Source of the DNA: an uncultured Bacteroidales bacterium | Lineage (GTDB): Bacteria; Bacteroidota; Bacteroidia; Bacteroidales; UBA932 | DNA: 64,000 bases | Direction: 5' to 3' | NCBI GenBank assembly: GCA_945487035.1 | Contig: CALYTI010000007.1 | Location: 1 to 64,000 of the forward strand | In this document: positions 1 through 64,000 of the stretch, in pieces | Layout of the letters: each line of letters opens with the position of its first letter | How positions within the stretch are numbered: position 1 is the stretch's first letter | The notes under the pieces: model-generated | Told to the model about the DNA's origin: nothing | The model's database searches: none | Seen by the model: only the letters and a program-made list of their open reading frames with translations | Translations under genes and position numbers: made by a program

Positions 1-1
1 A

Positions 2-190
2 GGCTATGCCCTCCAGAACCCATGGCCGCCCATGGCCATGTGAATGGGTGGCGCGAAGCGCCGGGATGGAGCGAAGCGGAAGGTTTCGGAGGGCACAGCC
101 TGAGCCTGACGGATATTGCAATAGCAACGGGTGTGCCTGCGAAGCACACTACCGGACACACCTCCGCCGGAACTCGTTCATTCCGGCGGC
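2..190. other. Cluster of GC-rich stem-loops (possible structured RNA or mobile-element end)
   Basis: Stem 2-20/82-100 (GGCTaTGCCCTCCaGAACC with GGTTTCGGAGGGCAcAGCC); stem 21-27/34-40 (CATGGCC/GGCCATG); stem 50-54/58-62 (GGCGC-GAA-GCGCC); stem 131-136/144-149 (GTGTGC/GCACAC); perfect stem 164-172/181-189 (CCGCCGGAA/TTCCGGCGG). GCGAAGC occurs at 53, 71 and 139. Confidence 0.5.
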
Positions 191-267
191 TAAAGTGAAG
201 TCGCAGTGCCGAGTCGATGTGATGTGAGAGTGATTTTATAATCCGCTTATACACAAGGTGTTATATT

Positions 268-298
268 TTTCGTATGGGGTAAAATCACCCATACGAAA
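268..298. repeat. Perfect 11-bp inverted repeat (hairpin)
   Basis: TTTCGTATGGG (268-278) / CCCATACGAAA (288-298), 9-nt loop. Confidence 0.8.
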
Positions 299-447
299 TA
301 ATTAGCGCCCTGATTATCAACCACTTATAAATTCACCCTCATCCGCGTCAGCGGGACGCAGGAAACGGTGGAAGGGGCCCACACATGACCCGGCATCCGG
401 AGCCATCTGCGCCACTCTGGCAATCAGGTTTTAAGACACTGTTTTCT

Positions 448-489
448 GCCTTGTTTCACTGCTGGAGAGCCTTGTTTCACTGCCAGAGT
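448..489. repeat. 21-bp tandem duplication
   Basis: GCCTTGTTTCACTGC at 448-462 and 469-483 with similar following bases. Confidence 0.7.
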
Positions 490-603
490 GCCCTGTGCCA
501 GCTGCCAGAAGTGCTCGTTGTAAGATAGAAGCGGCAACACGGCCGACGGCGGACGGCGGCGAATGGCGGCCCTGGAAGGCAAACCGGAGACTAGAGTGGA
601 CGA

Positions 604-1389
604 CTAGAGTGGACGGAGCCGAGAGGCAGGGCGGACGGAGTGGACGGCTTTGCGGGCGGTTTTGAGGTCTTGTTTTGAGATACCCTCGGGGCAGTAGCGG
701 TTTCGCAGGATGGATTTCCCGGTGAGAGCCTCGAACCAGGCGGCGGCAGCGATGTAGCGCCCGATTGTCAGGTCGAGGTGGTAGCCGTCGCGGGTAAGGT
801 CGGGGCCCAGGGAGGTGCTGCGCGCCGCCTGGATCGCATCTCCCGCAGGGATGATGGTCTCAATCCCGCAATCTCTGCAGGCACGCTCAGAGGCATCCAC
901 AATGGCATTCCACATGGTCAGCTGGTCATTGCCGTAAAAAGCGTAGTGCTTGTGGGTAGACTCCGGGGAATAGGCCCAGGTCCTATGGAAAACTATCTTC
1001 GCCTGAGGCGCCTTCTCGCGAATCCAGCTGACCAGCACCGCGAGCTTTGCATAGCTCCCATACTGTCCGCTGTAACCGCTGGACTGCTGCACACTGACAA
1101 CATCCCAAGGCTCATCCTCAATTGCCTGACTGAGACGGTAATTCCCGGTCTCCACCTTCACCCCGTCTAGGCCTATTTTCCGGTAATCGTAGGACGGCGA
1201 ATCATTTTCCATACATCTCACATGCTTGTCGATGCTGCAGCCGGGGATGTACATATTCCCGATTATCACCTGCTGCCCGGCGGCAGCGCATATCTCATAA
1301 AGATTCTGCTCAACCGCATCCTGAGAAAAGCTGTTGCCGATGGCAAGTATCCTTAGCGTAGCGGCAAGGAAAAGAAAGAGAGTAGTCAT
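604..1389 (-). CDS. DUF4886 domain-containing protein (SGNH-hydrolase-like)
   Basis: N-terminal LRILAIGNSFSQDAVEQNLYEI motif typical of DUF4886; hydrophobic leader. Confidence 0.8.
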   Translation of the reverse strand: MTTLFLFLAATLRILAIGNSFSQDAVEQNLYEICAAAGQQVIIGNMYIPGCSIDKHVRCMENDSPSYDYRKIGLDGVKVETGNYRLSQAIEDEPWDVVSVQQSSGYSGQYGSYAKLAVLVSWIREKAPQAKIVFHRTWAYSPESTHKHYAFYGNDQLTMWNAIVDASERACRDCGIETIIPAGDAIQAARSTSLGPDLTRDGYHLDLTIGRYIAAAAWFEALTGKSILRNRYCPEGISKQDLKTARKAVHSVRPASRLRPL

Positions 1390-1871
1390 AGGGTGGAATG
1401 TGTTATTTCTTCAATCAAAGACTGTACGCCGGAATAGTCGTAGCCCCTGGAGAGGGCGAAACGGATGAGTTTCAGTCGGCCCTGCGGGTCATCGCAGAGG
1501 CTGCGCCATTTGCTGCGCAGCATTTTCTCAAGCTTGGCATCGGCTCTCTCACTGTCAATCTCCTGAAGAGCCTCATCGGCAATTTCCCTGGAAATACCCT
1601 TTGCCGACAGGGCCATGCGGATTTTGACCGGTCCCCAGCCGGTGATGGAAGACTTTTCACGGGCAAAAGCCGCAGAATAGCGCCGGTCATCGGCATAGCC
1701 ATCCTCTACCAGGGAGGCGACGATGCTCTGTGCAGCATCCGGCGCAGCAATATAGCCATCACGCGCCGCTAGTGCCTTTTGGGCCTTGCTCAACAGGTCC
1801 CTGGTGCAGCACTCCTGCCTTGCGCATAGATTCTGCAGGCGAGAGAGTATCTTTTTCTGAACTTCATCCAT
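1386..1871 (-). CDS. recX: RecX-family regulatory protein
   Basis: ORF 161 aa; GYADDRRYSAAFAREKSSITGWGPVKIRMALSAKGIS is RecX-like. Confidence 0.85.
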   Translation of the reverse strand: MDEVQKKILSRLQNLCARQECCTRDLLSKAQKALAARDGYIAAPDAAQSIVASLVEDGYADDRRYSAAFAREKSSITGWGPVKIRMALSAKGISREIADEALQEIDSERADAKLEKMLRSKWRSLCDDPQGRLKLIRFALSRGYDYSGVQSLIEEITHSTL

Positions 1872-1978
1872 AGCTCTGCAAATTTACAAATTATCTTTGA
1901 CTTATATTTTTACCGTTTTATTTGTCCGGGAATGATACTTTTCCTACATTCGCAGCTGGTTTAACAGGGTGTTTTTTT

Positions 1979-2419
1979 ATGGAAATGGACGAGCAGATGA
2001 TGCGCGAGGCGCTCAAGGAGGCGCACACAGCAAAGCAGGAAGGAGAAGTGCCTATCGGAGCGGTCATTGCGTGCAAGGGCAGAATCATCGCAAAAGGGCA
2101 CAATATGACTGAGCGTCTGTGCGACCCTACAGCCCACGCCGAGATGATTGCGCTTACCGCCGCAACGGAGGCGCTTGGCGGGAAGTATCTTCAGGACTGT
2201 ACCATATATGTAACCGTGGAGCCATGCCCTATGTGCGCAGCGGCACTCGCCTGGGCTCAGATAGGCACCATAGTATATGGGGCCGACGACCCGAAAAGGG
2301 GCTACACGCAGTTCACCCCATCCCTGCTCCATCCGAAGACGGAAGTCAGAAAAGGGGTGAATGCAGAAGAATGCTCCCGAATAGTCACGGAGTTCTTCGC
2401 CTCCAAAAGGAAAGCCTAG
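1979..2419 (+). CDS. tadA: tRNA-specific adenosine deaminase
   Basis: HAEMIAL and PCPMCAAAL zinc motifs; start moved to 1979 ([12 protein letters not shown]). Confidence 0.92.
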
Positions 2420-5241
2420 AGGGTCCTCTTGATTTCGACTATAGTGAAGGCCTCGATGAAGTCGCCCTCCTTGATATCGTTGTAACCGGCGATTGACATA
2501 CCGCAGTCGCGGCCTGCTGCAACTTCCTTGACGGCATCCTTGCCGATTTGCAGGGAGGCAAGTTCTCCGGTATAAATCACGATACCGTCGCGGATGAGTC
2601 TGATCTTGGACTTCTGAACCATCTTTCCGTCACGGATGACGCAACCGGCGATAGTGCCGACCTTGGAAATCTTAAAGGTCTGCTTAACCTCAGCGGTAGC
2701 AATAACTTCCTCCTTCTTCTCAGGCTCAAGCATACCCTCGATACCGTCCTTGACATCGTTGATACAGTCGTAAATGACTGAGTAGAGGCGGATTTCGATA
2801 CCTTCCTTCTCCGCAGCACGGCGGGCATCCACAGACGGACGCACCTGGAATCCGACAATCACGGCATCCGAAGCCTGTGCAAGCAGGATATCGGACTCGG
2901 AAATACCACCGACAGCCTTGTGAATCACATTGACCTTAACCTCCTCGGTGGAGAGCTTGATGAGGGAATCGGAGAGAGCCTCAACAGAGCCGTCCACATC
3001 ACCCTTGACGATGATGTTGAGCTCCTTGAAGTTGCCGATAGCGATGCGGCGGCCTATTTCCTCAAGGGTCATATGCTTCTGGGTCTTGATGCCCTGGATG
3101 CGGATGAGCTGCTCACGCTTGTTGGCGATGGACTTGGCCTCCTTCTCGTCGGCAAGCACATTGAACTTCTCACCTGCGGCAGGAGCGCCGTTGAGACCGA
3201 GTATGGATACCGGAGTGGAAGGACCGGCTTCGCTTACCTTCTGGCCGCGCTCGTTGAACATTGACTTCACACGACCGTAGTTGCTTCCGCAAAGGATGCA
3301 GTCTCCAACGCGGAGGGTACCCTGCTGCACAAGTATGGTTGCAAGGTAACCGCGGCCCTTGTCAAGGGATGACTCGATGACCGCTCCGCTGGCAAGTTTG
3401 TTAGGGTTGGCCTTGAGTTCAAGGAGGTCGGTCTCGAGTAGCACCTTTTCAAGAAGTTCCTCAACACCTATTCCCTGCTTGGCGGATATCTCCTGACACT
3501 GGTACTTTCCGCCCCAATCCTCCACGAGGATATTCATCTCGGAAAGCTGGCGACGGATGGTGTCAGGGTTTGCACCAGGCTTGTCTATCTTATTGATTGC
3601 GAAGACCATAGGGACATTGGCAGCCATTGCGTGGTTGATGGCCTCAGTGGTCTGCGGCATCACCGCGTCATCAGCTGCAATGATGATAATCGCAAGGTCC
3701 GTCAACTGTGCACCACGGGCACGCATAGCTGTGAAGGCTTCGTGTCCAGGGGTATCGAGGAAGGTGATACGGCGGCCGTTCTCAAGAGTGACATTGTAGG
3801 CACCTATGTGCTGGGTGATTCCACCGGCTTCACCTGCAATCACATTGGACTTGCGGATATAGTCGAGAAGGGAGGTCTTACCGTGGTCAACGTGACCCAT
3901 CACGGTAATGATAGGCGGACGGGTAACGAGATCCTCTTCGCGGTCCTGCTGCTCTTCGAGTTCTTCGGTAATCTCGGCAGTGACAAACTCAACCTTATAG
4001 CCGAACTCTTCGGCAACAAGCACGAGAGTCTCGGCATCGAGACGCTGGTTGATGGAAACCATAAGACCAAGACTCATACAAGCTCCGATGACCTTCACCA
4101 CAGGGGTGTTGTTCATAAGGGTAGCGAGGTCGTTTACGGTTACGAATTCGGTCACTTTGAGGACCTTGTTCTCCGCAGCCTGCTGCATCATCTCATCCTG
4201 GGACTTGAGTGCGGCAGCCTCTCTCTTCTCCTTGCGGTACTTGGCTCCGAAGTTGTTCTTCTTGTTTTCGTTCATCTTGGCATAAGTCTCCTTGACCTGC
4301 TTCTGGATCTGCTTCTGCATCTCCTCCTGCTGAGCCTCGGTAAGGGCAGGGCGGAAAGCAGCATTGTCCTTTCCTCCACGGTCGCGACGGTTCTTCTTGC
4401 CCGAAGGAGCCTGAGCCGGCTCATTCTTGCGGCCTGAAGATGCGCGATTGTTGGTAGCATTCTTGCCGGCCTGAGCGAGGTCCACCTTCTGTTTGTTGAT
4501 ACGCTCGTGCTTCTTGGCAGGCTTGCGCTCGAACTGACTGAGGTCAATCTTTCCTACAACCTTCAAAGGAGAAGTCTGACCAGCCGGGGTTGGAGCTGGC
4601 TCCTCTTTCTTTACAGGTTCAGGTACAGGCTCCGGTTCGACCACCGGCTCAGGTTCCGGCTGAGGCTGAGGTTCAGGCTCGGGCTCTGCCACCGGCTGAG
4701 GTTCCGGCTCCGGTGCAGGCTCCGGCTCAGGTTCAGGTTGGGCCACCGGTTCCGGCTCAAGCTGGGCAACAGGCTCAGGTTCCGGTGCAGGCTCAGGCTC
4801 AGCAACTTGCTCCCGGGCTGGTTCTGCCACAGGCTCCGGCTGAGGTTCCGGTACAGGTTCCGGCTCCGGTGCAGGCGCAGGCTCCGGTGCAGGCTCCGGT
4901 GCAGGCGCAGGCTCCGGCTGAGGCTCAACCTTCTTTTCGTTGATGAAGGTATTGCTCTTGATTGTGATTATCTGCTCAGGTTCTTCTTCCTCGACCTCCT
5001 CCTTCTTTTTCCTTCCGCTCTTTTCGAGAATTTCGGAAATCTTGATATCCACCTGTTCCGCTGCCTTTTTCGCCTCGAGGTCTTTGCCGAAGGCCTTCTC
5101 TATTTCCGGCATCAGTTCGTCCGATACCTTTGCATTAGGATTGGCGTCAACCTCAACCCCCTTCCCATGCAGGAATTCCACAAGGTTGGAGAGGCCGATG
5201 TTGAACTGCCTCATTATTTTGTTTAGTCTGATTTCTGCCAT
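2416..5241 (-). CDS. infB: Translation initiation factor IF-2
   Basis: GTPase motifs ([25 protein letters not shown]) and full IF-2 C-terminus; Pro/Glu-rich linker. Confidence 0.97.
4600..4930 (-). repeat. Pro-Glu-Pro low-complexity coding repeat in the IF-2 linker
   Basis: [20 protein letters not shown] repeated for about 110 codons. Confidence 0.9.
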
Positions 5242-5261
5242 ATTAACCCCTTTTCTTGTTA

Positions 5262-6524
5262 TTAATCTTCAAACTCAGCCTTGAGTATGCTGAACACTTC
5301 CTCGACAGTCTCGTCCTCCAGGTCAGCCCTCTTGGCTACATCTTCAGGACTGAAGGAAAGCACATCCTTGGCAGTATCGCAACCGATATGCTTGAGTCTG
5401 TCGATAACCCACTGGTCGATAACATCAGAGAACTCGTCGAGTGCAACATCCTCATCCTCCTCTTCTCCCTTAGGGAGTTCGCGCCATACTTCAATCTGAC
5501 GGTCAACGAGCATACCGGCGAGAGCGATGTTGCAGCCTCCGCGGCCGATACCCTTGCGCACTTCGTCCGGCTCCATATAGACCTTGACCTTGTCGTCAGG
5601 ACCTGCGCCCATATCGATGGATGAAACCTTTGCAGGAGTAAGGGCGCGCTGAATCAGCAGCTGAGGGTTCTGTGACCAAGGAATCACGTCAATGTTCTCG
5701 TTGTGGAGCTCACGGACAATGCCCATAATGCGTCCGCCCTTGACACCGATGCAGGCTCCTACCGGATCTACGCGGTCGTCATAGGACTCAACGGCAACCT
5801 TAGCCCTCTCGCCTGGGATGCGTACCACCTTGTGAATGGTGATGAGGCCCTCGGCAATCTCAGGCACCTCCTGCTCGAAGAGTTTCTCGAGGAAATCCGG
5901 AGAAGTACGGCTGAGAATGATGTAAGGAGTGGTGTTGTTGCGCATCTCCACGCTCTTGATGATGGCGCGGACAGTGTCGTTCTTCTTGAAGCGCTCGCCA
6001 GGAATCTGCTCATTCTTAGGGATATGGAGTTCGTTGCCGTCCTCATCGAGGATGAGCACTTCCTTGCTCCAGGTCTGATAGATCTCGCCCGTGAAGATCT
6101 GGCCGACCTTCTCGGAGTACTTTTTGTAAACATTGGCCTTCTCAATATCCATAATACGGCCGGCGAGATTCTGGCGTATGTTGAGTATGCCGCGGCGTCC
6201 GAAGGACTCGAGCTTGATCTGCTTGGTGTACTGGTCACCGATTTCGTAATCGTCATCACCGCTGTCGGCCTTGACCTGCTCGAGAGTCATCTCGGTGTTC
6301 GGGTTCTCCACCTCTTCCACAATCTCGAAGTTCTGGTAGATTTCGCAGGTACCCTTGTCGACATTCACAATAACATCGAAGTTGTCAGATGAGCCATAAG
6401 TTTTGGCAATCTGGGTGAGGAACACATCCTTGAGCACACCCATCATCACCGGGCGGTCGATGCTTTTTTCCTCCTTGAACACCTTGAAGGCGTCAATAAG
6501 TGTTACAACTGGTTCTTTTTCCAT
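5262..6524 (-). CDS. nusA: Transcription termination/antitermination factor NusA
   Basis: S1/KH-containing NusA sequence ([27 protein letters not shown]); rimP-nusA-infB order. Confidence 0.96.
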
Positions 6525-6544
6525 TTCTGTATTTCTTGTTTTGT

Positions 6545-6817
6545 CTATTCATCAATGGTTTTCAGAAGATCATCAGCCTCCTCAGGGTCGATTCCGCGTG
6601 AGCTTACCGTAAGGGAATAATCCTCAACGTTGCGGTCGAAGGCGGCAAGTATGGCCCTGTGGACATATTCGCAGTCCTGCAGGTCAACTGCTCCGTCAGC
6701 CTTGTCTATTGTAACCTCAAACACATTGTCATCGTCATCGAATGCGATTTCGAAGACTTCGCAGCCCCTTTCGGCTGCGGCTTTAAGCAACACTGCTTCA
6801 AATTCCTGTCTGTTCAT
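6545..6817 (-). CDS. rimP: Ribosome maturation factor RimP, short form
   Basis: Position upstream of nusA; VEDYSLTVSSRGID matches the end of the RimP N-terminal domain; about 90 aa from MNRQEF. Confidence 0.75.
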   Translation of the reverse strand: MNRQEFEAVLLKAAAERGCEVFEIAFDDDDNVFEVTIDKADGAVDLQDCEYVHRAILAAFDRNVEDYSLTVSSRGIDPEEADDLLKTIDE

Positions 6818-6834
6818 ATGCTTTCGCGTAGCTT

Positions 6835-6873
6835 CTAAAAAAAAGATAGGCGACCAAACCAGGTCCCCTATCT
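6835..6873 (-). terminator. Rho-independent terminator downstream of the WbqC-like gene
   Basis: Minus strand: AGATAGGGGACCTGGTTTGGTCGCCTATCT followed by a T-run. Confidence 0.85.
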
Positions 6874-6908
6874 CCAACACGGCCACAAATATACGAACAA
6901 AAAACCAA

Positions 6909-7484
6909 TTATCCAAGGAAACAGATGCTTTCGGGGCCTTCGTTGAAAAGAAGGTCCATCACAGAGAGGCCGGGCACAAAGCCGAACTTGTCACGGAAGA
7001 CCTGCCAGTACGGGCGTCCTTCCCAGGAAGAGGGTATTTTGGGATGAATAATAATGCGCTCCACCTCGCCCTGAGGGGCTTCCAGAAGGACCGCAGGCTC
7101 GGGAATGCCGATTTTGCGGCAGAAAAAACAGGTAATACGGGAGTTGAGTTCCCAAAGGGTCTGAGGACGGGAGTCCAGGATGGCGAACAGTTCGTCCCGG
7201 TAGTACTCGAAGAAGGGGGAAGAATAGTATGCGGTGTCAATTGCATATTCGTTTCTGCGCACCCAGTCGGTCTTGTAATCCACCAGCACAGCGGTAATTG
7301 AGCGCTTTCCGTCGTGCACAACCGGGAAGCGCAGGTCTTCCGGCCCGTTGGAGCTGAGAATACGGCAGCGGTTGCGCCAGCTCTGCTTCTGATAATGCTC
7401 GGTGCCGTCAATAAAAACAGAGCACTTTGCCAGATGGGCAAAGTACTCTATAGGCGGAAAAAAAGCAGTAGTGAGCAGTTTCAT
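6909..7484 (-). CDS. WbqC-family protein
   Basis: MKLLTTAFFPPIEYFAHLAKCSVFIDGTEHYQKQSWRNRCRI is WbqC-like. Confidence 0.85.
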   Translation of the reverse strand: MKLLTTAFFPPIEYFAHLAKCSVFIDGTEHYQKQSWRNRCRILSSNGPEDLRFPVVHDGKRSITAVLVDYKTDWVRRNEYAIDTAYYSSPFFEYYRDELFAILDSRPQTLWELNSRITCFFCRKIGIPEPAVLLEAPQGEVERIIIHPKIPSSWEGRPYWQVFRDKFGFVPGLSVMDLLFNEGPESICFLG

Positions 7485-7490
7485 CGAAGA

Positions 7491-8303
7491 CTACTCGATG
7501 AAGCCCTTCTCGCTTATGTCGTTGGCACGGACGATACCGCGCTTCGAGTTGCGGATGAAGTTGACAATCTCATCCTTCTCAGGACAGTCAGGGAAACCGG
7601 CCTCAACCTTGGAAACACCGTCGGAAACATTGTTGCCCTGATAGTATATCGTATCGTAGATATCCTTAATCATACGGATAGTGTCGGACTCGAAACCGCG
7701 ACGGCGAAGGCCCACGATATTTACACCCGCATAGCAGATAGGGTCACGACCGCAAAGGGAATAAGGCGGGATGTCCTTGTTGACCTTGCTGCCGCCACCG
7801 ACCATTGCGTGGGTTCCGATGCGGGAGAACTGGTGAACCACGGTGCTTCCGCCGAGTATTGCCCAGTCATCGACATCGGTTTCACCTGCAATGCCCACAT
7901 AGCTGACAAGAATGCAGTGATTGCCGACACGGCAGTCGTGGGCAACGTGTACATAGGACATGATGAGTGTATCATTACCCACCTTTGTCACACCCTTGCC
8001 GCTTGCCTTGGTACCCCTGTTGATGGTTGCGCACTCGCGGATGTTGACACGGTCACCGATTTCAACATAGGTGATTTCACCGTCAAACTTGAGGTCCTGA
8101 GGTACAGCTCCGATGACAGCTCCCGGGAAAACATTGCAGTCCTTGCCCATCCTGGTGTAAGGAAGGATGGTTGCGTGAGGATAGATATGGCATCCGTCAC
8201 CTATTTCAACATTGTCGTCAATATATGCGTATGGTCCAACTTCGATGTTGTCTCCGAGCTTGGCTCCGGGATGCACTGTTGCAAGTGGATGGATTTTGTT
8301 CAT
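7491..8303 (-). CDS. lpxA: Acyl-[ACP]-UDP-N-acetylglucosamine O-acyltransferase
   Basis: Hexapeptide repeats; start MNKIHPLATVHPGAKLGDNIEVGPYAYI. Confidence 0.95.
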   Translation of the reverse strand: MNKIHPLATVHPGAKLGDNIEVGPYAYIDDNVEIGDGCHIYPHATILPYTRMGKDCNVFPGAVIGAVPQDLKFDGEITYVEIGDRVNIRECATINRGTKASGKGVTKVGNDTLIMSYVHVAHDCRVGNHCILVSYVGIAGETDVDDWAILGGSTVVHQFSRIGTHAMVGGGSKVNKDIPPYSLCGRDPICYAGVNIVGLRRRGFESDTIRMIKDIYDTIYYQGNNVSDGVSKVEAGFPDCPEKDEIVNFIRNSKRGIVRANDISEKGFIE

Positions 8304-8305
8304 AA

Positions 8306-9193
8306 CTAAATCAGTTTTGCTACTTTTGTATTAATGCCGTGTCCCGGCTTGTATGCTATTACCTTGGCTTTCAGGAAGCCTCCGCAGAGCCTGAGGTCAC
8401 CCATAATGTCAAGGAGCTTATGCCTTCCGCATTCGTCAGGGAAATGGAGGGCAATATGACTCAGGTAGCCTTCTTCTACCTTGAGATCCGGCATATTGAA
8501 GGTCTTGCGCAGACGGTTCATAACCAGTTCCGGCGCTTTCTTTTCTACTATTACAATTGCATTGTCCAGGCTGCCGCCCTTGATGAGTCCCAAACTCGCG
8601 AGAATCTGGATTTCGTGAAGGAAGCAGAAAGTGCGGCAATGCGCCACCTGTGAAGCATAATCTATGGAAGGGTCCCATTTCACTGTCTGGACTCCGAGAA
8701 CTTTGGAGTTGAAGTCTATTGTAACCTCATAACTCGGCTCCTCGGCCGGTACCAGCTTGATGTACGAGCCGGTCTTCTCATCCTTGTAAAGGAATTCCTG
8801 TCCTATTTCAATGTAGTGTCTTTCTGCGTCCTGTTCCACCAGACCGTCCTTCAGGAACGCATCCACATAGGGTCCGGCACTGCCGTCCAGAATCGGAACC
8901 TCTTCGGCATCGATTTCCACCAGAACATTGTCTATGCCGAGGCCTGTCAAAGCCGAAAGCAGGTGCTCAATCGTGCCTACGGCTATTTTGCCGTTGGATA
9001 TTGTGGTGCTGCGGGATGTCAGTGAGACATTGGCAGCAATAGCGTCAATGAAAGCATCGTCACCGATATCGGTCCTGAGGAAACGGACACCGGTATTTGC
9101 GGGAGCCGGACAGACACGCATATGTGCGAACTTTCCTGAGTGAAGGCCGGTGCCTTCAAACGAGTAGCATTCTTTAAGTGTCTTCTGGTTCAT
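8306..9193 (-). CDS. lpxC: UDP-3-O-acyl-N-acetylglucosamine deacetylase (no FabZ fusion)
   Basis: MNQKTLKECYSFEGTGLHSGK and HKLLDIMGDLRLCGG motifs; 295 aa. Confidence 0.95.
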   Translation of the reverse strand: MNQKTLKECYSFEGTGLHSGKFAHMRVCPAPANTGVRFLRTDIGDDAFIDAIAANVSLTSRSTTISNGKIAVGTIEHLLSALTGLGIDNVLVEIDAEEVPILDGSAGPYVDAFLKDGLVEQDAERHYIEIGQEFLYKDEKTGSYIKLVPAEEPSYEVTIDFNSKVLGVQTVKWDPSIDYASQVAHCRTFCFLHEIQILASLGLIKGGSLDNAIVIVEKKAPELVMNRLRKTFNMPDLKVEEGYLSHIALHFPDECGRHKLLDIMGDLRLCGGFLKAKVIAYKPGHGINTKVAKLI

Positions 9194-9231
9194 TCCGTAG
9201 TATTTTGGGGTGCAAAGATAGAAAAACTTTT

Positions 9232-10218
9232 TTATTCTTCCCCACTCGCCTTGAATTTGGCGTAGGCCCTCATGAAGGTAGTCCTCGGAATTGCAGGCAT
9301 TCCCATCAGAATCTGACCGCTCTTGCGGACATTTCCGATAACACCGGACTGGGCTCCGAATGTCGTATTGTCTGCCACTTTGATGTGGCCTACGATTCCG
9401 ACCTGACCTGCGATGATGCAGCTCTTTCCTATTTCGGCGGAGCCGGCGATTCCGGACATTGCAGCCATTGCGGTATTCTTTCCGACCTTCACATTGTGGG
9501 CTATCTGGCAGAGATTGTCTATGCGCACGCCGTCTTCGATGATGGTGGATTCCATAGGCGCCTTGTCAACGCAGGTGTTAGAGCCGATTTCCACGTCATT
9601 TCCGATAATCACATTGCCAACGTGCTCTATTTTCTTCCAAGTGCCGTCAGGCTGAGGAGCATTGCCGAAACCGTCATCACCAATGATACATCCTGCATGC
9701 AGTATGGTCCTGTCGCCGATTACGGTACCGGAGAAGATGTGCACACCCGGATAGATAATGCACTTCTCCCCTATTTTGACATTCTCCCCTATGGTAACAT
9801 TATCATAAATCTTGGTGCAGTCGCCGATGTGCGAATGCCCGCCGACCGTAACAAAATCCCCTATCCAAACCTTCCTGCCAAGTTTTGCACTCAGGGCGAT
9901 GCGGCAGCGTCCGCGGTGGCGGCGGTAGCTTCTCTTCTGCGCATTCACATAATCCAGAAGCTCGGCAAGGGCGCTGTATGCGCTTTCGACACGGACCATT
10001 GTGGGTCCGACAGGGACAGCAGGCTTGAAATCATTGTTTACCAGAAGGATGGAAGCCTTGCTGGTATAGACATAATGCTCGTATTTGGGATTTGCATAGA
10101 AGCAAAGCTCACCGGGTTTACCGTGTTCGATTTTGGCGAAGGTGGTCACAGTAGCCTGCGGGTCTCCTTCTACAGTGCCGTGCAGGACTTCTGCCAGCTC
10201 TTTTGCAGTAAATTTCAT
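9232..10218 (-). CDS. lpxD: UDP-3-O-(3-hydroxyacyl)glucosamine N-acyltransferase
   Basis: LpxD N-terminal domain (MKFTAKELAEVLHGTVEGD) plus hexapeptide repeats. Confidence 0.94.
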   Translation of the reverse strand: MKFTAKELAEVLHGTVEGDPQATVTTFAKIEHGKPGELCFYANPKYEHYVYTSKASILLVNNDFKPAVPVGPTMVRVESAYSALAELLDYVNAQKRSYRRHRGRCRIALSAKLGRKVWIGDFVTVGGHSHIGDCTKIYDNVTIGENVKIGEKCIIYPGVHIFSGTVIGDRTILHAGCIIGDDGFGNAPQPDGTWKKIEHVGNVIIGNDVEIGSNTCVDKAPMESTIIEDGVRIDNLCQIAHNVKVGKNTAMAAMSGIAGSAEIGKSCIIAGQVGIVGHIKVADNTTFGAQSGVIGNVRKSGQILMGMPAIPRTTFMRAYAKFKASGEE

Positions 10219-10229
10219 TATTTCAACAG

Positions 10230-11909
10230 TTAAAATCTCCAACCTATGGTAAGCGCTGCGTTAAGCAGACGGTTTTTGATATGAATCTGCGGAGTGTCCA
10301 TCCCGGCATATCCATAATAAGGCTGGTAATAGGAATCAGGGTATCTTGTAAACCTGACGGCGAGGTCAGCGAAGAATGAACCGGCCGGGTTGTAGCCTAT
10401 ACCTGCTGAGAAACTGTCGGTGAAATCGCCCCAGTAGTGTGAATTATGCTTAGGAAGTTCTTTTCTTCCATAGTAATAATCGTCATTGTAATCGCCGAAA
10501 CCGATTTGAGTGCCGTCGCTGTCAAGATAGTATTTCTCAGGACTTGTACGGATTGCATAGCCTGCACGAAGTGCGAAGTCAGGAGTAAGATTGACTTCTG
10601 CACCGACCCTGAGGTTGTGGCTTACCCCGCTGAATGCGCGCATTGCGGTATTGGTGAAATCGAAATATGCCTCACCGTTCGGTGCATTTTCGGCAAATGA
10701 TATGTGGTGATAGTCGGACAAGGTATAGTCCACACTGACAAGACCGGCTCTGCCGAAGGTGTATGCGGCGCTGAAATCAAAGACCTGAGGTGCTGTATAT
10801 GAGTAGTTATAGCTTCCGGTCCTGCCGCTGCCGCTATACCTGGAGCCGTTGGTATATCCCACGGAACCGCTGTGTACCCAACTCTCCTGGATGTTGAATG
10901 CAGTAGGAGTCTGGTATGCAAACCCAAGCCTCAGACCTGCAAAAGGAAGCCAGATTGCTCCGAATTTGGCATAGAGACCAGTGCCGTTTGCCCAGTAATT
11001 GTACTGGTAGGTGGCGTTGCTGAAGTTGGTTGCTTCAGTACCTCCGTTTTCAAGATTGAAAACTATAGGGAAGAGTTCAGGATTGACAGAAACCTCGGAG
11101 AAAGACTCGGCAGAGGAGTAGTTGATTACAGGTATTCCTATGTTGATACCGAGATACAGCTTGTCATTGAAGTTGAAAGCCATATTCATAAGGATGTCAT
11201 TCTTTGCACCTGCTGTAGTGCGGGTGGATTTCTGAATCAGTTCACCCGGCACATAGTGGGTGCCGAGGTCGGTAAGCACCTCAGAGCATCCGACATAGTC
11301 CGAATCCCCATAGGAATTGATCAGTCCGACTTCATAAGCCATAGCTACATCCCAATAGTTGTAGTACTGGGAATCGTTGTAGAAGGCGTTTGTTCCTATA
11401 TAATCCTTTGGGATACCGTTTGCAGCACTTGCCATCTCCGCAAACTTGGATGTGCGGTCATTGACGCCGCTGCCGTATGAATATGAATTGTAATCGTAAG
11501 TGCTGTTGACAACGAATGCAAGTGTGAAAGACTTCAGGGCAGAACCCAGGAAGGAATCATACCTTGCGGATATGCCGATATTGGGAAGTGCAAAGGCGGA
11601 ACGGTTGCCTTTCTGCTCGGAGCCGAAGGCTTCGGAAGGAGTCAATGCATAGGAAGACCTGGACAGGGCCTGACTGAGACTTGGAGTAATGGTGAACTGG
11701 GAGTAGCCCGCAACTGCCGAGCCGGCAGGGTTGATGCCAATGCTGCCCAAATCGCAGCCGACGGCACCCATTGCGCCGCCGAGGGCCATAGACCTGGCTG
11801 TTCCCGTATAATCCAGTCCGCCGAAGCGGTATGCGTCTTCAAGAGACTGTGCCCCCAGGGGGGCTGCCAGCGCCACCAAAAGCGCCGAAGCGATAAGTAT
11901 GCGTTTCAT
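10230..11909 (-). CDS. Outer-membrane beta-barrel protein (OMPP1/FadL-like)
   Basis: Signal peptide; RFGGLDYTGTARSMALGGAMGAVGCDLGSIGINPAG motif; aromatic beta-strand pattern. Confidence 0.75.
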   Translation of the reverse strand: MKRILIASALLVALAAPLGAQSLEDAYRFGGLDYTGTARSMALGGAMGAVGCDLGSIGINPAGSAVAGYSQFTITPSLSQALSRSSYALTPSEAFGSEQKGNRSAFALPNIGISARYDSFLGSALKSFTLAFVVNSTYDYNSYSYGSGVNDRTSKFAEMASAANGIPKDYIGTNAFYNDSQYYNYWDVAMAYEVGLINSYGDSDYVGCSEVLTDLGTHYVPGELIQKSTRTTAGAKNDILMNMAFNFNDKLYLGINIGIPVINYSSAESFSEVSVNPELFPIVFNLENGGTEATNFSNATYQYNYWANGTGLYAKFGAIWLPFAGLRLGFAYQTPTAFNIQESWVHSGSVGYTNGSRYSGSGRTGSYNYSYTAPQVFDFSAAYTFGRAGLVSVDYTLSDYHHISFAENAPNGEAYFDFTNTAMRAFSGVSHNLRVGAEVNLTPDFALRAGYAIRTSPEKYYLDSDGTQIGFGDYNDDYYYGRKELPKHNSHYWGDFTDSFSAGIGYNPAGSFFADLAVRFTRYPDSYYQPYYGYAGMDTPQIHIKNRLLNAALTIGWRF

Positions 11910-11925
11910 AACCAACATTCAAATT

Positions 11926-12762
11926 TTATCTGCGGCCGGAGCCACCGTGAGACATTGAACCGCTGCTGCCGTGAGACATAGAGCCTCCGCTGCTGCCGCG
12001 TGACATCGAGCTGCCGCTGCTCTGGAAAGAGTTGCTTGAGGATGACCTGAAGGAATCCTGCTGACGGAAGTCGCTGCGGGAACGCTCCACGCCCTGTCTC
12101 TGCACACCGCTGTTATAAGATGCAGAATTGGTCGTGCGCGTTGCAGGAGAGGTCCTGTTGACTGACGAACTTCTCGGAATGGATGCCGAAGAGCTGCGTG
12201 TAGTGCTTGATGCCGAACGGCTTACCCTCGGAAGATTCACTCTTGAAGAGGCTGCCGAGCGGGAAATCACGCCTGAAGACGAACGGCTTATGCCCGGATG
12301 GGAAGCCCATTGGGTGCGGCTTGTGTGTCCGTATGATGGATAATAATGGTGATGATGGTAATACCAAGGGTCATACCAATAGGAAGGTCCGTACCAGTAA
12401 GGGTCCCAGAACGGGTCCCAGCAATACCAGTTCCAGTATGGGTCCCAGAACGGGTCCGGATATGACCATGCAAATCCCGGTCTGTACCAACGGTATCCGT
12501 AATAGCCGTACCAAGGGTAAAGGCCGAAACTGGTGTATGGATAAGGTTCAACGACAAGCACGAGGGTATCGTATTGTCTGCTCTTCAGGCCAAGGGCAGC
12601 CCTGGATGCAATTTCCTCTTGGGTCAAGGGAGTGAATTCAGGTTCCTGCGCCTGATAGTATATGCCGTCCTGGAAACGGCTTGCTGTACTTGTTGTACCG
12701 ACGGTACCGCAAGATACCGTCAAAAGGCCGGCAAAGGCCATAATAATCAAACTGCGCTTCAT
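11926..12762 (-). CDS. Lipoprotein with Trp/Tyr/Pro-rich repeats and Ser/Gly-rich tail
   Basis: Lipobox [16 protein letters not shown] repeated; [17 protein letters not shown] tail. Confidence 0.75.
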
Positions 12763-12789
12763 AGTTATCCCTTCTATCAATTATTTTCT

Positions 12790-12797
12790 TATCTTTG
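12790..12797 (+). promoter_or_regulatory. Putative Bacteroidetes -7 element (TATCTTTG) upstream of proS
   Basis: Matches TAnnTTTG about 80 bp upstream of the proS ATG. Confidence 0.5.
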
Positions 12798-12876
12798 CGT
12801 CGCAAGAATCGTACCTGTTTGGACGACCCGACAGCGTCTTGCAAGTTTAGCAAATAATCAAGACATTACAAACGCT

Positions 12877-14355
12877 ATGGCAAAGGAAATTACATCCAGA
12901 AGCGAAAACTATTCTCAATGGTACAACGATTTGGTCGTTAAGGCCGACCTCGCAGAGCAGTCCGCAGTCAGGGGCTGTATGGTAATCAAGCCTTACGGCT
13001 ATGCAATATGGGAGAAGATGCAGCACGTGCTCGACTCCGCATTCAAGAAAACAGGCGTGAAGAACGCATACTTCCCTCTCTTCATTCCTAAGTCCTTCTT
13101 CAGCAAGGAAGCGGAGCACGTGGCAGGATTTGCCAAGGAGTGTGCAGTCGTTACCCACCACCGCCTTATGAACGACCCTGACGGAAAGGGAGTTGTGGTG
13201 GATCCGGACGCAAAGCTGGAAGAAGAGCTCATTGTGCGCCCTACCTCCGAGACCATCATCTGGAGCGTTTACAAAAACTGGATTAAGAGCTGGCGCGACT
13301 TGCCTATTCTCTGCAACCAGTGGTGCAATGTCGTGCGCTGGGAGATGAGAACCAGGCCTTTCCTGCGCACAGCCGAATTCCTTTGGCAGGAAGGTCACAC
13401 AGCCCACGCCACAAGCGAAGAGGCAGCAGCCAAGGCTATGGAAATGGTGGGCGTATATGCGGATTTCGCGCGCAATACTATGGCCCTGCCGGTAATCGTT
13501 GGACACAAGAGTCCCAACGAGAGATTCGCAGGTGCTCTCGACACCCTTACCATCGAGGCAATGATGCAGGACGGGAAAGCACTTCAGGCCGGAACATCCC
13601 ATTTCCTGGGTCAGAACTTCGCTAAGTCCTTCGATGTAATGTATACCGACAAAGAGGGCAAGCAACAGTATGTCTGGGCAAGTTCCTGGGGAGTCAGCAC
13701 CCGCCTTATGGGAGCGTTGATTATGGCTCACGGAGACGACAACGGACTCGTTCTGCCTCCGGCTCTCGCCCCTATTCAGATAGTTATGGTGCCTATTTAC
13801 CGCACAGCTGAGGAGCACGATGCAGTGATTGCCGAGTTCAACAAGCTGAAGGCAGGGCTCGAGGCCCTCGGGCACAGCGTGGAAATCGATGACCGCGACA
13901 CTCTGCGTCCGGGATTCAAATTTGCCGAGTGGGAGCTCAAGGGTGTTCCGGTCCGCCTTGCAATGGGCGCACGCGACCTCGCGTCAGGCACCGTGGAAGT
14001 AGCCCGCCGCGACACACTCACCAAGGAGACAATGAGCCTGGAGGGCATAGAGGAGCACATCCACACCCTGCTTGACGATATTCAGCAGAACATCTACAAC
14101 AAAGCCCTTGCAGCCCGTGATGCACGCATACGCAAATGCGACGACTGGGAGGAGTTCAAGGAAGAGATAAAGAAGGGCGGATTCCTGCTCTGCCACTGGG
14201 ACGGCACTGCCGAGACCGAGCAGAAAATCAAGGATGAAACCAAGGCTACCATACGCTGCATCCCTGTGGACAGCTGCGTTTGCGAGGAAGAGGGTGTTGA
14301 CATCTATTCCGGCAAACCGTCAAAGCAGAGAGTAGTATTCGGAATAGCATATTAA
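12877..14355 (+). CDS. proS: Prolyl-tRNA synthetase (short archaeal/eukaryote-like form)
   Basis: [41 protein letters not shown]; class II aaRS motifs. Confidence 0.95.
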
Positions 14356-14367
14356 CAGGACATTTAT

Positions 14368-15411
14368 ATGAAAAGAATTGCACTTACCATAGGAGTTCTC
14401 GCACTTTCACTCAGCTCTGCATTCGCACAGGATGCCGTACGCAAGGCCGCAGAAGATGCAGCCGCAGCCATCGCATCCGCTCCGGAAGCACAGGCTCCGG
14501 CACCTGCACCGAAATACTGGACCAGTTCGGTTGCAATCAATCTGGGATTCAACAACACCATACTCGAAAACTGGGCTGCCGGTGGTTACAACACTATGAA
14601 CCTCACCAGCAACCTTGACGCCAAGGCCAATTACAAGAAAGAGCTGATGAGCTGGAACAACCGCCTTCAGCTGGACTACGGTTTCCTCAGTTCAGCCGAC
14701 AAGAAGGGCATACTCCAGAAGAGCAACGACCGCATCTATCTTGAGAGCAAATGGGCTTATCAGACGGCTCCGTCTTCGAAACTCAACTATACCGCTTCCT
14801 TCGATTTCCGCAGCCAGTTCACCGACACTCCTGCCGGATACAAACAGGAGGAAAACGGCTCCTGGGTGGAAAACGGCATCAAGTCCGGTTTCATCTCCCC
14901 TGCCTATACCAACCTCGCGCTCGGTATCCAGTGGACCCCGTCCAGCTATTTCGACATCAACATCGCGCCTCTCACCGGCGGTTTCACCATCGTTACCAAC
15001 CAGGCACTGAGGTCCAGCTACGGTATGAAGGAGCTTACAGAGGCAGTGAAGGATGAGGAAGGCAATATTACAACTCCGGCCACCTACGCCAGCACCCTGT
15101 TCCAGTTCGGTGCTCAGGTGAAGGCGAACTTCAAGCTGGTCATCAACAAGAACCTCAAGTATGAGACCCAGGCAGTTGTCTTCACCGATTACATCAAGGC
15201 CATCGACAGCAAAGAGCCGTACTTCCGCATCAACTGGGACAACTCCATCGACTGGCAGCTTTCACGCTTCGTGAAATGCGCCTTCAAGACCTGGCTGATT
15301 TCCGATCCTAACGTGACCGTCACCAGGGAGGACGGCACAATTGCAAAGCGCGGAGTCCAGTTCAAGGAGTTCCTTTCCTTCAACTTCACCTACACCTTCG
15401 CAACGAAATAA
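14368..15411 (+). CDS. DUF3078 domain-containing outer-membrane protein
   Basis: Signal peptide; YWTSSVAINLGFNNTILENWAAGGYNTMNLTSNL typical of DUF3078. Confidence 0.8.
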   Translation: MKRIALTIGVLALSLSSAFAQDAVRKAAEDAAAAIASAPEAQAPAPAPKYWTSSVAINLGFNNTILENWAAGGYNTMNLTSNLDAKANYKKELMSWNNRLQLDYGFLSSADKKGILQKSNDRIYLESKWAYQTAPSSKLNYTASFDFRSQFTDTPAGYKQEENGSWVENGIKSGFISPAYTNLALGIQWTPSSYFDINIAPLTGGFTIVTNQALRSSYGMKELTEAVKDEEGNITTPATYASTLFQFGAQVKANFKLVINKNLKYETQAVVFTDYIKAIDSKEPYFRINWDNSIDWQLSRFVKCAFKTWLISDPNVTVTREDGTIAKRGVQFKEFLSFNFTYTFATK

Positions 15412-15423
15412 TCGCTTGGCTTC

Positions 15424-16317
15424 GTGAAACTATTGCTAGCAGTCAGCGGAGGCATCGATTCGATGTATATGGCAGAAAGGGCGCTGGAAGGCACCCTTTC
15501 TGCAGATTTATGCGACGGCTTTGCCGTAGCCCATTGCAATTTCTCGCTCCGCGGAGCAGAGAGTGACGCTGATGAAGACTTTGTCACACTATGGTGCGAG
15601 AGCCACGGAGTGCGGCTACACAAGACTCGTTTCCGGACTATGGAATATGCTGCGCAGCACGGCATCAGTATGGAAATGGCTGCGCGCGAGCTGCGCTACG
15701 GCTGGTTCAGGGAACTCTGCTCGCAGTACGGCTACGACGCCGTTGCGGTGGCACACAATGCCGACGACAATGCGGAAACCCTGCTTCTGAACATGCTGCG
15801 CGGGTGCGGTGCAAAGGGAATGTGCGGAATGAGTGCGGACAGCGGCACCTGGCCTTCGCGCATAGTGAGGCCTCTTCTGGGCACTTCGCGAGGGCAAATC
15901 CGCCTCTGGATGGAGGAGAAAGGATACGAGTGGAGGGAAGACCACACCAATTCCGAAGATATTTGCAAGCGCAACACTCTGAGGCTCAAGGTAATGCCGG
16001 TTTTCAAGGAAATCAATCCTTCCTACCTGCGCACCTTTGCCGCCAATATGCAGCACCTGTCCCAGGTCAATGACATTGCAGAAGACTACTGCCGCAAGGC
16101 AGCCGGGGTCTGCATCGGGGCGGACGGGGCCATAGACCTGAGGAAACTGAGAGACTTCGAACACTGGGAGTATCTTTTGTACCGGTTCACCCAGGGGCAT
16201 CTGAACGCAGACGGACTTCTCCGTCTGAAGAAGTCCGTTGCTGAAGGCCGCTTTGTGGGCGGCAAGATTTTCGGGCCGTATGTGGTCCGCAAGGGCAAAC
16301 TCCGCCTTATCGGATAA
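15424..16317 (+). CDS. tilS: tRNA(Ile)-lysidine synthase, short form
   Basis: SGGIDSMYM PP-loop; VAHNADDNAETLLLNMLRG; 297 aa from a GTG start. Confidence 0.9.
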   Translation: MKLLLAVSGGIDSMYMAERALEGTLSADLCDGFAVAHCNFSLRGAESDADEDFVTLWCESHGVRLHKTRFRTMEYAAQHGISMEMAARELRYGWFRELCSQYGYDAVAVAHNADDNAETLLLNMLRGCGAKGMCGMSADSGTWPSRIVRPLLGTSRGQIRLWMEEKGYEWREDHTNSEDICKRNTLRLKVMPVFKEINPSYLRTFAANMQHLSQVNDIAEDYCRKAAGVCIGADGAIDLRKLRDFEHWEYLLYRFTQGHLNADGLLRLKKSVAEGRFVGGKIFGPYVVRKGKLRLIG

Positions 16318-18049
16318 CCAGACGGTAAGGCATATCTGCAAAGGCTACCTCTACCTTTCCCTTCTTCCAGTTATCATACCAGCGGGTATAGATGCTGAAA
16401 TCGTTCTCTTCCGTATTGGAGAACAGGGCAGCAAGCTCTTCCGCAACGGTCAGAGGCTTAGGATATTCCACCACATTCCAATTGTCAAGATTGGAATCTC
16501 CGGCTGCTGTAGCAGCATAATGGAGTGCATCCTCAAGAGTTCCCATTTCGTCCACAAGGCCTATTTCGAGGGCATCTGAACCGGCCCATACGCGTCCCTG
16601 GGCGATTTCATCGACCTGCTGAGGAGTCATAGAACGGCCATCAGCCACTATACCTATGAACTTGGTGTAGATGGATTCTATGCTGCGCTGCACATAAGCC
16701 GTCTCCTCTTCAGTAAACGGTCTGGTGAGGGAATACATATCGGCGTGCCTGTTGGATGACACTGCCTCCACGCCGATGTGGGCTATATCTTCAATCAAGC
16801 CGCTGAACTCCGGCACCATTCCGAATACTCCGATTGATCCTGTGATGGTGGTAGGGCTGCAATATATCTTCTCCGCATTGTTGGAAATCCAGTATCCGCC
16901 GGATGCGGCATAGTCCCCGTATGAGGCTACAAGCAGTTTGTCATCGCCCAGAAGGTCAAGCTCGGTCTTGATTTTCTCGGAAGCGACCACGCTTCCTCCA
17001 GGAGAGTTGACACGCAGCACTACGGCCTTGACGGTGCTGTCCTTGCGGACCGTCTCGATAATGGATGCGAAGCGGTCTCCGGAAATGTCGGTGAGTGCGT
17101 TGCCGTCCTGAATCTGTCCGTCCGCATAGATGATGGCGATTTTGTTCAGAGCACGGAAATTGTTCTTCTGATGAGTCTTGGAATAAGCAGCGAAAGGAAT
17201 CATAGGAACCTTGTCGTAGCTGTCTACACCGGCAAGGACAGCAAGTTTTCCTGCGAGTTCCTGCCTTGTGAGTGTGGCGTCAGCCAGGCCGTATTCCACA
17301 AAATCTGCAGGCAGGCAAAGGCTGAGATTGTCGATAAGGGAATTGAGCTCGTCGGTGGTAATGCCGCGGCTTTGGGCGATTTCTCCGGATATGGCTTCCC
17401 AAATTGCATCCACAAAGGCCTGGGTCTGCCGGCGGTTCTCCTCGCTGGAAGAACTGCGCACATATCTCTCCCCTGCTGACTTGTATTTGCCGTGGCGGAT
17501 CAGCTGGACCTTGATTCCGAGCCTGTCAAGCAGGTCTTTGAGGAAAATCTGCTGGGAGCTTATTCCGGTCATCATAGGAGTGCCTCCCTGGTAGGCTGTA
17601 ACATAAACCGCATCAGCTACGCTGGCAAGGTAATATGAGCCTGTGCTCGGATTCTCCATATAGGAAACAATTGGCTTGCCGCTTTTGCGGAAATCGGAAA
17701 GCGCCTTTCTGAACTCTACCATAGAAGCCGTTCCAATGGTGGCTCCTTCAGGTTTGAGATATATGTACTTCACTCCAGGGTCTTCGGCGGCAGCGCGAAT
17801 GGCCTGGGTAGCCTGCCTGAGTCCTATGGTTTCTATCTGCTCGCTTCCGAGGTTGAAATTCAGCGACTCCTTGCTCTGCTCGGCAATGATTACCTTGGAG
17901 AGGTCGATTTTCAGTACTCCTGTGGTCGGAATCACAGGCTCGGTATTGCCCAAACCGCCTCCAATCAGGCACAAAAGGCCGAATCCCAAGAGGTTCAGAA
18001 TCAGGACACCGCAGATAACTGCGAGAACGGTTTTAAGAAATTTCTTCAT
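16307..18049 (-). CDS. sppA: Signal peptide peptidase SppA (67K type)
   Basis: NSPGGSVVASEKI and SYGDYAASGGYWIS catalytic motifs; tandem S49 domains. Confidence 0.94.
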   Translation of the reverse strand: MKKFLKTVLAVICGVLILNLLGFGLLCLIGGGLGNTEPVIPTTGVLKIDLSKVIIAEQSKESLNFNLGSEQIETIGLRQATQAIRAAAEDPGVKYIYLKPEGATIGTASMVEFRKALSDFRKSGKPIVSYMENPSTGSYYLASVADAVYVTAYQGGTPMMTGISSQQIFLKDLLDRLGIKVQLIRHGKYKSAGERYVRSSSSEENRRQTQAFVDAIWEAISGEIAQSRGITTDELNSLIDNLSLCLPADFVEYGLADATLTRQELAGKLAVLAGVDSYDKVPMIPFAAYSKTHQKNNFRALNKIAIIYADGQIQDGNALTDISGDRFASIIETVRKDSTVKAVVLRVNSPGGSVVASEKIKTELDLLGDDKLLVASYGDYAASGGYWISNNAEKIYCSPTTITGSIGVFGMVPEFSGLIEDIAHIGVEAVSSNRHADMYSLTRPFTEEETAYVQRSIESIYTKFIGIVADGRSMTPQQVDEIAQGRVWAGSDALEIGLVDEMGTLEDALHYAATAAGDSNLDNWNVVEYPKPLTVAEELAALFSNTEENDFSIYTRWYDNWKKGKVEVAFADMPYRLVIR

Positions 18050-18076
18050 ATCAATATGCGTTTGAGACAAAAATAG

Positions 18077-18084
18077 TAAATTTG
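18077..18084 (+). promoter_or_regulatory. Putative -7 element (TAAATTTG) upstream of hisS
   Basis: TAnnTTTG match 20 bp upstream of the ATG. Confidence 0.5.
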
Positions 18085-18104
18085 TAGGATTATTATTCCA
18101 GAAT

Positions 18105-19457
18105 ATGGCACAGAAACCTTCAATACCTAAAGGAACACGCGACTTCGGCCAGATTGAGATGGCTGAAAGGAATTACATTTTCGATACGATACGTTCAGTT
18201 TTCAGGAAATTCGGATACTCCCAAATCGAGACTCCGGCAATGGAAAACCTGTCCACCCTTATGGGTAAGTACGGAGAGGAGGGCGACAAGCTCCTGTTCA
18301 GGATTCTGAACTCCGGAGACGCCTTCGCCGGTGTGGACATGACCAGGCCTTTGACCTCCCAGGTCTGCGAGAAAGGCCTGCGCTACGACCTTACAGTACC
18401 TTTTGCAAGATATGTAGTCCAGCACCAGAGCGAGATTTCCTTCCCGTTCAAGCGTTTCCAAATCCAGCCGGTATGGCGCGCAGACCGTCCTCAGAAGGGG
18501 CGCTACCGCGAATTCTACCAGTGTGATGTGGATGTCATCGGTTCCAAAAGCCAGCTTCTGGAGCTGGAACTGGTGCAGATTGCAGACGAGGTGTTCCGCA
18601 GGCTGGACATCAATGTCCTGATAAAAATCAACAACCGCAAGGTGCTCAGCGGACTTGCCGAGATTTGCGGCGCCCCCGACAAGGTGGTGGACATCACTGT
18701 GGCCATCGACAAACTCGACAAAATCGGTTTGGAGGCTGTAGAGGCCGAAATGATTGAGAAAGGTCTGACTCCTGAGGCCGTAAAACTGCTTGAGCCGGTG
18801 CTCACCCTCAGCGGCAGCAACGAGCAGAAGATAGCATCAATGCGCTCCCTGATGGCAGAATCCCAAATCGGACAGAAGGGTCTTGACGAACTCGAAGAAC
18901 TCTTCGGCTACATCAAAGCCGCCGGCATTGAAACTGCCTGCGAAATTGACCTCTCGCTTGCCCGGGGACTGAATTACTATACTGGAGCCATATTTGAAAT
19001 CAAGGCTCTCGACTGGCAAATCGGAAGCATCAGCGGTGGCGGACGCTATGACAACCTTACCGGCATTTTCGGGCTTCCGGATATGTCCGGAGTAGGAATA
19101 AGTTTCGGTGCGGACCGAATCTACGATGTGCTCAAGGGCCTGAACAAGTTCCCCGAGTCGCTTGGTGGCGCATCCGACCTGCTGTTTGCCAATATGGGAG
19201 CCGCAGAGACAGCCTATGTTCTGCCTGTTGCAAGCGGACTTCGCAGCGAGGGGCTGAGCGTGGAGATATATCCCGAATCAGTCAAGCTGAAAAAGCAGTT
19301 CGACTATGCGGACCGCAAGCGCATCGGCTTCCTTTCTATCTGCGGAGAAAACGAAATGGCAGCCGGCACAATCCAGATTAAGAATCTGCGCACCGGTGAC
19401 CAGCAATCGTTCGACAAAGGCGATATCGCTTCGATGAAGGCCTTCATCAAGGCTTAG
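18105..19457 (+). CDS. hisS: Histidyl-tRNA synthetase
   Basis: [13 protein letters not shown] and [13 protein letters not shown] motifs. Confidence 0.96.
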
Positions 19458-21088
19458 CGGGCTCCTCCGCCGAATCCTCCACCAGAGAATCCGCCACCTC
19501 CGCCAAAGGAGGTATGGCCGCCCATTCCCGCGCTTGCAGCCTTGGCCTGCTGGGCTGCTGAGGCATTGGTTATGGCATAACCCAGGTTGCGTGTCAGAAG
19601 GATGATGGAGCGTGTTGTCATCATATCCTGATATACGGTCTGCTCGAAGACCTGCGGGTTGATATCGTGAAGCTCCCCAGCCACCTTGTCAGCTATTCCG
19701 AAGAGGCTTCCGAAGACGAGGTAATCGTTCCACAGGCCAACCTCTGCGGAGCCTCTTTCGTCGATGAGTGTGAAGTCCTTCAGGAATTTCTTCAGGCCGA
19801 GAAGGTTCCTGGCCTGGGCGCGGGCATCGTCATTGAACTTGCCGCCTCGTGTCATATAGCCCAGCTTCACAAGCTCATCCCCACCCTCGCGGCGCACCTT
19901 GGAGTTCCATCTGTCGAGTCGTGCGGTGTGGGCCTCGCTCCAACGGGAGAATTCCTTGTCCTGAAGTATCCGGTCGGTGCCTGAGGCTTCTTTCATCATA
20001 TCCCAAAGCTGGCGGTAGGACTGAGGCATACCGTCAAGAGATGCCGCATCCCCGAAAGCAAGCTCCACCTTGCCCCGACGGCCCTTGCCCACTTCTATTG
20101 CGTGTTTTTCTATCATACGCAGAATCATAGCCCCGGCAACAATGCTGGAGCCTCTTCCCGCTTCAAGCTTGGACAGGATGTAATCGGCGGCAAGCACTTC
20201 CCCGCCGTAAGGCACATCCCTGCACCACTGTATGTCGCGTTTGCGGGTGACTCCGAGTATGTTCTTCAGGTTGGAGCGGTACGCAGCTATTGCTATGAAA
20301 ATGAGCAGGGCAACGAAGAGCACGCAAAACAAGATAATGAAGACAAGTTCATTGCTGTCTTCCTGCCCGTAGGATGAGCCTTCGAGAGCGCGGCTGAGCA
20401 CACTTTCAAAGGAGCCGCCGCGGGTGACGCTCGGGTTGAAAAGGCCCTTGTCGAAGCGTATAAGGCTGATTACCGAAGAGTTGCGCGTGAAGGACTCTGT
20501 GGAATAATATAGAATTCCGCCATCTTTGAATACCGCTTCTCCTTCAAAGCCGAAACCCCAGATGCGGCAGTTCCTCTCATCAAGAGCGGTCCCGTTCTCC
20601 ATTGCAGCCCGCACGCTGACTTTCTGCGGACGGCTCGAAAGCCCGGGCGAAACCAGCTGCATATGGAAGCAGTCATAGTCATCCATAGCCTGCACAGCAC
20701 CCTTGAGAAGGTAGCTTGCAGTATAGATGTGATGGCCGTAGCTTCCAAGGCCCCAGCAGAGCTCATATCCTCCGTTGGTCACAACAAGGCCGCAGCGCCC
20801 GGCTTTCTGTGAGAGGCTGCGGTCGGTGTCCCAACGCGGACCTTCACAGCTGTACGGCATTCCGCTTTCGTCGGTAACGCTGAAGTCCTGCAAAGATATT
20901 GCGCCGAGATTGTATTTGGCAAGATACCATTCAGTTCCAGTGTCAACATCCACATCCCAACGCTCCGTGACGCGGGCGCTTCCGTCAGCTGCAAAAACAA
21001 GCTCTATGGCGACTTCCCTTATATCGGCCGCCATAGAAAATATGCATCCTGCGAGGGTGAGGATGCATATTGCCATAAACCTTTTCAC
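19454..21088 (-). CDS. DUF2207 domain-containing membrane protein
   Basis: N-terminal [27 protein letters not shown]; internal TM; Gly/Phe-rich C-terminus; next to lemA. Confidence 0.85.
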
Positions 21089-21091
21089 GCT

Positions 21092-21640
21092 CTAACGCAT
21101 TGAAGGCATTTCGGTCTTTCCTGCAGGCTCCTGGAGATATTCCTTCTCACGGAAGCCGAATATGGAAGCAGCTATAGAGTCAGGGAACATACGCACGAGC
21201 CTGTTGTATTTGGTCACGGCATCGTTGCAGGTCATACGGCTGAGCCTTACCTGATTCTCATACTGATTGACGCTCTCCATAGTCTTGGAGTACATCTCGC
21301 TGGCTTTGAGCTCAGGATACTGCTCTGCTACAACATTGATTTGCCTGAGGGCGGCAGTGATTTTCTCTTCCTGGGCATTGACCTCGGCGGCGCTGGAATT
21401 GCGGCCTACCGCTGTGCGCTGGGCGATGATGTCACGCAGGGTGTTGTACTCGTGTTCGTTGTAGCCTTTGGTGAGGTCAACCAGGGCGCTGAGGGCATCC
21501 CAACGGCTGTTGAGCTGCACACCGATTTGGCTGAGCGAGTTTTTGCAAAGTTCATCGGCGGATACAAGTTTGCGTTGAGCCGACACAAGCCACAGTACTG
21601 CCAGGAGTACTATCGCGATAATTACAATAATTGCTGTCAT
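21092..21640 (-). CDS. LemA family protein
   Basis: N-terminal TM then VQLNSRWDALSALVDLTKGY. Confidence 0.92.
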   Translation of the reverse strand: MTAIIVIIAIVLLAVLWLVSAQRKLVSADELCKNSLSQIGVQLNSRWDALSALVDLTKGYNEHEYNTLRDIIAQRTAVGRNSSAAEVNAQEEKITAALRQINVVAEQYPELKASEMYSKTMESVNQYENQVRLSRMTCNDAVTKYNRLVRMFPDSIAASIFGFREKEYLQEPAGKTEMPSMR

Positions 21641-21645
21641 AGTTT

Positions 21646-23133
21646 TTATTTACAATTTGAAGCTTTCTGTATAAGTTCGAGAAATTGTGCACGGTAGCCG
21701 TACGGGTCGAAATCCAGTGAACTGCCGGCCAGGTCTTCTGCAAGGGAGAAAGTAGAAGTTCCCTTGTATTTCGAGTCCCTGAGAACCATTCCGTAGGAAG
21801 CGCAGGCAGCAGCGAGAGCCATATTGGCACTCAGCTTCTCCGAACTTACGGAAGGCAGTTCGTCTGAAAGTAGTATGCTTTCGGTGCCGAGGCTTTCCTT
21901 GTAGCGGACATCGAAGCTGCCGACCGGCAGACCCCACGCAGGCTCGGTTTCTGCCATAACCAGCTCATAGAGTGCGGTGATGGTCTGACCTGCTCCGATT
22001 TCGGAGGCATCCTTCTCGTCATTCTCGAAATCCTCATTGGAGAGCACCCTGTTTTCGTAACCGATAAGCCTGTAGCTCTTTACTCTGGTGGAATCGAAGG
22101 TAATCTGGGCCTTCACATCGTTGGCCACTGCGAAGAATTTGCCGAAATCGTTGACAAAGACCTTGGTCATCTCATCCTCGGAGTCAATGTATTCGTAGGT
22201 TCCGTTGCCGGCGTTGGTAACGCTCTCAATCATAGCATCATTGAGATTGCCGCGTCCGAAGCCGCATACGGTGAGATATATGCCGTTCCTGGCGTAGCTC
22301 TCCACCATTTCCACAAGGGCTTCGGTAGAGGTGACTCCCACATTGAAGTCTCCGTCTGTACCCATTACGACACGGTTGTTGCCACCTTCAATGTAGTTCT
22401 CCAAAGCCTCTTCGTAAGCCATTCTCATTGCGTCTCCACCATTGGTGGAACCGCTTGCAACGAGTCTGTCGATAGCTGCATAAATAGTCTTTGTATCGGA
22501 TGCAAGAGTGGACTCAAGAACCTTTTTGACAGAACCTGAGTAGGTGATAATCGACACTCTGTCTTTAGGGTCAAGTCGTGTGACGAGAGTCTTGAGGCTG
22601 GACTTGAGAAGAGGAAGCTTGTCGTCGCTGTTCATGGAGCCGGACACATCGATAAGGAAGACAAAGTTTGAAGCAGGACGCTTCGCAAGGCTCTTTCCCT
22701 TGATGCCTAGGCGGAGCAGCTGGTGCTCAGCGTTCCAAGGGCAGACATATATTTCCGAATTGAGAGCGATAGTTTTGCCTTCCTGCGGCTCAGGATAATC
22801 GAATGTGAAATAGTTCAGATATTCCTCGATACGCACTGCATTTGCCGGTGGGAGCGCATTGCTTTCGAGTATATAACGGCGCATATTGGCATACGCTGCG
22901 CCGTCGCAATCTACCGAGAAGGTGGAAGTCGGCTCGTCGGCGGTGTTGATGAAATCGTTCTCGACAATCTCGTCGTAGCGGTCTCCTCCGGGTTCGTCCG
23001 GGACATAGCCCCCTTCATTTGGAGCAGAATACTCAGGGTACATACCCGAATCCATATTGAGGCTTCCTACAGAACAGGAAACCAGCGCTGCTGATGCTGC
23101 AATTGCGGAAATGATACTAAAAGACTTTTTCAT
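21646..23133 (-). CDS. von Willebrand factor type A domain lipoprotein (YfbK-like)
   Basis: Lipobox ALVSCS; VFLIDVSGSMNSDDKLPLLKSSLKTLV MIDAS motif. Confidence 0.9.
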   Translation of the reverse strand: MKKSFSIISAIAASAALVSCSVGSLNMDSGMYPEYSAPNEGGYVPDEPGGDRYDEIVENDFINTADEPTSTFSVDCDGAAYANMRRYILESNALPPANAVRIEEYLNYFTFDYPEPQEGKTIALNSEIYVCPWNAEHQLLRLGIKGKSLAKRPASNFVFLIDVSGSMNSDDKLPLLKSSLKTLVTRLDPKDRVSIITYSGSVKKVLESTLASDTKTIYAAIDRLVASGSTNGGDAMRMAYEEALENYIEGGNNRVVMGTDGDFNVGVTSTEALVEMVESYARNGIYLTVCGFGRGNLNDAMIESVTNAGNGTYEYIDSEDEMTKVFVNDFGKFFAVANDVKAQITFDSTRVKSYRLIGYENRVLSNEDFENDEKDASEIGAGQTITALYELVMAETEPAWGLPVGSFDVRYKESLGTESILLSDELPSVSSEKLSANMALAAACASYGMVLRDSKYKGTSTFSLAEDLAGSSLDFDPYGYRAQFLELIQKASNCK

Positions 23134-23198
23134 ATTCTTTTCTTTGATTACCCCTTTTAGATGCGCATAGCCACTTGGGCGTTGCATTTGAGGGCCGT

Positions 23199-23232
23199 AA
23201 AGAAAAGAAGGCGGCCTTTCCGAGACCGCCTT
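23199..23232 (-). terminator. Rho-independent terminator downstream of fba
   Basis: AAGGCGG (23208-23214)/CCGCCTT (23226-23232); T-rich on the minus-strand 3' side. Confidence 0.75.
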
Positions 23233-23251
23233 CCCGAAATATCAAAAAAGC

Positions 23252-24253
23252 TTACTCAGCCTTGCCGTTTGAGCCGAGAACGTTTACAATCTTGTGGATG
23301 TAAAGCTTCTTCATCTCGTCACGTGCAGGTCCGAGGTACTTGCGAGGGTCGAACTCACCCGGCTTCTCAGCGAAGACCTTGCGGATGGCTGCGGTCATTG
23401 CAAGACGGCTGTCGGAGTCGATGTTGATCTTGCATACTGCGGACTTGGCAGCCTCGCGGAGCTGCTCCTCAGGAATACCTACTGCATCAGGAAGCTTTCC
23501 GCCGAGAGAGTTGATCATATCAACATACTCCTGTGGAACTGAAGAAGAACCGTGGAGGACGATAGGGAAGCCAGGAAGCTGCTTCTCGACCTCGTGAAGA
23601 ACGTCGAATGCGAGCGGAGGTGGAACGAGCTTGCCGGTCTTAGGGTCGCGGGTGCACTGCTCAGGGGTGAACTTGTATGCACCGTGTGAAGTTCCGATAG
23701 AGATTGCGAGGGAGTCGCAGCCGGTACGGGTTGCGAAATCCACAACCTCTTCAGGCTTGGTGTAGTGTGAAACCTCAGAAGCAACCTCATCCTCAACGCC
23801 TGCGAGCACGCCGAGCTCAGCCTCGACTGTTACGTCGTACTGGTGTGCGTAGTCGACAACCTTCTTGGTGAGTGCGATATTCTCCTCGTAAGGAAGAGAA
23901 GATGCGTCAATCATAACGGATGAGAATCCCATATCAACGCAGCTCTTGCAGAGCTCGAAGCTGTCGCCGTGGTCGAGGTGAAGCACAATCTGAGGCTTCT
24001 CCCAACCGAGCTCCTTTGCATACTCCACAGCACCCTGTGCCATATAGCGCAGAAGGGTCTGGTTAGCGTAGTTGCGTGCGCCCTTGGAAACCTGGAGGAT
24101 AACTGGAGACTTTGTCTCGGCAGAAGCCTGGATGATAGCCTGAAGCTGCTCCATATTGTTGAAATTGAATGCAGGGATTGCATATCCGCCTGCAACGGCC
24201 TTTGCGAACATCTCACGGGTGTTTACAAGACCAAGTTCTTTGTAAGATACCAT
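23252..24253 (-). CDS. fba: Class II fructose-bisphosphate aldolase
   Basis: IVLHLDHGDSFELCKSCVDMGFSSVMIDAS motif. Confidence 0.93.
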   Translation of the reverse strand: MVSYKELGLVNTREMFAKAVAGGYAIPAFNFNNMEQLQAIIQASAETKSPVILQVSKGARNYANQTLLRYMAQGAVEYAKELGWEKPQIVLHLDHGDSFELCKSCVDMGFSSVMIDASSLPYEENIALTKKVVDYAHQYDVTVEAELGVLAGVEDEVASEVSHYTKPEEVVDFATRTGCDSLAISIGTSHGAYKFTPEQCTRDPKTGKLVPPPLAFDVLHEVEKQLPGFPIVLHGSSSVPQEYVDMINSLGGKLPDAVGIPEEQLREAAKSAVCKINIDSDSRLAMTAAIRKVFAEKPGEFDPRKYLGPARDEMKKLYIHKIVNVLGSNGKAE

Positions 24254-24305
24254 AACTCTATAATAAGGATTTAGTAAATTTCCTTCAAAAGGTCCGCAAA
24301 TTTAC

Positions 24306-24313
24306 TAATTTTG
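24306..24313 (+). promoter_or_regulatory. Putative -7 element (TAATTTTG) upstream of gmk
   Basis: TAnnTTTG match 20 bp upstream of the ATG. Confidence 0.5.
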
Positions 24314-24332
24314 CAAGAAATAACCTACTGAG

Positions 24333-24902
24333 ATGAAAGGTAAAGTAATTATTTTCTCCGCTCCGTCCGGAGCCGGCAAAAGCACCGTAGTAAATCACCT
24401 GCTCTCCCTTCACCCGGAGTTCGAGTTTTCCATCAGTGCAACATCGCGTCCTCCAAGGGGAAACGAGAAGGATGGAGTGGAATATCATTTCATTGATGCA
24501 CAGCGTTTCCGCGAGCTCATTGCCCAGGATGCCTTCGTGGAGTATGAGGAAGTCTATCACGACCGCTTCTACGGCACGCTCAAGTCCGAAGTGGAGCGCA
24601 TCTGGAGCAAGGGACACGTGATAGTATTCGACGTGGATGTAAAGGGCGGAAGCAACCTCAAACGCTATTTCGGCGAAGCTGCCCTGTCTGTGCTGATTGT
24701 CCCGCCAAGCCTCGAGGTGCTCGAGCAGAGACTGCGCGGAAGGGGCACCGACCCGGAGGATGCCATTCGTGAACGCCTGGCAAAGGCAGCCTGGGAACTG
24801 GATTTCGCCAAGGACAAGGTGGATGTGGCCCTGGTGAACGACAAAATCGGGGATACCTTCGCCAAGGCCGAAAAGCTCATTGACGATTTCCTATGCAGGT
24901 AG
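24333..24902 (+). CDS. gmk: Guanylate kinase
   Basis: SAPSGAGKSTVVNHLL P-loop; SATSRPPRGNEKDGVEYHFI. Confidence 0.96.
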   Translation: MKGKVIIFSAPSGAGKSTVVNHLLSLHPEFEFSISATSRPPRGNEKDGVEYHFIDAQRFRELIAQDAFVEYEEVYHDRFYGTLKSEVERIWSKGHVIVFDVDVKGGSNLKRYFGEAALSVLIVPPSLEVLEQRLRGRGTDPEDAIRERLAKAAWELDFAKDKVDVALVNDKIGDTFAKAEKLIDDFLCR

Positions 24903-25450
24903 CCGTATATTCCGGAAGCTTCGACCCTCTGCACAAGGGGCATCTGGGCATACTTCGCCGGCTGGCGGACCGTTTCGATGCGGTCTACCTCGTAGTCTCT
25001 CCCCAGAATCCGCTTAAATCCGAAGACAAGGCCTCCGGTGCGCTGCGTCGGCTGAGGGCGGCGCGGGAAGCGGTGGCGCGTCATCCCGAGCTTGACGGAA
25101 AAGTCAAGCTCGATGACATCGAGTTTTCACTGGGCCTGCCTAGTTACACAATTGACACCCTCGACGCCCTTCAAAGACGCGAGCCGGGCAACAGTTTCTG
25201 CCTTGTGATGGGCGCTGACAGCCTCGCCGGCTTTCGCAGGTGGAAGGACTACCGCCGCATTCTGCTGGACTATCGCGTGCTGGTCTTCCCGCGCCGGGAT
25301 ACTGACCTGGACGCGGTTGTGAGCGATTTGCTCTCGGAGAACCCGTCCTACCATATAGAGAGAATTGAGGCGCCGCTGGTCGATCTTTCATCTACCCTCC
25401 TGCGCGGCCTTCTGGCCGAAGGCGAGGATGCAAGCGCCTTTCTGATGTAG
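24893..25450 (+). CDS. nadD: Nicotinate-nucleotide adenylyltransferase
   Basis: YSGSFDPLHKGHLGILRRL; LPSYTIDTL. Confidence 0.95.
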   Translation: MQVAVYSGSFDPLHKGHLGILRRLADRFDAVYLVVSPQNPLKSEDKASGALRRLRAAREAVARHPELDGKVKLDDIEFSLGLPSYTIDTLDALQRREPGNSFCLVMGADSLAGFRRWKDYRRILLDYRVLVFPRRDTDLDAVVSDLLSENPSYHIERIEAPLVDLSSTLLRGLLAEGEDASAFLM

Positions 25451-25452
25451 CC

Positions 25453-26556
25453 TCAGACCTTGAGGAAAACCTTCTTCCTGTAGAGGAAATAGAGTAGCAG
25501 CCATTGGATGGCGAGCACTCCCGCACTGAGCAGCAGCCTGCCCCAGGCGGGCGGCAGCAGGGCGGCCACACCCCCGAAGACATTTTGCGCCATGGTATAG
25601 AAAGGAACGAAGGCGCTGGCGAGGTAGATGGTAATGGAGTTCATTCCGAACATCTTGAAGATGAAGGTCAATGGTCCGTTGTGCCCCTTTACATCTATTA
25701 TATAGTAGAATATGGTGAAGCCTGCCAGCGCAATCCCTCCGGCTACCAGAGTGAAACTGCTGCTCCAGAGGTTCTTGTTGAGAGGCATCCACAGACTCCA
25801 CAACAGCCCCAGAAGCACAAGACCCAGAGCTGCTCCGAGCATACAGAGGGACTTCCTGCTCCCGTCCATCTTCCCGCGGCGCACGAAATCTCCCGTGAGC
25901 ATTCCGAGCAGAGCGGTCACTGTGGCAGGCACCACTCCGAGTATTCCCTCAGGGTCCCAGTTGCCCCGGTACAGACGGCCGGGCATTATCATGCGGTCAA
26001 TCCATCCGGCTATATTGCCGGCCTGAGAGAGGCTGTCAGCCCCTGCGGCGTCCGGCGCGGGAACAAACTTTAGCAGAAGGAAATAGCCCAGCAGCAGAAC
26101 CCCCGCCACCAGGCAGCGGGCCATAGTCTTGCAATGCATGAAAACCAGAGAGGCGAACATCCAGGCGAAGCCGATTCTGCCAAGCACGCTGCAGTAGCGG
26201 AAATCGGCGAGACTGGAAGTGGTCAGGATCCCGTTGTAGAGCAGTCCGCACAAAAACAGGAGTATAGCCCTGCGCAGCACTTTCAGATGTATCTTCGCCC
26301 CGCTTGCTCCGAGCGACTGCTGCTTTGCAAGGGAGAAGGGAAAGGAGATGCCGGCAATGAAGAGGAAGGTCGGGAAGACCAGGTCCATCAGGGTGAGTCC
26401 GTCCCAAGAGGCGTGTTCCATCTGCCTCACCAGAAAGCTGTTTTCGCCTCCGGGAAAGAGTCCGCAAATGCACACTATGACAGAAGAGAGTCCCATCAGG
26501 AACATCATATCAAGGCCCCTGAAGGCATCAAGACTTTCCAAACGCTTGTTTTCCAT
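25453..26556 (-). CDS. DUF5009/NagX-type heparan-alpha-glucosaminide acyltransferase-like membrane protein
   Basis: RLESLDAFRGLDMMFLMG start; DLVFPTFLFIAGISFPFS; multiple TM helices. Confidence 0.85.
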   Translation of the reverse strand: MENKRLESLDAFRGLDMMFLMGLSSVIVCICGLFPGGENSFLVRQMEHASWDGLTLMDLVFPTFLFIAGISFPFSLAKQQSLGASGAKIHLKVLRRAILLFLCGLLYNGILTTSSLADFRYCSVLGRIGFAWMFASLVFMHCKTMARCLVAGVLLLGYFLLLKFVPAPDAAGADSLSQAGNIAGWIDRMIMPGRLYRGNWDPEGILGVVPATVTALLGMLTGDFVRRGKMDGSRKSLCMLGAALGLVLLGLLWSLWMPLNKNLWSSSFTLVAGGIALAGFTIFYYIIDVKGHNGPLTFIFKMFGMNSITIYLASAFVPFYTMAQNVFGGVAALLPPAWGRLLLSAGVLAIQWLLLYFLYRKKVFLKV

Positions 26557-26639
26557 AGCGCAAATTTATGAAAAAGGGATTAACTTTTGCCAATATGAAA
26601 CTAATTTTCCCTCATCAGTTTTTTCGTTGTGGTCATATT

Positions 26640-27308
26640 TTACTTTCTTACTTTGGCAATGAGTTCGAGGGAGTTGCGGCAGAGCTCGGTAATCTTGTGC
26701 CACTCCCCTGCCTTAATGACATCCTTAGGGAAGAGGTTCGAACCCATACCGACACAGGTCACTCCGGCACCGAACCAGCCGGCGAGATTCTCCTCCTCCG
26801 GCTTTACGCCTCCGGTCACCATAATCTGGCTCCAAGGCATAGGGGCGCGCAGGCCCTTCACGAACTTAGGTCCGAGCACATCTCCCGGAAAGACCTTGCA
26901 CACATCGCAACCGGCCTGCTGGGCAGCGCCAACTTCGCTTACGGAACCGCAGCCCGGGCAGTAAGGCACGAGACGACGGTTGCATATCGGTGCGATTTCA
27001 GGATTGAACAGAGGGCCGACAACGAAGTTGGCTCCCAGCTGGAGATAGAGTGCTGCGGTAGCAGGATCCACTATGCTGCCCACACCCAGAATCATACCCG
27101 GAAGGTTGGCGTTTGCATACCCCACCAGCTGAGCAAACACTTCCTGGGCGAAATCTCCCCTGTTGGTGAACTCGAAAGCACGTACTCCGCCTTCGTAGCA
27201 GGCCTTGAGCACATTGATTGCAACCTCAGGGTCGGAATCGTAGAACACAGGCACCATACCCGTGCTCTTCATAGTCTGAATGACTTCCAGTTTACTGTAT
27301 TTTGCCAT
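26640..27308 (-). CDS. eda: KDPG/KHG aldolase
   Basis: [37 protein letters not shown]; adjacent kdgK. Confidence 0.9.
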
Positions 27309-27319
27309 TGTTGTAATGA

Positions 27320-28345
27320 TTATCTTTGAACTCTTCCGTTGGCACTGCCCCCCACGAGAGCAAGCACCTCTGCTTCGCTTACGAGGTTGAAGTCTCCGCT
27401 GATGGTGTGCTTGAGCGCAGAAGCGGCAACTGCAAACTCCAGAGCCTTAGCCTGATCTTCACCGTATTTGAGCATACCGTGGATGAGGCCTCCGGAGAAG
27501 GAATCCCCGCCGCCCACGCGGTCTATGATGGGGTTAATCTCGTAACGCTTTGACTGATAGAAGTCCTTGCCGTTGAAAATCAGCGCCTTCCAACCGTTAT
27601 GGGTTGCGGAGAAAGACTCTCTGAGGGTAGATACGACATATTTGAATCCGAATTCCTTCTGCATCTGGCGGAAGATTCCTTCATAGCCTGCTGCATCGGT
27701 CTTGCCGCCTTCCACATCCGAATCCGGTTTGAATCCAAGGCAGAGTTCGGCATCCTCTTCGTTGCCTATGCAGACGTCAACATACTGCATCAGAGGGCGC
27801 ATAACGCTGATTGCCTTCTCGGAGGTCCAGAGTTTCTTGCGGAAGTTCAGGTCCACGGAAACTGTCACTCCGTGCCTCTTTGCGGCCTCGCAGGCGAGCC
27901 GTGTCAGTTCTGCTGCCCTGTCGGAAATGGCCGGGGTGATGCCTGACCAGTGGAACCAGGAAGCACCCTCCATAATTGCATCGAAATCGAAGTCTTCAGG
28001 AGACGCTTCTGCTATGGCAGAATGGGCCCTGTCATAAATCACCTTGGAAGGGCGCATTGATGCACCGGTCTCAGCATAGTAGAGTCCTACCCTGTCACCG
28101 CCCCTGCTGATATAGGAAGTGTTGACTCCATATCTTCTGAGAGCATTTACCGCAATCTGTCCGATTTCGTGGGCAGGAAGCTTGGAAACAAAATAAGCAT
28201 CGTGTCCGTAATTGGCGAGGCTGACCGCAACATTGGCTTCTCCACCTCCAGGGATTACCCTAAGGGATTCTGCCTGAATGAATCTGTCTGTGCCCTGAGG
28301 GCTGAGTCGGAGCATTATTTCTCCAAGTGTAATTACTTTTGCCAT
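27320..28345 (-). CDS. kdgK: 2-dehydro-3-deoxygluconate kinase (PfkB family)
   Basis: [24 protein letters not shown] and [16 protein letters not shown] motifs. Confidence 0.88.
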
Positions 28346-28484
28346 TGTAAGTCTATGGTTTATCTACAAATTTACTTGTTTTTCCGGAAATCCGTGTGCG
28401 GTCACGATTCTTATTCTTCCTTTTTTATTTGTGATAAGATGAAAAAAGTTTATTTTTGCGATTATTACGAAAACAGCAGTACGA

Positions 28485-28571
28485 TGACGACAGGAAACAA
28501 GCCTCTGGTACCTCACCAAGCCTGTAGTTTCCGCCGCACTGTTTGAAACCCTGGACAAATATTTCAAGTGA
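28485..28571 (+). pseudogene. Possible response-regulator receiver-domain C-terminal remnant
   Basis: Frame reads ...RQETSLWYLTKPVVSAALFETLDKYFK*; YLTKPV resembles the conserved REC Lys-Pro; no start. Confidence 0.3.
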
Positions 28572-29233
28572 GAATGAAAAGAATCCTTACCGTTATCCTG
28601 CTTTGTCTGATATCCGTACCCATTGCAAAGGCCGGGGACTGCACGCATACAGACAGGACCCCTGTCCACGAGTTGTCATTGGGAGTCGGAGACCAGCTCT
28701 TCGAAAACCTTGTATGGCAGAATCCCCAGTTCATTGTGGACAATATGGGCGATGACTGGAGCAGTGTGTACAGGGAAAGATACCGCTACTCGCAGCATTG
28801 GTTCTTTGATTATTACTACAATATGTCAGAACGCCTTGCGTTGGGCGTGAGGGCGGATTTTTCGGCTTGTCTGTGGGACGAGGTGCTGCGCAGCGGCTCC
28901 GGCGGCGAAATATCCCGCGAAGCGGACTGCTTCTTTATGAACATAAGCCTGCTGCCAAAGGCCCGGTGGAGCTGGTACCATTCGCCCGCGCTGCTGGTTT
29001 ACTCCGCACTCGGCATAGGTCTCAATATCAACACAGGCACCGAGGCGGATGCGTACGGCAAGAAGACTGCATGCGGGCTTGCCGCCGACCTTACTCTCGC
29101 TGGAGTGCAGTACAGCTTCAGCCATTGGTACGCCTTCGGAGAACTCGGAGGCCTGACTTCCCTCAAGGACAAGAACACCATTTATATGCTGGGCTCCCGC
29201 ATCATTTCGCTCGGCGTGGGACTTAAGTTTTAG
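28568..29233 (+). CDS. Outer-membrane beta-barrel-like protein
   Basis: Signal peptide (MKRILTVILLCLISVPIAKAG); amphipathic strands; C-terminal IISLGVGLKF. Confidence 0.55.
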   Translation: MRMKRILTVILLCLISVPIAKAGDCTHTDRTPVHELSLGVGDQLFENLVWQNPQFIVDNMGDDWSSVYRERYRYSQHWFFDYYYNMSERLALGVRADFSACLWDEVLRSGSGGEISREADCFFMNISLLPKARWSWYHSPALLVYSALGIGLNINTGTEADAYGKKTACGLAADLTLAGVQYSFSHWYAFGELGGLTSLKDKNTIYMLGSRIISLGVGLKF

Positions 29234-29236
29234 GCA

Positions 29237-30478
29237 ATGAAAGCAAAAAGAATATCGGTATTGGCATTTATCGTGCTCCTGGGCGCTTCCTGCGACAGGT
29301 CAGAGCCTTTCGTAGGGGACATAGCAGGCGCTGATACAGAGGCTTTTAAGGTCTATGCTTCGGGCGAGGCTGACCTTTCGAAGGGATTGCCGAAGACCTG
29401 CATACTGCCGGAGGAGACGGAGACCAAAACGACTTCCGTACCTATGAATGCACTCGCCTCTCAGCTGCTGGAGTACGGAAACAGGGGCAAGGTGCTGGAG
29501 CTTTCGGGCACCTACCGGTCCGCCGACGTGCGCACCGGGGAGCCCATCACCCTTTCGGGCAAAGTGCTGCTTCCGAAGGGCCGCAAGCCGCTCCGCTACA
29601 TAGTGGTAAGCCACTACACCATAGGCGCAAACTCCGAAGCGCCGTCCAACGTCTTCCCGCTGGAGGGCGTGCTATGCGATTTGGGCTATGCTATGATTTT
29701 CCCTGATTATCAGGGCTATGGAGTGGACCGCAAGAACATACATCCCTACCTTGTGATGAGCCAGACGGCCTTCGATGTGGTAAATATGTACAAGGCTGTC
29801 GCCAAATATCTCGAACATACGGCCTACAAGCCCGAATATGACGACATCTACCTTATGGGCTTCTCCCAGGGAGGCGCGGTGACCATGTCCACACAGTGGA
29901 TGATGGAAAGCATACTCGGAATGGGGGACCAAATCCATCAGGTCTTCGCCGGCGGCGGGCCGTACGATGTGCGCGCTACCTTCAACAATTTCGTCGAGAC
30001 CAATTCGGTCAATATTGCACCTGCGGTGCCTTTCGTGATTCAGGGAATGATAAAGCGATACGGGGCAAATGCCGATATGAGCAAGGTGCTGCAGCCGTGG
30101 ATTTACGAAAAAATGGACGAATGGATCAATTCCAAGGACTATTCGGTCAATCAGCTCAGGGATATGATGGCAACCACCAGGACCAGCGACATACTCACTG
30201 CCGAAGCTATGGACCGCACCAGCGACCTGGTTGCAGAGCTCTACAAGGCTATGACGGAAAACTCGATACTGGCTCAGGACTGGACTCCGCGGGCTCCTGT
30301 CTATATGATGCACTCGATGGATGATGATGTGGTGCCTTTCGTAAATGCAGCCAAGGCCAAGGACAAATGGACCGAGGCCAATATCCAGTACAATTTCGGC
30401 CACTACGGCTCCCATATGAAATCAGCGCTCAGGTTCATCTATTCGGTACAGACCTGGCTTAAGAGAGAGGATAAATAG
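29237..30478 (+). CDS. Secreted alpha/beta hydrolase lipoprotein (lipase-like)
   Basis: Lipobox LLGASC; DIYLMGFSQGGAVTMS nucleophile elbow; YMMHSMDDDVVPF acid loop. Confidence 0.8.
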   Translation: MKAKRISVLAFIVLLGASCDRSEPFVGDIAGADTEAFKVYASGEADLSKGLPKTCILPEETETKTTSVPMNALASQLLEYGNRGKVLELSGTYRSADVRTGEPITLSGKVLLPKGRKPLRYIVVSHYTIGANSEAPSNVFPLEGVLCDLGYAMIFPDYQGYGVDRKNIHPYLVMSQTAFDVVNMYKAVAKYLEHTAYKPEYDDIYLMGFSQGGAVTMSTQWMMESILGMGDQIHQVFAGGGPYDVRATFNNFVETNSVNIAPAVPFVIQGMIKRYGANADMSKVLQPWIYEKMDEWINSKDYSVNQLRDMMATTRTSDILTAEAMDRTSDLVAELYKAMTENSILAQDWTPRAPVYMMHSMDDDVVPFVNAAKAKDKWTEANIQYNFGHYGSHMKSALRFIYSVQTWLKREDK

Positions 30479-30481
30479 GCT

Positions 30482-31378
30482 ATGAGACAAAGGATACTTG
30501 CTTTGATGATACTTGCCGCCCTGTTTGCAGGCTGCAGGACTGATGCGCTCTACGAGACTGAAGATGTGAGGCTGGACTTGAAAATTGCCCGCACGAGCTG
30601 CGGTTTTGTGGAGGCAAAATTCTCTACTGACAAAGATGCCTACTATTATGTATCCATCGAGAAGGTCAGGGAGGGTGTGGACCCAATGGCGATTGAGAAT
30701 CAGTTCAAAACTCTTGCTCTGGACTACGCATACAAGGAGTATATCAACTGGAGGTTCGAGCACCTCTACAACGGGGTAGAGCATATTGCGGAATTCTCAA
30801 GCCACAGCCTTCAGTACGGAGACCAGGACAAGTTTTTTACCGACCTGGACCCGGACAGCGATTACTGGGTGTTCGGTTTTGTTGTGGACCCCAATACCAA
30901 CAAGCCTTGCGGGGAACTCGTGCTGGAGACGGTTCACACCACGAAATCAACTACGGTGAAGGCTAGGTTCGAATACAGGGTGAATGATGTTTGGGACTAT
31001 GTCTATCCTCTCGACGAAGAGGGGGAACTGTGTTTCTACATCCCTTGGGTGGGCGAGACTGTGGACAGCCTGAAACTTGCCGGCCTTGATTTCAGAGCAC
31101 CCGGACAGTATTTCATCGACCGTTTCGAGACCCTTCGCAGGGAGGACAGCGCCACTATTTTTTATGGGATGTACGCCCATAAGAATGACGGAGTGGGAGA
31201 CGGCACCAGCACTACCCTGCTGGAAGACGGGCATACCTACTATACGGCCATCGCAAGTTTCGACGGGCCTCTTGTAATGGAAGGGGAATTCAGGAACTAC
31301 GCGATTTACAAATTCACCTGGCATCCGGGAATGCAGCAGAGGTTCGGCGTGGACGACGATACTCTGGGAGCCTGGTAG
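30482..31378 (+). CDS. Hypothetical lipoprotein
   Basis: Lipobox ALFAGC; no family recognised. Confidence 0.7.
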   Translation: MRQRILALMILAALFAGCRTDALYETEDVRLDLKIARTSCGFVEAKFSTDKDAYYYVSIEKVREGVDPMAIENQFKTLALDYAYKEYINWRFEHLYNGVEHIAEFSSHSLQYGDQDKFFTDLDPDSDYWVFGFVVDPNTNKPCGELVLETVHTTKSTTVKARFEYRVNDVWDYVYPLDEEGELCFYIPWVGETVDSLKLAGLDFRAPGQYFIDRFETLRREDSATIFYGMYAHKNDGVGDGTSTTLLEDGHTYYTAIASFDGPLVMEGEFRNYAIYKFTWHPGMQQRFGVDDDTLGAW

Positions 31379-31381
31379 GAC

Positions 31382-32503
31382 TTATCGCTCCTCCAGGCAG
31401 CGTTTGTAATAGTCCTTTGGAGCAAGCCCTTTTACCTTCTTGAAGTAGCGGTTGAAGGTGGAGACGGAGTTGAAGCCGCTCCGCTCGGATACTTCCGGCA
31501 TATTGATCCTTCCGCTCTTAACCATTTCCCTGAAAATGGAGCAGGCTTTTTCTACCCTGAAATTATTGATATAGTCGTAGAAGCTGACTCCGAGGCAGCG
31601 GTTGAGATAGACTGATAGATATTTGGTGTTGGAGCCTATTTCCGTGGCTACGGTTTTGAGCGACAGGTTCGGATTGAGAAACAGCTTACCGTTCTGCATA
31701 CAGTCGGTGAGCTTCGGTTCTATCATATCCCTTATGTATTGGAGGGCCGCAGGGTCGTATTCGCTGTCAGTGTTCCGGTCTGTGGCGGCTTGGACAGGTT
31801 CGGGTGCGGTCTCGGGCGCAGCTTCATCATCGGCTTCCGAGCTGTCCACAACCCTGTGGGATTTGGCTATGAAGAAGATATAGGTCCAAATCAACATACA
31901 CAGGATAGAATACAGGACTTCTCCCAGCCAACCGGACCCATTTATACCGAAGACGAAGAAGTAAACGATGAAACAGGCAATGTAGAATATTCCGGAACTG
32001 ACTACCCAAAGGACGGTGATGTTTTCGTGGGAGGAGTAATGGGATTCGATGTAGTGTTTGTGCTTTACCGAATAGAATATCATATAGACGGCCGTCACTA
32101 TCAGCAGCAGGAAGCAATACATATAAGCCGCAATGATTACCCAAAGCTGCGGGCAGATGAGATAGACCGGTATGAATATGAGTTCACTTACAGGCCATAG
32201 CCAAATCCAACCGGATTTGGTGGAGTTGTGTTTGACTGCTTCGCAGAAGAAGTTGCAGGCAACAAGTATGGCGGACATGTCCAGTATGCTGACTATTGTG
32301 TCCAGCCAATCTGAGTCCCGGATTGATTCGAACAGGTAGAGAGAGTCCTTGGCAAATCCCAGACACAAGCAGACGGCGGTGATGAACATTACTTTCATCA
32401 TTCGGCTGGAAGTCCTGTAATGGTACAGATATACCGTCCAGAGGAGGAAGAACATTATCGTCGCTCCCCTGACCTGATGTGCAAGTGCTTCTACGAAATA
32501 CAT
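31382..32503 (-). CDS. AraC-family regulator with multi-TM N-terminal domain
   Basis: C-terminal AraC HTH (SLKTVATEIGSNTKYLSVYLNRCLGVSFYDYINNFR...FNSVSTFNRYFKKVKGLAPKDYYK); hydrophobic N-terminus. Confidence 0.88.
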   Translation of the reverse strand: MYFVEALAHQVRGATIMFFLLWTVYLYHYRTSSRMMKVMFITAVCLCLGFAKDSLYLFESIRDSDWLDTIVSILDMSAILVACNFFCEAVKHNSTKSGWIWLWPVSELIFIPVYLICPQLWVIIAAYMYCFLLLIVTAVYMIFYSVKHKHYIESHYSSHENITVLWVVSSGIFYIACFIVYFFVFGINGSGWLGEVLYSILCMLIWTYIFFIAKSHRVVDSSEADDEAAPETAPEPVQAATDRNTDSEYDPAALQYIRDMIEPKLTDCMQNGKLFLNPNLSLKTVATEIGSNTKYLSVYLNRCLGVSFYDYINNFRVEKACSIFREMVKSGRINMPEVSERSGFNSVSTFNRYFKKVKGLAPKDYYKRCLEER

Positions 32504-32583
32504 ATGCGCTAAAATACCACTTTTTGAATTGTTTTACAAATTTCAGTTTTATTGCATATTAGGAGAAATCGGAACTTTTTACT

Positions 32584-32591
32584 TAATTTTG
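32584..32591 (+). promoter_or_regulatory. Putative -7 element (TAATTTTG) upstream of the Na/Pi cotransporter gene
   Basis: TAnnTTTG match 26 bp upstream of the ATG. Confidence 0.5.
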
Positions 32592-32616
32592 CAAGCGAAA
32601 TATTCAGAAGACAAAT

Positions 32617-34311
32617 ATGGGTTCTACAGCAGCCATTTCCGCCATACTGACTCTTCTTGCAGGTATAGGTATTTTCCTTGTTGCCTGCCAAATGATGAGT
32701 TCCAATCTTGAGGCGGCAAGTTCCAAAAAACTAAAGCATCTCTTTGCCAAAGCTTCCAAAAGCAAACTTCTCGGTGTTGGTATCGGTACCATCGGTACAG
32801 CTGCAATTCAGAGTTCCGGCGCGACAACGGTAATGACCATAGGTTTTGTCAATGCCGGCATCATCTCGCTCCAACAGGCAGCCACCATAATCTACGGTGC
32901 AAACATAGGTACGACCGTTACCGCGCAGATTGTCGCCCTCGGTATGTTCGGAGGGACCGGAATCTCAACATCGGTAATCTTCTCCGCCTTTGCAGGTATG
33001 GGGGCCTTCCTGAGCCTGTTCTCGAAGAAGAGCAATATGAAGACCCTGGGAGGTATCCTCGCCGGTTTCGGTATGCTTTTCGTCGGACTCAGCCTGATGA
33101 GCGGCTCAATGAAGGATTTCGCAGCTCTTGAAGGAGTAAAGACTTTCCTTGCGTCCATCGGCAATCCTATTCTGCTTGTGCTGATAGGTGCACTGTTTAC
33201 CGCCATCATCCAGAGTTCATCCGTGATGACATCCATTGCGCTTGCAATGGTTGTGAGCGGACTCATCTCGCTTGACCAGGGCATCTTCCTCACTATGGGT
33301 TCCAATATCGGTTCCTGTATCGTAGCGATTCTGGCAGGTATTACCAGCAGCAAAAACGCGAAGCGCACAGCTCTGATTCACCTGATTTTCAACTGTGCCG
33401 GTGTAGTATTCTTTATGCTTGTCAACTGGCTTATGTCCGGACTGAGCCACGGGAACATCACCTTCGGCAACATCTTCAACGCTGCTTTCCCGGGTGCGCC
33501 GCAGACCCAGCTCGCGATGTTCCATACCTTCTTCAACCTCATTACGGTCATCTGTATGCTGCCTCTCACCGACCTGCTCGTGAAGACAGTCATCAGAATG
33601 GTACCTGATGTGCCTCAGGCAGAGGCTGCGGATGCGCCTCACCTTCACTATGTGGACAACAATATGTTGAAGACCCCGCCTATTGCAGTTGACCAGACCA
33701 AGCGCGAAATCGTGCGTATGTCAGAGCTTGCAATGGAGAATTTCAACCGTGCCCTCAGAATAGTCAGCACCCTGTCCTTTGCGGAAAAGGAGACTTTCGA
33801 GAAGACGGAAAACGAGCTCAATTTCATCAACCGTGCCCTCGTGGACTTCGTGGTGAAACTCTCTGAGCAAAAGGGACTCAGCGAACACGACCATATCTAT
33901 CTGGCAACCACCTACCGCACCATCCGCGACCTGGAGCGTATCGGAGACTATGCAGAGAACATTCTCGAATACTCCGAGGCGCTGGCAGAGGATGGAGAAG
34001 GCTTTTCGAAGAAAGCAATCGGGGAGATTGCAACTCTTCAGTCCAAGGTCGGAGACCTCTACAATTTTGCCATCAGGGCATATGAGGATGAAGATCTGGA
34101 TGCTCTTGCCAAGGCAAATGATGTGGAGGAGGAAATCGACGATATCACAAAGGCTATGGAGGACAACCACATCACCCGCCTGAGCGAGGGTGTTTGTACC
34201 GCAAAGGTCGGTGCACAGTATCTGTCCCTCACTTCCAATACCGAGCGTATTGCCGACCACCTTGTGAACGTTGCCAAGTCCATCCGCAGTCTCACCGGCA
34301 TTCAGGCGTAA
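32617..34311 (+). CDS. Na/Pi cotransporter family protein with C-terminal PhoU-like domain
   Basis: GTAAIQSSGATTVMTIGFVNAG and IIQSSSVMTSIALAMV QSS repeats; helical PhoU-like tail. Confidence 0.93.
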   Translation: MGSTAAISAILTLLAGIGIFLVACQMMSSNLEAASSKKLKHLFAKASKSKLLGVGIGTIGTAAIQSSGATTVMTIGFVNAGIISLQQAATIIYGANIGTTVTAQIVALGMFGGTGISTSVIFSAFAGMGAFLSLFSKKSNMKTLGGILAGFGMLFVGLSLMSGSMKDFAALEGVKTFLASIGNPILLVLIGALFTAIIQSSSVMTSIALAMVVSGLISLDQGIFLTMGSNIGSCIVAILAGITSSKNAKRTALIHLIFNCAGVVFFMLVNWLMSGLSHGNITFGNIFNAAFPGAPQTQLAMFHTFFNLITVICMLPLTDLLVKTVIRMVPDVPQAEAADAPHLHYVDNNMLKTPPIAVDQTKREIVRMSELAMENFNRALRIVSTLSFAEKETFEKTENELNFINRALVDFVVKLSEQKGLSEHDHIYLATTYRTIRDLERIGDYAENILEYSEALAEDGEGFSKKAIGEIATLQSKVGDLYNFAIRAYEDEDLDALAKANDVEEEIDDITKAMEDNHITRLSEGVCTAKVGAQYLSLTSNTERIADHLVNVAKSIRSLTGIQA

Positions 34312-34330
34312 ATCCGCACTGCCCGTCAAA

Positions 34331-34363
34331 GAGCAATTTTAACCCCTCATTTTTGCTCTTTTG
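34331..34363 (+). repeat. Island repeat copy A
   Basis: GAGCAATTTTAACCCCTCATTTTTGCTCTTTTG; flanks extend the palindrome (GTCAAAGAGCAA/TTGCTCTTTTGAC). Confidence 0.85.
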
Positions 34364-34445
34364 ACTTTTATGATATGATAGTGTTTCATCGAGTGTATCC
34401 TGCTGAACACGGGAATCTGTACGGGAAAGCCCAATTTCCGTACGG

Positions 34446-34596
34446 ATGAGCCTGCAACTTCAATCGGTACGGGAAGATCCCATGTTGGACATCACCGTCT
34501 CCGACTACGTGGAGAAGAACGCTAGCCCGGAGTTGCGGGAGATGGGGGCGGATCTGGCGGATTGGGTGGTGGTGGAGAGGCTGATGGGGAAATAAC
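34446..34596 (+). pseudogene. Possible frameshifted small-gene remnant
   Basis: MSLQLQSVREDPMLDITVSDYVEKNASPELREMGADLA then a G-run; shifting frame gives ..DWVVVERLMGK*. Confidence 0.25.
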
Positions 34597-34670
34597 ACAC
34601 TCATCCTGAAGAGAAGCAGGCATTTTTGTCTCAGACATCAGTTCCTATTGCCAGTTTGATTTGAAATACC

Positions 34671-34678
34671 TAACTTTG
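34671..34678 (+). promoter_or_regulatory. Putative -7 element (TAACTTTG) for the ImmA/IrrE-DUF4411 pair
   Basis: TAnnTTTG match just upstream of ATG 34685. Confidence 0.5.
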
Positions 34679-34684
34679 CACATA

Positions 34685-35863
34685 ATGAAAATTGAGTACA
34701 ATAAAAATCGTGTAACTTATTTACTGTCACTGTATAAGATGACGGAAAGCGAGTTATTGTCCGCAATTAACGTTGACCTAAAAACACCTATCACATGGAA
34801 AGACATTGATGCTGACGAGATTGAAATCAATCACCTCAAGCGCATCGATAAAGTCTTTAATAAAGGCCTCCTGTACTACTCAGATCCATCCACCCCAAGA
34901 AAGGACAAGGGCACCAGTGTCTTCTTTCGTAAGGAGCATTTCTCTACTCAACTCAATATAGGCGCGAAGAAAAGAGTGCGTGAATTTGAGGATATGAAGA
35001 CCCAAATCAGCGCAATCTGCAAACTGTCCAAATTCAACCTAAAGAGGGCTCTTGCGACTTACACAGTCAAGGATGACCCTAAAGCCATAGCATTTGCTCT
35101 CCGTACTACTATTCTTCCGGATTTTACCTCAGTCAAACGAGATTTCCTGAAGAATTTCATCAACAAGCTTGGAGATAGCAATGTTTTGGTATTTGAATTC
35201 GTAGATACATTCAATAAAAAAGAAAAAGCCAATATTGATGGTTTCTATATCGAGCCTAATGCTATAGTATTGAAGCGAAATCAAGACTCTCTTAGCCGCG
35301 AGATTTTCACACTTGCACATGAGGTCGGACATTACCTTCTCCAGCGCGAAGAGATTGAGGAGATTGATTTTTCCAAAATTACAGAGAACACGACTAATCT
35401 ATCTGATATAGAAAGATGGTGCAACACCTTTGCTTACTATCTTCTTCTCGGACCTGATAATGCGGCTAAACTTGACGCGATAGATAGATATGACTATCGA
35501 ATTGATTATGGTCACGATATTATTGAGGCTATTTCCAAGGCCACTAATTTGAGCCGCCTTGCTATTTTCACGAATATCTTTCTCCAGCAAAAGATGACGT
35601 TTGCAGATTACAGCAATGTCAGAGAGGATTTACACCAGCAGTGGCTTACACGCAAAGAAAACGAGAAACTCAAAAGAGAACACGACAGAGAAGCTGGCAT
35701 ACCTCAAAGAGGAAGTACTCCAAAGCCTATTCAATCGAATCTAGTTTATGACATATATAACTACGCTTTGAATAGAGGCGTTGTTTCCGAGCGTGAGTAC
35801 TGTACTGCGCTGAATATAAAAGCTAACAATATAAGCAGCATATTCTATGAAGGCAATCATTGA
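34685..35863 (+). CDS. ImmA/IrrE family metallo-endopeptidase
   Basis: LAHEVGHYLLQ zinc motif (HExxH); overlaps the downstream PIN-like ORF by 17 nt. Confidence 0.88.
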   Translation: MKIEYNKNRVTYLLSLYKMTESELLSAINVDLKTPITWKDIDADEIEINHLKRIDKVFNKGLLYYSDPSTPRKDKGTSVFFRKEHFSTQLNIGAKKRVREFEDMKTQISAICKLSKFNLKRALATYTVKDDPKAIAFALRTTILPDFTSVKRDFLKNFINKLGDSNVLVFEFVDTFNKKEKANIDGFYIEPNAIVLKRNQDSLSREIFTLAHEVGHYLLQREEIEEIDFSKITENTTNLSDIERWCNTFAYYLLLGPDNAAKLDAIDRYDYRIDYGHDIIEAISKATNLSRLAIFTNIFLQQKMTFADYSNVREDLHQQWLTRKENEKLKREHDREAGIPQRGSTPKPIQSNLVYDIYNYALNRGVVSEREYCTALNIKANNISSIFYEGNH

Positions 35864-36410
35864 TACGTGTTCGCTTATATCATTCGTGAGGTACTACCTC
35901 CCTTTTGACCAGGACAACCAGTTGAAGAATTTTCTGGAAACACAGATTCTGGAGAAGAAAATTATTGTCTTGGACAAGGTAGCAAAAGAATGCGAATATA
36001 CCAGCCAGGGATTGGTCATATCAGCGTTACCTTTTATCAAGAACAAGAAGTACATAACGAGCACATCTTCACTTATAGCTCCTGCAAAATTTCATAAACT
36101 TATCGACAACAACTTCCTCATCGGCTCCGAGAAGAAGGGGTTAACTGATGCAGAATATCAGTCAAAGAGAGATAGCTTCCTCAACTCAGCAGACTGCGCC
36201 ATAATTCTCTATGCGTATAACAACAAAGCATCAGAAGAGATAATAATCATCACGGAAGAAACTGGTTACAATAACGACGGTAAGGTTTTCAAAAAGATTC
36301 CCGAAAATTGCAATATCATCGACGTTAAGACTCAAACTCTTCCGGAATTCTTCAAGTCGAACGATTTGATCAATCTTTCAATAGACATTACCGCTACTTC
36401 CCTCTTTTAG
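35847..36410 (+). CDS. DUF4411-like PIN-domain protein (putative toxin)
   Basis: N-terminal MKAIIDTCSLISFVRYYLPFD (PIN-like Asp); SADCAIILYA; ITEETGYNNDGKVFKKIPENC. Confidence 0.75.
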   Translation: MKAIIDTCSLISFVRYYLPFDQDNQLKNFLETQILEKKIIVLDKVAKECEYTSQGLVISALPFIKNKKYITSTSSLIAPAKFHKLIDNNFLIGSEKKGLTDAEYQSKRDSFLNSADCAIILYAYNNKASEEIIIITEETGYNNDGKVFKKIPENCNIIDVKTQTLPEFFKSNDLINLSIDITATSLF

Positions 36411-36415
36411 TAATT

Positions 36416-36937
36416 CTACTCGAATATCAAATACCGGAAATACGGCTCAAATATCACACTCTCCGTATCCTCCCGGTTGGCCAGCGGTTCATTGATGAAA
36501 TTACTCTCGCGCCACAGGTCCTTTGTCACCTTATGCAACGGCTTCTGAGGTTCTCCAAATTCATAAACACCCACCTTAACTCTCTTTAAGAGTTTAGCCT
36601 CAAGCATCTGAGCGACAGCATTAATCTGCACATTGTACACACTCTTGTTTGCTCCGTACTTCGCCCCGAGCATCCTCAGAATCAAATCCGTATTGATTTC
36701 ATCCTGAAGCCTAAACTGCTTAGCCAACATGCAGAAAAGATCATAGCAGAACGGATACCTTGCCACAATTACGGCCGACAAAATCAGATTCTTGTCAGCA
36801 GGTGACCTCAGAGCCGCCAGAACCTCATCCTTACGTTCCTTGCTCAGTTCCACAAGCTGATTATCCGCAAGCGTAGTCTTCACCTGGCGGAATCCCTTCT
36901 TTTTGCGTTTTGGGCCTTCTGGATGGCGTGAGAGCAA
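36416..36937 (-). CDS. Hypothetical helical protein, probably truncated at its N-terminus by repeat copy B
   Basis: No ATG near the 5' end; only a TTG lying inside the repeat; open frame begins in repeat-derived sequence. Confidence 0.5.
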   Translation of the reverse strand: MLSRHPEGPKRKKKGFRQVKTTLADNQLVELSKERKDEVLAALRSPADKNLILSAVIVARYPFCYDLFCMLAKQFRLQDEINTDLILRMLGAKYGANKSVYNVQINAVAQMLEAKLLKRVKVGVYEFGEPQKPLHKVTKDLWRESNFINEPLANREDTESVIFEPYFRYLIFE

Positions 36938-36964
36938 TTTGAGGGGGTCATTTTTGCGCTTTTG
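36932..36964 (+). repeat. Island repeat copy B (core inverted)
   Basis: GAGCAATTTGAGGGGGTCATTTTTGCGCTTTTG. Confidence 0.85.
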
Positions 36965-36982
36965 CCGATTTTTGAATGCTCA

Positions 36983-37015
36983 GAGCAATTTTATGGGGCT
37001 CTTTTTGCGCTTATG
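36983..37015 (+). repeat. Island repeat copy C (core inverted)
   Basis: GAGCAATTTTATGGGGCTCTTTTTGCGCTTATG. Confidence 0.8.
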
Positions 37016-38577
37016 CCTTTTATGATATCGTTGAAGTTCATTATCAATGCATACATCGCCTCGTTGAATGTCCCATATGTCAATTCGGATTTCCTGAACG
37101 ACATACACTTTCCTTCATCATCAGGCACCACATAGCAGAATCTCCCGTCTTCGGAATCATTCAGGACAGAAAGATATGTCTTATACTCAGTTTCAATCGC
37201 TTGGCGTATCTCACCCAAGGTTGTAGGGAACTCAATTCTGTCCCTGACAAGCAGCGCGACCGGATCTTCATATCCAATCTTTTCCTCCAATTTCACCCAT
37301 TCCTGCTTCTGCCATATAGCACTTTCAACAATTTGCCGGAATTGCTCGAGGCTTATCTCGCCTTCAGTGCCGCATTCCTCCTCAAACGGCAGGGATATCA
37401 CTCCCTCATCGTCTCCGCTCCCCAGATAGTCGTGAAAGGTCCCGGGCTCTATCCTGACCCATCCGGTCTCTTCAAGCATATGTAGTGTATTCTCCGCATC
37501 ATAGTATATGAACGGAGCTCCTGCCTCATAAAGGGCCAATGCTATCTTCAAACCCATTTCCAGGCATACAGAATAGCTGATACCGAAAGTAACGAGCCAT
37601 TTACCGTCAGCATAATAGTCCGAGCTGCCCACATTCATTCGGGACAGTCCTAGTTCACCGTAATGATCATTGGCAAATGACTTGAAGTCAGCCACACTGT
37701 CAAGGTCATAGTCATCAATTTTGCCGTAGTGGATGCCCGAGTTCTTGTAGTATTCCACATCATCCTCTGCGGAATCCTTATCTCTGTCCCTCAATAATTT
37801 GGAATCATTCCGGAAAACTGTGTCCGCAATCCTGTAATAGTGACAGAATTTCCGTATGGTCATCTCGCCAAACGGGACAGGAAGATTGTTCTCCTTCCAG
37901 TAATCTGCATCCGAATTTTTCGGAGTATGCTCGTAGAATTCCTCTCTTCTTATCAATTCCTTCATAACTGCAATGCAGTACTCCCGGTTCGCTACTACAA
38001 GTTTCCGATCCGGCAATATGGCATTGAGGTCGCGGCTTCGGATTCTTCCGCTTCTCTGGCAATATGGGAGATCAGACTCCAGATGTCCGTTGTATGCTTC
38101 AGGGTCCTTTACAATCTCAGCCACCCGCTCTTTCACCAATTCAAGAAGAGGAACCAAAAACCAACTCATATCTTGCCGGCAATTGCTCATTGAGTCCCTA
38201 TTGGTCATTATTATGTATTGATGGCACCTGTCGGATATCTTCAGAAAATGGTTCTCTCTGTAGGTTGACGTGGTAAGAAAATACCACTCTGTCTGCATCG
38301 GGTAGTCCTCGTCCAATGCTTCCTGGTAGGACTGAAGGTCGTCATCATCGTCATCTTCCCTTTCATAGCGAAAGTAATCCCAGGCTCTCATTTCCTTCGC
38401 GGTTCCACGGGGTATCTCCAGCCAGATGATACGTGCCTGGTCGTCATCTACCGGTTCAAACACGGAAAGTTCCTGCTGGATTTCTATCAGCAACTCAAAT
38501 GACTTATCATCAAGTTGGGTATCATTGCAAAGCCCGCCGTGGAGCACTGAATGCATTATCGGTTGTATTATTCTCAT
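36991..38577 (-). CDS. Hypothetical protein of unknown family, acidic, 528 aa
   Basis: Long ORF in an accessory region; C-terminal KGISAKRAP is encoded by repeat copy C. Confidence 0.7.
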   Translation of the reverse strand: MRIIQPIMHSVLHGGLCNDTQLDDKSFELLIEIQQELSVFEPVDDDQARIIWLEIPRGTAKEMRAWDYFRYEREDDDDDDLQSYQEALDEDYPMQTEWYFLTTSTYRENHFLKISDRCHQYIIMTNRDSMSNCRQDMSWFLVPLLELVKERVAEIVKDPEAYNGHLESDLPYCQRSGRIRSRDLNAILPDRKLVVANREYCIAVMKELIRREEFYEHTPKNSDADYWKENNLPVPFGEMTIRKFCHYYRIADTVFRNDSKLLRDRDKDSAEDDVEYYKNSGIHYGKIDDYDLDSVADFKSFANDHYGELGLSRMNVGSSDYYADGKWLVTFGISYSVCLEMGLKIALALYEAGAPFIYYDAENTLHMLEETGWVRIEPGTFHDYLGSGDDEGVISLPFEEECGTEGEISLEQFRQIVESAIWQKQEWVKLEEKIGYEDPVALLVRDRIEFPTTLGEIRQAIETEYKTYLSVLNDSEDGRFCYVVPDDEGKCMSFRKSELTYGTFNEAMYALIMNFNDIIKGISAKRAP

Positions 38578-38670
38578 AAGAATGCCATTTATGGGTATCT
38601 ATGTGTTATTGCAAAGTTCCGACGAATTATTGGCAATGCAATGTATTCATATAATAAATTATTTCATTGA

Positions 38671-38826
38671 AAATCAGAGATTTACAGACTAATTTCAATA
38701 GCTGAAGAAGCTTTGTTGGCAATTTGGCTCAAAAGACTGGAATCTGAAGGATGGAAGGGAACCCTAAGGTGGTTAGCAGATGAAATAGGTCAGCAGCACC
38801 TGAAGGCGGTGGGATTGTATGAGTAG
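38671..38826 (+). pseudogene. Orphan gene remnant
   Basis: Open frame after a stop: KSEIYRLISIAEEALLAIWLKRLESEGWKGTLRWLADEIGQQHLKAVGLYE*; no start codon. Confidence 0.35.
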
Positions 38827-38965
38827 AATAATGCTACTAAAATGTCAATAATTATCAGTATTTTTGTTGTCATAGCAAGTACATCGTTATTAGTTTTATG
38901 CGACACCATTTTTTTTGGACAATGGTGAGAATTGCATACATTGATTCTTTATATTTGATATTAAT

Positions 38966-41146
38966 ATGAGCAGAGTAGCATATAGTGCGACGAAGGCTAT
39001 TTTTATGGATGACGTCCTATATAATAGGTTTATACCAAAGATGATAGAGGGCGCAAGACTAAACCATATCGGAGGATCTGACAATGAGATTCTTTCATGG
39101 CAAAACAATGCACCAAATATAAGGAACTTGCTGGAATTGAGTAAGGTTCCGGATGACATCATTGTATCTTTCGAATATAAAGTTCCTAATGGTGGACGTA
39201 TTGACTGCATGCTATATGGGGTTGGTGATAATCACAAGGATAATGTTATCCATTTGGAATTGAAGCAGTGGAGCAACAAGTCTGTTCAAGAATTGTATGA
39301 CAGTGGAGTATTCAAGGTAGATGCATTTGTTGGTGGAACATATCGTACTGTGTGTCATCCGTCCCAGCAAGTATTGAATTATCAGAAACATCTGCTGAAT
39401 TACGTAGAAGAACTGAATGAGAGCAATACTAATTTGGAGGGCATAGCGTATTGTTACAACTACGACAGTAAATTGGACCCTCATGCTCTATATGCCAATC
39501 ATTATAGAGCAGTATTGGACAAACACACGTTGTATTCCAGAGATGAAATAATTCGCTTGGCGGAAAAGATTCACACTCTTTTATGTTATGGCTCAGGCTT
39601 GGAAATATTCAATAGAGTCACAACAAGTAGAATTCGTCAATCAAAAACCTTAATTGATGCTGCTGCAAATATGTTTCGAGGGATTACTGAGTTCTCTCTT
39701 CTGGATGACCAAATAGCAGCAAGCGAAACTATATTTGCGGAAGTCAAAAGAGCAATAAAGCAACCTGATGAAAAAACGGTTATAATAGTAAAAGGTGGGC
39801 CAGGCACCGGTAAAACTGTTATTGCTCTCCACGTTTTGGCACAAATGGCGAATGAAGGCAATACTTCAAACATCTTCTTTACAACCCGTTCTAAAGCATT
39901 GAGGGAGTCTTTGAAATTGAAACTTCAAAACATTGTTCTTGAAAATGGCAGAGAGGGAGATGCAAGTGATATGATTGCGAATATCTTCCATTTCAAGCCA
40001 TACTATTTCAAAGAGAACGAGGTGGATTTGCTGCTCGTTGATGAAGCTCATAGAGTTCAACAGTCGGCGAATTATATGGGAGATAAGTATTATGAACAAA
40101 CATATTTGTCTCAAGCCGTTTCATTGATGTATTGTGCAAAAGTTTGCGTGTTCTTCATTGATGACAATCAGGCCATTAAAACGGAAGAAATTGGCAACTC
40201 CAGAGACATAAGGATAGCTGCATTGCAATACAGGAAAAGTGTAACGGCATACACTGAATCCGATTTTTACAAGAAACTGCTGAAAGCAAGAAAGTCATTA
40301 GAAAAGACTTTGGCAAAAAGGGAGAGTCTTGCAAGGAATTGTGCCGATGATGACTATCAGCGTGGAATAATTACGGCTTTGGATGAGAAAATTTCAGAAT
40401 TGCAACGCGAACTTACAAAAGAGGATTGTCTTAATCAGGTAAATAGTAACCTAAAGAAAGACATAAATGTGATTGAGTTGGAATTGAAATCGCAATTCCG
40501 ATGCAACGGCTCAGATAATTATCTTGATTGGCTTGACAAAGTGCTATATTGTTCATCATCAGAAATTAATGTTCATTTTTCAGAGAATGAATATGATTTC
40601 AGAATTTTTGAGTCTCCTCAAGCTTTATATGAAACAATCGTATCTCTGGATTCACCGCAAGGCAACCCAAAGCAAATTGCAAGATTGGCTGCCGGATATT
40701 GTTGGCGCTGGTCAACTGAATTGTTACCAAATGGGGATTTGAGAAAGGATGTAAAGATTGGCAATTTTGAGATGCCGTGGGAAACTAATGCAGTCAGAGC
40801 CAGAGGTCAATTCAGAGATATGTATGCAAGTTCAGCAGATACTTGGGCCATAGAACCTCAAGGCGTTAATCAGATTGGATGCATTTTTTCAATTCAAGGA
40901 TTCGAGATAGATTACATAGGGGTAATTCTTGGCCCAGATATTACATATGATGCAAAGGAAGATTGTTTGGTAGGAGTTGTCGGAAAGAATATTGCAGTTA
41001 CTAGCAATGATCAGGATACTTATACAAGACATATTCGAAACGCATATCGTGTTTTGATGTCCCGTGGAAAGAAAGGGTGTTTTATATATTGCTGTAATCA
41101 AGATGTGGCGGCATTTTTGAGGAAATGCCTTGATGAAATCAATTAG
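38966..41146 (+). CDS. DUF2075 helicase-like protein with N-terminal PD-(D/E)XK-like region
   Basis: Walker A GGPGTGKTV, Walker B LLLVDEAHR; N-terminal RIDCMLYG...VIHLELKQW; C-terminal VLMSRGKKGCFIY. Confidence 0.85.
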   Translation: MSRVAYSATKAIFMDDVLYNRFIPKMIEGARLNHIGGSDNEILSWQNNAPNIRNLLELSKVPDDIIVSFEYKVPNGGRIDCMLYGVGDNHKDNVIHLELKQWSNKSVQELYDSGVFKVDAFVGGTYRTVCHPSQQVLNYQKHLLNYVEELNESNTNLEGIAYCYNYDSKLDPHALYANHYRAVLDKHTLYSRDEIIRLAEKIHTLLCYGSGLEIFNRVTTSRIRQSKTLIDAAANMFRGITEFSLLDDQIAASETIFAEVKRAIKQPDEKTVIIVKGGPGTGKTVIALHVLAQMANEGNTSNIFFTTRSKALRESLKLKLQNIVLENGREGDASDMIANIFHFKPYYFKENEVDLLLVDEAHRVQQSANYMGDKYYEQTYLSQAVSLMYCAKVCVFFIDDNQAIKTEEIGNSRDIRIAALQYRKSVTAYTESDFYKKLLKARKSLEKTLAKRESLARNCADDDYQRGIITALDEKISELQRELTKEDCLNQVNSNLKKDINVIELELKSQFRCNGSDNYLDWLDKVLYCSSSEINVHFSENEYDFRIFESPQALYETIVSLDSPQGNPKQIARLAAGYCWRWSTELLPNGDLRKDVKIGNFEMPWETNAVRARGQFRDMYASSADTWAIEPQGVNQIGCIFSIQGFEIDYIGVILGPDITYDAKEDCLVGVVGKNIAVTSNDQDTYTRHIRNAYRVLMSRGKKGCFIYCCNQDVAAFLRKCLDEIN

Positions 41147-41184
41147 ATTCAAGCGGCGGGGCTCATCTTCCTGCGCTACCGTGA

Positions 41185-41219
41185 GAGCAATTTCAGGGGG
41201 GGGCATTTTTACGCTTTGG
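41185..41219 (+). repeat. Island repeat copy D (core inverted, divergent)
   Basis: GAGCAATTTCAGGGGGGGGCATTTTTACGCTTTGG. Confidence 0.7.
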
Positions 41220-41308
41220 ACCGGAGAGAGTTCTGCATAAGACACAATCTTCTTGCGCCTTTGCAATCACGTTCATATTTCATCTCTTCGCACAGATAAA
41301 TCAGATTT

Positions 41309-41518
41309 ATGGCTTGTAACTCAGACTTCGTTCAATATATCGCGGACCAGTGTGCTGGTGCCGGGGAAATCGCCGTAAAAAAGATGATAGGAGACTATTG
41401 CATTTATTGCGATGGCATCCTGTTCGGTTTGATATGTGACAACAACTTATACCTCAAGGTAACAGAGCTTGATTAAGGCAACTCTTCCAGCGCTTCCGAA
41501 GCCGAAGGTGAGACTATG
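41309..41518 (+). pseudogene. TfoX N-terminal domain fragment
   Basis: Read manually (not in supplied track): MACNSDFVQYIADQCAGAGEIAVKKMIGDYCIYCDGILFGLICDNNLYLKV then non-homologous tail and stop. Confidence 0.65.
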
Positions 41519-41531
41519 AGGACTGCTCAGG

Positions 41532-41765
41532 TTGCGTTTCAGGCTGACTCTGTGCGTGGTGGTGCTGTATGATGAGGGGTATGAGGGTGAGAGGAAATTA
41601 CGGACGGCTAAAAGATATTTCCTTTTTGCGGATGAGTGTGGAGACCAGAATTTATCCAAATATGATTCTAATTTTCCCGTATTTACTCTATGCGGGATAA
41701 TAGTTCCCCGTGACCAGGTGCGTAATCTTGAAAGAGAGATAAAGGCTCTAAATGAGCAATTTTGA
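41532..41765 (+). pseudogene. DUF3800 N-terminal fragment ending inside repeat copy E
   Basis: YFLFADECGDQNLSKYDSNFPVFTLCGIIVPRDQVRNLEREIKALNEQF*; DUF3800-like D-E-x-G-D start; stop supplied by the repeat. Confidence 0.6.
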
Positions 41766-41786
41766 CCCCTCATTTTTGCGCTTTTG
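41754..41786 (+). repeat. Island repeat copy E
   Basis: GAGCAATTTTGACCCCTCATTTTTGCGCTTTTG; 31/33 identical to copy A by eye. Confidence 0.85.
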
Positions 41787-41829
41787 CAGGCGGCAGGCGG
41801 GCAGTTATACAGTTTTTGCAGAAATTTTG

Positions 41830-41837
41830 TAAATTTG
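41830..41837 (+). promoter_or_regulatory. Putative -7 element (TAAATTTG)
   Basis: TAnnTTTG match 30 bp upstream of ATG 41867. Confidence 0.45.
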
Positions 41838-41866
41838 CAGCGATTTGCTAACTAAAACCTGAAATA

Positions 41867-42997
41867 ATGAAACCCATTCTAAAGGTAGTAGAGGGGAAAC
41901 GTGATTTGACAAAATTCATTCACTTCCCGGAAAAACTGTACAAAAATGACAAATGGTGGGTACCGGCACTCATCTCTGACGAGTACAACACCCTCCAGGC
42001 AAGCAAAAATCCGGCATTCGACTACTGCGAAGCCAAACTGTGGCTCGCCCTTGACGAAAAAGGCAATGTGGTCGGACGCGTAGCCGGAATCATAAACCAC
42101 GAAGCCAACAAATGCTGGAACGAACAGACCGCCAGATTCGGATGGATAGACTTCATCGAAGACCAGGAAGTTCTCGACACTATGCTTGCGGAAGTCGAGA
42201 AGTGGGCAGTGGACAAGGGTATGGTCAAACTCAAAGGACCTCTCGGCTTCACAGACCTGGACAAGGAAGGCCTTCTGGTAGAAGGTTTTGAGCAGCTCTC
42301 CCCTTTCACCTGCATATACAATTTCCCTTACTATGGTCCTATGCTCGAAAAGGCCGGCTTCACCAAGGATGCCGACTGGACCCAGAGAATCGTCACCGTC
42401 CCGGATGAATTCCCGAGAATGATGAAACTCGCGGATGCCATTGCTGAAAGGGCAGGAGTGCACGTAGTCCAGATCAAGAACAAGAAAGAACTCCGCAAGG
42501 AAGCCGATTACCTGTTCCGCAAAGTCTACAACGAGACATTCGCACCTCTGTACGAGTTCGCTCCAGTAAATGACCGTCAGATAGACCAGTACATCAACTC
42601 GTACATCACGATATTGGATAAGGACTTCATCAGCATTATCCACGACAAGGACGAGCGCATCGTAGCTTTCGCCATTACCGTACCTTCCCTGTCGAAGGCC
42701 GTGCAGAAAGCCAAGGGACGCCTCTTACCTTTCGGAATCTTCCCTATACTGAAAGCCCTGCACCGCAACGACACCCTCGAAGCCCTGATGATAGGCATAC
42801 ACCCTGATTATCAGAGCAAGGGACTGCAGGTGCTCCTCTTCAAGCAGATTCACGAAAACGTAATCAGGCGCGGGGACATCAAGACTATGATTATGAACCC
42901 TCAGCTCGAAGAGAACGTCAAGGTACAGATGATATTTGACGAATACAATCCTCAGCCGTATATGCGCAGGAGGAGTTATGTAAAAGAATTGAAATAA
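41867..42997 (+). CDS. GNAT-like N-acetyltransferase family protein
   Basis: VGRVAGIINHEANKCWNE...TARFGWIDF; IGIHPDYQSKGLQVLLFKQI. Confidence 0.75.
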   Translation: MKPILKVVEGKRDLTKFIHFPEKLYKNDKWWVPALISDEYNTLQASKNPAFDYCEAKLWLALDEKGNVVGRVAGIINHEANKCWNEQTARFGWIDFIEDQEVLDTMLAEVEKWAVDKGMVKLKGPLGFTDLDKEGLLVEGFEQLSPFTCIYNFPYYGPMLEKAGFTKDADWTQRIVTVPDEFPRMMKLADAIAERAGVHVVQIKNKKELRKEADYLFRKVYNETFAPLYEFAPVNDRQIDQYINSYITILDKDFISIIHDKDERIVAFAITVPSLSKAVQKAKGRLLPFGIFPILKALHRNDTLEALMIGIHPDYQSKGLQVLLFKQIHENVIRRGDIKTMIMNPQLEENVKVQMIFDEYNPQPYMRRRSYVKELK

Positions 42998-43998
42998 TGA
43001 GAGCAGCAATTTACGGAGCCGGTTCCCTCGGAACGATACTCGGCGCATTCATCACAAAAAAAGGAGGTCAGATTGACCTCATCAACCGCAACAAAGCTCA
43101 CATTGCGGCGCTCAAGGCAAACGGAGCTACCGTCACAGGAACCTTGCAGTTCAACCAGAAGGTCACAGCCCTCACCCCTGATGAGATGAACGGCCGTTAC
43201 GACATCATCTTCCTTATGACCAAGCAGTTGCAAAACAAGGAAGTGGTTACCTTCCTGAAGGACTACCTCGAGGACGACGGAGTTCTCGTAACCCTTCAGA
43301 ACGGAATTCCCGAATACGAAATCAGCGAAATAGTAGGTGAAGACCGCGTCCTCGGCTGCACCGTAGCCTGGGGTGCTACAATGGGAGAGCCCGGCACCTG
43401 CGAACTCACATCCTCCCCTGACAGCCTCACCTTCTCACTGGGAAGCCTGAGCAGCAAGCGCAGTGCCCATATGGGCGAAGTCAAGGCCCTGTTGGAAATG
43501 ATGGGACCGGTGGAAATAGATGAGAACTTCATCGGAACCCGTTGGAGCAAGCTCCTCATCAACGCTGCATTCTCCGGAATGAGCGCAGTGTGCGGAAGCA
43601 CATTCGGAGAGGCTGCATCGGACAAGGCATCACGCAAAATCGTGCAGGCCCTCATCAAAGAGTGCATAGATGTCTGCGCCAAGGGCGGAATCCGAATCGA
43701 GCCTATCCAGGGCAAGGATGTAGTCAAGCTTCTGGACTACCACGGACCAATCAAAAAGGCCATATCTTTCGCAATCATCCCTATTGCCATCAAGAAGCAC
43801 GCGCTTCTGAAGGCAAGTATGCTCCAGGACCTTGAGAAAGGCAAGCTCTGCGAGGTGGATGCCATCAACGGCGTCGTATGCAACTATGGCCGCAAAGTGG
43901 GCGTCCCTACCCCTTGCAACGACAAGGTGGTGGAAATACTCCACAAATGCGAAAAGGGTGAGCTCAAACCGTCCTTCGACAATGTAAAGTTGTTCTAA
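42997..43998 (+). CDS. Ketopantoate reductase family (2-dehydropantoate 2-reductase)
   Basis: AIYGAGSLGTILGAFITKKGGQIDLINRN Rossmann motif; TRWSKLLINAAFSGMSAV. Confidence 0.88.
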   Translation: MRAAIYGAGSLGTILGAFITKKGGQIDLINRNKAHIAALKANGATVTGTLQFNQKVTALTPDEMNGRYDIIFLMTKQLQNKEVVTFLKDYLEDDGVLVTLQNGIPEYEISEIVGEDRVLGCTVAWGATMGEPGTCELTSSPDSLTFSLGSLSSKRSAHMGEVKALLEMMGPVEIDENFIGTRWSKLLINAAFSGMSAVCGSTFGEAASDKASRKIVQALIKECIDVCAKGGIRIEPIQGKDVVKLLDYHGPIKKAISFAIIPIAIKKHALLKASMLQDLEKGKLCEVDAINGVVCNYGRKVGVPTPCNDKVVEILHKCEKGELKPSFDNVKLF

Positions 43999-44012
43999 AC
44001 GAAACAAATACA

Positions 44013-45341
44013 ATGGTAAAAGTCAATTTGGGAGGCTGCAGCTCCTTCGTAAAAGATGCAGATTATAAAGCTTATGTAAACAAGGCCTTAGAGGCATTTG
44101 ACACACTTCAGGCAGAAAACGGTGCCGGAAATGACTTCCTCGGCTGGAAAACTCTTCCGGTCGATGTAAGCGAAGATATCATCAGCTCCTGCGAGCAGGT
44201 CCGCGACAGCTGGAAGGCCAAGGGCGTTGACCTGGTGATTGTCATCGGTATCGGCGGTTCCTATCTTGGAGCCCGCTGCGCCATCGAAGCCCTAAGCCAC
44301 TGTTTCGTGCGCAAGGAGGGTAACCCTCAGGTAGTATTTGCCGGCAACAACCTCAGCGAAGAGTATCTCGCGGAGCTTATGGACCTCGCAAAACTGCGCA
44401 ACACCGCAATCATCGTGATTTCCAAGTCCGGAACCACCACTGAGCCGGCTGTTGCATTCAGAATCTTCAAGGAATATGTGGAGCAGACCTACGGCAAAGC
44501 TGAGGCAGCAGAGCGTATCGTAGCCATCACCGATGAGCACAAGGGCGCTCTCAAGACACTTTCCACCCAGGAAGGCTACAAGACATTCATTGTTCCTGAC
44601 AATGTGGGAGGCCGTTTCAGCGTTCTCACTCCGGTAGGACTTCTGCCGATTTGCGTTGCAGGCTTCGACATCCGCGCAATGCTCAAGGGTGCCGCAGACG
44701 AGCGCGAGTCACTTCTCGTAAAGGGTGAGGACAACAGCGCCGTACAGTATGCCGCAATGCGCAATCTCCTGCACACCGAAGCCGGCAAGGCTGTCGAGAT
44801 TCTGGTGACCTATAGTCCTAAGCTCGTTTACCTCGCAGAATGGTGGAAGCAGCTCTACGGCGAGTCCGAAGGCAAGGACGGCAAGGGCATATTCCCTGCC
44901 AGCGTCAACAACACCGCCGATCTCCACTCAATGGGACAGTTCATCCAGGAGGGCAGCCGCGTGATGTTCGAAACCCTCATCAATGTGGAGAACGCAAACA
45001 GGAGCGTAGTTATTGGCAGCGACGAGCAGAACCTCGACAAACTCAACTACCTCGCAGGCCAGCATGTTGACCACTGCAACGCAATGGCCCAGCTCGGAGT
45101 CAAGGTAGCCCACATCGATGGCGGAGTACCTCAGATGGAAGTCAGCATCGAGCGCATCGACGAGTACAACCTCGGAAGCATATTCTACTTCTTCGAGTTC
45201 GCCTGCGGCATTTCAGCCTATGTGCTTGGCGTGAATCCGTTCAACCAGCCGGGCGTAGAGGCCTACAAGAAGAATATGTTTGCGCTGCTGCGCAAGCCTG
45301 GCTTCGAGGCCGAGACCGAGGCAATACTTAAGAGGATATAA
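44013..45341 (+). CDS. pgi: Glucose-6-phosphate isomerase
   Basis: VIGIGGSYLGARCAIEAL, ISKSGTTTEPAVAFRI, GRFSVLTPVGLLP. Confidence 0.96.
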   Translation: MVKVNLGGCSSFVKDADYKAYVNKALEAFDTLQAENGAGNDFLGWKTLPVDVSEDIISSCEQVRDSWKAKGVDLVIVIGIGGSYLGARCAIEALSHCFVRKEGNPQVVFAGNNLSEEYLAELMDLAKLRNTAIIVISKSGTTTEPAVAFRIFKEYVEQTYGKAEAAERIVAITDEHKGALKTLSTQEGYKTFIVPDNVGGRFSVLTPVGLLPICVAGFDIRAMLKGAADERESLLVKGEDNSAVQYAAMRNLLHTEAGKAVEILVTYSPKLVYLAEWWKQLYGESEGKDGKGIFPASVNNTADLHSMGQFIQEGSRVMFETLINVENANRSVVIGSDEQNLDKLNYLAGQHVDHCNAMAQLGVKVAHIDGGVPQMEVSIERIDEYNLGSIFYFFEFACGISAYVLGVNPFNQPGVEAYKKNMFALLRKPGFEAETEAILKRI

Positions 45342-46323
45342 TAGAGAGCCATCTCGAAATACAAAGGACGCGGGCACGCAGGACCTCATAATCAAGGGTT
45401 TCGGGCGTGTCCGTGCTCTTGTTTGTATTGAGTGTGACACCGGAAGTGAAGACTACGGCAGGAACACCGGCTTCAAGGAAAACCCTCTGTTCCCCTATCT
45501 TGCGGTAGAACAGGCGGGTAAACTTGTCGCTGCGGTAGTAGTCATAGTAGAGCTTGAGGCCAGGCAGACGCGCGCAGGAGCGCAGCGAAGAGTCATACCG
45601 CTCAGCCCCAAGGGCTATGAGGAAGCGGCGGTGCTTCAGTTCGACAGGCGCAAGGGTACTTCCTACAGTATCCAGATTTACCATCAGGCGGATATTGCGC
45701 TTTCCGAGCAGACAAAGCAAATCGCGTGCGCCCGCGTAATCGCTGCTATGGCCGTCGAACGCAACGAAGATAATGCCGTCGCGCGGGCTTGACGGTGCAT
45801 TATGAGCCAGGGAAATCAGTGCCGCAACTCCTGAGGCGTTGGCATCCGCACCCGGGTAGAGGCGCCCGTCCACGGTACCCAGGCCGTCGTAATATGCTCC
45901 CACCACTATCCATTTGCCGGAAGTCCCCGGGATACAGCCTACGACATTGCGTCCCCGTGCTCCCGAAGGCAGTTCAAAGGAATGGAACCACTTTCCTGAG
46001 AAGGGCTGAAGTCCCGCCCTCTCGAAACTGCGCTTGATCCAGGCGGAGCAACGTAAGGCAGCGCTGTCAGCGCTCGCACGCCCCCCGAACTGGGGACTGC
46101 ACAGGGCTTCCACATTCCAGCGGAGGAAGTCCGCACCCATAGCGGAACGGTAGGTCACAGGAGGCATCACATCGAAGTCCCGGGCTGCCATAGGCAGACC
46201 GGAAAGACAGAGCAGCAGGGCTGTCAGATATAATTTGGCTCCAGGTTTCAAATTGGGCACGAAAAATGTTATATTTGCAGGATTGCAAAAATAAGCAAAA
46301 AATGGGAGTTCACGGCAAAACAA
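45328..46323 (-). CDS. M28-family peptidase (start uncertain)
   Basis: VVGAYYDGLGTVDGRLYPGADANASGVAALI; signal peptide internal to the called ORF, so the 5' end is over-extended. Confidence 0.75.
   Translation of the reverse strand: MFCRELPFFAYFCNPANITFFVPNLKPGAKLYLTALLLCLSGLPMAARDFDVMPPVTYRSAMGADFLRWNVEALCSPQFGGRASADSAALRCSAWIKRSFERAGLQPFSGKWFHSFELPSGARGRNVVGCIPGTSGKWIVVGAYYDGLGTVDGRLYPGADANASGVAALISLAHNAPSSPRDGIIFVAFDGHSSDYAGARDLLCLLGKRNIRLMVNLDTVGSTLAPVELKHRRFLIALGAERYDSSLRSCARLPGLKLYYDYYRSDKFTRLFYRKIGEQRVFLEAGVPAVVFTSGVTLNTNKSTDTPETLDYEVLRARVLCISRWLSIISS
46270..46277 (+). promoter_or_regulatory. Putative -7 element (TATATTTG) upstream of the TPR protein
   Basis: TAnnTTTG match 25 bp upstream of ATG 46302. 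Confidence 0.5.
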
Positions 46324-48287
46324 TAAGCAAAGCGCTCGGCCTGATGGTAGGCCTGCTGCTGTGCATTCCCGCTTACTGCCAATGGGACAAGGATGTACTG
46401 CAGTTCAGAGGCAGGCTTGCGCTAAGTGACGGCAAGTATTCACAGGCCATCGAGCAATTCAACATACTGGTAGCCCTTCAGGACAACGACTGCTGGACCT
46501 ACTTCTACAGAGGAATAGCCAAATACAATCTCGGAGATGTGAGGGGCGCCCTTGCCGATTTCGAGAAAAGCGTGGAAATCAATCCCGTATTTACCAACGG
46601 CTACCACTACAGGGCCATCACCAAAAGCCGTCTGGGCGAATACGACGAAGCCCTCAAAGACTTCGAAAAGGCCATCAGCCTGCGTCCCGGCAACAACGGC
46701 ATATATTTCAGCCGGGGAGTAACCTATTTCCTTGCCCAGCGCTTCGACGAGGCTGTTTCCGACTTCGACCGTTACCTGCGGCACGAGCCGAACGACCCTT
46801 CCGCCTACCTCAACAGGGGAGCCGCCCATCTGTATCTCGGAGACACGCTCAAAGCCCTGAACGATTACAACAAAGCCATCAAACTGGACCGCTACGACCC
46901 TGAAGGATACATCAGGCGGGCCCGGCTCAACGCCAAGAGGGAGTTATGGGACGAAGCCATAGAAGACCTCAACATCGCCATAGAACTGGATAAGGAAAAC
47001 ACCTTCGCCTACTACCACCGCGGTCTTATGTATATGGAGACCAGGGATTGGAACAAGGCAATGGCGGATCTCAACAAGGTGCTGGAAAACGAGCCCGGCA
47101 ATGCCCTGACCCTCTACAACAGGAGCATACTCTATATGAATGTAGGCGAATATGAAATGGCTCTGGACGATATGGACAGGGTCATCAATATCAACCCGGG
47201 CAATGTGCTTGCCTACTTCAACAGGGCAGCCTGTTTCATAGAACTCGGCAGATGGCGCAGCGCCCTTGCCGACTACACCAGGGCCATAGAACTTTATCCG
47301 GACTTCGCCAAGGCCTACCAGAACAGGGCCTATGTGGAGAACCATTTGGGAATGCAGAAAGAATCAAAGGCGGACTACGAGACTGCGCGCCGCAAGGTCG
47401 AAGAGTACCAGAAAGGTCTGATTTCCGTAGAGTCATTTGCCGACACCTCGAAACGCTACGGTTCCCTGATCGATTTCGATGCGGACTTCGTAAACAAGAA
47501 CTTCAACGACGAACTGCTGCAGCACAGGGACATAGATATCAGGCTTAGGCCTATGTACAGGGTAGTCATAAGCAACACATCAGATGACAGCAAACTCGCC
47601 TTCTCCAATGCTTACGAGAATCCGAGTGCAGAAGCCTTCTTCAAGACCCTGCCTCTGCCTGCGAGGATGGCTTCTTCCAACGATGCAGGTGTCGCAGGCA
47701 GCAGCCTTGCCGGCTACGAGAAGTCGCGCTCCGACATAGCTTTCCTCTACGGAGTCAAAGCGGTGAAGGACAAACAATACAACCAGGCCCTGAGCCATTA
47801 CAATACGGCTGTGGAGGGCTCTGAAGGCACAAGCAAAGCCTTCTACCTCACCAACAGAGCCGTACTCAAGGCTGAGATGGTGGACTTCATAGCATCCATA
47901 GAAAACAATGTCCAGACCCTGTCAATGGATGACCAGGGCGCCGTAAAGACCAGGGTTAACGACAGGGCCGCAAGGAGCTACGACTACTCAGATGCACTTG
48001 CGGATATGGAAGAGGCCGTCGCGCTCTCCCCTGACCTGGCGTGGATGAATTTCAACCTCGGAAACCTCTACTGTCTGCAGAGCCAGCCGGTAAGAGCTAT
48101 AGAACAATATGACAAGGCCATCAGCGAATACCCGGCAATGGGTGATGCGTATTTCAACCGCGGCCTGGTGCTGATATTCCTCAGGGACAAGGAAAAGGGC
48201 TGCATAGACCTTTCCAGAGCCGGAGAACTCGGTGTCAAGGACGCCTACAGCGTAATCGGCAGATACTGCAAGGAGGCCTTAGAATAG
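46302..48287 (+). CDS. Secreted TPR-repeat protein
   Basis: Signal peptide; many TPRs (e.g. ITKSRLGEYDEALKDFEKAISLRPGNNGIYFSRG). Confidence 0.9.
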   Translation: MGVHGKTISKALGLMVGLLLCIPAYCQWDKDVLQFRGRLALSDGKYSQAIEQFNILVALQDNDCWTYFYRGIAKYNLGDVRGALADFEKSVEINPVFTNGYHYRAITKSRLGEYDEALKDFEKAISLRPGNNGIYFSRGVTYFLAQRFDEAVSDFDRYLRHEPNDPSAYLNRGAAHLYLGDTLKALNDYNKAIKLDRYDPEGYIRRARLNAKRELWDEAIEDLNIAIELDKENTFAYYHRGLMYMETRDWNKAMADLNKVLENEPGNALTLYNRSILYMNVGEYEMALDDMDRVININPGNVLAYFNRAACFIELGRWRSALADYTRAIELYPDFAKAYQNRAYVENHLGMQKESKADYETARRKVEEYQKGLISVESFADTSKRYGSLIDFDADFVNKNFNDELLQHRDIDIRLRPMYRVVISNTSDDSKLAFSNAYENPSAEAFFKTLPLPARMASSNDAGVAGSSLAGYEKSRSDIAFLYGVKAVKDKQYNQALSHYNTAVEGSEGTSKAFYLTNRAVLKAEMVDFIASIENNVQTLSMDDQGAVKTRVNDRAARSYDYSDALADMEEAVALSPDLAWMNFNLGNLYCLQSQPVRAIEQYDKAISEYPAMGDAYFNRGLVLIFLRDKEKGCIDLSRAGELGVKDAYSVIGRYCKEALE

Positions 48288-48294
48288 GATATAT

Positions 48295-50124
48295 ATGAAA
48301 GAATTCTGGAAAATAATCAAAAGATATGTAAGGCCTTATGTGGGCTACCTTGGCGGTTCGGTGCTGCTGAACATTCTGTCCGCAGTATTCAATGTCTTTT
48401 CCTTCTCGCTTCTGATACCGATTCTGAAGATGCTTTTCGACACCTCGGGAGCAAGCTTCGAATTCATTCCCTGGGGGCAGGTGCGCGACTTCGGCGATAT
48501 TACAGGCAATATCTATTACTTTGTGGGCGGCTGGATTGAAACCTACGGACACAGTCGCGTCCTGCTCGGGCTCTGCCTTACCTTCTGCGCCATCACTCTC
48601 ATAAAGACCACCTGCTATTTCGGTTCATCAGCGGTTATGGTACCTATCCGCACAGGCATAGTGAGAGACTTGAGGATGGAAATCTACCGCAAAATACTCT
48701 CTCTGCCAATCGGCTTCTTCTCCCAGGAGAGAAAGGGCGATATCATAGCCCGTATCAGCGGAGATGTGGGGGAAGTCGAGAGCTCAATCACCAGCACCCT
48801 GGATATGCTGATCAAGAACCCTATCCTGATTATCATCTACCTCACGGTGCTGTGCTTCATGTCCTGGCAGCTGACCCTGTTCACCATCATCTTCGCACCG
48901 GTTATGATATTCATTATGAGCCTTATAGGACGCAAGCTGAAGGCCCGCTCCCTGGAGGCTCAGAAATACTGGAGCGACACTATGTCGCAGGTGGAGGAGA
49001 CTCTCGGAGGCCTTCGTATCATAAAGGCTTTTCTGGCTGAGAAGAAGATGGGAGATCGTTTCAACAAGGTTACGGCCGGGATGAAGCGCAAAAACACCCT
49101 TGTAGGAGTGCGCCAGGCCAGCGCCCATCCGGTCAGCGAATTCCTGGGCACAGTGATGATTGCAATCGTGCTTTGGTTCGGAGGTACGCTCATCATCAGC
49201 GAAAGCACAACCATAGACGCCCCTGCTTTCATAGCATATATGACTATACTGTACAGCATAATCCAGCCGATTAAGGACCTTTCGAAGGCAGCTTATGCGG
49301 TACCTAAGGGTCTTGCATCAATGGAGCGTATCGACAAGATTCTGGATGCAGTCAATCCGCTTGAGGAACCTTCCGAGCCTCTGGAACTCGGCAGCTTCAG
49401 GAAGGAAATCCGCTTCAGGGATGTGGATTTCACTTACGACGGAAGCCGTATGATTCTTCAAGGCATCAACCTGACCATAGAAAAGGGCAAGACCGTTGCG
49501 ATTGTAGGTTCGTCCGGAGCCGGAAAGTCCACTCTCGTAGATTTGATTCCACGATTCTATGATGTATGTGCAGGCAGCGTGGAAATAGACGGGAAGGATG
49601 TGCGCAAGCTAAGGCTCGCAGACCTTCGCTCTCTCATCGGCAATGTGAACCAGGAGCCTATTCTGTTCAATGACACCATTTACAACAACATAGCCTTCGG
49701 AGTCGAGGACGCTACCCCTGAGCAGGTCGAGGCAGCGGCAAAGATTGCCAATGCACACGACTTCATTATGGAAAAGCCTCTCGGCTACCAGGAAAACATC
49801 GGCGACCGCGGTTCGAAACTCTCGGGAGGACAGAGACAGAGAATCTCCATTGCCCGGGCCATACTCAAGAACCCGCCTATTCTCATTCTCGACGAGGCTA
49901 CGGCTTCGCTGGATACGGAATCCGAAAGGCTGGTGCAGGAAGCCCTCGACAGGCTTATGTCCACCCGCACTACCATTGCCATTGCACACAGGCTCTCTAC
50001 CGTCAAGAATGCGGATGAAATCATTGTAATGTCCGAAGGCAGGATAGTGGAGAGGGGAACCCACGACCAACTTATTGAACAGGGAGGAATATACAGGAAA
50101 CTATATGACATGCAGTCCCTCTAG
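48295..50124 (+). CDS. MsbA-like ABC exporter (permease-ATPase)
   Basis: TM domain; Walker A VGSSGAGKSTLVDLI; LSGGQRQRISIARA. Confidence 0.94.
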   Translation: MKEFWKIIKRYVRPYVGYLGGSVLLNILSAVFNVFSFSLLIPILKMLFDTSGASFEFIPWGQVRDFGDITGNIYYFVGGWIETYGHSRVLLGLCLTFCAITLIKTTCYFGSSAVMVPIRTGIVRDLRMEIYRKILSLPIGFFSQERKGDIIARISGDVGEVESSITSTLDMLIKNPILIIIYLTVLCFMSWQLTLFTIIFAPVMIFIMSLIGRKLKARSLEAQKYWSDTMSQVEETLGGLRIIKAFLAEKKMGDRFNKVTAGMKRKNTLVGVRQASAHPVSEFLGTVMIAIVLWFGGTLIISESTTIDAPAFIAYMTILYSIIQPIKDLSKAAYAVPKGLASMERIDKILDAVNPLEEPSEPLELGSFRKEIRFRDVDFTYDGSRMILQGINLTIEKGKTVAIVGSSGAGKSTLVDLIPRFYDVCAGSVEIDGKDVRKLRLADLRSLIGNVNQEPILFNDTIYNNIAFGVEDATPEQVEAAAKIANAHDFIMEKPLGYQENIGDRGSKLSGGQRQRISIARAILKNPPILILDEATASLDTESERLVQEALDRLMSTRTTIAIAHRLSTVKNADEIIVMSEGRIVERGTHDQLIEQGGIYRKLYDMQSL

Positions 50125-50518
50125 AAAGGCGCTCCTTCTGTGGAGAATATTGCTGCTGCTCTATCTTGGAGCCGTGGCCTGGGTATGCTTCAGCAAACCG
50201 GACAGCCTGCCGTCGGTACCTCAATGGGATTTCATCATTCCATTCGACAAAGTCGTGCATTTCTGCCTCTTTCTCCCCTTCCCCATAGTTGCCTTTTTCT
50301 CCTTGAATGTCAAAAAGAAGCCTATGCTGGCAGTTTTGGCTTTTCTGCTTATCGGATTAGTTCTCGCGGGATGTACCGAGCTGATTCAGGGGTTCACTGA
50401 GTACAGGAGCAAGGATGTGATGGATTTTGTTGCGGACGGAGCCGGACTTACTGCAAGTTCTGTTCTTTTGGCTCTTTACCTTCTTTTTTCCGGAAAATCA
50501 CGAACTCGTTCATACTGA
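50105..50518 (+). CDS. VanZ family protein
   Basis: DKVVHFCLFLPFPI; ELIQGFTEYRSKDVMDFVADGAG. Confidence 0.85.
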   Translation: MTCSPSRKALLLWRILLLLYLGAVAWVCFSKPDSLPSVPQWDFIIPFDKVVHFCLFLPFPIVAFFSLNVKKKPMLAVLAFLLIGLVLAGCTELIQGFTEYRSKDVMDFVADGAGLTASSVLLALYLLFSGKSRTRSY

Positions 50519-50903
50519 AATTCAGGATACCGGAGAAGCATAGAGCAACGAGGTTACAGATAACCGGGTCCCACTTGAAGGCAACAGCCACACCGTTGAG
50601 AATCAGCATTTTGAGTATGAAAGCGGAAATGCAGGAGAGATTGTATTTCCAGAAATGGCCAAAGAACACACCGGATTTCTTCCTGTTGATTCTGTCTTTC
50701 CAGACATAGAAATATGCAGTCAGATAGTTTACAAATACTGCGCATTCGAAAGAAATGCAGGGAGATACTATATATTGCTCGAAGTGGCTGTCTCCAAACA
50801 AAAAGTGGGTGAGGCACCATAGCACGAAGGTGTCGGTAACAGTACCCAGCAGAGTCGTAAAACTGTACTTTGCTATTTTTGTGAATAAGCCCTTGATATC
50901 CAT
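50448..50903 (-). CDS. GtrA family protein
   Basis: KYSFTTLLGTVTDTFVLWCLTHFLF; C-terminal LNFSMNEFVIFRKK. Confidence 0.85.
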   Translation of the reverse strand: MDIKGLFTKIAKYSFTTLLGTVTDTFVLWCLTHFLFGDSHFEQYIVSPCISFECAVFVNYLTAYFYVWKDRINRKKSGVFFGHFWKYNLSCISAFILKMLILNGVAVAFKWDPVICNLVALCFSGILNFSMNEFVIFRKKEGKEPKEQNLQ

Positions 50904-50955
50904 TTGAGCAGACTGGTTTACAAATATAGTAATTTTTTGTTTCCCAAGCATTTGT

Positions 50956-50963
50956 TATATTTG
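50956..50963 (+). promoter_or_regulatory. Putative -7 element (TATATTTG) upstream of pheA
   Basis: TAnnTTTG match with a very short predicted leader to ATG 50971. Confidence 0.45.
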
Positions 50964-50970
50964 TAACCTT

Positions 50971-52068
50971 ATGGACAATCTCGAAGAAATACGAAAAAGA
51001 ATCAATTCGCTTGATGCGCAGATGACATCCCTCTTTGAGGAAAGAATGTTGCAGTGCCGTCAGGTAGCCTTGTTCAAACGTGAACACGGTCTATCCATCA
51101 CCGACTCCGCAAGAGAGGCGGAAGTGATTGCCAAGAACTCGATTCTCGTTAAGGATGACGGAATAAGAGAATATTACGCCCGCTTCCAGAAAGGTCTGAT
51201 GGACACATCCAAGGCCTACCAGAGCCGGATAATGGAAGGCATTAGGGTGGCATATTGCGGCGTGCCGGGAGCCTTTGCCCACATTGCCGCGAAGCAGATG
51301 TTCCCGGAAGCAGAGCTTGTACCTTTCAACAATTTCGAAGAGGCGTACAAGTCCTGTGAGAACAACATTACGGACTGCGCAGTACTCCCGATTGAAAATA
51401 GTTTTGCGGGAGATGTGGCCGGTGTGATGGACCTTATGTTCTCCGGCTCCCTGTATGTCAACCAGGTGGTGGAGATTGCGGCTGTCCAGAATCTGCTCGG
51501 CTGCGAAGGCACCACACGGGAGAGCATCAAGGAGGTGGTCAGCCATCCGCAGGCCATAAGCCAGTGCGCCGCCTTTATCCGCAAAAACGGCTACAGAGTC
51601 AACGAATTCCCCAACACGGCAATGGCAGCAAGGTATGTAGCAGAAAAGAAGGACCCTTCCATAGCTGCTATTGCAAGCCTCGAGTCTGCGGAACTCTTCG
51701 GACTTAATGTAATCGAGCCGCATATCAACTCAAGTTCCACCAATACGACGCGTTTTGCCGCATTCTCGCGCAGCCGCTGCTCCGATAAATCGAAGGCTAA
51801 GATGGGAAGGCATTTCATACTTACCTTCACGGTGAAGAACGAGGCCGGAGCGCTTGCCAAAACGCTCAATATCATCGGTGCCCACGGATTCAATATGTGT
51901 TCGCTCAAGAGCCGTCCGATGAAGGAACTGATGTGGAACTATTATTTCTATATGGAGCTGGACGGAGATGTCCAGACCGAAGACGGACAGGATATGCTGC
52001 ACGCACTTGGCAGCGTGTGTGACCGGCTCAAGCTTGTAGGCTCCTTCACTTCCCAGAAGAATGGATAG
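50971..52068 (+). CDS. pheA: Chorismate mutase/prephenate dehydratase (P-protein)
   Basis: N-terminal AroQ-like helix (LEEIRKRINSLDAQMTSLFEERMLQCRQVALFKREHG); PDT (GVPGAFAHIAAKQMFP); C-terminal ACT. Confidence 0.9.
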   Translation: MDNLEEIRKRINSLDAQMTSLFEERMLQCRQVALFKREHGLSITDSAREAEVIAKNSILVKDDGIREYYARFQKGLMDTSKAYQSRIMEGIRVAYCGVPGAFAHIAAKQMFPEAELVPFNNFEEAYKSCENNITDCAVLPIENSFAGDVAGVMDLMFSGSLYVNQVVEIAAVQNLLGCEGTTRESIKEVVSHPQAISQCAAFIRKNGYRVNEFPNTAMAARYVAEKKDPSIAAIASLESAELFGLNVIEPHINSSSTNTTRFAAFSRSRCSDKSKAKMGRHFILTFTVKNEAGALAKTLNIIGAHGFNMCSLKSRPMKELMWNYYFYMELDGDVQTEDGQDMLHALGSVCDRLKLVGSFTSQKNG

Positions 52069-52900
52069 GATTCTGATAGTCGGACTGGGCCTCATAGGAG
52101 GCTCATACGCTGAAGGGCTGACCCGTGCCGGCTTCGAAGTGGGAGCTGTCACCCGCAGCCGATCCTCCATCGACTACGCCCTGCAGAAAGGCATAATATC
52201 TTCCGGCACCACCGGATTGGACCCCGATTACCTGGGACGATGGGATGTGGTGGTCTTTTCGCTCTACCCGCACATCTTCAGGCAGTGGGTACGCGAGAAC
52301 CAGCAGTGGCTTCGCAGCGGTGCCATCCTTACCGATGTCACCGGAGTGAAAAGCCGGATAGTTCCCGAGATTCAGGGGATGCTCCGTCCAGACCTGGAGT
52401 TCGTTCCTGCCCACCCGATGGCGGGACGCGAGGTGTATGGAGTCCAGAACAGCAATGCCGATATCTTCAAGGGGGCGAATTTCATACTCACCCCAACCGA
52501 GCGCAACAGCGAGCAGGCAATAGGCAGAATCGAAGCCATTGCCCGGCACCTCGGGTTCCGTAAGATATCCCGCCTCAGCCCTGAGAAGCACGACGAGATG
52601 ATAGGTTTCCTCTCGCAGCTTACCCACTGCATTGCAGTGACACTGATGGACTGCAAGGAATCCCATCATATGGTCGATTACACCGGAGACTCCTTCCGCG
52701 ACCTCACCCGCATTGCCCGCATCAACGAAGATATGTGGACGGAACTGTTTCTTGAAAACAAAGCAGAGCTGCTCGAGCAGATGGACCTGTTTGCAGGCAA
52801 ATTCAAGGAGCTGCGCGACGCACTTGAGCAGGAGGACAGTGAGAAAATGAAGCAGATGATGCGCCTTTCCACCGAGAGGCGGTCTTATTTTGACAAATAG
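52061..52900 (+). CDS. tyrA: Prephenate dehydrogenase
   Basis: RILIVGLGLIGGSYAEGLTRAGFEV; FVPAHPMAGREVYG. Confidence 0.93.
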   Translation: MDRILIVGLGLIGGSYAEGLTRAGFEVGAVTRSRSSIDYALQKGIISSGTTGLDPDYLGRWDVVVFSLYPHIFRQWVRENQQWLRSGAILTDVTGVKSRIVPEIQGMLRPDLEFVPAHPMAGREVYGVQNSNADIFKGANFILTPTERNSEQAIGRIEAIARHLGFRKISRLSPEKHDEMIGFLSQLTHCIAVTLMDCKESHHMVDYTGDSFRDLTRIARINEDMWTELFLENKAELLEQMDLFAGKFKELRDALEQEDSEKMKQMMRLSTERRSYFDK

Positions 52901-52906
52901 TGCCCT

Positions 52907-53935
52907 ATGAATATGATTTTCAAGCGGAAACTCCTTATCCCGCAGGAAGTGAAGGAGATGTACCCCATTTCTGAAGAAGGGGCTTTGGCCAAAAAGGAAA
53001 ACGACCGCCAGATTGCCGACATCTTCGAGGGGAGGGATGACAGACTGCTGCTCATCATCGGTCCCTGTTCGGCGGACCGGGGTGATGCCGTCATTGACTA
53101 TATTACCCGGCTCCGCAAGGTGCAGGAGGAGGTGAAGGACCGCATCTTCATCATCCCGCGCATCTATACCAACAAGCCCCGCACAACGGGTGCAGGTTAC
53201 AAGGGAATGCTCCATCAGCCGGACCCGCTCAACTCTCCTGATATGCTCAAGGGCCTGATTTCCATACGCAAGCTCCATATGAGGGCCATCAACGAGACCG
53301 GTTTCAGCTGTGCGGACGAGATGCTCTATCCCGAGAACCACAAGTTCCTTTCCGACCTGCTTTCCTATGTTGCAGTCGGTGCCCGCTCTGTCGAGAACCA
53401 GCAGCACCGCCTGACCGCAAGCGGCCTGGATGTGCCTGTAGGTATGAAAAATCCTACCGGAGGCGACCTTTCCGTGATGATGAATGCGATTAGGGCGGGT
53501 CAGAGCAGCCACACTTTCATATACCGCAACTGGGAGGTGGAGAGCAAGGGCAATATGCTTACCCACGCGATTCTGCGCGGCTTCGTGGATGCCAAGGGAG
53601 TCAACCATCCGAATTACCACTACGAGGACCTGGAGCACCTCTGCGACCTCTATGCCGAGAGCGGACTGCAGAATCCTGCACTTATCGTGGATACCAACCA
53701 CTCCAATTCGGGCAAAAAGTACCTTGAGCAGGTGCGCATAGCCAAGGAGGTGATTCACAGCGCAAACCACAACTCCGACATTCGAAAGCTCCTGAAAGGT
53801 ATGATGATAGAGTCCTACATCGAGGACGGCTGCCAGAAGGCCTCCGAAGGAGTTTACGGCAAGTCCATCACCGACCCTTGTCTGGGTTGGGAGAAGAGCG
53901 AAAAGCTGATTTACGAACTGGCTGAGCTCTGGTAG
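52907..53935 (+). CDS. 3-deoxy-7-phosphoheptulonate synthase (AroG/AroF-type, class I)
   Basis: LLLIIGPCSADRGDAVIDY; GARSVENQQHRLTASGLDVPVGMKNPTGG. Confidence 0.94.
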   Translation: MNMIFKRKLLIPQEVKEMYPISEEGALAKKENDRQIADIFEGRDDRLLLIIGPCSADRGDAVIDYITRLRKVQEEVKDRIFIIPRIYTNKPRTTGAGYKGMLHQPDPLNSPDMLKGLISIRKLHMRAINETGFSCADEMLYPENHKFLSDLLSYVAVGARSVENQQHRLTASGLDVPVGMKNPTGGDLSVMMNAIRAGQSSHTFIYRNWEVESKGNMLTHAILRGFVDAKGVNHPNYHYEDLEHLCDLYAESGLQNPALIVDTNHSNSGKKYLEQVRIAKEVIHSANHNSDIRKLLKGMMIESYIEDGCQKASEGVYGKSITDPCLGWEKSEKLIYELAELW

Positions 53936-55363
53936 CTAGGAGAGATCCTCGATTTTCTGGATACCGTCGCGGGTGAGGGTGATGCGCAGGTGCTTGTAGT
54001 CCGTCACATCGTCGTAATGGTACTCCAGTACTATGTTGATATAGTAGTACTTAGGCAGCATCTCCGCCCTGACATTGCCCTCCGCGTCCACGCAATCCCA
54101 TTCGACCAGAGGATTGTCCATCTTTCGCAGAAAACTGTTGACCTGCAGGCGGATGATGTCATTGACTCCGCTGTACTTCCAGTTGGAGTTTGCCATCATC
54201 TTCTCCCTGTCGAGTTTTACTACCTTCTTGTAAAGTATTACCCTTTCGTCATTATGGGCTGAATCCGAAGGGAAAATCCTGTGTTCGCCACGCAGTTTCC
54301 GGATTTGCTCAGGCACCTTGCCGAGCGGAATGAAGTCCACAGCCTCCTTGAGAGAGCCTATTTCGCGGTTGTTGATTTTGATTTTGGCCTTGTTGTCGAA
54401 ATAACGGTCCCCCACCCTGTGCGCGAAATAGAAACGCATCAGCTCCTTGATGCGGTCCTTCATCATGTAGCTGATAATCAAAGCGATGAACAAAGGCCAG
54501 GTGAGGTTGCCGAAATGGCGCTGGAAAGCCCAGGCCACAACTGTGGCAAAAATCATAGCCATACCGGCAGCAAGGCTGAAATAGGCCTGTTCAATCAGGA
54601 AACCGTCCTTCTTCTTCGGCACGCGAAGATAAAGCTGTGACTCGACGGACTTTTTGAGTATGCCGTGACGATACAGGTCGTTGCCGAGAGGATAGCCCCT
54701 TTCCTGACGGAAGGCATCAACAAAATGGCAGAGCTCCACGAGCAGTTCACAGTTCTTCTGCTGCCCTTCCCTGCTCTTGAGGTCCTTGAGCAGGCGGCAT
54801 ATGTGATTCGTGCTGACCGAACAGATGAATTCCCCCGCGAGGTCATATACCTCAAGAGCGGAAGCCGGCACGGAGGGCACATTGATGTCGCGGCTCAGTT
54901 CGCGGTATGCGTTAATGATATTCCTGATATTGTCCGCATAGCTTTTCACCAGAAAATCCATATCCCTCTCGGGACTGCGGCGAATGTAGGCCGTCTCATC
55001 GCGAAGCGAACTCTTGACTACGGCAGCAAACATCTTGACCTGGTAGATGTAATCATCCGTGTTGGTGCGGGTAGGATCCGAGGCCATACGCCCTGCCGCC
55101 GCTTTGACGTTGTGCAGAGGAATGGCTTCGCCTCCGCAGATGTCACGCAGTATGAAGGAAGGGGTAATAAGGCGGATATTGGTCTTCACATCACGGTAGA
55201 AATCCGCCTTGGTGTATGTATAAGGGGTTATATCCAGGCTGGAAGGCACAAACATCCACATACCCACAGTGAAGTCGTTCTTGCGGGCTTTGCGACGGGT
55301 AACGAACCCCACCTTGAACTCGATGGAGAACTTGTCGTGGATTTTTGTGCCTATAGATATCAT
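53936..55363 (-). CDS. Conserved hypothetical protein with a central pair of TM helices
   Basis: 475 aa; AAGMAMIFATVVAWAFQ and LTWPLFIALIISYMM hydrophobic segments. Confidence 0.7.
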   Translation of the reverse strand: MISIGTKIHDKFSIEFKVGFVTRRKARKNDFTVGMWMFVPSSLDITPYTYTKADFYRDVKTNIRLITPSFILRDICGGEAIPLHNVKAAAGRMASDPTRTNTDDYIYQVKMFAAVVKSSLRDETAYIRRSPERDMDFLVKSYADNIRNIINAYRELSRDINVPSVPASALEVYDLAGEFICSVSTNHICRLLKDLKSREGQQKNCELLVELCHFVDAFRQERGYPLGNDLYRHGILKKSVESQLYLRVPKKKDGFLIEQAYFSLAAGMAMIFATVVAWAFQRHFGNLTWPLFIALIISYMMKDRIKELMRFYFAHRVGDRYFDNKAKIKINNREIGSLKEAVDFIPLGKVPEQIRKLRGEHRIFPSDSAHNDERVILYKKVVKLDREKMMANSNWKYSGVNDIIRLQVNSFLRKMDNPLVEWDCVDAEGNVRAEMLPKYYYINIVLEYHYDDVTDYKHLRITLTRDGIQKIEDLS

Positions 55364-55367
55364 AATG

Positions 55368-56969
55368 CTAGAACAGTCCAGGGGTTATGCCGGTCCATTT
55401 GAAGACTGTCGCACCCCAGAGCAGCACGAGCAGCCAGGAGATGACCATCATTGTGAAGCCGAACTTGAACGAATCGGTCTGGCTGTACTGGTTGGTGTTG
55501 TAGAGCAGGGCCGCAGGCTTGCTGTTGAAAGGAAGCACATAGACGTGCTCGATGAGCATGGACACAGGCAGGGCAATGCTCATAGGCATAAAGCCGAAAC
55601 GCTGCTCCACTCCGAGGGCAATAGGGACGAATACCATAGTCCTGATGGTCTTGGACTGGAATACCAGGCCGGAGAAGACCATAAGGGCGGTGAGCACTAC
55701 ATAGAGCACCCAGTAAGGGGTGTCGGCGGTGATTCCCATAGAATCGAAGGCAGCATTTACCATAGTGTTCGGCAGGTCGGTGGCGTTGAGTCCGGATCCG
55801 AGGGTATAGGCACCTGCGGAGAAGAGCATAAGGTGCCAAGGGATATCGACATCGTTCCACTTGACCACGCCCACCTTTGGAAGCAGGGCAATGATGGCAC
55901 CCAGCAGCGCAACTATGGTTTCATCCATATTGTGGAAGGTGCCCTTGGTTACCCAGAGCACGAGCACCAGCACGAAGATGGCCACAGCCTTGATTTCCTC
56001 GGCTGTGATTTTGCCCATTGCGTCAAGCTCTTTCTTCAACCTCTCGAGACCGCCTTCGATTTGAGGAACCTGCTCTTCCTTTTTCATAGGGAAGAACACA
56101 TACATTCCCAGAAGAAGGCCGATAACAAGTATTACCAAACTCATAGGACCGCAGTTCAGCAGCCACTCGGAGTAACCGAAATCGCAGCTTCCCAGGAACC
56201 CCGCTATGAGGCTTATGGCGAGCAGGTGCGCACCTGACCCGGTATAGAAGGCATTGGCTCCGATATTTACCTGGAAGAGGTTCTGGAGCACGAGGTTTCG
56301 TCCGAAATTGTTGCGATTGCCGTCAGATGCTCCATAGATTGCGCATACTACCATAAAAATTGGCAGCATAATGGTTGCCTTTACGGTGGTTGCGGAAATG
56401 AACAGCGAAAGTATGAGGTTAATCAGCAGGAAGCTCCACAGCACTCCCTTCGCGGTCTTTCCGAATTTGATGACAAAGGCAAGGGCGAGGCGCTTTGCGA
56501 ATCTGGTTTTCACCAGCATTGAGGCCAGCACAAAACTCAGAATGTTGAGCCACATCACCGGGTGTCCGAGCTGCGCAAGCGCTTCCTTCTGCCCGGTTAC
56601 CCCGCAGAGCACTACTCCGAGGATAACGAAAAGCGAAGTGAGATAGTTCGGAATGGCTTCTGTCATCCACAGGATAATGGAAGCGACAAAAATCGCGAGC
56701 ATTGCGTAATTGCTGCGCAGGAAGGCATCCAGTCCGATTTCGCCCAACCTCTTGGAGGCCTTGGCGGCAAGGGCGGTCGTATCGAGATTGTCGATAAAAC
56801 CGATGTGGCAGCCCCAGTAGATGAATACGAAGGCTATAAGAGCGAGTGGCGCTCCAAGACGGGCCATCCACTTCTCGAATCCGGTTTTTTCCATCTTCGG
56901 AAGTTTCTCGACCTTGTAGTTGTTCATATCCAGCGGGTCAAATACCGCTTTCCTAGTGTTATCTTCCAT
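55368..56969 (-). CDS. SLC13/DASS-family Na+-coupled anion transporter
   Basis: WMTEAIPNYLTSLFVILG; about 12 TM; central loop as in DASS family. Confidence 0.85.
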   Translation of the reverse strand: MEDNTRKAVFDPLDMNNYKVEKLPKMEKTGFEKWMARLGAPLALIAFVFIYWGCHIGFIDNLDTTALAAKASKRLGEIGLDAFLRSNYAMLAIFVASIILWMTEAIPNYLTSLFVILGVVLCGVTGQKEALAQLGHPVMWLNILSFVLASMLVKTRFAKRLALAFVIKFGKTAKGVLWSFLLINLILSLFISATTVKATIMLPIFMVVCAIYGASDGNRNNFGRNLVLQNLFQVNIGANAFYTGSGAHLLAISLIAGFLGSCDFGYSEWLLNCGPMSLVILVIGLLLGMYVFFPMKKEEQVPQIEGGLERLKKELDAMGKITAEEIKAVAIFVLVLVLWVTKGTFHNMDETIVALLGAIIALLPKVGVVKWNDVDIPWHLMLFSAGAYTLGSGLNATDLPNTMVNAAFDSMGITADTPYWVLYVVLTALMVFSGLVFQSKTIRTMVFVPIALGVEQRFGFMPMSIALPVSMLIEHVYVLPFNSKPAALLYNTNQYSQTDSFKFGFTMMVISWLLVLLWGATVFKWTGITPGLF

Positions 56970-57033
56970 TACTGTGTTTTGTGTTTGGGACCTGCAGCTC
57001 CGGTCAGGGGGCTGCAGGCAAAAGGAGTAAGAA

Positions 57034-57510
57034 CTATTTCCAGTTCTTGTACGGATTCTTCATAAGCATTGAGTTGAAGTACTTCGGGTCTCCGGTAACC
57101 TCCTCACCAAGCCACTCAGGCTTGTCGAAAGGCTCGTTCTCGTCAGCAAGTTCAACTTCTGCCACTACAAGTCCGTCGTTGTCGCCATAGAACTCGTCGA
57201 TTTCCCAGGTGTGGACACCGTCGGTGTTCTTAACGAGGTAACGGGTCTTGTCGATTACGCCCGGCTCTGCGAGCTCGAGAAGTGCGCGTACATCCTCAAC
57301 AGGGATTTCCTTTTCCCACTCGAAGCGTGCAGCTCCGGAGGCATTGCCTATTCCCTTGACGGTGATGAAGCCCTTCTCGCCCTTTACGCGGATGCGTACG
57401 GTGCGCTCAGGCACTGAGCTGAGGTAGCCCTGGGTAATGCGGGTCTGCTTGAAGGCCTCGGCCTTGAAGTCTCCCTTAACAAGGAATTTCTTTTCGATTT
57501 CCTGTGCCAT
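57034..57510 (-). CDS. CYTH-domain protein (triphosphate tunnel metalloenzyme)
   Basis: MAQEIEKKFLV (ExExK signature); TVRIRVKGEKGFITVKG; WEIDEFYGDNDGLVVAEVELADE. Confidence 0.92.
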   Translation of the reverse strand: MAQEIEKKFLVKGDFKAEAFKQTRITQGYLSSVPERTVRIRVKGEKGFITVKGIGNASGAARFEWEKEIPVEDVRALLELAEPGVIDKTRYLVKNTDGVHTWEIDEFYGDNDGLVVAEVELADENEPFDKPEWLGEEVTGDPKYFNSMLMKNPYKNWK

Positions 57511-57512
57511 AA

Positions 57513-58151
57513 CTACTCGTTTGCAAGAGGTTTGTCGGACATACCGATGACACGCTTGATTGCCTGGAGGTAGTTGATGTTCTCCACGCCCTCGAGGTGG
57601 CAGTCAGCGATTGTCTTCTTGATATCCTCGATTTCTGTTGACTCGGAATTGATGGTTACGACCTTTGCACCGTTGATGAGGACATTGCCGACCTCGCAGA
57701 TGGTGTTGTTGACCATATAGCCGAAGCGCTGCTTGTGCACGCGTACGGCTGCAAGGTCAGGGTTGGCCTTCACCATAGCAATGAACTCCTCATAGGTGTA
57801 GCTGTCCTTTGTGAGTTCAGGACATTCTACCATAAATGCAGGATATACCTCATTGCGGAGTACCTCTGCGCTGATTGGGAATTCTCCCTTCATCAGCGGG
57901 TTCCACTGCTCGAGTCCGTCAACGGACTGCACGAAGGTTTTGATATCCATCTTGCCGTCACGAATCTTGGTGTTGTTGATATCGTTCTTGGCTGAGATGA
58001 TATAGATTTCGTCGCTGTGCCTCTCCCATACTTTCTCAGGAACCGGCGCAGAAAGACGTGCCATCCTTTTGTGTGCCTCGCAGAAGCACTGTCCGAAGCT
58101 GCGGAATTCGAAGCGTGGCTTCGAAATTTCGCCGATTTTAAGCTCTGCCAT
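57513..58151 (-). CDS. Divergent CYTH-like protein
   Basis: RFEFRSFGQ...SDEIYIISAKNDINNTKIRDGKMDIKTFVQSVDGLEQW resembles a CYTH tunnel; adjacent to a canonical CYTH gene. Confidence 0.6.
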   Translation of the reverse strand: MAELKIGEISKPRFEFRSFGQCFCEAHKRMARLSAPVPEKVWERHSDEIYIISAKNDINNTKIRDGKMDIKTFVQSVDGLEQWNPLMKGEFPISAEVLRNEVYPAFMVECPELTKDSYTYEEFIAMVKANPDLAAVRVHKQRFGYMVNNTICEVGNVLINGAKVVTINSESTEIEDIKKTIADCHLEGVENINYLQAIKRVIGMSDKPLANE

Positions 58152-58159
58152 TGTTCAGA

Positions 58160-58777
58160 CTAAATATTATCCTGTTTGATATCAGCAACCTTTTCTCCGT
58201 TTGCAGCACCCGGGGTAGAATCAGCATAAGCCCACTCTCCGGTTCCGTCAGGGCAACGGCTGAATGAGTGCTTCTTGTCGTTCTCGTAACCTGAAACCTG
58301 GTTCCATCCTGAACCTTCCTCACCGCGAACGAAAGAGTCAAGCACCTTGCCTGATGCGTCGCAAAGCTCAATCTTCACATTCTTCTTGCCTGAAAGACCG
58401 CCTTTGAAAACGTGGTTCTCGCTCTGGTACTCATAGTTAGGGTCACCGCCTTCTGCCTCATCAGCGAGATCTGAGCTCTCGAGGTAAATCCAAGCCTTGG
58501 CAGGAAGCTTCATTCCTGCAGCACCTGTCCAGGTTGTGCTCTTTCCACCATCCTTGGTAGAATCATACTTGACGATTTGAACACCTTCGAGAGAAACCTC
58601 CTTGTCGGTAATGTTGTAAATCTCGATGAACTTGTTGTTGGCGTCAAGCTCGTTGAGAACGATTCCGGATACGGAGTCCTTGCCGCCGTCGGTCTTGTCA
58701 TCAGTCTCGAAACCGTTCTTGTTGCAGGAAACAAGTGCGAGGGCAGCCATTGCTGCAATTGCAAAATACTTTTTCAT
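58160..58777 (-). CDS. Lamin-tail-domain lipoprotein
   Basis: Lipobox ALVSCN; GIVLNELDANNKFIEIYNITDKEVSLEGVQIV...STPGAANG. Confidence 0.85.
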   Translation of the reverse strand: MKKYFAIAAMAALALVSCNKNGFETDDKTDGGKDSVSGIVLNELDANNKFIEIYNITDKEVSLEGVQIVKYDSTKDGGKSTTWTGAAGMKLPAKAWIYLESSDLADEAEGGDPNYEYQSENHVFKGGLSGKKNVKIELCDASGKVLDSFVRGEEGSGWNQVSGYENDKKHSFSRCPDGTGEWAYADSTPGAANGEKVADIKQDNI

Positions 58778-58813
58778 TTTGATAAAAATTAAGTGTTGTT
58801 ATATGATTTTTTG

Positions 58814-60226
58814 TTAGAATGCGACCTGGAAACGGCAGGCAAGCATTGAGTAGCAAATGCCGGTATTGCCTACAATCTGTGAAGGAACCTTGCACTTGTT
58901 GCCGTCGGCGTCATAACCTACGAACCACTTTGCAGCCTCGTCGGTACCGTCGTTGGCTCCCTTACCGTTTGCATACTTGTCGTTGATGTTGTACTGGTAG
59001 TTGATGACGAACTTCACATTCTTGGTCGGGTAGAAGTTCAGACCGAGTGTGAAGGCCTGGGCGCTACCTCCGGCGTAGTACTTCGAGCAGTTGAAGTCTG
59101 CCACCTCGTAACGGGCGCAGAGCTCAACATCTCCCCAGCTTCTGCCTGGATTGATACGGGTGTACTTGCCGCCCTTGGAATCGTAGTTCTGCTGGCCGCC
59201 GAAAAGAAGCCAACCTGCCTGAACATACCATCCGTCTGCAGTTTGAGGACCAAGTTCATCCTTAGGGATGACGGTCTTCTCAGGATTGAGATATGCGGAA
59301 CGGGCAATGTAGGCACCTTCATAGCGGAGCTGCTTCCAGTGTCCGGCAAGCTCGATTGTGTAGGCAAGCTCGTGGTCAAGACCCTTGATGGCATCTGTAT
59401 CGAGGAACTTCTTGCGGTTGATGGAGGTAGAGTTGCGGCTTGAATAGCGGGTTGCGTTGTAGCCGTCGGTAGAGGTGAGCTTAGGCTCGCGATAAGAAAC
59501 GGCTGCTCCGATATGCAGGGATGAGGTCTGGTTGTTGATAGGACGGATAGCCACCTTACCGGTGTAGGAAAGTCCCTCATTGAGACCGTAATCCTTGTTG
59601 CCGTCTTCCATACAGGTCATTTCCTCGCTGCTCTTGAGCTCAGGGCCGAAAACACCGCCGCTCACCCAAACGAGAGGACAGCTCCAGGTTGCAGCAATTC
59701 CCATATGGCGGGATGGAGCAAGAGATGTCACCATAGGGCGCTCCATAAACTGGAGATAACGGGAAGTGGTGTTTCTCTGAATCGAGAAATTTTCCTTGAA
59801 GTTACCCAACTTGATGGAAAGATTAGGAACCCCGGTGTACTCGAGAATTGCATCCTTGAGTTCAGGAGTACCGCTGGTCCAGTCGGAGTCGATTTCACCG
59901 TACCAGTTCTTGTCAAGCTGAGCCTTGACAGCGAAACGGGTACGACGCATACTCATACCATTACCAATCTTGACGAGATTCTTGTCATAGCCGAAGTAAA
60001 CGGCAGCATCGCCCTGAACACGGATATCAAACCACATCTTGTAGTTTGCCTGCTTGTTCTGAAACACCAGGATACCGTCCTGCAGTTTAGCGTTAACAGG
60101 AATCGATTGAACTATCTGTCCGTACTGATTGTACTGGAATTCTTCCTGTACTTCCTGTACGTGCTGTGCATTGGCTGAAACCGCAAAAGCGAGCAAAGCA
60201 GCCGAAACAAACAATACTTTCTTCAT
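58814..60226 (-). CDS. OprO/OprP-like porin
   Basis: Signal peptide; LGNFKENFSIQRNTTSRYLQFMERPMVTSLAPSRHMGI; YNINDKYANG C-terminal strands. Confidence 0.8.
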   Translation of the reverse strand: MKKVLFVSAALLAFAVSANAQHVQEVQEEFQYNQYGQIVQSIPVNAKLQDGILVFQNKQANYKMWFDIRVQGDAAVYFGYDKNLVKIGNGMSMRRTRFAVKAQLDKNWYGEIDSDWTSGTPELKDAILEYTGVPNLSIKLGNFKENFSIQRNTTSRYLQFMERPMVTSLAPSRHMGIAATWSCPLVWVSGGVFGPELKSSEEMTCMEDGNKDYGLNEGLSYTGKVAIRPINNQTSSLHIGAAVSYREPKLTSTDGYNATRYSSRNSTSINRKKFLDTDAIKGLDHELAYTIELAGHWKQLRYEGAYIARSAYLNPEKTVIPKDELGPQTADGWYVQAGWLLFGGQQNYDSKGGKYTRINPGRSWGDVELCARYEVADFNCSKYYAGGSAQAFTLGLNFYPTKNVKFVINYQYNINDKYANGKGANDGTDEAAKWFVGYDADGNKCKVPSQIVGNTGICYSMLACRFQVAF

Positions 60227-60263
60227 AAATTTTAGTGTTCTTATAGTGTATGATAATAATATC

Positions 60264-61799
60264 TCATAACGCTTTGATGAAGTCAATCAGATTCTGGCTC
60301 CGGGTCAGTCCCAGTTTCTTGCGCAGGCGGTGCCTCTCCACCTCCACCGACTTGGGCGAAATGCCGAGCAGGGCGGCGATGTATTTGGTCGAGAACTCAA
60401 GCCGCAGCAAAGTCGCGAGTTTGCGCTCCTGTGCGGAAAGCTGAGGGCACTTGATGCTCAGTCTTGCGGTGAAATCCTGATGCAGAGCCTCCACCTTGTT
60501 GTAGAAGTCCGTCCTTTCGTCCTGCGAATTGCGCCTCAGGCCCAGACTTGCCTTTATTTCGTGAAGCAGTTCATCCTTGCGTGCGGGGTCAGAGCTCATT
60601 TCCGCTTCGGCCACCTTGCCGTAGAGTTCGTCGATAAACTCGCTCTGCTCGCTTATTCTTTCGGCAATGGACATTGCATCACGCCTTCGGAGTTCGAGAA
60701 GATTCTGCAGATGCTCATTCTCCACCTGCATAGAATGGACTTTCAGCTCGTTGAGCCTGCGATAGCTCTCATCCTCGCTCCTGTCCACCTTCGCAGGCCT
60801 TGATTTCAAAGCTCTTACCAGCAGGGCAAGCAACACGCAGCAGGCAATGGCAAAAAGTCCTGCCACCGCTTCCGCCACATCCGGAGTCCTTCCATAACCG
60901 ACACTTGAAACCACTGCACAAAGGGTAAAAGCGCTCAAAGCGGAGAAAAAAGGAGCCACCAAAACGGAAACTGTGATTTCGCCTACGCGGAAATTGCGCG
61001 CCCCGGCAAGTGCACACAACATCACCACGGAAGGAGATACTATGGTGCCTCTGGCAAAAACAAGCATGGAAAGCGCAGAAGCTATGACACAGGCAAGCGA
61101 AGTGGCGGCATCCATATCGAAAAACTCTTCGCGGAGGCTGGAAACCCTGAGTTTGACATTGGGGCTCAGCAGAGCAAAACAAGCCAGAGCAAGCGCAGAT
61201 CCGATGAGGATACCGGCAGAACTCAGGTTGCCCGCAAATGCAATGCTCAGCAGCCCGGACAGATTCATTCCGACCGCAAAAAGCAGAACAAAGGCAGCAA
61301 CGCTCATAAAAGCCCCCAGTCTGGAAAGTTTCAACAGCAGATGCACATTGGAATTGAGTACAATCCTTTGCAGAAGCCTTGAGAACATGACGCCAAGAAC
61401 CAGTGCCAGAACCATTGAAGCCAGCCATTGGAGCGGAATCCACATTATGTCCGAGTCAGTAATACCGTAGTACAGCTGAGTTCCGACAAGGGCCGCAGTC
61501 AGCGAAGGCAGAACGGCAGAAGGCTGCCCTATCAGATGCAGCACTAAGACAACAACGAGTGCCGAGCTTACTGCAACGGGGACAGAGGCTGACGACAGAT
61601 CAATGGTAAACTGTTCCAGGTCTCCAAGCTCCGTACCAAGCAGCAGGCCTGCTCCCGATGCCAATAGCATCAAAGGGAGAATCAACCTGCGGGGCAGCGA
61701 AAAGCAAGTCGCCACCGGTGCAAGGGACATAGGCAGTTCCCAAAGGATTACGGCCGAGAAGAGCAAGGCCGTAAACAATGAGGCAATCAGTAGTTCCAT
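60264..61799 (-). CDS. PiT-like membrane domain fused to coiled coil and LuxR-type HTH (putative phosphate-responsive regulator)
   Basis: Residues ~1-330 hydrophobic with two PiT-like halves (GQPSAVLPSLTAALVG; AAFVLLFAVGMNLSGLLSIAFAG); C-terminal LSAQERKLATLLRLEFSTKYIAALLGISPKSVEVERHRLRKKLGL; 1 nt after the DUF47 gene. Confidence 0.65.
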   Translation of the reverse strand: MELLIASLFTALLFSAVILWELPMSLAPVATCFSLPRRLILPLMLLASGAGLLLGTELGDLEQFTIDLSSASVPVAVSSALVVVLVLHLIGQPSAVLPSLTAALVGTQLYYGITDSDIMWIPLQWLASMVLALVLGVMFSRLLQRIVLNSNVHLLLKLSRLGAFMSVAAFVLLFAVGMNLSGLLSIAFAGNLSSAGILIGSALALACFALLSPNVKLRVSSLREEFFDMDAATSLACVIASALSMLVFARGTIVSPSVVMLCALAGARNFRVGEITVSVLVAPFFSALSAFTLCAVVSSVGYGRTPDVAEAVAGLFAIACCVLLALLVRALKSRPAKVDRSEDESYRRLNELKVHSMQVENEHLQNLLELRRRDAMSIAERISEQSEFIDELYGKVAEAEMSSDPARKDELLHEIKASLGLRRNSQDERTDFYNKVEALHQDFTARLSIKCPQLSAQERKLATLLRLEFSTKYIAALLGISPKSVEVERHRLRKKLGLTRSQNLIDFIKAL

Positions 61800-61800
61800 A

Positions 61801-62445
61801 TCATATGATTCTGCGTATGGACATTACAGACAGCTGGTCTGCAACCTTGAGTGCTTCCTGGGAGAGTTCCTCAATGTGGAGAGCAAAATACCGGAGATGA
61901 AACTTCTCGGAAAGTTTGAGCTTGTCCATTTCGTGGAAAACTTTTCGTTTGAGAATCTTTGCCTGGGTATCAGCTTCTTTCTGGAAGAAATATACGCGAT
62001 GTACCATATCCGGCACTGAATCCGGGGTCTTGAAATAGGCCTTGGATGCAGGAATGGTCGTGGACATAGCTTCCGTACTGAGTTCCATCAGCTTGAGAAA
62101 ATCAGCGTTCAGCTCCACAGGAATGTGCGGAGTCTCGATTTCGAACTGATAGAGGTTGTTGTTGAGGGTGTCTAGGACGTGGTCCATACGCTCAAGAAGT
62201 CTGAGAATATCACCGCGGGGGCGGCTCAGACTGTTTCTGCGGTAAAGGTCTGCCTCGATGTCTCTTCGGAGCATCTCGGCATCAGACTCAAGCCTGGTAA
62301 TTGACTGAAGATTGCCGCTGAGAGCATCATCATTATGGTAAATGTAGTTCTTGACACCTTCGATAAAAACCAGTAGTGATTGATCAACTATATCAAAGAA
62401 CTTGTCAAGGCGCCCAATTGTTTCTTTTGTTTTTCTGTTGAACAT
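61801..62445 (-). CDS. DUF47 family (PhoU-like, PiT accessory) protein
   Basis: MFNRKTKETIGRLDKFFDIVDQSLLVFIEGVKNYI...RLLERMDHVLDTLNNNLYQFEIETP. Confidence 0.88.
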   Translation of the reverse strand: MFNRKTKETIGRLDKFFDIVDQSLLVFIEGVKNYIYHNDDALSGNLQSITRLESDAEMLRRDIEADLYRRNSLSRPRGDILRLLERMDHVLDTLNNNLYQFEIETPHIPVELNADFLKLMELSTEAMSTTIPASKAYFKTPDSVPDMVHRVYFFQKEADTQAKILKRKVFHEMDKLKLSEKFHLRYFALHIEELSQEALKVADQLSVMSIRRII

Positions 62446-62582
62446 AACCTTGTTGTGCAAATATGGGTTAATGATTCTGCATTTCAAAGAGTCCGCGCGC
62501 GTACACACGCAAGACAAAGAAGTACTTGTTAAGTTGTTTTGAAGAGTTAATTATATTGATTTATAATTGTTTATATACATAA

Positions 62583-62634
62583 GTGTAAAGTTGTTGTCTT
62601 TACTTCCACAAATTTACACAAAGTAATTGTAAAG
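62583..62634. promoter_or_regulatory. Nested inverted repeats in the DUF47-hppA divergent intergenic region
   Basis: GTGTAAA (62583-62589)/TTTACAC (62613-62619); CTTTAC (62598-62603)/GTAAAG (62629-62634). Confidence 0.4.
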
Positions 62635-62687
62635 AAAAAAGTTTAACAAAATTTTCTCCGGCTGCTCGGATTTCGCGCGTATATGCG

Positions 62688-62695
62688 TACCTTTG
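62688..62695 (+). promoter_or_regulatory. Putative -7 element (TACCTTTG) upstream of hppA
   Basis: TAnnTTTG match 24 bp upstream of ATG 62719. Confidence 0.5.
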
Positions 62696-62718
62696 TTGAA
62701 GATTAATTAGGTTTAACA

Positions 62719-64000
62719 ATGAATACGCTATTCTATCTGGTGCCTGCCGCATCACTTGTTGCGCTGGCTTTCGCCTACATCTTCTTCAGACAGATGATGA
62801 AGGAGGATGAAGGCACACCGACAATGAAAGAGATTGCCCTGTATGTAAGGCAGGGCGCGATGGCATATCTTAAACAACAGTACAAGATAGTCATCATCGT
62901 ATTTGTAGTGCTTGCTGCACTGTTTGCAGTCCTCGCGTACGGCTTCCACATCCAGAACACCTGGGTTCCGTTCGCTTTCCTTACCGGAGGTTTCTTCTCG
63001 GGTCTTGCCGGTTTTGTAGGTATGCGCACAGCCACCTACGCTTCGGGGCGTACAGCCAATGCAGCACGCAAGTCACTCAACCACGGACTCAAGATTGCTT
63101 TCCGCTCAGGAGCAGTTATGGGTCTTACCGTAGTAGGACTGGGACTTCTGGACATATCCCTCTGGTGGTTTATCCTCGGCATCTTTGTCCCGGCAGGTGA
63201 AATCACGACTTCCCAGGAAATCATTGTCATTACCACAACTATGCTGACCTTCGGTATGGGAGCATCCACCCAGGCACTGTTTGCCCGTGTCGGTGGAGGT
63301 ATCTACACCAAGGCTGCCGATGTAGGTGCTGACATTGTAGGCAAGGTCGAGACCGACCTTCCTGAGGATGACCCCCGCAACCCTGCTACAATTGCAGACA
63401 ATGTCGGTGACAATGTCGGTGACGTTGCCGGTATGGGAGCTGACCTCTATGAGAGTTATTGCGGCTCAATTCTGTCTACTATGGCGCTCGGCGCTTCCGC
63501 TTTCTATTCTATGGGAACGGATATGCAGCTCAAGTCCATACTCGCACCTATGCTTATCGCAGCCGTCGGCGTTGTGCTTTCCGTAGCCAGCATATTTACC
63601 GTCCGCACCAAAGAAGGTGCAGGAATGGGGCAGCTGCTCAAGTCCATGAGTTTCGGAACCAATCTGGCGGCCATTCTCAGTGCTGTTGCAACCTTCGGCA
63701 TTCTGGCTCTGGTATTCGGCACACAGACCTCCGACTGGTGGCATTTCTCCCTGTCCGTAGTGTCCGGCCTGCTTGCCGGAGTGGTTATCGGAAAGGCAAC
63801 AGAGTACTATACTTCCCACTCCTACAAGCCTACCCAGAAGCTGGCAGAGTCCGCACAGACAGGACCTGCAACCGTAATCATCAATGGTGTGGGTCTCGGA
63901 ATGATATCTACAGCAGTTCCTGTGATTGCCATCGTATGCGCCATCGTACTCTCATTCCTCTTTGCAACAGGCTTCAATATGAAGGATATCATCGCTGAGC
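62719..64000 (+). CDS. hppA: Membrane-bound ion-pumping pyrophosphatase (truncated by window end)
   Basis: Read manually: MNTLFYLVPAASLVALAFAYIFFRQMMKEDEG...DVGADIVGKVETDLPEDDPRNPATIADNVGDNVGDVAGMGADLYESY. Confidence 0.95.
   Translation, partial: MNTLFYLVPAASLVALAFAYIFFRQMMKEDEGTPTMKEIALYVRQGAMAYLKQQYKIVIIVFVVLAALFAVLAYGFHIQNTWVPFAFLTGGFFSGLAGFVGMRTATYASGRTANAARKSLNHGLKIAFRSGAVMGLTVVGLGLLDISLWWFILGIFVPAGEITTSQEIIVITTTMLTFGMGASTQALFARVGGGIYTKAADVGADIVGKVETDLPEDDPRNPATIADNVGDNVGDVAGMGADLYESYCGSILSTMALGASAFYSMGTDMQLKSILAPMLIAAVGVVLSVASIFTVRTKEGAGMGQLLKSMSFGTNLAAILSAVATFGILALVFGTQTSDWWHFSLSVVSGLLAGVVIGKATEYYTSHSYKPTQKLAESAQTGPATVIINGVGLGMISTAVPVIAIVCAIVLSFLFATGFNMKDIIAE

Follow-up and report, generated by a model that had tools for sequence, protein, structure and literature searches.

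A PiT-family oxyanion transporter of the Bacteroidales, joined to a TM-coiled coil-LuxR HTH tail, is likely to have become a membrane-tethered, autoregulating one-component regulator, which in the clade analysed here is likely to have decayed to a receptor. In the window (the whole stretch of 64,000 nucleotides that was analysed), the protein concerned probably works as a gene switch, anchored in the membrane, that controls a conserved phosphate/polyphosphate operon of this gut bacterium. In the proposed mechanism, the transporter would have gained its tail within the Bacteroidales, and the transport motifs would then have decayed in the window clade. The PiT-like domain, together with a PhoU-like DUF47 protein, would sense anion supply, most likely that of phosphate. 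The last TM helix and the coiled coil would relay the signal, with dimerisation as the probable means, to the HTH in the cytoplasm. The HTH would bind a tandem repeat of 11-bp period upstream of the DUF47 gene and control its own operon. Points against this account include the absence of any experiment, the long branch of the window copy and the weakness of the repeat in the window.

The protein and its parts are located as follows.

60264..61799, minus strand: degenerate PiT - coiled coil - LuxR HTH protein, 511 aa (ORF; Pfam; TmPiT profile and fold matches)
60801..61799, minus strand: PiT-like membrane domain, residues ~1-333 (PHO4 E=0.0075; AlphaFold; Foldseek best PDB match 6l85; positive charges past the last TM)
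60482..60800, minus strand: coiled coil / helical linker, residues ~334-439 (AlphaFold helices 306-401 and 405-439; homology to other Bacteroidota TM-coiled coil-HTH tails)
60279..60443, minus strand: LuxR/GerE HTH, residues 453-507 (GerE 6.6e-7, above cut-off)

The first-pass annotation had described a 511-aa ORF with a multi-TM N-terminus, a coiled coil and a C-terminal LuxR-type HTH, and this architecture was confirmed by the intact reading frame, the AlphaFold helices and the GerE match (29.3 bits vs a Pfam cut-off of 23.5). In the AlphaFold model (pLDDT 86), the N-terminal ~333 aa were multi-helical and were followed by a long helix/coiled coil at 306-439. About 11 membrane helices lay N-terminal to the HTH, which fits the 10-12 TM criterion of DadR-type multi-TM LuxR regulators. 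Residues 306-333 were predicted to form an extra TM helix that closes the PiT-like domain and takes the tail into the cytoplasm. The HTH was predicted to be cytoplasmic because seven K/R residues were found in the stretch past the last TM and none in loop 54-71.

Homology of the window N-terminus to PiT (PF01384) can be considered settled on the basis of sequence and structural model comparisons. The window protein alone matched PF01384 (PHO4) only over residues 70-317 with E=0.0075, below the Pfam cut-off, and several relatives had no PHO4 match at all, as would be expected if the N-terminus belonged to an unrelated membrane sensor family and resembled PiT by chance. However, less degenerate members with the same gene order were found by a PHO4 search of 101 congeneric genomes. 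The same-genus orthologue L044 reached 1.8e-11 (44.1 bits vs a cut-off of 33.7) and carried GerE in the same polypeptide. Six full-length relatives from the same genus (25-29% identity) displayed the same architecture and had DUF47 and porin genes as neighbours. A profile restricted to 63 degenerate sequences matched TmPiT (6L85) better than any other PDB sequence (1e-7), and the match rose to 1.3e-30 with intact relatives added. Foldseek of an AlphaFold model built on the 63 degenerate sequences (pLDDT 86.3) also gave TmPiT 6L85 as the best PDB match (probability 1.00, TM 0.54 on target, E 3.9e-3). Since intermediates, profile searches and fold search agree, the homology is secure; chance likeness to PiT is ruled out by the L044 intermediate and the TmPiT matches, and is contradicted by the coiled coil-HTH tree as well. 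The PiT likeness noticed in the first-pass annotation, which had named assignment to another sensor family by profile or fold as a refutation, thus held: both methods returned PiT (TmPiT) and no other sensor family. In the window genome (1.94 Mb, 89.9% complete), DUF47 occurred once and a PHO4 search gave no significant match.

Decay of the PiT domain and order of events

The alignment placed QPSAVLPSLTAALVG on PVSTSQAIVGAIIG and GMNLSGLLS on the GANNIANVM helix, in agreement with the motif assignments made at first pass. The window protein displayed WELPM for NDASN, PSAVLP for PVSTSQ, GMNL for GANN and IVSPSV for PVSSTQ, and so did not meet the criterion of GANDxAN-type and P-x-S-[ST]-x-[HQ] signature motifs. 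This comparison rests on family motifs, without mapping of the TmPiT ligand residues. Throughout the degenerate clade (n=63), motif 1 had mostly lost its two Asn, and the two P-x-S loops their hydroxyl residues. The earlier statement that catalytic-looking residues are gone was therefore right for the signature as a whole but too broad, since an acidic D/E was kept at the GANDAAN Asp (position 21) in 60/63 and Asn179 in 62/63. D228 and P23 were new conserved features specific to the clade. Judging from these retained and newly conserved residues, the degenerate domain looks re-purposed and not merely rotting. Because part of the signature residues persists, residual transport is not excluded. 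The window protein descends from PiT, but its motifs do not justify classification as a functional PiT transporter, loss of transport being an inference.

The same residues would also fit a protein that is still primarily a transporter in all lineages, that of the window among them; the altered domain would then carry another anion, and the role of the HTH would be limited to tuning the expression of its own operon. PF01384 also covers permeases for other anions. This reading is weakened by the loss of most of the motif 1 Asn pair and P-x-S hydroxyls and by the presence of another Pi importer in all ten genomes checked, and we consider it unlikely, although it deserves to be kept in mind.

The N-terminal profile was searched across 393 genomes of the order Bacteroidales. 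Relatives of ~580 aa carried intact PiT motifs (GANDAANVFG, PVSTSQAIVG, GANNIANVMG and PVSSTQVVIG) and the same coiled coil-HTH tail; one intact fusion, L074, matched PHO4 at 5e-58 in addition to GerE. Partly decayed fusions had motif 1 forms such as GTNDTLN, GSKDTVN and GAQGASN, and standalone PiTs of the same subfamily were also present. With a full-length profile, 24 full-length fusions were detected in the 393-genome sample, one of them with an interrupting stop. No PiT-HTH fusion was seen in 396 genomes sampled across the phylum, in which other orders combined DUF47 with a standalone PiT and usually with a porin. An apparent DUF47-PiT-HTH single gene (L137:3242-5380) was rejected as an assembly artefact with a run of N at the junction.

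Fusion to the HTH came first and PiT decay later, as was established by sequence comparison, because intact PiT-HTH fusions occur in many other Bacteroidales. The coiled coil-HTH tree placed the degenerate clade inside the intact fusions (100/100, 98/83, 100/90). In the DUF47 tree, re-rooted on other orders, the degenerate sequences formed a single clade (100/98) among or next to fused operons. Rooting on the second, canonical DUF47 was dropped, as the outgroup branch was far too long. HTH presence on the DUF47 tree required six changes, so that more than one loss or gain of the tail has to be assumed. The first-pass inference that a transporter partner had turned into a sensor-regulator is supported by PiT descent and motif loss; the HTH, however, had been fused before the decay, and regulation and the phosphate signal are still inferred. 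The evidence leaves it evenly balanced, in our judgement, whether the ~580-aa fusions are both working PiT transporters and DNA-binding factors for their own operon, with the window clade as the next step, a pure receptor that kept operon and operator.

The window copy is fast-evolving: its branch in the coiled coil-HTH tree measures 1.05, against 0.11 for its sister. Such a long branch and the weak window element could mean that the gene is a decaying relic under relaxed selection, with transport lost and no role left. However, the open frame and gene order are intact, the HTH scores above cut-off, and the coiled coil-HTH columns are strongly conserved over 63 relatives including the window copy. 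A relic is thus very unlikely, and a receptor-like regulator remains the preferred interpretation.

In other Bacteroidota orders (L169-L177), the PiT of the DUF47-PiT-porin cluster had a ~140-aa C-terminal extension and no HTH; the extension had no Pfam match in L175, the sole one tested. A separate ~746-aa PiT-like transporter was present in the window's genus (L049-L052, L055). It adjoined a PhoB/PhoR-like two-component pair, not DUF47, in four of the five loci viewed.

The seven-gene operon

The protein is encoded in an operon with the order DUF47, PiT-HTH, OprO/P porin, LTD protein, two triphosphate-tunnel proteins and DASS symporter. Apart from the PiT-HTH gene, its members in the window are the following.

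61801..62445, minus strand: DUF47 / PhoU_div protein (PF01865), first operon gene (48.9 bits vs a cut-off of 24.4)
58814..60226, minus strand: OprO/P-type outer-membrane porin (PF07396 5.4e-32), conserved neighbour
58160..58777, minus strand: lamin-tail-domain (LTD) lipoprotein (PF00932 2.8e-12), 62/64 loci
57513..58151, minus strand: p212, no Pfam family, triphosphate-tunnel-metalloenzyme fold (AlphaFold and Foldseek, best match AtTTM3 1.1e-6), 64/64 loci
57034..57510, minus strand: CYTH (triphosphate tunnel) protein (PF01928 4e-15), 64/64 loci
55368..56969, minus strand: DASS-family sodium-coupled anion symporter (PF00939 9.1e-53; TIGR00785 above cut-off), 54/64 loci

The DUF47 gene ends 1 nt ahead of the start codon of the 511-aa ORF on the same strand (61801 vs 61799), as noted at first pass. 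Conservation was analysed in 80 named-record loci from rumen and gut MAGs, Candidatus Cryptobacteroides, Tidjanibacter, Rikenellaceae and Bacteroidales bacterium CF. DUF47 was located immediately 5' in all 78 relatives with 5' sequence, the remaining two loci being cut by contig ends, and the porin directly 3' in every locus having sequence there. Homologues never adjoining DUF47 would have refuted the first-pass proposal of a DUF47 pairing, which therefore stands as to adjacency; the conserved unit is, however, a seven-gene operon and not a pair. Identical seven-gene order was observed in 14/14 larger neighbourhoods from many families, whether the PiT was intact, partial or degenerate.

The porin, the two triphosphate-tunnel folds and the anion symporter suggest, by inference, a phosphate/polyphosphate locus. 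Phosphate as signal or ligand is not established and another oxyanion is possible, because PF01384 also contains sulfate permeases; a weak CysP-type match (sulfate permease) was seen. The other Pi importer in the ten genus genomes carrying the protein was PF02690 in eight and a canonical PiT in two, and no PstC was found above cut-off in the same ten.

Several further observations were made on these loci. The PF02690 and canonical PiT importers were mutually exclusive among the ten genus genomes (eight vs two), and the window itself encodes a Na/Pi cotransporter (PF02690) at 32671-33477 on the plus strand. p212 was 83-94% identical over nine diverse genomes, while the PiT-HTH of the same operon was only 25-30% identical. 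A membrane H+-pyrophosphatase gene (PF03030; 62719-63999, plus strand) and the operon are divergently oriented in the window. Among the 71 relatives whose upstream sequence was long enough, this gene was not conserved as a neighbour. In many intact-fusion loci, a 488-aa protein without Pfam match (L236:11570-13033) was encoded 3' of the DASS gene.

The tandem repeat upstream of the operon

A tandem repeat of 11-bp period, ACTCTACAAWAACTCTAYA, was detected ahead of the operon in relatives. Exact AACTCTACAA was present upstream of DUF47 in 67/78 loci, usually as a tandem repeat with 11-bp period. The best dyad occurred in 44 of 57 non-redundant upstream regions, compared with at most five for any dyad in shuffled sequence. 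An inverted-repeat operator was rejected, as no palindrome was enriched and the conserved element is a direct repeat. With at most two mismatches, ACTCTACAAWAACTCTAYA had one site per genome in seven of ten genus genomes, each on the operon contig just 5' of DUF47, and the reversed control pattern gave one match across all ten. The other three genomes, the window's included, had no site at this threshold.

A PWM built from the degenerate clade found sites (p<=0.05) upstream of 13/24 intact or partial fusions vs 0/21 standalone-PiT operons (Fisher 3.7e-5, uncorrected for relatedness). Most of the best PWM sites in these fusions were at -201 to -219 on the same strand. In the window, the element is weak.

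62446..62718, minus strand: operon leader region, repeat element weak here

The best PWM site in this leader was at about 62525-62551 (p=0.033), and a repeat-like stretch with six mismatches was at about 62617-62635.

Most simply, the tandem repeat can be read as an operator for the fused HTH, although this reading comes from comparison only and there are no binding data. DNA binding, the sign of regulation and transcriptional regulation itself are thus inferred. LuxR-type HTHs usually bind inverted and not direct repeats, which counts against this reading. The known boxes of PhoB-type response regulators are 11-bp direct repeats. Given this resemblance and the lack of binding data, the repeat might instead be the site of another, unlinked regulator (e.g., PhoB-type), with the fused HTH acting elsewhere or not on DNA. 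A regulon-wide box would be expected at several genes, but in seven genomes there was one site per genome and only at this operon; moreover, the element tracks the HTH fusion and not DUF47-PiT operons generally. An unlinked regulator is thus improbable, if still conceivable, and a general Pho box is unsupported by the one site per genome, only sites with at most two mismatches having been counted. A TAnnTTTG/-33 pattern was seen downstream of the repeat in about a dozen loci and was absent in most. Its placement is compatible with an activator site but was not taken as evidence, because most loci lack the pattern.

Comparison with known systems

The nearest known analogues are the 12-TM LuxR regulators DadR, HcdR and CadR of Eggerthella lenta, which the accessible part of their report describes as genetically shown transmembrane transcriptional activators of neighbouring genes (PMC9734109). 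They share with the window protein a multi-pass membrane domain and a C-terminal LuxR HTH in one chain, a likeness of architecture only, as the sequences were not compared. They differ in belonging to another phylum and in having no DUF47 or porin operon described in the accessible text, which draws no link between the membrane domain and PiT and lacks the word 'transporter' (PMC9734109). PiT transporters (PF01384; TmPiT, PDB 6L85) have a homologous membrane domain and fold and a DUF47 partner, whereas the window protein has an extra TM-coiled coil-HTH tail and its clade has largely lost the signature motifs. Bacteroidota TM-coiled coil-HTH regulators, including the NCBIfam BT3442 family, have a homologous coiled coil-HTH tail, but their N-terminal parts are not PiT (570-1000-aa frames matching the tail only).

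In CadC and ToxR, a single TM is combined with a sensor in the periplasm. Transmembrane transcription regulators of this type are, from the part of the source available, one-component, membrane-tethered DNA-binding proteins abundant in Bacteroidia, and no PiT domain is described in that part (PMC10269533). The window protein is likewise one-component, membrane-tethered and putatively DNA-binding, and differs in that its sensor candidate is a transporter fold. No report of a PiT-LuxR fusion or of the operon was found in the literature, most subscription journals being outside the search. The PiT-HTH fusion can thus be classed as a multi-TM LuxR regulator, a known kind, with an unusual origin, of which no PiT version was found reported.

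DUF47 is annotated elsewhere as 'Pit accessory protein' (PMC8269224). If our account is true, it would provide DUF47/PhoU-like proteins, the function of which next to PiT is unclear, with a partner that has a readable transcriptional output. It would also identify a regulator of a conserved phosphate/polyphosphate locus in Bacteroidales from rumen and gut. The idea is directly testable, since a candidate operator sequence is available. Arguments on how transporters turn into receptors usually start from end points, e.g., the yeast sensors Snf3/Rgt2 and bacterial UhpC. For PiT, living genomes appear to preserve the successive stages, all within a single conserved operon: plain PiT, PiT with a DNA-binding tail, partly decayed and fully decayed.
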